From the NCBI GenBank assembly GCA_003557485.1, contig PWOI01000162.1:1-16104 (forward strand): a stretch of 16,104 nucleotides of DNA, given 5' to 3'. Below the pieces are notes generated by a model, which searched no databases, was not told where the DNA came from, and worked only from the letters and a program-made list of their open reading frames with translations. Positions 1 through 16,104 of the stretch are shown here, piece after piece (the first letter of the stretch is position 1; every line of letters starts with the position of its first letter). The position numbers and the translations under genes are program-made. Source of the DNA: Elusimicrobiota bacterium (lineage in GTDB: Bacteria > CG03 > SLGR01 > PWQF01).

Positions 1-185
1 CGGGAGATTTTCTTCTTTCGCTGCGACTGGGTTTTAAATCCTATGCAGAGGGACTTGACGCTCTGAGCCACCTTACTACGGGGTTCGGTATAGAGTACTC
101 GGATATAGTATTTGATTACGGTTTTGCTTCTTTTGAAGACCTTGGGCTGACCCACAGGGTTTCAATGGGGTACCGGTTTAAGTAA
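1..185 (+). CDS. C-terminal end of a PorV/UPF0164-like outer-membrane beta-barrel protein (partial)
   Basis: The frame that starts at base 3 is open to a TAA at 183-185 and gives the last 60 residues of a protein that begins outside the window. The segment alternates polar and hydrophobic/aromatic residues as in outer-membrane beta strands, and it ends in a terminal strand closing with GYRFK; a basic last residue rather than the classic terminal Phe is seen. The tail pattern (a Phe-Asp-Tyr-Gly strand, then Leu-Gly-Leu-Thr-His-Arg before the last strand) matches what I recall for the PorV/PorQ and UPF0164 barrel families, which are common in Gram-negative candidate phyla and spirochaetes. No terminator is obvious after it; the uppP promoter begins about a dozen bases downstream. 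Family assignment rests on this short tail only. Confidence 0.6.
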   Translation, partial: GDFLLSLRLGFKSYAEGLDALSHLTTGFGIEYSDIVFDYGFASFEDLGLTHRVSMGYRFK

Positions 186-196
186 AGCCTGTCCGG

Positions 197-225
197 TTTG
201 CAAAAACATTTACCAGTTATATAAT
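197..225 (+). promoter_or_regulatory. sigma-70-type promoter for uppP
   Basis: A perfect -10 box TATAAT lies at 220-225, with TTTGCA (4 of 6 to TTGACA) at 197-202 and a 17-base spacer. The predicted transcript would start near 232 and carry a leader of about 28 bases containing the Shine-Dalgarno GGGAGG before the ATG at 260. Confidence 0.6.
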
Positions 226-259
226 AATCCTCCAAGTTAACTAAAAGGGAGGTAAGATA

Positions 260-1051
260 ATGAGTTTTTTAAATATGACAGTATTGGCTCTTGTTCAGGG
301 CCTAACAGAGTTTCTGCCGGTTTCAAGTTCGGGCCATCTTGTAGTATTTCAGTCTCTTATGAATCTTAAGGAGCCGGGGGTTACTCTGGAGGTAATGCTC
401 CATTCCGGATCGCTTATTGCGATTCTTATAGTTTTTCGAAATGATGTTCTGGGGATTATAAAAGGTTTTCTGGGCTGGACGGGAATAATCGACAAACACC
501 CTTATGAAAAACTCTTCTGGATGGTTCTTCTTGCAAGTATTCCCGCCGGGGTAATCGGGATGGCTTTCTACAGCACAATAACCGGGTTTTTCGGCAGCGC
601 CGTATTTGCTTATGTTTTTCTTATCTTTAACGGAATATATCTTACAGTAAACAGGTTCGCTGAAGGGGGTGCAATCAAGCTGCCCGAGACAGGGCCTGTG
701 AGGGCTGCTGTAATAGGGTTGAGCCAGGTTGTAAGTATGCTGCCGGGTATTTCCAGGTCCGGAACTACCATTACTACCGGCATACTTCTTAAAATGGACC
801 GTGAGGCCGCAGCAAGGTTTTCTTTCCTTATGAGTATTCCTGCGATTGCCGGGGCCACACTTTATGAAGCCAGGGGAATAAGTTCGCTGGATACCTCAAT
901 TTCTCTGCTTGCTGCCGGTATTATTATTTCATTTGCCGCCAGTTATATAGCCATAAAGATACTTTTAAAGGTTATTCTTGCAAAAAAACTTCACTATTTC
1001 GGGTATTACTGTTTTCTTGCCGGTCTGGCGGGCCTTCTTTTCCTGCGCTGA
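260..1051 (+). CDS. uppP: undecaprenyl-diphosphatase UppP (BacA family)
   Basis: Integral inner-membrane enzyme that removes a phosphate from undecaprenyl diphosphate, regenerating the lipid carrier for peptidoglycan and other surface glycans; family members were first noticed for bacitracin resistance. At 263 residues it has the usual family length. Visible signatures: the (E/Q)xxxE motif as Gln13-Gly-Leu-Thr-Glu17 followed by FLPVSSSGHL, and the second motif PGISRSGTT at residues 162-170 with the catalytic-region Ser165/Arg166. Several hydrophobic helices run through the rest, with a cytosolic-looking loop around residues 70-85. The ATG at 260 is preceded by GGGAGG with good spacing. It stands alone with its own promoter and converges on the DUF1614 gene, leaving only 40 bases between the two stop codons. 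Confidence 0.96.
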   Translation: MSFLNMTVLALVQGLTEFLPVSSSGHLVVFQSLMNLKEPGVTLEVMLHSGSLIAILIVFRNDVLGIIKGFLGWTGIIDKHPYEKLFWMVLLASIPAGVIGMAFYSTITGFFGSAVFAYVFLIFNGIYLTVNRFAEGGAIKLPETGPVRAAVIGLSQVVSMLPGISRSGTTITTGILLKMDREAAARFSFLMSIPAIAGATLYEARGISSLDTSISLLAAGIIISFAASYIAIKILLKVILAKKLHYFGYYCFLAGLAGLLFLR

Positions 1052-1091
1052 TTTTTATTACAACCGTCGGAAAGAAAAAGTTAAAAGTTTT

Positions 1092-1760
1092 TTAGCCGGT
1101 CAGAAAAACGCTGAGTATTCCGCAGAGGAATACCCCATCAAAAGTTCCCGCGCCTCCTATACTTCCTACCGGCGCATTAAGTTTTTTGATATCCTTGAGG
1201 TGAAGTATGTCGGCTCCGGTGAGTACGCCGAGTACTCCCGCAGGGAAAGCCAATACCGGGGCTATTTCCGGGTAGAACATAAGGCTCGTTATTGAAACTA
1301 CCAGGGGGGGTATCAGAGCGGGCATAACTATGCCCTTACCCTCAACCGGTTTTGCAATTTTGTAGCTTACAAAAGTATTGAGCAGAAATATCATAGGAAA
1401 GACAGCAACCACTCCCGGATGAACATAGACAAATTCTGTATATATTCTGTATACCTGCCAGAGGCTGATTACTCCGGGAATAATTGCCCCCCCTACATTT
1501 ACAGCAAGAATTCTGGGGCGTGGCCGGAAAAATCTTCTGAAGGCCGGGATACCTTTGAAGTTGTCAATGATTTCCGGGTTAGGGGGCCACTTTTTAACGG
1601 GAATGTTTATAGCTCCCCCTATGATCACTGCAAACAATAGTAATACTGCTGTCTGGGGAGTAAATCCCAGGATAACAAAAGCGCCTGTTATCATATGAGC
1701 GAAAAGAAGGGGAAGAAGAATGATAAAGGCAAATATAATATATATAGTAAAACATCCCAT
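1092..1760 (-). CDS. DUF1614 family membrane protein, function unknown
   Basis: A 222-residue integral membrane protein with about six or seven hydrophobic segments (roughly residues 5-22, 25-52, 85-105, 115-133, 145-162, 167-185 and 200-220). The C-terminal stretch GSIGGAGTFDGVFL at 199-212 is the mark I associate with DUF1614; the family has no established function. An asparagine and several prolines in INIPV (51-55) and a basic, proline-rich loop at 57-83 separate the first helices from the rest. The ATG at 1760 begins the first helix, so a downstream start would break the fold. There is no recognisable Shine-Dalgarno sequence before it, but a TATAAT box ends only nine bases upstream, suggesting a leaderless or nearly leaderless message. 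It converges on uppP, which may be coincidental. Confidence 0.82.
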   Translation of the reverse strand: MGCFTIYIIFAFIILLPLLFAHMITGAFVILGFTPQTAVLLLFAVIIGGAINIPVKKWPPNPEIIDNFKGIPAFRRFFRPRPRILAVNVGGAIIPGVISLWQVYRIYTEFVYVHPGVVAVFPMIFLLNTFVSYKIAKPVEGKGIVMPALIPPLVVSITSLMFYPEIAPVLAFPAGVLGVLTGADILHLKDIKKLNAPVGSIGGAGTFDGVFLCGILSVFLTG

Positions 1761-1769
1761 AACAGGGAT

Positions 1770-1797
1770 ATTATAGGTTTTTAAGGCTCTAAATCAA
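1770..1797 (-). promoter_or_regulatory. candidate promoter for the DUF1614 gene
   Basis: Read on the minus strand, TTGATT (1797-1792) and a perfect TATAAT (1775-1770) are separated by 16 bases. The expected start of transcription would be about three bases before the ATG at 1760, which agrees with the lack of a ribosome-binding site. The -35 match is 4 of 6. Confidence 0.45.
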
Positions 1798-1825
1798 ACC
1801 GCTGTATTTGCTGTCCGGCCTAAAT

Positions 1826-1854
1826 TTGACAAACTAAAAAAGATTATATATTAA
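1826..1854 (+). promoter_or_regulatory. sigma-70-type promoter for the sigma-like gene
   Basis: A perfect -35 box TTGACA (1826-1831), a 17-base spacer and TATTAA (1849-1854) form a good promoter. The transcript should start near 1861 and carry a leader of about 80 bases before the ATG at 1943. The 182-base divergent spacer 1761-1942 contains this promoter, the opposing one for the DUF1614 gene and the structured leader listed separately. Confidence 0.65.
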
Positions 1855-1898
1855 TAGGCTACCGCTCAATGAAGAGCCTGCCGTAAAGAACAAAGACG

Positions 1899-1943
1899 TT
1901 CTCCATCACGATGATGTAAATCGACTGAAAAGGAGATGGAGAA
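1899..1943 (+). promoter_or_regulatory. inverted repeat that can pair with the start-codon region of the sigma-like gene
   Basis: TTCTCCATC at 1899-1907 is perfectly complementary to GATGGAGAA at 1935-1943, whose last base is the A of the ATG. The 27-base loop holds the main part of the Shine-Dalgarno AAAAGGAG (1928-1935) and can form a small CGAT/ATCG hairpin (1909-1912 with 1920-1923). When folded, the stem would cover the spacer between Shine-Dalgarno and start. A five-codon ORF (ATG at 1869, TAA at 1884-1886) lies upstream in the same leader. Whether this regulates translation is inference. Confidence 0.4.
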
Positions 1944-2452
1944 TGAATTTCGAGGAACTTATAGGTTCCCTGGAACCTCAACTTAAAGCTATTGCTTTTA
2001 AAATAAGTGTCCAGTATCCCGCTTTTGAAGCAGATGACCTGCTTCAGGAAGCGCACCTGTATATCTGGAAAAACTTCATAAGAGAAAAAAATGAGTTTAA
2101 AAGAAGCTACATTCTTCAAGGATGCTGGTTTCATCTCAAAAATTACATAAGGGTTTCAAAAAATAAGTTTCCTGATATGAGCCTTGATAGTGTAACCTGC
2201 GACGACGAAAACTCTCTTGGGGATATTGTAGAATCAGGAGAGGGTGTTTATGAATCTTTTGAGTTTAATGATAGTGTGTCTCAAGTAATGGATAACGGCC
2301 TTTCAAAGAGAGAAAAAGAAGTTTTCATTATGGTTCTTGCCGGCTATACCCTGCGGGAAATAGGGCGCAAACTTAAAGTTTCACACGTAATGGTTCATAA
2401 GGTAATAAAAAGCATAAGAAAGAAGGCTTTTAACCATTTTTTTGAGAGTTAA
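1943..2452 (+). CDS. small sigma-70 family (ECF-like) factor
   Basis: A 169-residue protein with the two domains of a minimal sigma factor. Region 2 is seen near residues 10-70, with the core-binding signature DDLLQEAHLYIWKN at 31-44 and an aromatic/basic stretch (CWFHLKNYIR) at 61-70. Region 4 is at 120-161: LSKREKEVF opens it, followed by a helix-turn-helix (YTLREIGRKLKVSHVMVHKV). A 40-residue acidic linker separates them. It would direct RNA polymerase to particular promoters; which ones cannot be read here. The length is typical of ECF sigma factors, but the region 4 wording (REKEVFIMVLAGYTLREIGRKL) also resembles phage-like or LuxR-type HTH proteins. No anti-sigma factor gene adjoins it. 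It has its own promoter and lies just before the ammonium operon. The start is supported by AAAAGGAG seven bases upstream. Confidence 0.8.
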   Translation: MNFEELIGSLEPQLKAIAFKISVQYPAFEADDLLQEAHLYIWKNFIREKNEFKRSYILQGCWFHLKNYIRVSKNKFPDMSLDSVTCDDENSLGDIVESGEGVYESFEFNDSVSQVMDNGLSKREKEVFIMVLAGYTLREIGRKLKVSHVMVHKVIKSIRKKAFNHFFES

Positions 2453-2481
2453 GGTTAACAAAGAGCTTTCTTTTTTACTTG

Positions 2482-2487
2482 TATAGT
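2482..2487 (+). promoter_or_regulatory. candidate -10 box for the ammonium operon leader
   Basis: TATAGT (5 of 6 to TATAAT) directly follows TTG. It would start transcription near 2494, a few bases before the first leader hairpin. No convincing -35 is present at 16-18 bases; TTAACA at 2455-2460 is too far. Read-through from the sigma-like gene is the alternative. Confidence 0.3.
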
Positions 2488-2500
2488 TAAAGGGTATGAT

Positions 2501-2547
2501 GCGCTAATGGCGGCGCGAAATAATTAAAACGAAGGCGTTTTATTTAT
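2501..2547 (+). promoter_or_regulatory. two-hairpin leader with antiterminator, ANTAR-target-like
   Basis: Hairpin P1: GCGCU (2501-2505) pairs with GGCGC (2512-2516), including one U-G pair, leaving the six-base loop AAUGGC. After a short A/T linker comes hairpin P2: TAAAACG (2525-2531) pairs perfectly with CGTTTTA (2536-2542) around AAGG, and after one mismatch four more pairs extend it to 2520-2547. The right half of P2 is the left arm of the terminator at 2532-2578, so P2 and the terminator cannot form together. ANTAR regulators bind two adjacent hairpins with six-base loops carrying A at position 1 and G at position 4, the second overlapping a terminator. P1 fits exactly; P2, drawn with loop GAAGGC, has G at position 1. 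Confidence 0.5.
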
Positions 2548-2583
2548 CTTCAGAGTTTGAAGATGAGTAGAACGCCTTTTTTT
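2532..2583 (+). terminator. intrinsic terminator (attenuator) in the ammonium operon leader
   Basis: The left arm 2532-2552 pairs with the right arm 2558-2578 without interruption: 21 base pairs, three of them G-U, closing a GAGTT loop. Seven T residues at 2577-2583 follow. It lies 80 bases after the sigma-like gene and 33 bases before the porin start. It could simply end the upstream transcript, but its overlap with the competing hairpin at 2520-2547 suggests conditional termination. Confidence 0.8.
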
Positions 2584-2615
2584 ATGTGTAAGGAGAGAAG
2601 TTGAAGGAGGAGAAG

Positions 2616-3311
2616 ATGAAAAGATTGGTTATTTTAGGTGCCGTATTGCTCATTTCTCAGAATGCTGCAGTCGGGGGTGTGTTGGGAGGAACGGGTGTGA
2701 GTATAGACTCAGAAATCGGGATATACTCGAGCTATATCTGGAGGGGTTTTGAGCTTAACGATGAACCTGTTCAGCAGGTTGGAGTTGAGGCTTCCTATGG
2801 TATATTAACTCTTGGTCTGTGGACAAGCTCGGATCTGACATATAAAGAAGATGGTCAGAGCAATGAGATTGACTACTATCTTGATGTAAATAAGGAGGTA
2901 GGGGATTTTTCTTTTTCGGCGGGATATACATATTATGTTTTTCCCTATGATGAATCATATACAGGAGAATTTTCCCTGGGTATCTCTTACGATACTTTTC
3001 TCAGTCCCTCTTTTACCTGGTTTAGGGATCACATTGACGGGGAGGGAAATTATTTTTATTCCGATCTCACTTTGCCGCTGGCTTCAGATGAATCATTTTC
3101 CGCAGACCTGGTTTTGGGAGCAGGAATAAATGATGACCTTTTCATAGACGGACAGGGAGGAGACATATTTATATCGGCGGAATTCAGTCTTCCGCTTTAC
3201 GAAGGAATGGAACTGTCCCCTTCTTTGCTTTATGCTATTCCGTTTGGGGATATGACAGATTATGAGGATAACTCATTCTGCGCGGGAATTACGCTTGGTT
3301 ACGGGTTTTAA
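2616..3311 (+). CDS. TorF family putative porin (Gcw_chp-type outer-membrane protein)
   Basis: A predicted exported beta-barrel protein of 231 residues. The N-terminus (MKRLVILGAVLLISQNAAVG) is a signal peptide with a basic start and hydrophobic core. The mature part starts with a strand followed by YSSYIWRGFELNDEPVQQ, the signature I associate with the TorF/Gcw_chp family; NEIDYYLDV, a GYTYYVFP strand and a series of amphipathic, aromatic-rich, acidic strands follow, ending in GITLGYGF with the terminal Phe of outer-membrane proteins. Members often lie beside amt and PII genes and are thought to pass small nitrogen compounds across the outer membrane, which is not proven. An ATG at 2616 with AAGGAGG at 2604-2610 is preferred over an in-frame TTG at 2601. 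The amt gene follows after 18 bases. Confidence 0.85.
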   Translation: MKRLVILGAVLLISQNAAVGGVLGGTGVSIDSEIGIYSSYIWRGFELNDEPVQQVGVEASYGILTLGLWTSSDLTYKEDGQSNEIDYYLDVNKEVGDFSFSAGYTYYVFPYDESYTGEFSLGISYDTFLSPSFTWFRDHIDGEGNYFYSDLTLPLASDESFSADLVLGAGINDDLFIDGQGGDIFISAEFSLPLYEGMELSPSLLYAIPFGDMTDYEDNSFCAGITLGYGF

Positions 3312-3329
3312 AAAAGGAGAATTAAAGAC

Positions 3330-4661
3330 ATGAAAATTTTGGTATCAATTGCGTCTTTGTTTCTATCGGGTATGCTTTTTACCGTCCCTTCGGCTTTTGC
3401 CGACAGCAGTGCGCTCTATGTAAGCAAAACCGGCATAGATACAATGTGGGTTCTTACTGCCGCATTTCTGGTGTTTATAATGCAGGCCGGTTTCGGAATG
3501 CTTGAATCAGGATTGGTCAGGACAAAAAATACAACAGATATACTGATGAAAAACTTCCTGGATTTTTGTATGGCATCTATGGGCTTTTTTATTGTGGGAT
3601 ACGCCATAGCTTTCGGAGCGGGCAATTCAATTATGGGTTTTAGCGGGTGGTTTCTTTTCAACGCTCCTGCGGGAGACCTTCCGATACACGCTGAATGGCT
3701 TTTTCACGCTGTTTTTGCCGGTGTGGCTGCGACTATCGTTGCCGGTGGTGTAGCAGGTAGAATGAAGTTTAAGGCATACCTTATGTACTCACTGCTTATG
3801 TCTGCTTTAGTATATCCTTTTGCTGTACGCTGGGTCTGGGGCGGCGGCTGGCTTGAAGGTGTGGGTTTTACTGATTTTGCCGGTTCAACTGTTGTACATG
3901 CCGTTGGCGGGGTAGCTGCTCTGGTAGGAACAATTGTTCTTGGTCCGCGTATAGGTAAATACGGAAAAGACGGGACTCCTAACGCTATTCCAGGACATTC
4001 TATGACTCTGGCGGCATTAGGGACTCTCATATTGTGGTTTGCCTGGTTCGGGTTTAATGCCGGATCTACGCTTGAAGTCGGGGACGGCAGTTTAATAGCC
4101 CATGTGGCCGCTACCACAAATCTTGCGGCTGTGTCAGGCGCCATAGCTGCTATGTTCTTTGCCTGGAGAAAATTTGGGAAACCGGATTTAAGCCTTACAA
4201 TGAACGGTGTTCTTGCCGGGCTTGTCTCCATAACCGCGGGATGCGCTTTTGTTTCTCCCCTGGAGGCAATCGTTATTGGCGGAGCGGGCGGCGTTCTGAT
4301 GATTCTGGGAGTCAGCTTTCTTGACAGGCTGCGTATTGATGACCCGGTTGGAGCTTTCCCGGTACACGGGCTCTGCGGAATATGGGGTACGCTTGCTTTA
4401 GGTATATTCGGACGCAGCTCTATGGGTCTTGCCCGGGACGGACTTCTGCACGGCGGAGGCCTTTCACAGCTGGGAATCCAGGCCCTTGGTACATTCTCAA
4501 TACTGGCTTTTGTTGCAGTTGTAATGGTGCTTGTCTTTAAAATGATAGGTGCGTCTCTGAGCGGAATGAGGGTCTCTCGGGAAGAAGAACTGAAAGGACT
4601 TGATATAAGTATTTACGGGCAGGAAGCTTATTCGGGTTTTCAGATTTTCACTAATCAGTAA
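3330..4661 (+). CDS. amt: ammonium transporter Amt
   Basis: Trimeric inner-membrane channel that recruits ammonium and conducts NH3/NH4+ into the cytoplasm. The 443-residue protein begins with a cleavable signal peptide (likely cut after AFA, residue 24), as in E. coli AmtB, followed by about eleven hydrophobic helices. The pore's twin histidines are visible as His190 in STVVHAVGG and His346 in VHGLCGIWG, and the conserved Asp182 lies in [15 protein letters not shown] (168-175) and [10 protein letters not shown] (237-246) are further family motifs. The cytosolic tail after residue 405 is short, leaving the cytoplasmic face available for PII docking. The gene lies between the porin gene and the PII gene with 18- and 19-base gaps and strong Shine-Dalgarno sites (AAAAAGGAGA here), so the three are probably one operon. 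Confidence 0.97.
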
Positions 4662-4680
4662 AAGAAGGAGGATAGAAGAA

Positions 4681-5022
4681 ATGAAACTTATTACAGCAAT
4701 AATACAGCCGCACAGTCTGCCGGATGTGAAACAGGCGCTTTTCGATGCCAATGTATACAAGATGACTGTTACTAATGTTCTGGGGTGCGGGCAGCAAAAA
4801 GGCTATACGGAAGAATACAGGGGAGTTGTATACGAGGTAAATCTGCTGAAAAAAGTAAGATTGGAAATAGCGGTTAACGAGAATTTCGTTAAGCCCACTA
4901 TTGACGCGATAATAAAAGGCGCCTCCAGCGGTAAAATAGGGGACGGTAAAATTCTTGTAACCGATCTTCAGGAGTGTATAAGAATAAGAACCGGAGAAAG
5001 AGGAGAGAAGGCAATAGGCTGA
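4681..5022 (+). CDS. glnK: nitrogen regulatory protein PII (GlnK/GlnB family)
   Basis: A small trimeric signalling protein that senses 2-oxoglutarate and ATP/ADP and, when paired with amt, usually plugs the Amt channel when nitrogen is plentiful. At 113 residues it has the standard length. The T-loop spans about 37-55 with Tyr51 conserved in RGVVYEV, the residue uridylylated in proteobacteria; ATP-binding features GKIGDGKI (84-91) and the C-terminal [12 protein letters not shown] (101-112) are intact. The usual N-terminal strand reads [10 protein letters not shown], with Ile rather than Val/Lys at some positions. The start follows AAGGAGG at 4667-4673. Pairing with amt argues for GlnK over GlnB, but sequence alone cannot separate these. 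No uridylyltransferase gene is nearby. Confidence 0.95.
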
Positions 5023-5027
5023 AATAT

Positions 5028-5059
5028 CAGTAAGTATAGTTTACTGTTATGATACAGTA
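5028..5059 (+). promoter_or_regulatory. overlapping alternative hairpins between the PII gene and nadE
   Basis: CAGTAA (5028-5033) is complementary to TTACTG (5041-5046), forming a six-pair hairpin with a seven-base loop. The same middle strand, TACTGT (5042-5047), is also complementary to ACAGTA (5054-5059) with a six-base loop. Only one can form at a time. No T-run follows, so neither is an intrinsic terminator. A TATAGT -10-like box lies at 5035-5040 without a good -35. Confidence 0.35.
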
Positions 5060-5081
5060 GTTGAAGAATAAAGGTGTAAAT

Positions 5082-5138
5082 ATGAAAAAAAATATATGGA
5101 TAGTGAACTCTGGTCTATGCAGTTACCGTGAGGGTTAA
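5082..5138 (+). CDS. possible 18-residue leader peptide before nadE
   Basis: An ATG with AAAGGTG six bases upstream opens an 18-codon frame (MKKNIWIVNSGLCSYREG) that ends in TAA at 5136-5138, overlapping the first codons of nadE in another frame. The Shine-Dalgarno site is better than any seen for nadE itself, so reinitiation or coupling onto nadE is possible. It could equally be chance; the composition gives no regulatory clue such as a run of one amino acid. Confidence 0.3.
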   Translation: MKKNIWIVNSGLCSYREG

Positions 5139-5889
5139 AGAGGAGAAGTGTGAAAAGCGGGTAGTGAGAGACCTGGGTTTACTTAAGGAGTTTCTGGTTC
5201 ATGAAGTAGAGGCTGCAGGTAAAAAGGGACTAGTGGTCGGTGTTTCGGGCGGAGTGGATTCAGCAGCCTGTCTTTACCTGGCAGCTGCTGCCCTTGGGAA
5301 AGAGAAGATAAGAGCGATTTATATGCCTCATAAAGGCGGGTTTGTAAATCCTCACGTAAGTCTTATGTGCGGAAACCTTGGTGTTGATTTAAAAATATAT
5401 GACCTGAGCCGTATAGCTACGATCTTTTCTGATATGACGGGAGAGAGAGATCCTCTGCTTAAGGGAAACTTTGCAGCCCGTCTCCGCAGTGCTTTTCTTT
5501 ACCAGGAGGCGGCCTCCCTGGATATGCTTGTGCTGAATACTTCCAACAGAAGTGAAATAATGACAGGTTATTTTACCAAGTGGGGCGATCAGGCGGGTGA
5601 TATCAGTCCTTTCGGAAATTATTACAAAAGTGAGGTCCAGGAGATTGCGATCTTGCTGGGCGTGCCCGAAGAGATTGTTGCTAAAGCGCCTTCTCCTGAT
5701 TTTTTTGAGGGGCAGAGAGACGAAGAAGAACTTGGGATAAGCTATAGAGATCTGGACAGAGTCCTTGCTGTTCTGGATGGAAATTGTGAATGTAAAATAG
5801 AAGATAAAAAACATTCAAAAGTAAAAGAGCTGTTTGAAAGAAGCCTTCACAAGAGAAACGCTCCCTTAACTGCAAAAAAACCGGGCTGA
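5128..5889 (+). CDS. nadE: NH3-dependent NAD+ synthetase NadE
   Basis: Cytosolic enzyme that adenylates nicotinic acid adenine dinucleotide with ATP and amidates it with ammonia to NAD+. The N-type ATP pyrophosphatase loop SGGVDS is at residues 40-45. Downstream are NTSNRSE, GDQAGDISPFGNYYKSEV and, near the C-terminus, PSPDFFEGQRDEEELGISY, which matches the NadE signature (usually PSA-L-xx-GQ-DE-ELG). There is no glutaminase (nitrilase) domain, so free ammonia is the nitrogen source, consistent with its place after amt and PII. At 253 residues it has the normal short-form length. The start is uncertain: GTG at 5128 has no clear ribosome-binding site and overlaps the small upstream frame; GTG at 5164 also keeps the fold and lies 15 bases after AGGAGAAG. 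Confidence 0.93.
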   Translation: MRVKEEKCEKRVVRDLGLLKEFLVHEVEAAGKKGLVVGVSGGVDSAACLYLAAAALGKEKIRAIYMPHKGGFVNPHVSLMCGNLGVDLKIYDLSRIATIFSDMTGERDPLLKGNFAARLRSAFLYQEAASLDMLVLNTSNRSEIMTGYFTKWGDQAGDISPFGNYYKSEVQEIAILLGVPEEIVAKAPSPDFFEGQRDEEELGISYRDLDRVLAVLDGNCECKIEDKKHSKVKELFERSLHKRNAPLTAKKPG

Positions 5890-5910
5890 AAATATTATAT
5901 CCAGGATAAT

Positions 5911-5938
5911 GGCCGAACGATTTCTAAATCGTTCGGCC
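5911..5938 (+). terminator. intrinsic terminator after nadE
   Basis: GGCCGAACGATTT (5911-5923) and its exact reverse complement (5926-5938) make a GC-rich stem of at least 11 pairs, followed by CTCTTATTTGTT. It lies 22 bases after the nadE stop and separates the ammonium/NAD cluster from the nuclease unit. The 3' T-rich tract is interrupted, so efficiency is uncertain, but the stem is strong. Confidence 0.85.
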
Positions 5939-5995
5939 CTCTTATTTGTTATTGCTATCAGTTAATTAGGGAAGAGTGGAAAAACTTTTGAGAAA

Positions 5996-6004
5996 TGGTA
6001 TACT
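5996..6004 (+). promoter_or_regulatory. extended -10 promoter for the nuclease-phoH unit
   Basis: TGG followed by TATACT (5999-6004) is an extended -10 element (TGnTATAAT type). The -35 region (around 5976-5981) is poor, as is common for extended -10 promoters. Transcription would begin near 6011, about 36 bases before the ATG at 6047. Confidence 0.5.
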
Positions 6005-6046
6005 ATTAGCGTTAAAAAAGAAGCAGCATCTTACAGGAGAAAATTA

Positions 6047-6994
6047 ATGGTTTTCACAAGGACAGAATATCCCGTTTTCAGCTGGTCCTCGTCCAGAAAA
6101 GGAACTTTTGACGAGTGCAGGAGAAAATATTATTACAACTATTACCTGGCCCATAACGGATGGGAGGACGGAGCGGATGAAGAGGCGCGCCTGGCTTACA
6201 AACTTAAAAAATTGACAGGCATTCATCTTCTTCTCGGAAGTGCCGTTCACGAGGTCGCGGACTATGCGGCAAAGATAGTTAAATCCGAAAACCGCCTTCC
6301 TTCCGAGGATACAATGATAGAGAAGGTCCGGTTTCTTTTAAACAGCGCATGGAAGGAATCACAGCAGCCGGACCTTTGGGAACAGAACCCGAACAGGTAT
6401 CTTATTCTGCACAGTTTTTATTATGGAGACGGTCTTTCCCGGGATGTTGTTGATAAAATAAAGAACAAACTTTACGCTGCCGTGCCCAACATACTTAAAT
6501 CTAAAACCTTTAAGGAAATACTCTCCTGCGGGGGAGATAGCATAAAATTGCATGAAAGTATGGATACTTTCAGCCTTTTCGATGTGGATATATATGCTGT
6601 TCCAGACCTTGTCTATAAAAATAGTTCGGGAAAGTGGGTTGTTGCTGACTGGAAGACAGGAAAAGAGCACGACTCTCATCCCAGCCAGATACATGTTTAC
6701 TGCCTCTATCTTGCCGATAAATACGGAGTTGCGGCAGAGGAAATGACCGGCCGCGTAGAATACCTTCTTACAGGTGTAACCAGAGAAGTTGAAGTTACCG
6801 GAGATTCACTCGATACTGCGGTTCAGGAAATAAAAGAGAGTATAGAAAAAATGAAAAAAGAGTTGAAGGACTCCGAGCAGAATATTCCATTGGCGAAGGA
6901 AAAATACCCTCTGGCCAGGCACAGGCATTTCTGCAGGTACTGTAATTTTTATCAGTTATGCAGGGAAGAACTTCAGGAGGAAAATATAATATGA
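6047..6994 (+). CDS. stand-alone PD-(D/E)XK nuclease with Fe-S-type cysteines (RecB/AddB/Cas4-like)
   Basis: A 315-residue protein with the RecB-type nuclease core. Motifs in order: GSAVHE with His68; PDLV with Asp187; ADWKTG with Asp201 and Lys203; and the QxxxY motif as Gln214/Tyr218. Four cysteines, Cys24 near the N-terminus and Cys296, Cys299, Cys305 (C-x2-C-x5-C) at the C-terminus, have the layout of the 4Fe-4S clasp in AddB and Cas4. It probably cuts or trims single-stranded DNA ends. It is not part of an AddAB/RecB helicase polypeptide, and no cas genes or repeats are nearby, so a Cas4 role in adaptation is unlikely. The ATG at 6047 follows AGGAGA. Its TGA overlaps the phoH ATG (ATGA), implying coupled translation. 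The biological role is unknown. Confidence 0.85.
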   Translation: MVFTRTEYPVFSWSSSRKGTFDECRRKYYYNYYLAHNGWEDGADEEARLAYKLKKLTGIHLLLGSAVHEVADYAAKIVKSENRLPSEDTMIEKVRFLLNSAWKESQQPDLWEQNPNRYLILHSFYYGDGLSRDVVDKIKNKLYAAVPNILKSKTFKEILSCGGDSIKLHESMDTFSLFDVDIYAVPDLVYKNSSGKWVVADWKTGKEHDSHPSQIHVYCLYLADKYGVAAEEMTGRVEYLLTGVTREVEVTGDSLDTAVQEIKESIEKMKKELKDSEQNIPLAKEKYPLARHRHFCRYCNFYQLCREELQEENII

Positions 6995-8340
6995 GCAGTT
7001 CGCGAAAGACCTTTGTTCTTGACACAAACGTTCTGATTCACGACCCGGACAGTATATATAATTTCGAAGATAATATAGTGGTTCTTCCTCTTAGAGTAAT
7101 AGAGGAGTTGGATAACCTTAAAAGGGCTCCTGATGAACGCGGAAGAAATGCACGCAAGATATCAAGAAGCCTTGACTCGCTGCGCTCAACAGGAAAACTT
7201 TCAGAAGGGATAGCTACGGAGGCAGGCGGGATTATAAAAGTTGAAACTCAGATTAGGGCCAATGTTCCTGGATTGCTTGTCAGAAAGTCCGATAATGAAA
7301 TTCTATCTGTAGCCCTGGGGCTTAAAGAAAACGGTTCGCGGGTAATATTTATATCCAAGGATATAAATATGAGGGTTAAGGCGGAAGTTCTCGGGCTTGA
7401 GGTTCAGGATTTTGAAAAATCAAAGGTTTCGTTTGAGGAGCTTTATAGCGGATGGCGCACGATAGAAATTGACGATAACCTTGTGGATGAATTCCGGTCC
7501 CAGGGAAAGATGCCAGCGCTCCAAGGAGAGGAGCTGTTGCCTAACGAATTTATACTTGTTAAATCATCTTCAAACCCTGATAAAACAGCCACCGGCCGGT
7601 ATGACAGCAGTCAGCAGGTTATAGTTAAGCTGAAATATGCCGACAGCAGGATATGGGGAATAAAAGCTCTGAATGAACAGCAGAAATTTGCTTTCGAAGC
7701 GCTTCTAAGGCCGGAGATAAACCTGGTAAGCCTTGTTGGTATGGCCGGTACAGGCAAGACTCTCATAGCTCTTGCCGCAGGGCTGAACCAGACTTTTGAT
7801 ACCAGGGATTACCGCCGGCTTCTTATTACACGTCCCGTTATTCCTCTTGGTAAGGATATAGGTTACCTTCCCGGAACAAAAGAGGAAAAGCTTTTTAACT
7901 GGATGGGGGCGTTTTATGACAACCTTGAGTTTCTGGCTGATGTCAGCGGAAGAACTCCGGCTGTAGGAAAATCTAAGAAAAATAAAAGCGAGTTTAATGT
8001 TCCCGATGTTGTTGATGAGCTTTTTGAAACGGGGAAACTGCAGGTTGAAGCTCTTGCATATATGAGAGGCAGAAGTATACCCGGACAGTATATGATAGTA
8101 GACGAAGCCCAGAACCTGACTCCGCTTGAAGTTAAGACAATCGTCTCCAGAGCAGGCAGCGACACTAAGGTTGTTCTTACCGGAGACCCGTATCAGATTG
8201 ACAGCCCCTACCTGGATTCTTCGTCAAATGGTCTTACATACCTGGCGGAGAGGCTTAAAGGCAGGGAGATTTTTTCCCATATTACTCTTACAAGCGGGGA
8301 AAGAAGCCCCCTTGCGGCCCTTGCCGCGGAACTTCTTTAA
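6991..8340 (+). CDS. PhoH family ATPase with N-terminal PIN domain
   Basis: A 449-residue two-domain protein. Residues 6-140 form a PIN nuclease domain: TFVLDTNVLIHDP (Asp11, Asn13), Glu39 in VIEELD, Asp101 in SDNEI and Asp124 in SKDINM are the expected acidic set. Residues 228-449 form the PhoH NTPase: Walker A GMAGTGKT at 250-257, Walker B MIVDEAQN at 368-375, and TGDPYQID at 397-404, as in superfamily 1-like helicase cores. PIN-PhoH proteins (PhoH2, YlaK-like) have been shown in mycobacteria to unwind and cleave RNA, so an RNA-processing role is likely. An in-frame ATG at 6958 exists, but the ATG at 6991 has AGGAGG ten bases upstream and overlaps the preceding stop by the ATGA arrangement. 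No strong terminator follows. Confidence 0.93.
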   Translation: MSSSRKTFVLDTNVLIHDPDSIYNFEDNIVVLPLRVIEELDNLKRAPDERGRNARKISRSLDSLRSTGKLSEGIATEAGGIIKVETQIRANVPGLLVRKSDNEILSVALGLKENGSRVIFISKDINMRVKAEVLGLEVQDFEKSKVSFEELYSGWRTIEIDDNLVDEFRSQGKMPALQGEELLPNEFILVKSSSNPDKTATGRYDSSQQVIVKLKYADSRIWGIKALNEQQKFAFEALLRPEINLVSLVGMAGTGKTLIALAAGLNQTFDTRDYRRLLITRPVIPLGKDIGYLPGTKEEKLFNWMGAFYDNLEFLADVSGRTPAVGKSKKNKSEFNVPDVVDELFETGKLQVEALAYMRGRSIPGQYMIVDEAQNLTPLEVKTIVSRAGSDTKVVLTGDPYQIDSPYLDSSSNGLTYLAERLKGREIFSHITLTSGERSPLAALAAELL

Positions 8341-8361
8341 CGGTATCGCGCAGCCTTTTTT

Positions 8362-8389
8362 TTGACAATACGGACATTTTTTTTATAAA
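8362..8389 (+). promoter_or_regulatory. sigma-70 promoter for the PPC protein-rplU-rpmA unit
   Basis: A perfect TTGACA (8362-8367), a 16-base spacer and TATAAA (8384-8389) make the best promoter match in the window. Transcription would start near 8396. The T-run of the preceding phoH tail runs into the -35 box. Confidence 0.72.
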
Positions 8390-8430
8390 CTATATGTTAA
8401 TCTAATTTAATCAGTGAAATTGATAATTAA

Positions 8431-8850
8431 ATGGAAAGTAAAGTAAAAGATAATATACTGGCTGTCAGAATGTATGCTGGTGAAGACTTTCTTGAAGGGC
8501 TCTCCGAAGCTTTTAAGGCCTCTTCAAAGAATACCGGTATTGTTATGAGCGCAGCCGGTATGCTTAAAGAGGTAAAAATAGGTTATTTTATGGGGGGAGG
8601 AGAGTACCGGGAAAATATTTTAAATCTTCCCCGGGAAATAGTCTCTCTCACGGGAAACCTTGTAAACAGTAAAGACGGTTTTTTTACTCATTTGCATGTT
8701 TCCCTTGCAGATGACGACGGTAAAGTCGCAGGGGGCCATCTTCAGAGAGCTGTTGTACACGGGACAGGAGAAATTTTTATCTATCTTTTGGATATGGATA
8801 TAACAAGAAAAATGGAGGAAGAAACAAAACTAAAAGGGTTGAAATTATGA
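8431..8850 (+). CDS. PPC (DUF296) domain protein
   Basis: A 139-residue single-domain protein of the PPC/DUF296 family, which in plants accompanies AT-hook motifs and in bacteria occurs alone, forms trimers and often binds a metal. Signatures: IVMSAAGMLKEVKIGYF near 38-53, THLHVSLADDDGKVAGGHL at 86-104 with the likely metal ligands His87, His89 and His103, and VVHGTGEIFIYLL near 108-120. The bacterial function is not established, so no DNA-binding role should be assumed. It begins the unit with the ribosomal genes and its TGA overlaps the rplU ATG (ATGA). The ATG at 8431 lacks a clear Shine-Dalgarno site; the leader is about 35 bases. Confidence 0.88.
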   Translation: MESKVKDNILAVRMYAGEDFLEGLSEAFKASSKNTGIVMSAAGMLKEVKIGYFMGGGEYRENILNLPREIVSLTGNLVNSKDGFFTHLHVSLADDDGKVAGGHLQRAVVHGTGEIFIYLLDMDITRKMEEETKLKGLKL

Positions 8851-9158
8851 AATACGCAGTAGTAGAAAACGGAAGAAATCAGGAAATGGTTAAGGAAGGT
8901 GAAACTGTTCTTGTTGACGGACATAACCTCGAAACTGGAAAAAAGTATGTTTTTGACAAAGTGCTTCTTATCTGTGACGGTGAAGAAGTAAAAACCGGAA
9001 CCCCTTATGTAAAGGGCTCCAGTGTCAGCGGCAAAGTTGCCGGGGAAGTCAAAGGCCCGAAAGTCATTAACTTCAAAAAGAAGCGCCGCAAAGGTTACAA
9101 GAGAAAAGTAGGGCACAGACAGCAGTTTACCGAAGTACTGATAGAAAAAATAAAATAA
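8847..9158 (+). CDS. rplU: 50S ribosomal protein bL21
   Basis: Ribosomal protein of the large subunit that binds 23S rRNA near L20. The 103-residue length is normal. The start MKYAVVENGRNQEMVKEGE matches the family's first strand and turn, and the C-terminal basic motif FKKKRRKGYKRKVGHRQQFTEV at 73-94 is the family signature. Translation is probably coupled to the upstream PPC gene through the ATGA overlap, with rpmA following after 15 bases. Confidence 0.96.
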   Translation: MKYAVVENGRNQEMVKEGETVLVDGHNLETGKKYVFDKVLLICDGEEVKTGTPYVKGSSVSGKVAGEVKGPKVINFKKKRRKGYKRKVGHRQQFTEVLIEKIK

Positions 9159-9173
9159 CGGGAGACAGTAAAA

Positions 9174-9425
9174 ATGGCACATAAAAAAGGAAAAGGTTCG
9201 GTACAGAATAAGAGGGACAGCGCCGGCCGCCGGCTGGGGATAAAACTCTTCGGGGGTCAAGAAACCGTTGCCGGTAATATAATAGTCCGCCAGCGCGGCA
9301 CAAAATACCACCCCGGTGAAAATGTGGGGCAGGGTAGAGACCACACTCTCTTCGCAAAAGCGGACGGAAAGATTCAATTTCGCCAGACAAGAGGCAAAAA
9401 ATATATTGATGTTGTTCCCGCCTGA
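9174..9425 (+). CDS. rpmA: 50S ribosomal protein bL27
   Basis: Large-subunit protein whose N-terminal tail reaches the peptidyl-transferase centre. Residues 1-29 (MAHKKGKGS then [16 protein letters not shown]) carry the conserved basic tail, and [24 protein letters not shown] is the core motif. At 83 residues the length is typical. It begins directly with MAHKKG, so the N-terminal extension cleaved by Prp in Firmicutes is absent. A GGAG-like element (CGGGAGA) precedes the ATG. It is the last gene before the hairpin at 9447-9484. Confidence 0.96.
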
Positions 9426-9446
9426 AAAGGGCTTTAGGGAGATATA

Positions 9447-9490
9447 AAAAGAATGGGCCGGCCGGGGGCTGTGTCCATTCTTTTGTTTTT
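9447..9490 (+). terminator. intrinsic terminator after rpmA, abutting proB
   Basis: AAAAGAATGG (9447-9456) pairs with CCATTCTTTT (9475-9484); the 18-base loop is GC-rich and can form inner GCC/GGC pairs. A T-rich tract continues to 9490, only two bases before the proB ATG. The A-rich left arm and T-rich right arm could also work on the opposite strand. Confidence 0.75.
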
Positions 9491-9492
9491 AT

Positions 9493-10584
9493 ATGACAGA
9501 ATCAATAGTCGTAATTAAGCTGGGTACAAATGTTCTTACAGACGGCCGCGGACGCCTGGATACGGAAAATATAATACGCCTGGCAAAAGAGAGTGGAAGT
9601 TTTTTCGGGACCGGACGCAAAGTTATAATTGTCTCTTCCGGAGCAATAGGGGCCGGCTGTGGAACTATGGACTGCAGTCCGGATAACCTTTCAATAAGCG
9701 AAAAACAGGCAATGGCCAGCATAGGCCAGCCAGACCTTATGGACGCTTACCGCCAGGCTTTTGGCCTTGCCGGCAAAAAAGTAGGGCAGATTCTTCTCTC
9801 TTCATCCGACCTTACGGCAAGAAAAAGCTACCTTAATGTAAGAAACACTATTTTTACCCTTCTTGATATGGGAGTTGACCCCGTTGTTAATGAAAACGAT
9901 TCTGTTACTGTTGACGAAATAAAAGTCGGAGATAATGACCGCCTGTCAGCTGTTGTCGCATCAAAAATGGGTGCTGATATGCTGGTAATCCTGACCGATG
10001 TTGACGGTTTTATGGATGAAAACAGAAAAGTAATGAAAGAGATAGAGGCAATTGACGGAACAATAGAATCCCTTGCCGGAAAGAGAGGTTCCAGCTATGC
10101 TGTCGGCGGGATGATTACTAAACTTGAAGCAGTAAAGATGTTCTCCAGGCTTTGCGGGGGCTCTACATATATTGCAAACGGCCGCAAAAGGGGAGTGCTT
10201 GAAGAAATCGCCGCCGGCTCAAATCCGGGAACTGTATTTAAATCAGCCTGCAGGGGGTTAAACCACAGAAAAAGATGGATAGCCCACGGGCTTAAGCCTA
10301 AAGGAACACTCATTCTTGACGGCGGGGCGGTAGATGCCGTAAGAAAAAATAATGCTTCACTTCTTCCTGTAGGAATAAAAGAAATTGGAGGCAATTTTAA
10401 CGAGGGGGATCCGGTCAACTGTCTGGATTCTTCAGGCGAAATCGTGGCAAGAGGGCTTGTAAATTATTCCTCTTCCGCGTTGGAGAGGATAAAGGGGCTT
10501 AATACTTCGGACATAGAGGGAGTTCTAGGAGTAAAAAGTTACGACGAAGCAATACACAAGGATAATCTGGTACTTGAAGAGTAA
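9493..10584 (+). CDS. proB: glutamate 5-kinase ProB
   Basis: First enzyme of proline synthesis: phosphorylates glutamate with ATP to gamma-glutamyl phosphate. The amino-acid kinase domain (about 1-255) shows IKLGTNVLT at 8-16, SSGAIGAG at 48-55, VVNENDSV at 131-138, GDNDRLSA at 146-153 and GGMITKLEA at 205-213. A C-terminal PUA domain (about 270-350, starting KGTLILDGGAV) is present, as in the long form of the enzyme; proline feedback usually acts on the kinase domain. At 363 residues the length is normal. No Shine-Dalgarno sequence is visible, and the ATG follows a terminator T-tract by two bases, so how it is expressed is unclear. proA follows after 14 bases. Confidence 0.95.
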   Translation: MTESIVVIKLGTNVLTDGRGRLDTENIIRLAKESGSFFGTGRKVIIVSSGAIGAGCGTMDCSPDNLSISEKQAMASIGQPDLMDAYRQAFGLAGKKVGQILLSSSDLTARKSYLNVRNTIFTLLDMGVDPVVNENDSVTVDEIKVGDNDRLSAVVASKMGADMLVILTDVDGFMDENRKVMKEIEAIDGTIESLAGKRGSSYAVGGMITKLEAVKMFSRLCGGSTYIANGRKRGVLEEIAAGSNPGTVFKSACRGLNHRKRWIAHGLKPKGTLILDGGAVDAVRKNNASLLPVGIKEIGGNFNEGDPVNCLDSSGEIVARGLVNYSSSALERIKGLNTSDIEGVLGVKSYDEAIHKDNLVLEE

Positions 10585-10598
10585 CCGGAGGGAAATAT

Positions 10599-11873
10599 AT
10601 GAACGAGAAAAATACGGAAAAAGATAAAAAAGAGAAAATATTCAACATTGCTGTTAAGGCGGTCAAGGCAAGCAGGAAATTAAGGGAGTCCGGTACTGAT
10701 GAGAAAAGAAAAGCACTTAATGCAATTGCCGATCTGCTGGATAAAAAAGCTGATGATATTAAATTCAGAAACGAGATAGATGTTGAGGCAGCGAGAGAGG
10801 ATGGACTCGGCAAAGCTCTTATAGACCGTCTGATACTTGATGAAAACAGAATCAAATCAATGACCGATGGTATAAGAGAGGTGGCTTCACTTGAAGATCC
10901 CGTGGGAAGAGTTCTGGAAAAAAATACTCTTCCTTCCGGACTTGAGATTATAAAGAAAAGCGTTCCTCTGGGAGTTATAGCGATGATATATGAGTCAAGG
11001 CCCAACGTCACTGCCGATTCTGCGGCGCTCTGTCTTATGTCGTCCAATGCCGTTATACTGCGCGGGGGATCGGAATCTCTCAACAGCAATCTTGCTATAG
11101 GCCATTATATAAGAGAAGCGCTCCAGGATACGGATATTCATCCTGATTCGGTACAGATTTTTGATGATACAGATAGGGAACTTGTGAAATATCTTGTTAC
11201 GATGAAAGGACTTATCGATGTTGTAATACCGCGCGGTAGCGAAGAAATGATAAACCATATATCCGCACAGAGCACAATACCCGTCATAGGCCATGGAAAG
11301 GGGCTGTGCCACATATATATTGATGAATCGGCTGATAAGGATATGGCTGTAAATATAGTACACAATGCAAAGGTGCAGCGGCCCGGTGTCTGCAATGCCG
11401 TTGAAACGCTTCTGGTTCACTCATCCTGCGCCGGGGATATACTTCCTGCTGTCTGCGAAAAACTTGCCGCTTCGGGAGTGGAACTCAGGGGAGATGAAAG
11501 GTCCGCCGCTCTATATTCTATGAATGGTGCTTCCAAGGAGGACTGGTCTACAGAATATCTAGATCTGATACTCTCTATAAAAGTAGTGGATTCGATCCAG
11601 GAAGCTGTTGAACATATTGAGAGATACGGATCCCGGCATAGCGACGCCATTATCACCTCAGATAATGCTGCAAGAGATAAGTTTTTTGCAGCTGTTGATT
11701 CGTCCTGCGTTTATCACAATGCTTCGACACGTTTTACTGACGGAGGACAGATGGGCCTGGGTGCGGAGATAGGAATTTCCAATCAGAAACTCCACGCCCG
11801 CGGGCCGATGGGCCTTAAGGAACTTACAACTTACAAGTATCTTCTAAGCGGTAACGGGCTGGTAAGGCCGTAA
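10599..11873 (+). CDS. proA: gamma-glutamyl phosphate reductase ProA
   Basis: Second proline-pathway enzyme: NADPH reduces the unstable gamma-glutamyl phosphate made by ProB to glutamate-5-semialdehyde. It is an aldehyde-dehydrogenase superfamily member of 424 residues, close to the usual 415-420; the extra residues are a charged N-terminal tail (MNEKNTEKDKKEK). Visible motifs: YESRPNVTADSAALCLMSSN (131-150), LRGGSE (154-159), PRGSEEMI (211-218) and RPGVCNAVET with catalytic Cys265. The end contains DGGQMGLGAEIGISNQKLHARGPMGLKEL, normal for the family. GGAGGG nine bases before the ATG is a good ribosome-binding site. Its pairing with proB supports channelling of the unstable intermediate. Confidence 0.97.
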   Translation: MNEKNTEKDKKEKIFNIAVKAVKASRKLRESGTDEKRKALNAIADLLDKKADDIKFRNEIDVEAAREDGLGKALIDRLILDENRIKSMTDGIREVASLEDPVGRVLEKNTLPSGLEIIKKSVPLGVIAMIYESRPNVTADSAALCLMSSNAVILRGGSESLNSNLAIGHYIREALQDTDIHPDSVQIFDDTDRELVKYLVTMKGLIDVVIPRGSEEMINHISAQSTIPVIGHGKGLCHIYIDESADKDMAVNIVHNAKVQRPGVCNAVETLLVHSSCAGDILPAVCEKLAASGVELRGDERSAALYSMNGASKEDWSTEYLDLILSIKVVDSIQEAVEHIERYGSRHSDAIITSDNAARDKFFAAVDSSCVYHNASTRFTDGGQMGLGAEIGISNQKLHARGPMGLKELTTYKYLLSGNGLVRP

Positions 11874-11886
11874 TAATCAGCTTCGT

Positions 11887-12453
11887 ATGAGCTATATCCT
11901 TTTTGGCGGTTTATTTGACCCTCCCCACAAAGGCCATATGGAAATAGCCGCTGCAGCCCTGAAGGAAATTAATCCGGAAGTTATATACTGGATTCCGTCG
12001 CGGTTTCCTCCTCACAGGCAGCAAGGAATTCTTTCGGGAGATAAAAGATTTGAGATTTTAAAGAGGTGGCTCTCTTCTGTTGAAAGGATGCAGGTAAGCG
12101 ACATTGAACTTAAACCGGAGCATTCCGGGTATACTGTTGAGACTGTGGAAATATTTAAAAAAGAAAAAGCAGACAATGACTGTTATCTTCTCATAGGTTC
12201 TGACGAGGCAGAAAACTTTACACTTTGGAAAGACTGGAAAAAGATTTTAGATATGGTCTCGCTTCTTGTGGGCAGGCGCCGCGAGAAAATAAATATCCCC
12301 TCTGAGGTCAATGCAAGAGTTCTGGATAACAAAATAGTAGAGATATCTTCTACCACTCTCAGGGAAAAACTGGCAAACGGCGAAAACACGGAGGGTGAGC
12401 TTTCACCCGAAGTTATAAAAATTATAGACGAAAACGGCTTTTACAGGATATGA
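11887..12453 (+). CDS. nadD: nicotinate-nucleotide adenylyltransferase NadD
   Basis: Transfers AMP from ATP to nicotinic acid mononucleotide, giving NaAD, the substrate of NadE encoded at 5128-5889. The nucleotidyltransferase fold is shown by GGLFDPPHKGHM at residues 7-18 (with the HxGH motif), IPSRFPPHR at 36-44, LLIGSDEAENF near 101-111 and ISSTTLRE at 153-160. At 188 residues it is typical. It starts 13 bases after proA with no clear Shine-Dalgarno site, so it is likely translated by coupling to the upstream gene. Its TGA overlaps the next ATG (ATGA). nadD followed by an LCP gene and rsfS is a common order. Confidence 0.95.
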   Translation: MSYILFGGLFDPPHKGHMEIAAAALKEINPEVIYWIPSRFPPHRQQGILSGDKRFEILKRWLSSVERMQVSDIELKPEHSGYTVETVEIFKKEKADNDCYLLIGSDEAENFTLWKDWKKILDMVSLLVGRRREKINIPSEVNARVLDNKIVEISSTTLREKLANGENTEGELSPEVIKIIDENGFYRI

Positions 12454-13709
12454 AAAACAGTCCCGGAAAATTAAGTATATTCAGTGTTCCTGCCTTTCTT
12501 ATATTCTTAGGACTATGTTATATAGCCCTGACAGCTTTCAGTCCTGTAAAAAGGCAGGTGATATCGGGGGACAGAATAAATATAGTGCTGCTTGGAGTAA
12601 GTGATTTCGACTATGCGCGTATAGCAGAGGTAATTAAACTTGTCAGCTACGAACCCAGAACAGGTTTTCTTGATGTTGTTTCTATACCGAGGGATACCCG
12701 GATCTCAGTGCCTTCAGCGGTTTCCTGGCGCGGCTTTCAGAAACTTAACGAAGTTTACTCAAGGCTGGGGCGCACCAGTAGCAGCAAGAAGCAGCACATA
12801 GAAGAGTTCAATAAGGTGCTGGAAAATCTTTTGAATGACCGCATCAGTATCGACCACTATTTTGTTGTTGATTACAGGGCATTTACCGATTTTGTTGACG
12901 CTATAGACGGAGTCAGGATAGAAGTTAATTCACCTAAATATTATGTTGACAGAGCTCAGGACCTTTATATAGATATATCAACCGGAATTCATATTATGGA
13001 GGGAGAAGAAGCGCTTAAATATGTACGCTACAGAGACCGTATTAGGGGGGATATAGGGCGCCAGGTCCGGCAGCATAAATTTCTCCATTCGGTTTTTGAT
13101 AAGTTTAAATCTCCGGAAATTATTACTAAAATCCCTTCTGTAATAAAGGCCGTTCTTGAAAATGTTGAGACTGACTTGAAATTTCAGGACATTGCGGCGA
13201 TTGCTGATGAGATCCGCAGCTTTAAGCTTGAAAATTTCAGGGTCCAGCAGGTTCCGGGAGAACCCGATATGCGCTGGGGAATCAGTTACTGGGAAATAGA
13301 CAGGAGGGGACTTGATGAGATTGTTGAAGTTGTTATTAATTCACAGGAGATCAACCTTCCTATTCCTGCAGCTGACAGGAGGCGTCGGCTTTCCCGTGTC
13401 ATCACCGCCGAGGTGTGGAATGCTTCGGGCAGAGTCGGCATTGCCCGTGACACAACCCGTTATCTCAGGGAAAGAAATGTTGATGTGGTGCGTTATGGCA
13501 ATTACGGGGTAAGAAGAACCCATACGCAGATAATTTCGAGAAGGGGAGACCGCAGCGCCGAGCAGGGTGCGCGTGAAGTGGGAGCGATGCTCGGTTGCCG
13601 TAATATATCTACGGATATCGATACCAGCAGAATGGTTGATATAAATGTGGTTATAGGGGAGGATTTTAATCCTCCCTGGGGTTCGGATGAGTTTAGTGCT
13701 ATAAGATAA
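12450..13709 (+). CDS. LytR-CpsA-Psr (LCP) family protein with LytR C-terminal domain
   Basis: A membrane-anchored, outward-facing protein of 419 residues. Residues 8-30 form the single N-terminal helix. The LCP catalytic domain (about 43-225) shows INIVLLGV, the arginine-bearing SIPRDTR (78-84), FVVDYRAF (138-145), and KYVRYRDR with GDIGRQVRQ (190-208). A LytR_C domain (about 331-413) begins with ITAEVWNASG and ends with INVVIGEDF. LCP enzymes move glycans from undecaprenyl-phosphate onto peptidoglycan or other acceptors in Gram-positives and some other bacteria; the acceptor here is unknown. Some key helices between 49 and 75 lack the canonical DxR wording of the best-known LCP proteins (here GVSDFDYAR). 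It follows nadD by an ATGA overlap. Confidence 0.87.
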   Translation: MKNSPGKLSIFSVPAFLIFLGLCYIALTAFSPVKRQVISGDRINIVLLGVSDFDYARIAEVIKLVSYEPRTGFLDVVSIPRDTRISVPSAVSWRGFQKLNEVYSRLGRTSSSKKQHIEEFNKVLENLLNDRISIDHYFVVDYRAFTDFVDAIDGVRIEVNSPKYYVDRAQDLYIDISTGIHIMEGEEALKYVRYRDRIRGDIGRQVRQHKFLHSVFDKFKSPEIITKIPSVIKAVLENVETDLKFQDIAAIADEIRSFKLENFRVQQVPGEPDMRWGISYWEIDRRGLDEIVEVVINSQEINLPIPAADRRRRLSRVITAEVWNASGRVGIARDTTRYLRERNVDVVRYGNYGVRRTHTQIISRRGDRSAEQGAREVGAMLGCRNISTDIDTSRMVDINVVIGEDFNPPWGSDEFSAIR

Positions 13710-13724
13710 GGTGTTTTTTACTTG

Positions 13725-14093
13725 ATGATTAAAAAAACTAGCGAGAAAAAGAAGGAGCCAACAGATTACAGAAAACTGGCGGGTAAAATAGCTGAGATAG
13801 TATCAGAGAAAAAGGCCGAAGATATAATAGCCCTTGATATAAGTTCACTGGCTTCTTTTACTGAAATAATAATGATATCTTCCGCTAATTCTTCAGCTCA
13901 GATTAATGCAATCATGCGGGCGCTCAAAAAAAACCTGTCCGGGATAAAGCCGGACCACATAGAAGGTGAGCCGTCTGATGGATGGGTGCTGGTTGATTTT
14001 GACGGGCTTATTCTCAATATATTTATTCCTTCAAAAAGGGAATTCTACTCTCTTGAGAGGCTCTGGGGTGACGGGGAAAAAGTCAATGTATGA
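13725..14093 (+). CDS. rsfS: ribosome silencing factor RsfS (RsfA/YbeB/iojap family)
   Basis: Binds ribosomal protein uL14 on the large subunit and blocks joining with the small subunit, lowering translation under starvation. The 122-residue protein shows ALDISSLASFTEIIMISSANSS near 36-57, HIEGEPSDGWVLVDFDGLILNIF at 78-100 and REFYSLERLWGD near 105-116, all typical. A TTG at 13722 is in frame, but the ATG at 13725 is preferred; AAGG next to the LCP stop codon is the likely ribosome-binding site at somewhat long spacing. The N-terminus has a lysine-rich extension of about ten residues. Its stop overlaps the argS start. Confidence 0.95.
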   Translation: MIKKTSEKKKEPTDYRKLAGKIAEIVSEKKAEDIIALDISSLASFTEIIMISSANSSAQINAIMRALKKNLSGIKPDHIEGEPSDGWVLVDFDGLILNIFIPSKREFYSLERLWGDGEKVNV

Positions 14094-15609
14094 ATTAAAG
14101 ATAAAAGAAAAAATAGAACAGGTTACAGGTCTTGATGATATTAAACTGACTGTGCCGCCGCCCGGATTCAGCGGCGATTTGTCATCAAACGCCGCTCTTG
14201 CCTCAGGTATTGTACCTCAGAAACTGGCAGAGGAGCTGAACGGACTGGATGAAGTTGAAAAAACCGATATAGCCGGCCCCGGGTTTATAAATATAACTAT
14301 TAACGGAAAGGCTCTTGAAGATGAGATAAAAGAAATCTTATCTTCCCCTGCATTATATGGCGGCGGAGAAAAAAAAGGTAAAGTTCTTTTTGAAATGGTC
14401 AGCTCCAATCCGACAGGCCCTCTTCATATAGGACATGGCCGCGGAGCCGCGATAGGCGACTCGCTTGCGAGGATATTTGAGAAACTCGGATATGATGTTT
14501 TCAGGGAATATTATGTAAACGATACAGGTAACCAGATGCAGCTTCTGGGCGAAAGCGTAAGGTGTATTCAGCAGGGAAAAGAAGTGCCGGAAAACGGATA
14601 CAGGGGCGATTATATGAAACAGATAGCTGCCGGACTTACCTCCTCGGAGGATTTATCAAAGGCAGCGGGAGAGAAAATTTTAGGAATGCATTTTGAGACT
14701 CTTAATAAATTTGCAGTTGAGTACAGCAGCACTGTTTACGAAAGTGATTTTATACGGGCCAAGAAAGTTGAAGATGTAATTGAAGAAATGAAAAAAAGAG
14801 ACCTTACATATGAAAAAGACGGCGCACTCTGGTTCAGGTCTTCCAGCTTCAATGACGATGCTGACAGGGTACTTATAAAAAAGGACGGTGAACTAACCTA
14901 TTTTGCGTCCGACTGCGCTTACCATATCGACAAAGCGCAGAGAGCAGAACGGCTTGTTAATATATGGGGCGCTGACCATCACGGCTACGTAGAGAGGCTG
15001 CGGGCTTTCTTTAAAGCTTTCGGCTATGCGGGAAAAAAGCGGATGGATATAGTCCTTTACCAGCTTGTTGACTTGAAAAGAGGCAGCGAGAAAGTATCTA
15101 TGTCTACAAGGGCGGGTGAATTTGTCACGCTTGACGAAGTTCTTGATGAGGTTGGAAAAGATGCAGCCAGGTTCTTTATGCTTATGAGAAGCAGTGACGC
15201 TCCCCTTGAATTCGACCTTGAACTTGCAAAAGAGGAATCATCCAAGAATCCGGTTTACTATGTGCAGTATTCTCACGCAAGAATTTGTTCCATTTTCCGT
15301 AAAAAGGGGATTTCTTTTGAAGATATCAGTCCTTCGGATGTCCAGGGGCTTGGAAACGAGGAGCGGGAAATAGTTAAATTTCTTGCCCATTACCCGGTTC
15401 TCCTTCAAAAATGCCTACAGCTGGACGCCCCGCATCTTCTTACAGATTACCTGAGGCAGTCGGCGTCTGCATTTCACAAGTATTACGATACCGTAAGGGT
15501 AATAGGAAGCAAACAGGAAAGACAGCGGCTGGCTCTACTGAGAGCTGTAAAGGAAATAATAAAAGACGCGCTCGGGCTTTTGGGGGTGTCGGCCCCCGAA
15601 AAGATGTAA
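14086..15609 (+). CDS. argS: arginyl-tRNA synthetase ArgS (compact form)
   Basis: Class I aminoacyl-tRNA synthetase that charges tRNA-Arg. Motifs: FEMVSSNPTGPLHIGHGRG with the HIGH signature at 114-117, VNDTGNQM (144-151), WGADHHGY (294-301), KVSMSTRAGEFV at 336-347 in place of KMSKS (normal for ArgS, which rarely has a canonical KMSKS), and a DALR-type anticodon-binding domain from about 388 to the end in VSAPEKM. At 507 residues it is shorter than the usual 550-590; the N-terminal Add domain is compact, reaching AGPGFINI by residue 70. The frame is open upstream to 13966, inside rsfS, but the ATG at 14086 gives a family-like start, overlapping the rsfS stop by eight bases. Confidence 0.95.
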   Translation: MYELKIKEKIEQVTGLDDIKLTVPPPGFSGDLSSNAALASGIVPQKLAEELNGLDEVEKTDIAGPGFINITINGKALEDEIKEILSSPALYGGGEKKGKVLFEMVSSNPTGPLHIGHGRGAAIGDSLARIFEKLGYDVFREYYVNDTGNQMQLLGESVRCIQQGKEVPENGYRGDYMKQIAAGLTSSEDLSKAAGEKILGMHFETLNKFAVEYSSTVYESDFIRAKKVEDVIEEMKKRDLTYEKDGALWFRSSSFNDDADRVLIKKDGELTYFASDCAYHIDKAQRAERLVNIWGADHHGYVERLRAFFKAFGYAGKKRMDIVLYQLVDLKRGSEKVSMSTRAGEFVTLDEVLDEVGKDAARFFMLMRSSDAPLEFDLELAKEESSKNPVYYVQYSHARICSIFRKKGISFEDISPSDVQGLGNEEREIVKFLAHYPVLLQKCLQLDAPHLLTDYLRQSASAFHKYYDTVRVIGSKQERQRLALLRAVKEIIKDALGLLGVSAPEKM

Positions 15610-15657
15610 GAAACCGGAGAAAGTATTAATATTGATGAATAACTTTGAGGTTGAAAA

Positions 15658-16104
15658 ATGAAAATAACCTGGTACGGTATGGCCTGTTTTTTAATTGAGT
15701 CTTCATCCGGGACCAGAGTTATGACCGATCCCTACGACGCTTCTGTAGGGTACAGGATTCCTGCGGAGCCGGCAGATATAGTAACGGTCTCTCACAGCCA
15801 TTTTGACCATAGTGCCGTTGATACAGTGAAGGGCCAGCCCGTTGTTGTCAGCGGAGAGGGACACAACAGGAATAAAGGGGTAGTTTTTACGGGTATACAG
15901 ACTTTTCACGATGACTGCAATGGAAAAGAAAGAGGAACCAACACCGCATTCATAATCGAAATGGACAACATAAGATTTCTGCACCTCGGGGATATAGGGC
16001 ATACTCTCAGCCCAGCCCATATAAAAGCTTTTAAACCCTGCGATATACTTGCCCTGCCGGTAGGAGGGATATTTACCATAGATAGTTCCGGCGCCGCTGA
16101 AATA
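15658..16104 (+). CDS. metallo-beta-lactamase-fold metal-dependent hydrolase (UPF0173-like), cut by the window edge
   Basis: The first 149 residues of a protein that continues past the right edge; family members are usually about 220-230 residues. The start MKITWYGMACFLIE is the first strand pair of UPF0173-type hydrolases. Metal-binding features are visible: HSHFDH at 46-51 (HxHxDH), His84 in TFHDD, and the LGDIGH motif at 110-115 with Asp112. RGTNTAFII at 92-100 is another family element. It probably hydrolyses a small substrate with two metal ions; the substrate is unknown. GAGG at 15647-15650 is the likely ribosome-binding site. It lies 48 bases after argS on the same strand; a nine-codon frame (15635-15661) ends over its start as ATGA, probably by chance. 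Confidence 0.88.
   Translation, partial: MKITWYGMACFLIESSSGTRVMTDPYDASVGYRIPAEPADIVTVSHSHFDHSAVDTVKGQPVVVSGEGHNRNKGVVFTGIQTFHDDCNGKERGTNTAFIIEMDNIRFLHLGDIGHTLSPAHIKAFKPCDILALPVGGIFTIDSSGAAEI

Follow-up and report, generated by a model that had tools for sequence, protein, structure and literature searches.

What controls the ammonium-uptake genes of an uncultured Elusimicrobiota bacterium? A 16,104-nucleotide stretch of contig PWOI01000162.1 (assembly GCA_003557485.1, henceforth termed the window) carries on its forward strand a torF-like porin gene (2616-3311; TIGR02001, E 2.4e-6, below the cut-off of this model), the ammonium transporter gene amt (3330-4661; PF00909, E 7e-123), a gene for a PII signal protein (4681-5022; PF00543, E 5e-27) and the NAD synthase gene nadE (5128-5889; PF02540, E 7e-59). 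The torF ATG at 2616 is preceded by AAGGAGG, whereas the listed reading frame opens at TTG 2601. In the leader of this operon, an initial annotation had seen an attenuator of the type operated by RNA-binding ANTAR proteins. Here, we ask whether the leader is such a switch, which protein would operate it, and from which promoter the operon would be transcribed. As a side observation, nadE recurs beside the nitrogen operon in four genomes from two phyla, and by eye it also lies near the operon at L023, L024 and L026.

Results

Read directly, the operon leader (2484-2583) consists of two hairpins followed by an overlapping intrinsic terminator. The first hairpin, P1 (2500-2517, UGCGCU[AAUGGC]GGCGCG), presents the loop AAUGGC (2506-2511) with A at position 1 and G at position 4, as annotated; its stem has six pairs, two of them U-G, rather than the five originally counted, and it closes with U-G and not with the preferred C-G. 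The second hairpin, P2 (2525-2542, UAAAAC[GAAGGC]GUUUUA), is the candidate antiterminator, and its loop reads GAAGGC (2531-2536), with G at positions 1 and 4. Although P2 itself stands, its description as seven perfect pairs beneath a GAAGGC loop combined two alternatives that cannot both hold, since the seventh pair requires G1 to pair with C6, which leaves an AAGG tetraloop, and the hexaloop leaves six pairs. The energy model favours the tetraloop and gives the hexaloop only with G1-C6 open; the P1 loop is a hexaloop. The linker of 7 nt (2518-2524) falls inside the range of 2 to 25 nt reported for dual-hexaloop RNA targets of ANTAR proteins (PMC8164766).

The terminator described initially, with 21 pairs and seven T residues, is present at 2532-2583 and has the right arm of P2 in common with that hairpin. 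Its predicted energy is -28.1 kcal/mol, and that of P2 is about -4 kcal/mol. When we folded growing transcripts, those truncated at 2541-2565 formed P1 and P2, and from 2575 onward P2 gave way to the terminator, bearing out the mutual exclusion that the shared arm had implied. The 131-nt region has a markedly more stable fold than its shuffles (z -6.8), and the layout of two R..G.. hexaloops with an overlapping terminator occurs once in the window against a mean of 0.013 in 150 dinucleotide shuffles of the window, both strands included. The family's dual hairpin calls for at least three pairs per stem and has G at loop position 4; both stems here have six pairs, both loops have G4, and the exclusion of an intrinsic terminator by P2 places the leader in the attenuator class. 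The published loop rule also includes A at position 1 (PMC3369931, PMC8164766), where the P2 loop has G. We filed the operon leader as a variant because it breaks the strict rule at this one position, yet has the build and placement of the family.

A second leader of the ANTAR type, absent from the initial annotation together with the gene behind it, lies upstream. This gene (1943-2452, forward strand) encodes an ECF-type sigma factor (TIGR02937, E 6.9e-18; 64.8 bits against a cut-off of 42.9, a match to the sigma70-ECF family). It is preceded by a sigma-70-type promoter read from the sequence (TTGACA-N17-TATTAA, 1826-1854) and, directly upstream, by a dual hairpin at 1864-1902 (GCUC[AAUGAA]GAGC, a 9-nt linker and AGAAC[AAAGAC]GUUCU), in which both loops have A1 and G4 as in the strict rule. 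The P2 of this leader and a start-region hairpin at 1898-1944 are mutually exclusive. In the latter, GUUCUCCAUC (1898-1907) pairs with GAUGGAGAAU (1935-1944) over the start codon, a pairing predicted as the minimum-energy structure both for the window and for G001, a genome of the same genus. Because P2 excludes the hairpin that hides the start codon, control should be translational, and the modelled folds point to activation as its direction.

We searched the genome for further hairpins of this kind with covariance models, from whose seed alignments the linkers were trimmed because MAFFT misaligned P1 when given full dual hairpins. With the first model, whose seed included both leaders, the sigma leader was the top match of the whole genome (E 1.7e-4) and the torF leader the second (E 0.016), followed by a match at E 3. 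A model built from Omnitrophota only again ranked the sigma leader first in this genome (E 0.0023), in G001 and in G005 (Elusimicrobia bacterium T1Sed10_83R1), in both of which this leader is conserved; the torF leader was weak under this model (E 8.7). Other R1/R2 matches in the genome (C175, C189 and C203) had chance E-values, the one on C189 lying inside a coding frame, and were set aside.

Between the sigma gene and the operon leader lies the element GTTAAC-N16-TACTTGTA (2454-2483, forward strand), predicted to be recognised by the ECF sigma factor encoded upstream. The promoter had been called weak. It is unique, conserved and adjacent to the sigma gene, and thus appears to be not weak but of a type of its own, GTTAMC-N16-TACTTGTA. 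The pattern GTTAMC-N16-TACTTNTA has this site as its only match in the 2.07-Mb genome, and it matches once each in G001, G005 and G002 (Elusimicrobia bacterium Zod_Metabat.862), directly before an attenuator. Matches in G042 and G053 were discarded as lying within or at the reading frames of unrelated genes. When 12 genomes of the phylum were screened for the sigma factor and the promoter, four had the two together and eight had neither. At the 30 Omnitrophota loci read, the strict promoter form occurs 21 times against 0.005 expected in shuffles. Overall, the fixed-spacing element accompanies the sigma gene in 4 + 23 genomes. The first gene after the sigma-type promoter is often one for a putative outer-membrane protein with the motif 'ATPSTLIWSPSTDIQPY', a family seen at ten loci.

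We infer from these sequence patterns that the sigma factor would transcribe the operon from GTTAAC-N16-TACTTGTA, both the pairing and its specificity being predicted. Alternatively, an ANTAR protein might control the attenuator while the neighbouring sigma gene is unrelated and the promoter is served by a different sigma factor. The sequence-based nature of the link and the position of nadE between sigma gene and promoter in G002 would allow this. However, the promoter comes after the sigma gene in all four sigma-bearing Elusimicrobia-type genomes and within -1 to 90 nt of its stop codon in 23 of 30 Omnitrophota loci, eight relatives and the Omnitrophota genome G062 lack both, and the sigma leaders bear the same hexaloops as the operon leader. 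We therefore regard an unrelated sigma factor as unlikely.

The absence of any ANTAR protein had been named at the outset as a finding that would count against the ANTAR reading. The genome (2.07 Mb in 212 contigs, 87% complete) encodes exactly one (E 1.5e-19), 236 aa long and composed of a GAF and an ANTAR domain, from a gene about 165 nt upstream of the glutamate synthase gene gltB. In an alignment to EutV via PDB 6wsh, in which the chain numbering is two above that of the paper (PMC8934654), the GAF-ANTAR protein retains each of the eight RNA-contacting residues known from the EutV structure solved by crystallography (R142, K143, K147, K149, E160, Y164, R168 and M172; PMC8934654). As of 2012, no member with this architecture had been characterised (PMC3369931). 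The GAF part matches the PtsP and NifA models, both nitrogen-related, which offers a sequence-level hint at the GAF signal; this signal would presumably be nitrogen status.

A search for the same loops before other nitrogen genes had also been proposed at the outset, and similar loops are found in the gltB leader (L001:1726-1850, G000:C143), beside the ANTAR gene. This leader contains three hairpins with A1/G4 loops, one loop being of seven nucleotides and the other two hexaloops (AAGAC[AAAGAA]GUCUU and GGAC[AAUGAU]GUCC), the latter overlapping a strand able to pair with the ribosome site. The gltB leader is probably a further ANTAR target, with control at the level of translation. In related genomes, an apparent glutamate dehydrogenase gene (G002, G006) or amt (G014) follows the ANTAR gene, with similar hairpins in the interval (L011, L021, L017); some of these leaders have a seven-nucleotide second loop, GGC[ARAGNNN]GCC, with no terminator after it. 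The ANTAR gene of G006 (L021:1599-1892) seems to be interrupted by a stop inside the domain, and the adjacent leader shows one clear hairpin, which would fit either a decaying system or a fault in the assembly.

The operon leader is conserved in relatives (G001, G005, G002), across related genera, and in Omnitrophota, before torF, amt, PII and glnA, where gene names outside the window were assigned by eye from translations. G001 has the sigma leader, and there the same promoter and attenuator follow the sigma gene but lead into glnA and not torF. The gene order is sigma-torF-amt-PII-glnA-nadE in G005 and gltD-sigma-nadE-torF-amt-amt-PII-glutamine synthetase in G002. In the Omnitrophota genome G061, two tandem dual hairpins with terminators precede the sigma gene, and promoter-attenuator units recur four times after it, ahead of PII-torF-amt-PII, two amt-PII pairs and a glutamine synthetase gene. 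In G062, which has neither sigma gene nor promoter, attenuators precede gltB, torF and a glutamine synthetase gene, the last followed by the ANTAR gene. The genes next to the 23 Omnitrophota leaders include those for Amt, PII and TorF-like porins as well as for an amino acid permease and a further putative outer-membrane protein. Many Omnitrophota leaders (L074-L103) additionally have a second, single hexaloop hairpin with its own terminator, e.g., AGAC[GCAGGC]GUCU, an apparent tandem arrangement of attenuators.

Conservation and covariation of P1 and P2 in relatives, whose lack had been specified beforehand as refuting the proposal, were found. Across eight promoter-anchored leaders, pairing holds for 95% of P1 and P2 positions, and double changes number 16, compared with 6.4 in shuffled controls; P1 in 24 distinct sequences reaches 98% with 21 double changes against 4.3, and the sigma leaders 83% with 12 against 4.6, these percentages being biased upward because the hairpins were picked by eye. 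P1 was chosen in this way because a scan for the longest stem only mostly found terminators. Slid controls gave far lower pair counts. Many Omnitrophota P2 stems comprise only three pairs followed by a mismatch. Orthologues of the sigma factor occur in 81 of 285 Omnitrophota genomes, and an ANTAR protein is encoded in 77 of these 81 as compared with 134 of the other 204 (Fisher P 2.5e-8, ignoring relatedness), although co-occurrence alone is weak evidence since ANTAR proteins are common in this phylum. In 20 Omnitrophota genomes, counted by hand, the ANTAR gene lies less than 3 kb upstream of the sigma gene on the same strand.

The same 24 P1 sequences, from the window and its relatives, bear on the deviating loop. 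All 24 have G at position 4, whereas position 1 is A in 19 and G in five; at the orthologous P1 site ahead of the sigma gene, the window has AAUGAA and G002 has GAUGAA. The crystal structure of EutV shows no specific contact at loop position 1 (PMC8934654). The position-1 G of the P2 loop, correctly noted in the initial annotation but taken there as a mismatch with the family, is on these alignments a recurrent lineage variant, and the A1 rule may be too strict in searches for ANTAR targets.

These data also bear on whether the hexaloops are coincidental, the terminator being either constitutive or part of an attenuator run by a factor other than ANTAR. Such a reading could draw on the great strength of the terminator relative to the weak P2 and on the violation of the A1 rule. 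Yet torF begins about 33 nt past the T run and a conserved promoter precedes the terminator, so that a constitutive terminator would silence the operon; moreover, P1 would be useless in a plain terminator, but it is conserved, covaries and invariably keeps G4. We consider coincidence very improbable. Least credible of all, and to our minds negligible, is control by leader-peptide attenuation or a metabolite riboswitch: a short frame does exist at 2507 (ATG-GCG-GCG-CGA-AAT-AAT-TAA) and glutamine riboswitches can control nitrogen genes, but this frame has no ribosome site and was dropped as a leader peptide because it is not kept in G001 or G005, an Rfam scan at E values up to 10 returned nothing relevant and no riboswitch, and the conserved parts are two small loops and no aptamer core.

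The single ANTAR protein, the conservation and the covariation thus support the initial reading of an ANTAR-type leader, and we are highly confident that an ANTAR-dependent attenuator, an ANTAR-gated sigma leader and a sigma-driven operon form one circuit. We infer RNA binding and antitermination by the GAF-ANTAR protein, and the circuit would operate as follows. When no ANTAR protein is active, the terminator at 2532-2583 would form and torF-amt-PII would stay untranscribed. Active GAF-ANTAR would bind the P1 hexaloop and then the P2 hexaloop, holding P2 so that RNA polymerase could read through. The same protein would hold P2 of the leader at 1864-1902 and thereby free the start region of the sigma gene for translation, and the sigma factor would then drive the operon from its promoter. 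Since the operon promoter is likewise attributed to this sigma factor, ANTAR would be required both for sigma and for read-through, which would constitute a coherent feed-forward (AND-type) gate.

Discussion

Our analysis suggests a concrete nitrogen-control circuit for uncultured lineages. Beyond this operon, we think it probable that Elusimicrobia-type bacteria and Omnitrophota share a nitrogen circuit. Its single GAF-ANTAR protein would switch on a dedicated ECF sigma factor via the sigma leader, acting on translation in one group and through antitermination in the other. The same protein would gate the operons of that sigma factor again, a purine at loop position 1 being sufficient. The circuit would couple an alternative sigma factor to an RNA-binding antiterminator, two layers of control that are not linked in the literature consulted. 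The leaders described here provide a candidate target for GAF-ANTAR proteins, and GTTAMC-N16-TACTTGTA followed by two hexaloops offers a simple signature for finding the regulon in other genomes. Our literature search returned no paper that connects ANTAR proteins to an ECF sigma factor, to Elusimicrobia or to Omnitrophota; a study of groundwater Elusimicrobia from 2020 may touch on ANTAR-type hairpins near nitrogenase paralogues.

Several known systems share parts of this design. Closest in layout are the eut leaders of Enterococcus faecalis, controlled by EutV/EutW (PMC3369931, PMC8934654), which likewise have two small hexaloop hairpins with P2 overlapping a terminator, and the RNA-contact residues of EutV are all kept here. 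In contrast to the phosphorylated response regulator of that system, the protein here is a one-component GAF-ANTAR, G is allowed at loop position 1, and the target operon, for ammonium uptake, has an ECF-type promoter. Ramesh et al. (2012) likewise predicted ANTAR attenuators before genes for PII, ammonium transporters and glutamate synthase, with predicted regulons covering glutamate synthase, nif and ammonium transport (PMC3369931). Those regulons belong to other phyla, and the text consulted here does not tie them to a dedicated sigma factor.

Translational ANTAR targets of mycobacteria and other actinobacteria similarly place a dual hexaloop hairpin near the ribosome site (PMC8164766). In those targets, the protein is believed to mask the ribosome site once bound and to repress, whereas a held P2 should here expose the sigma start region, so that activation is predicted. 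The nasF leader of Klebsiella and its regulator NasR also combine a one-component ANTAR protein with antitermination, and there the A1/G4 hexaloops are closed by C-G (PMC7496416). NasR responds to nitrate through a NIT sensor domain; the protein described here has a GAF domain instead.
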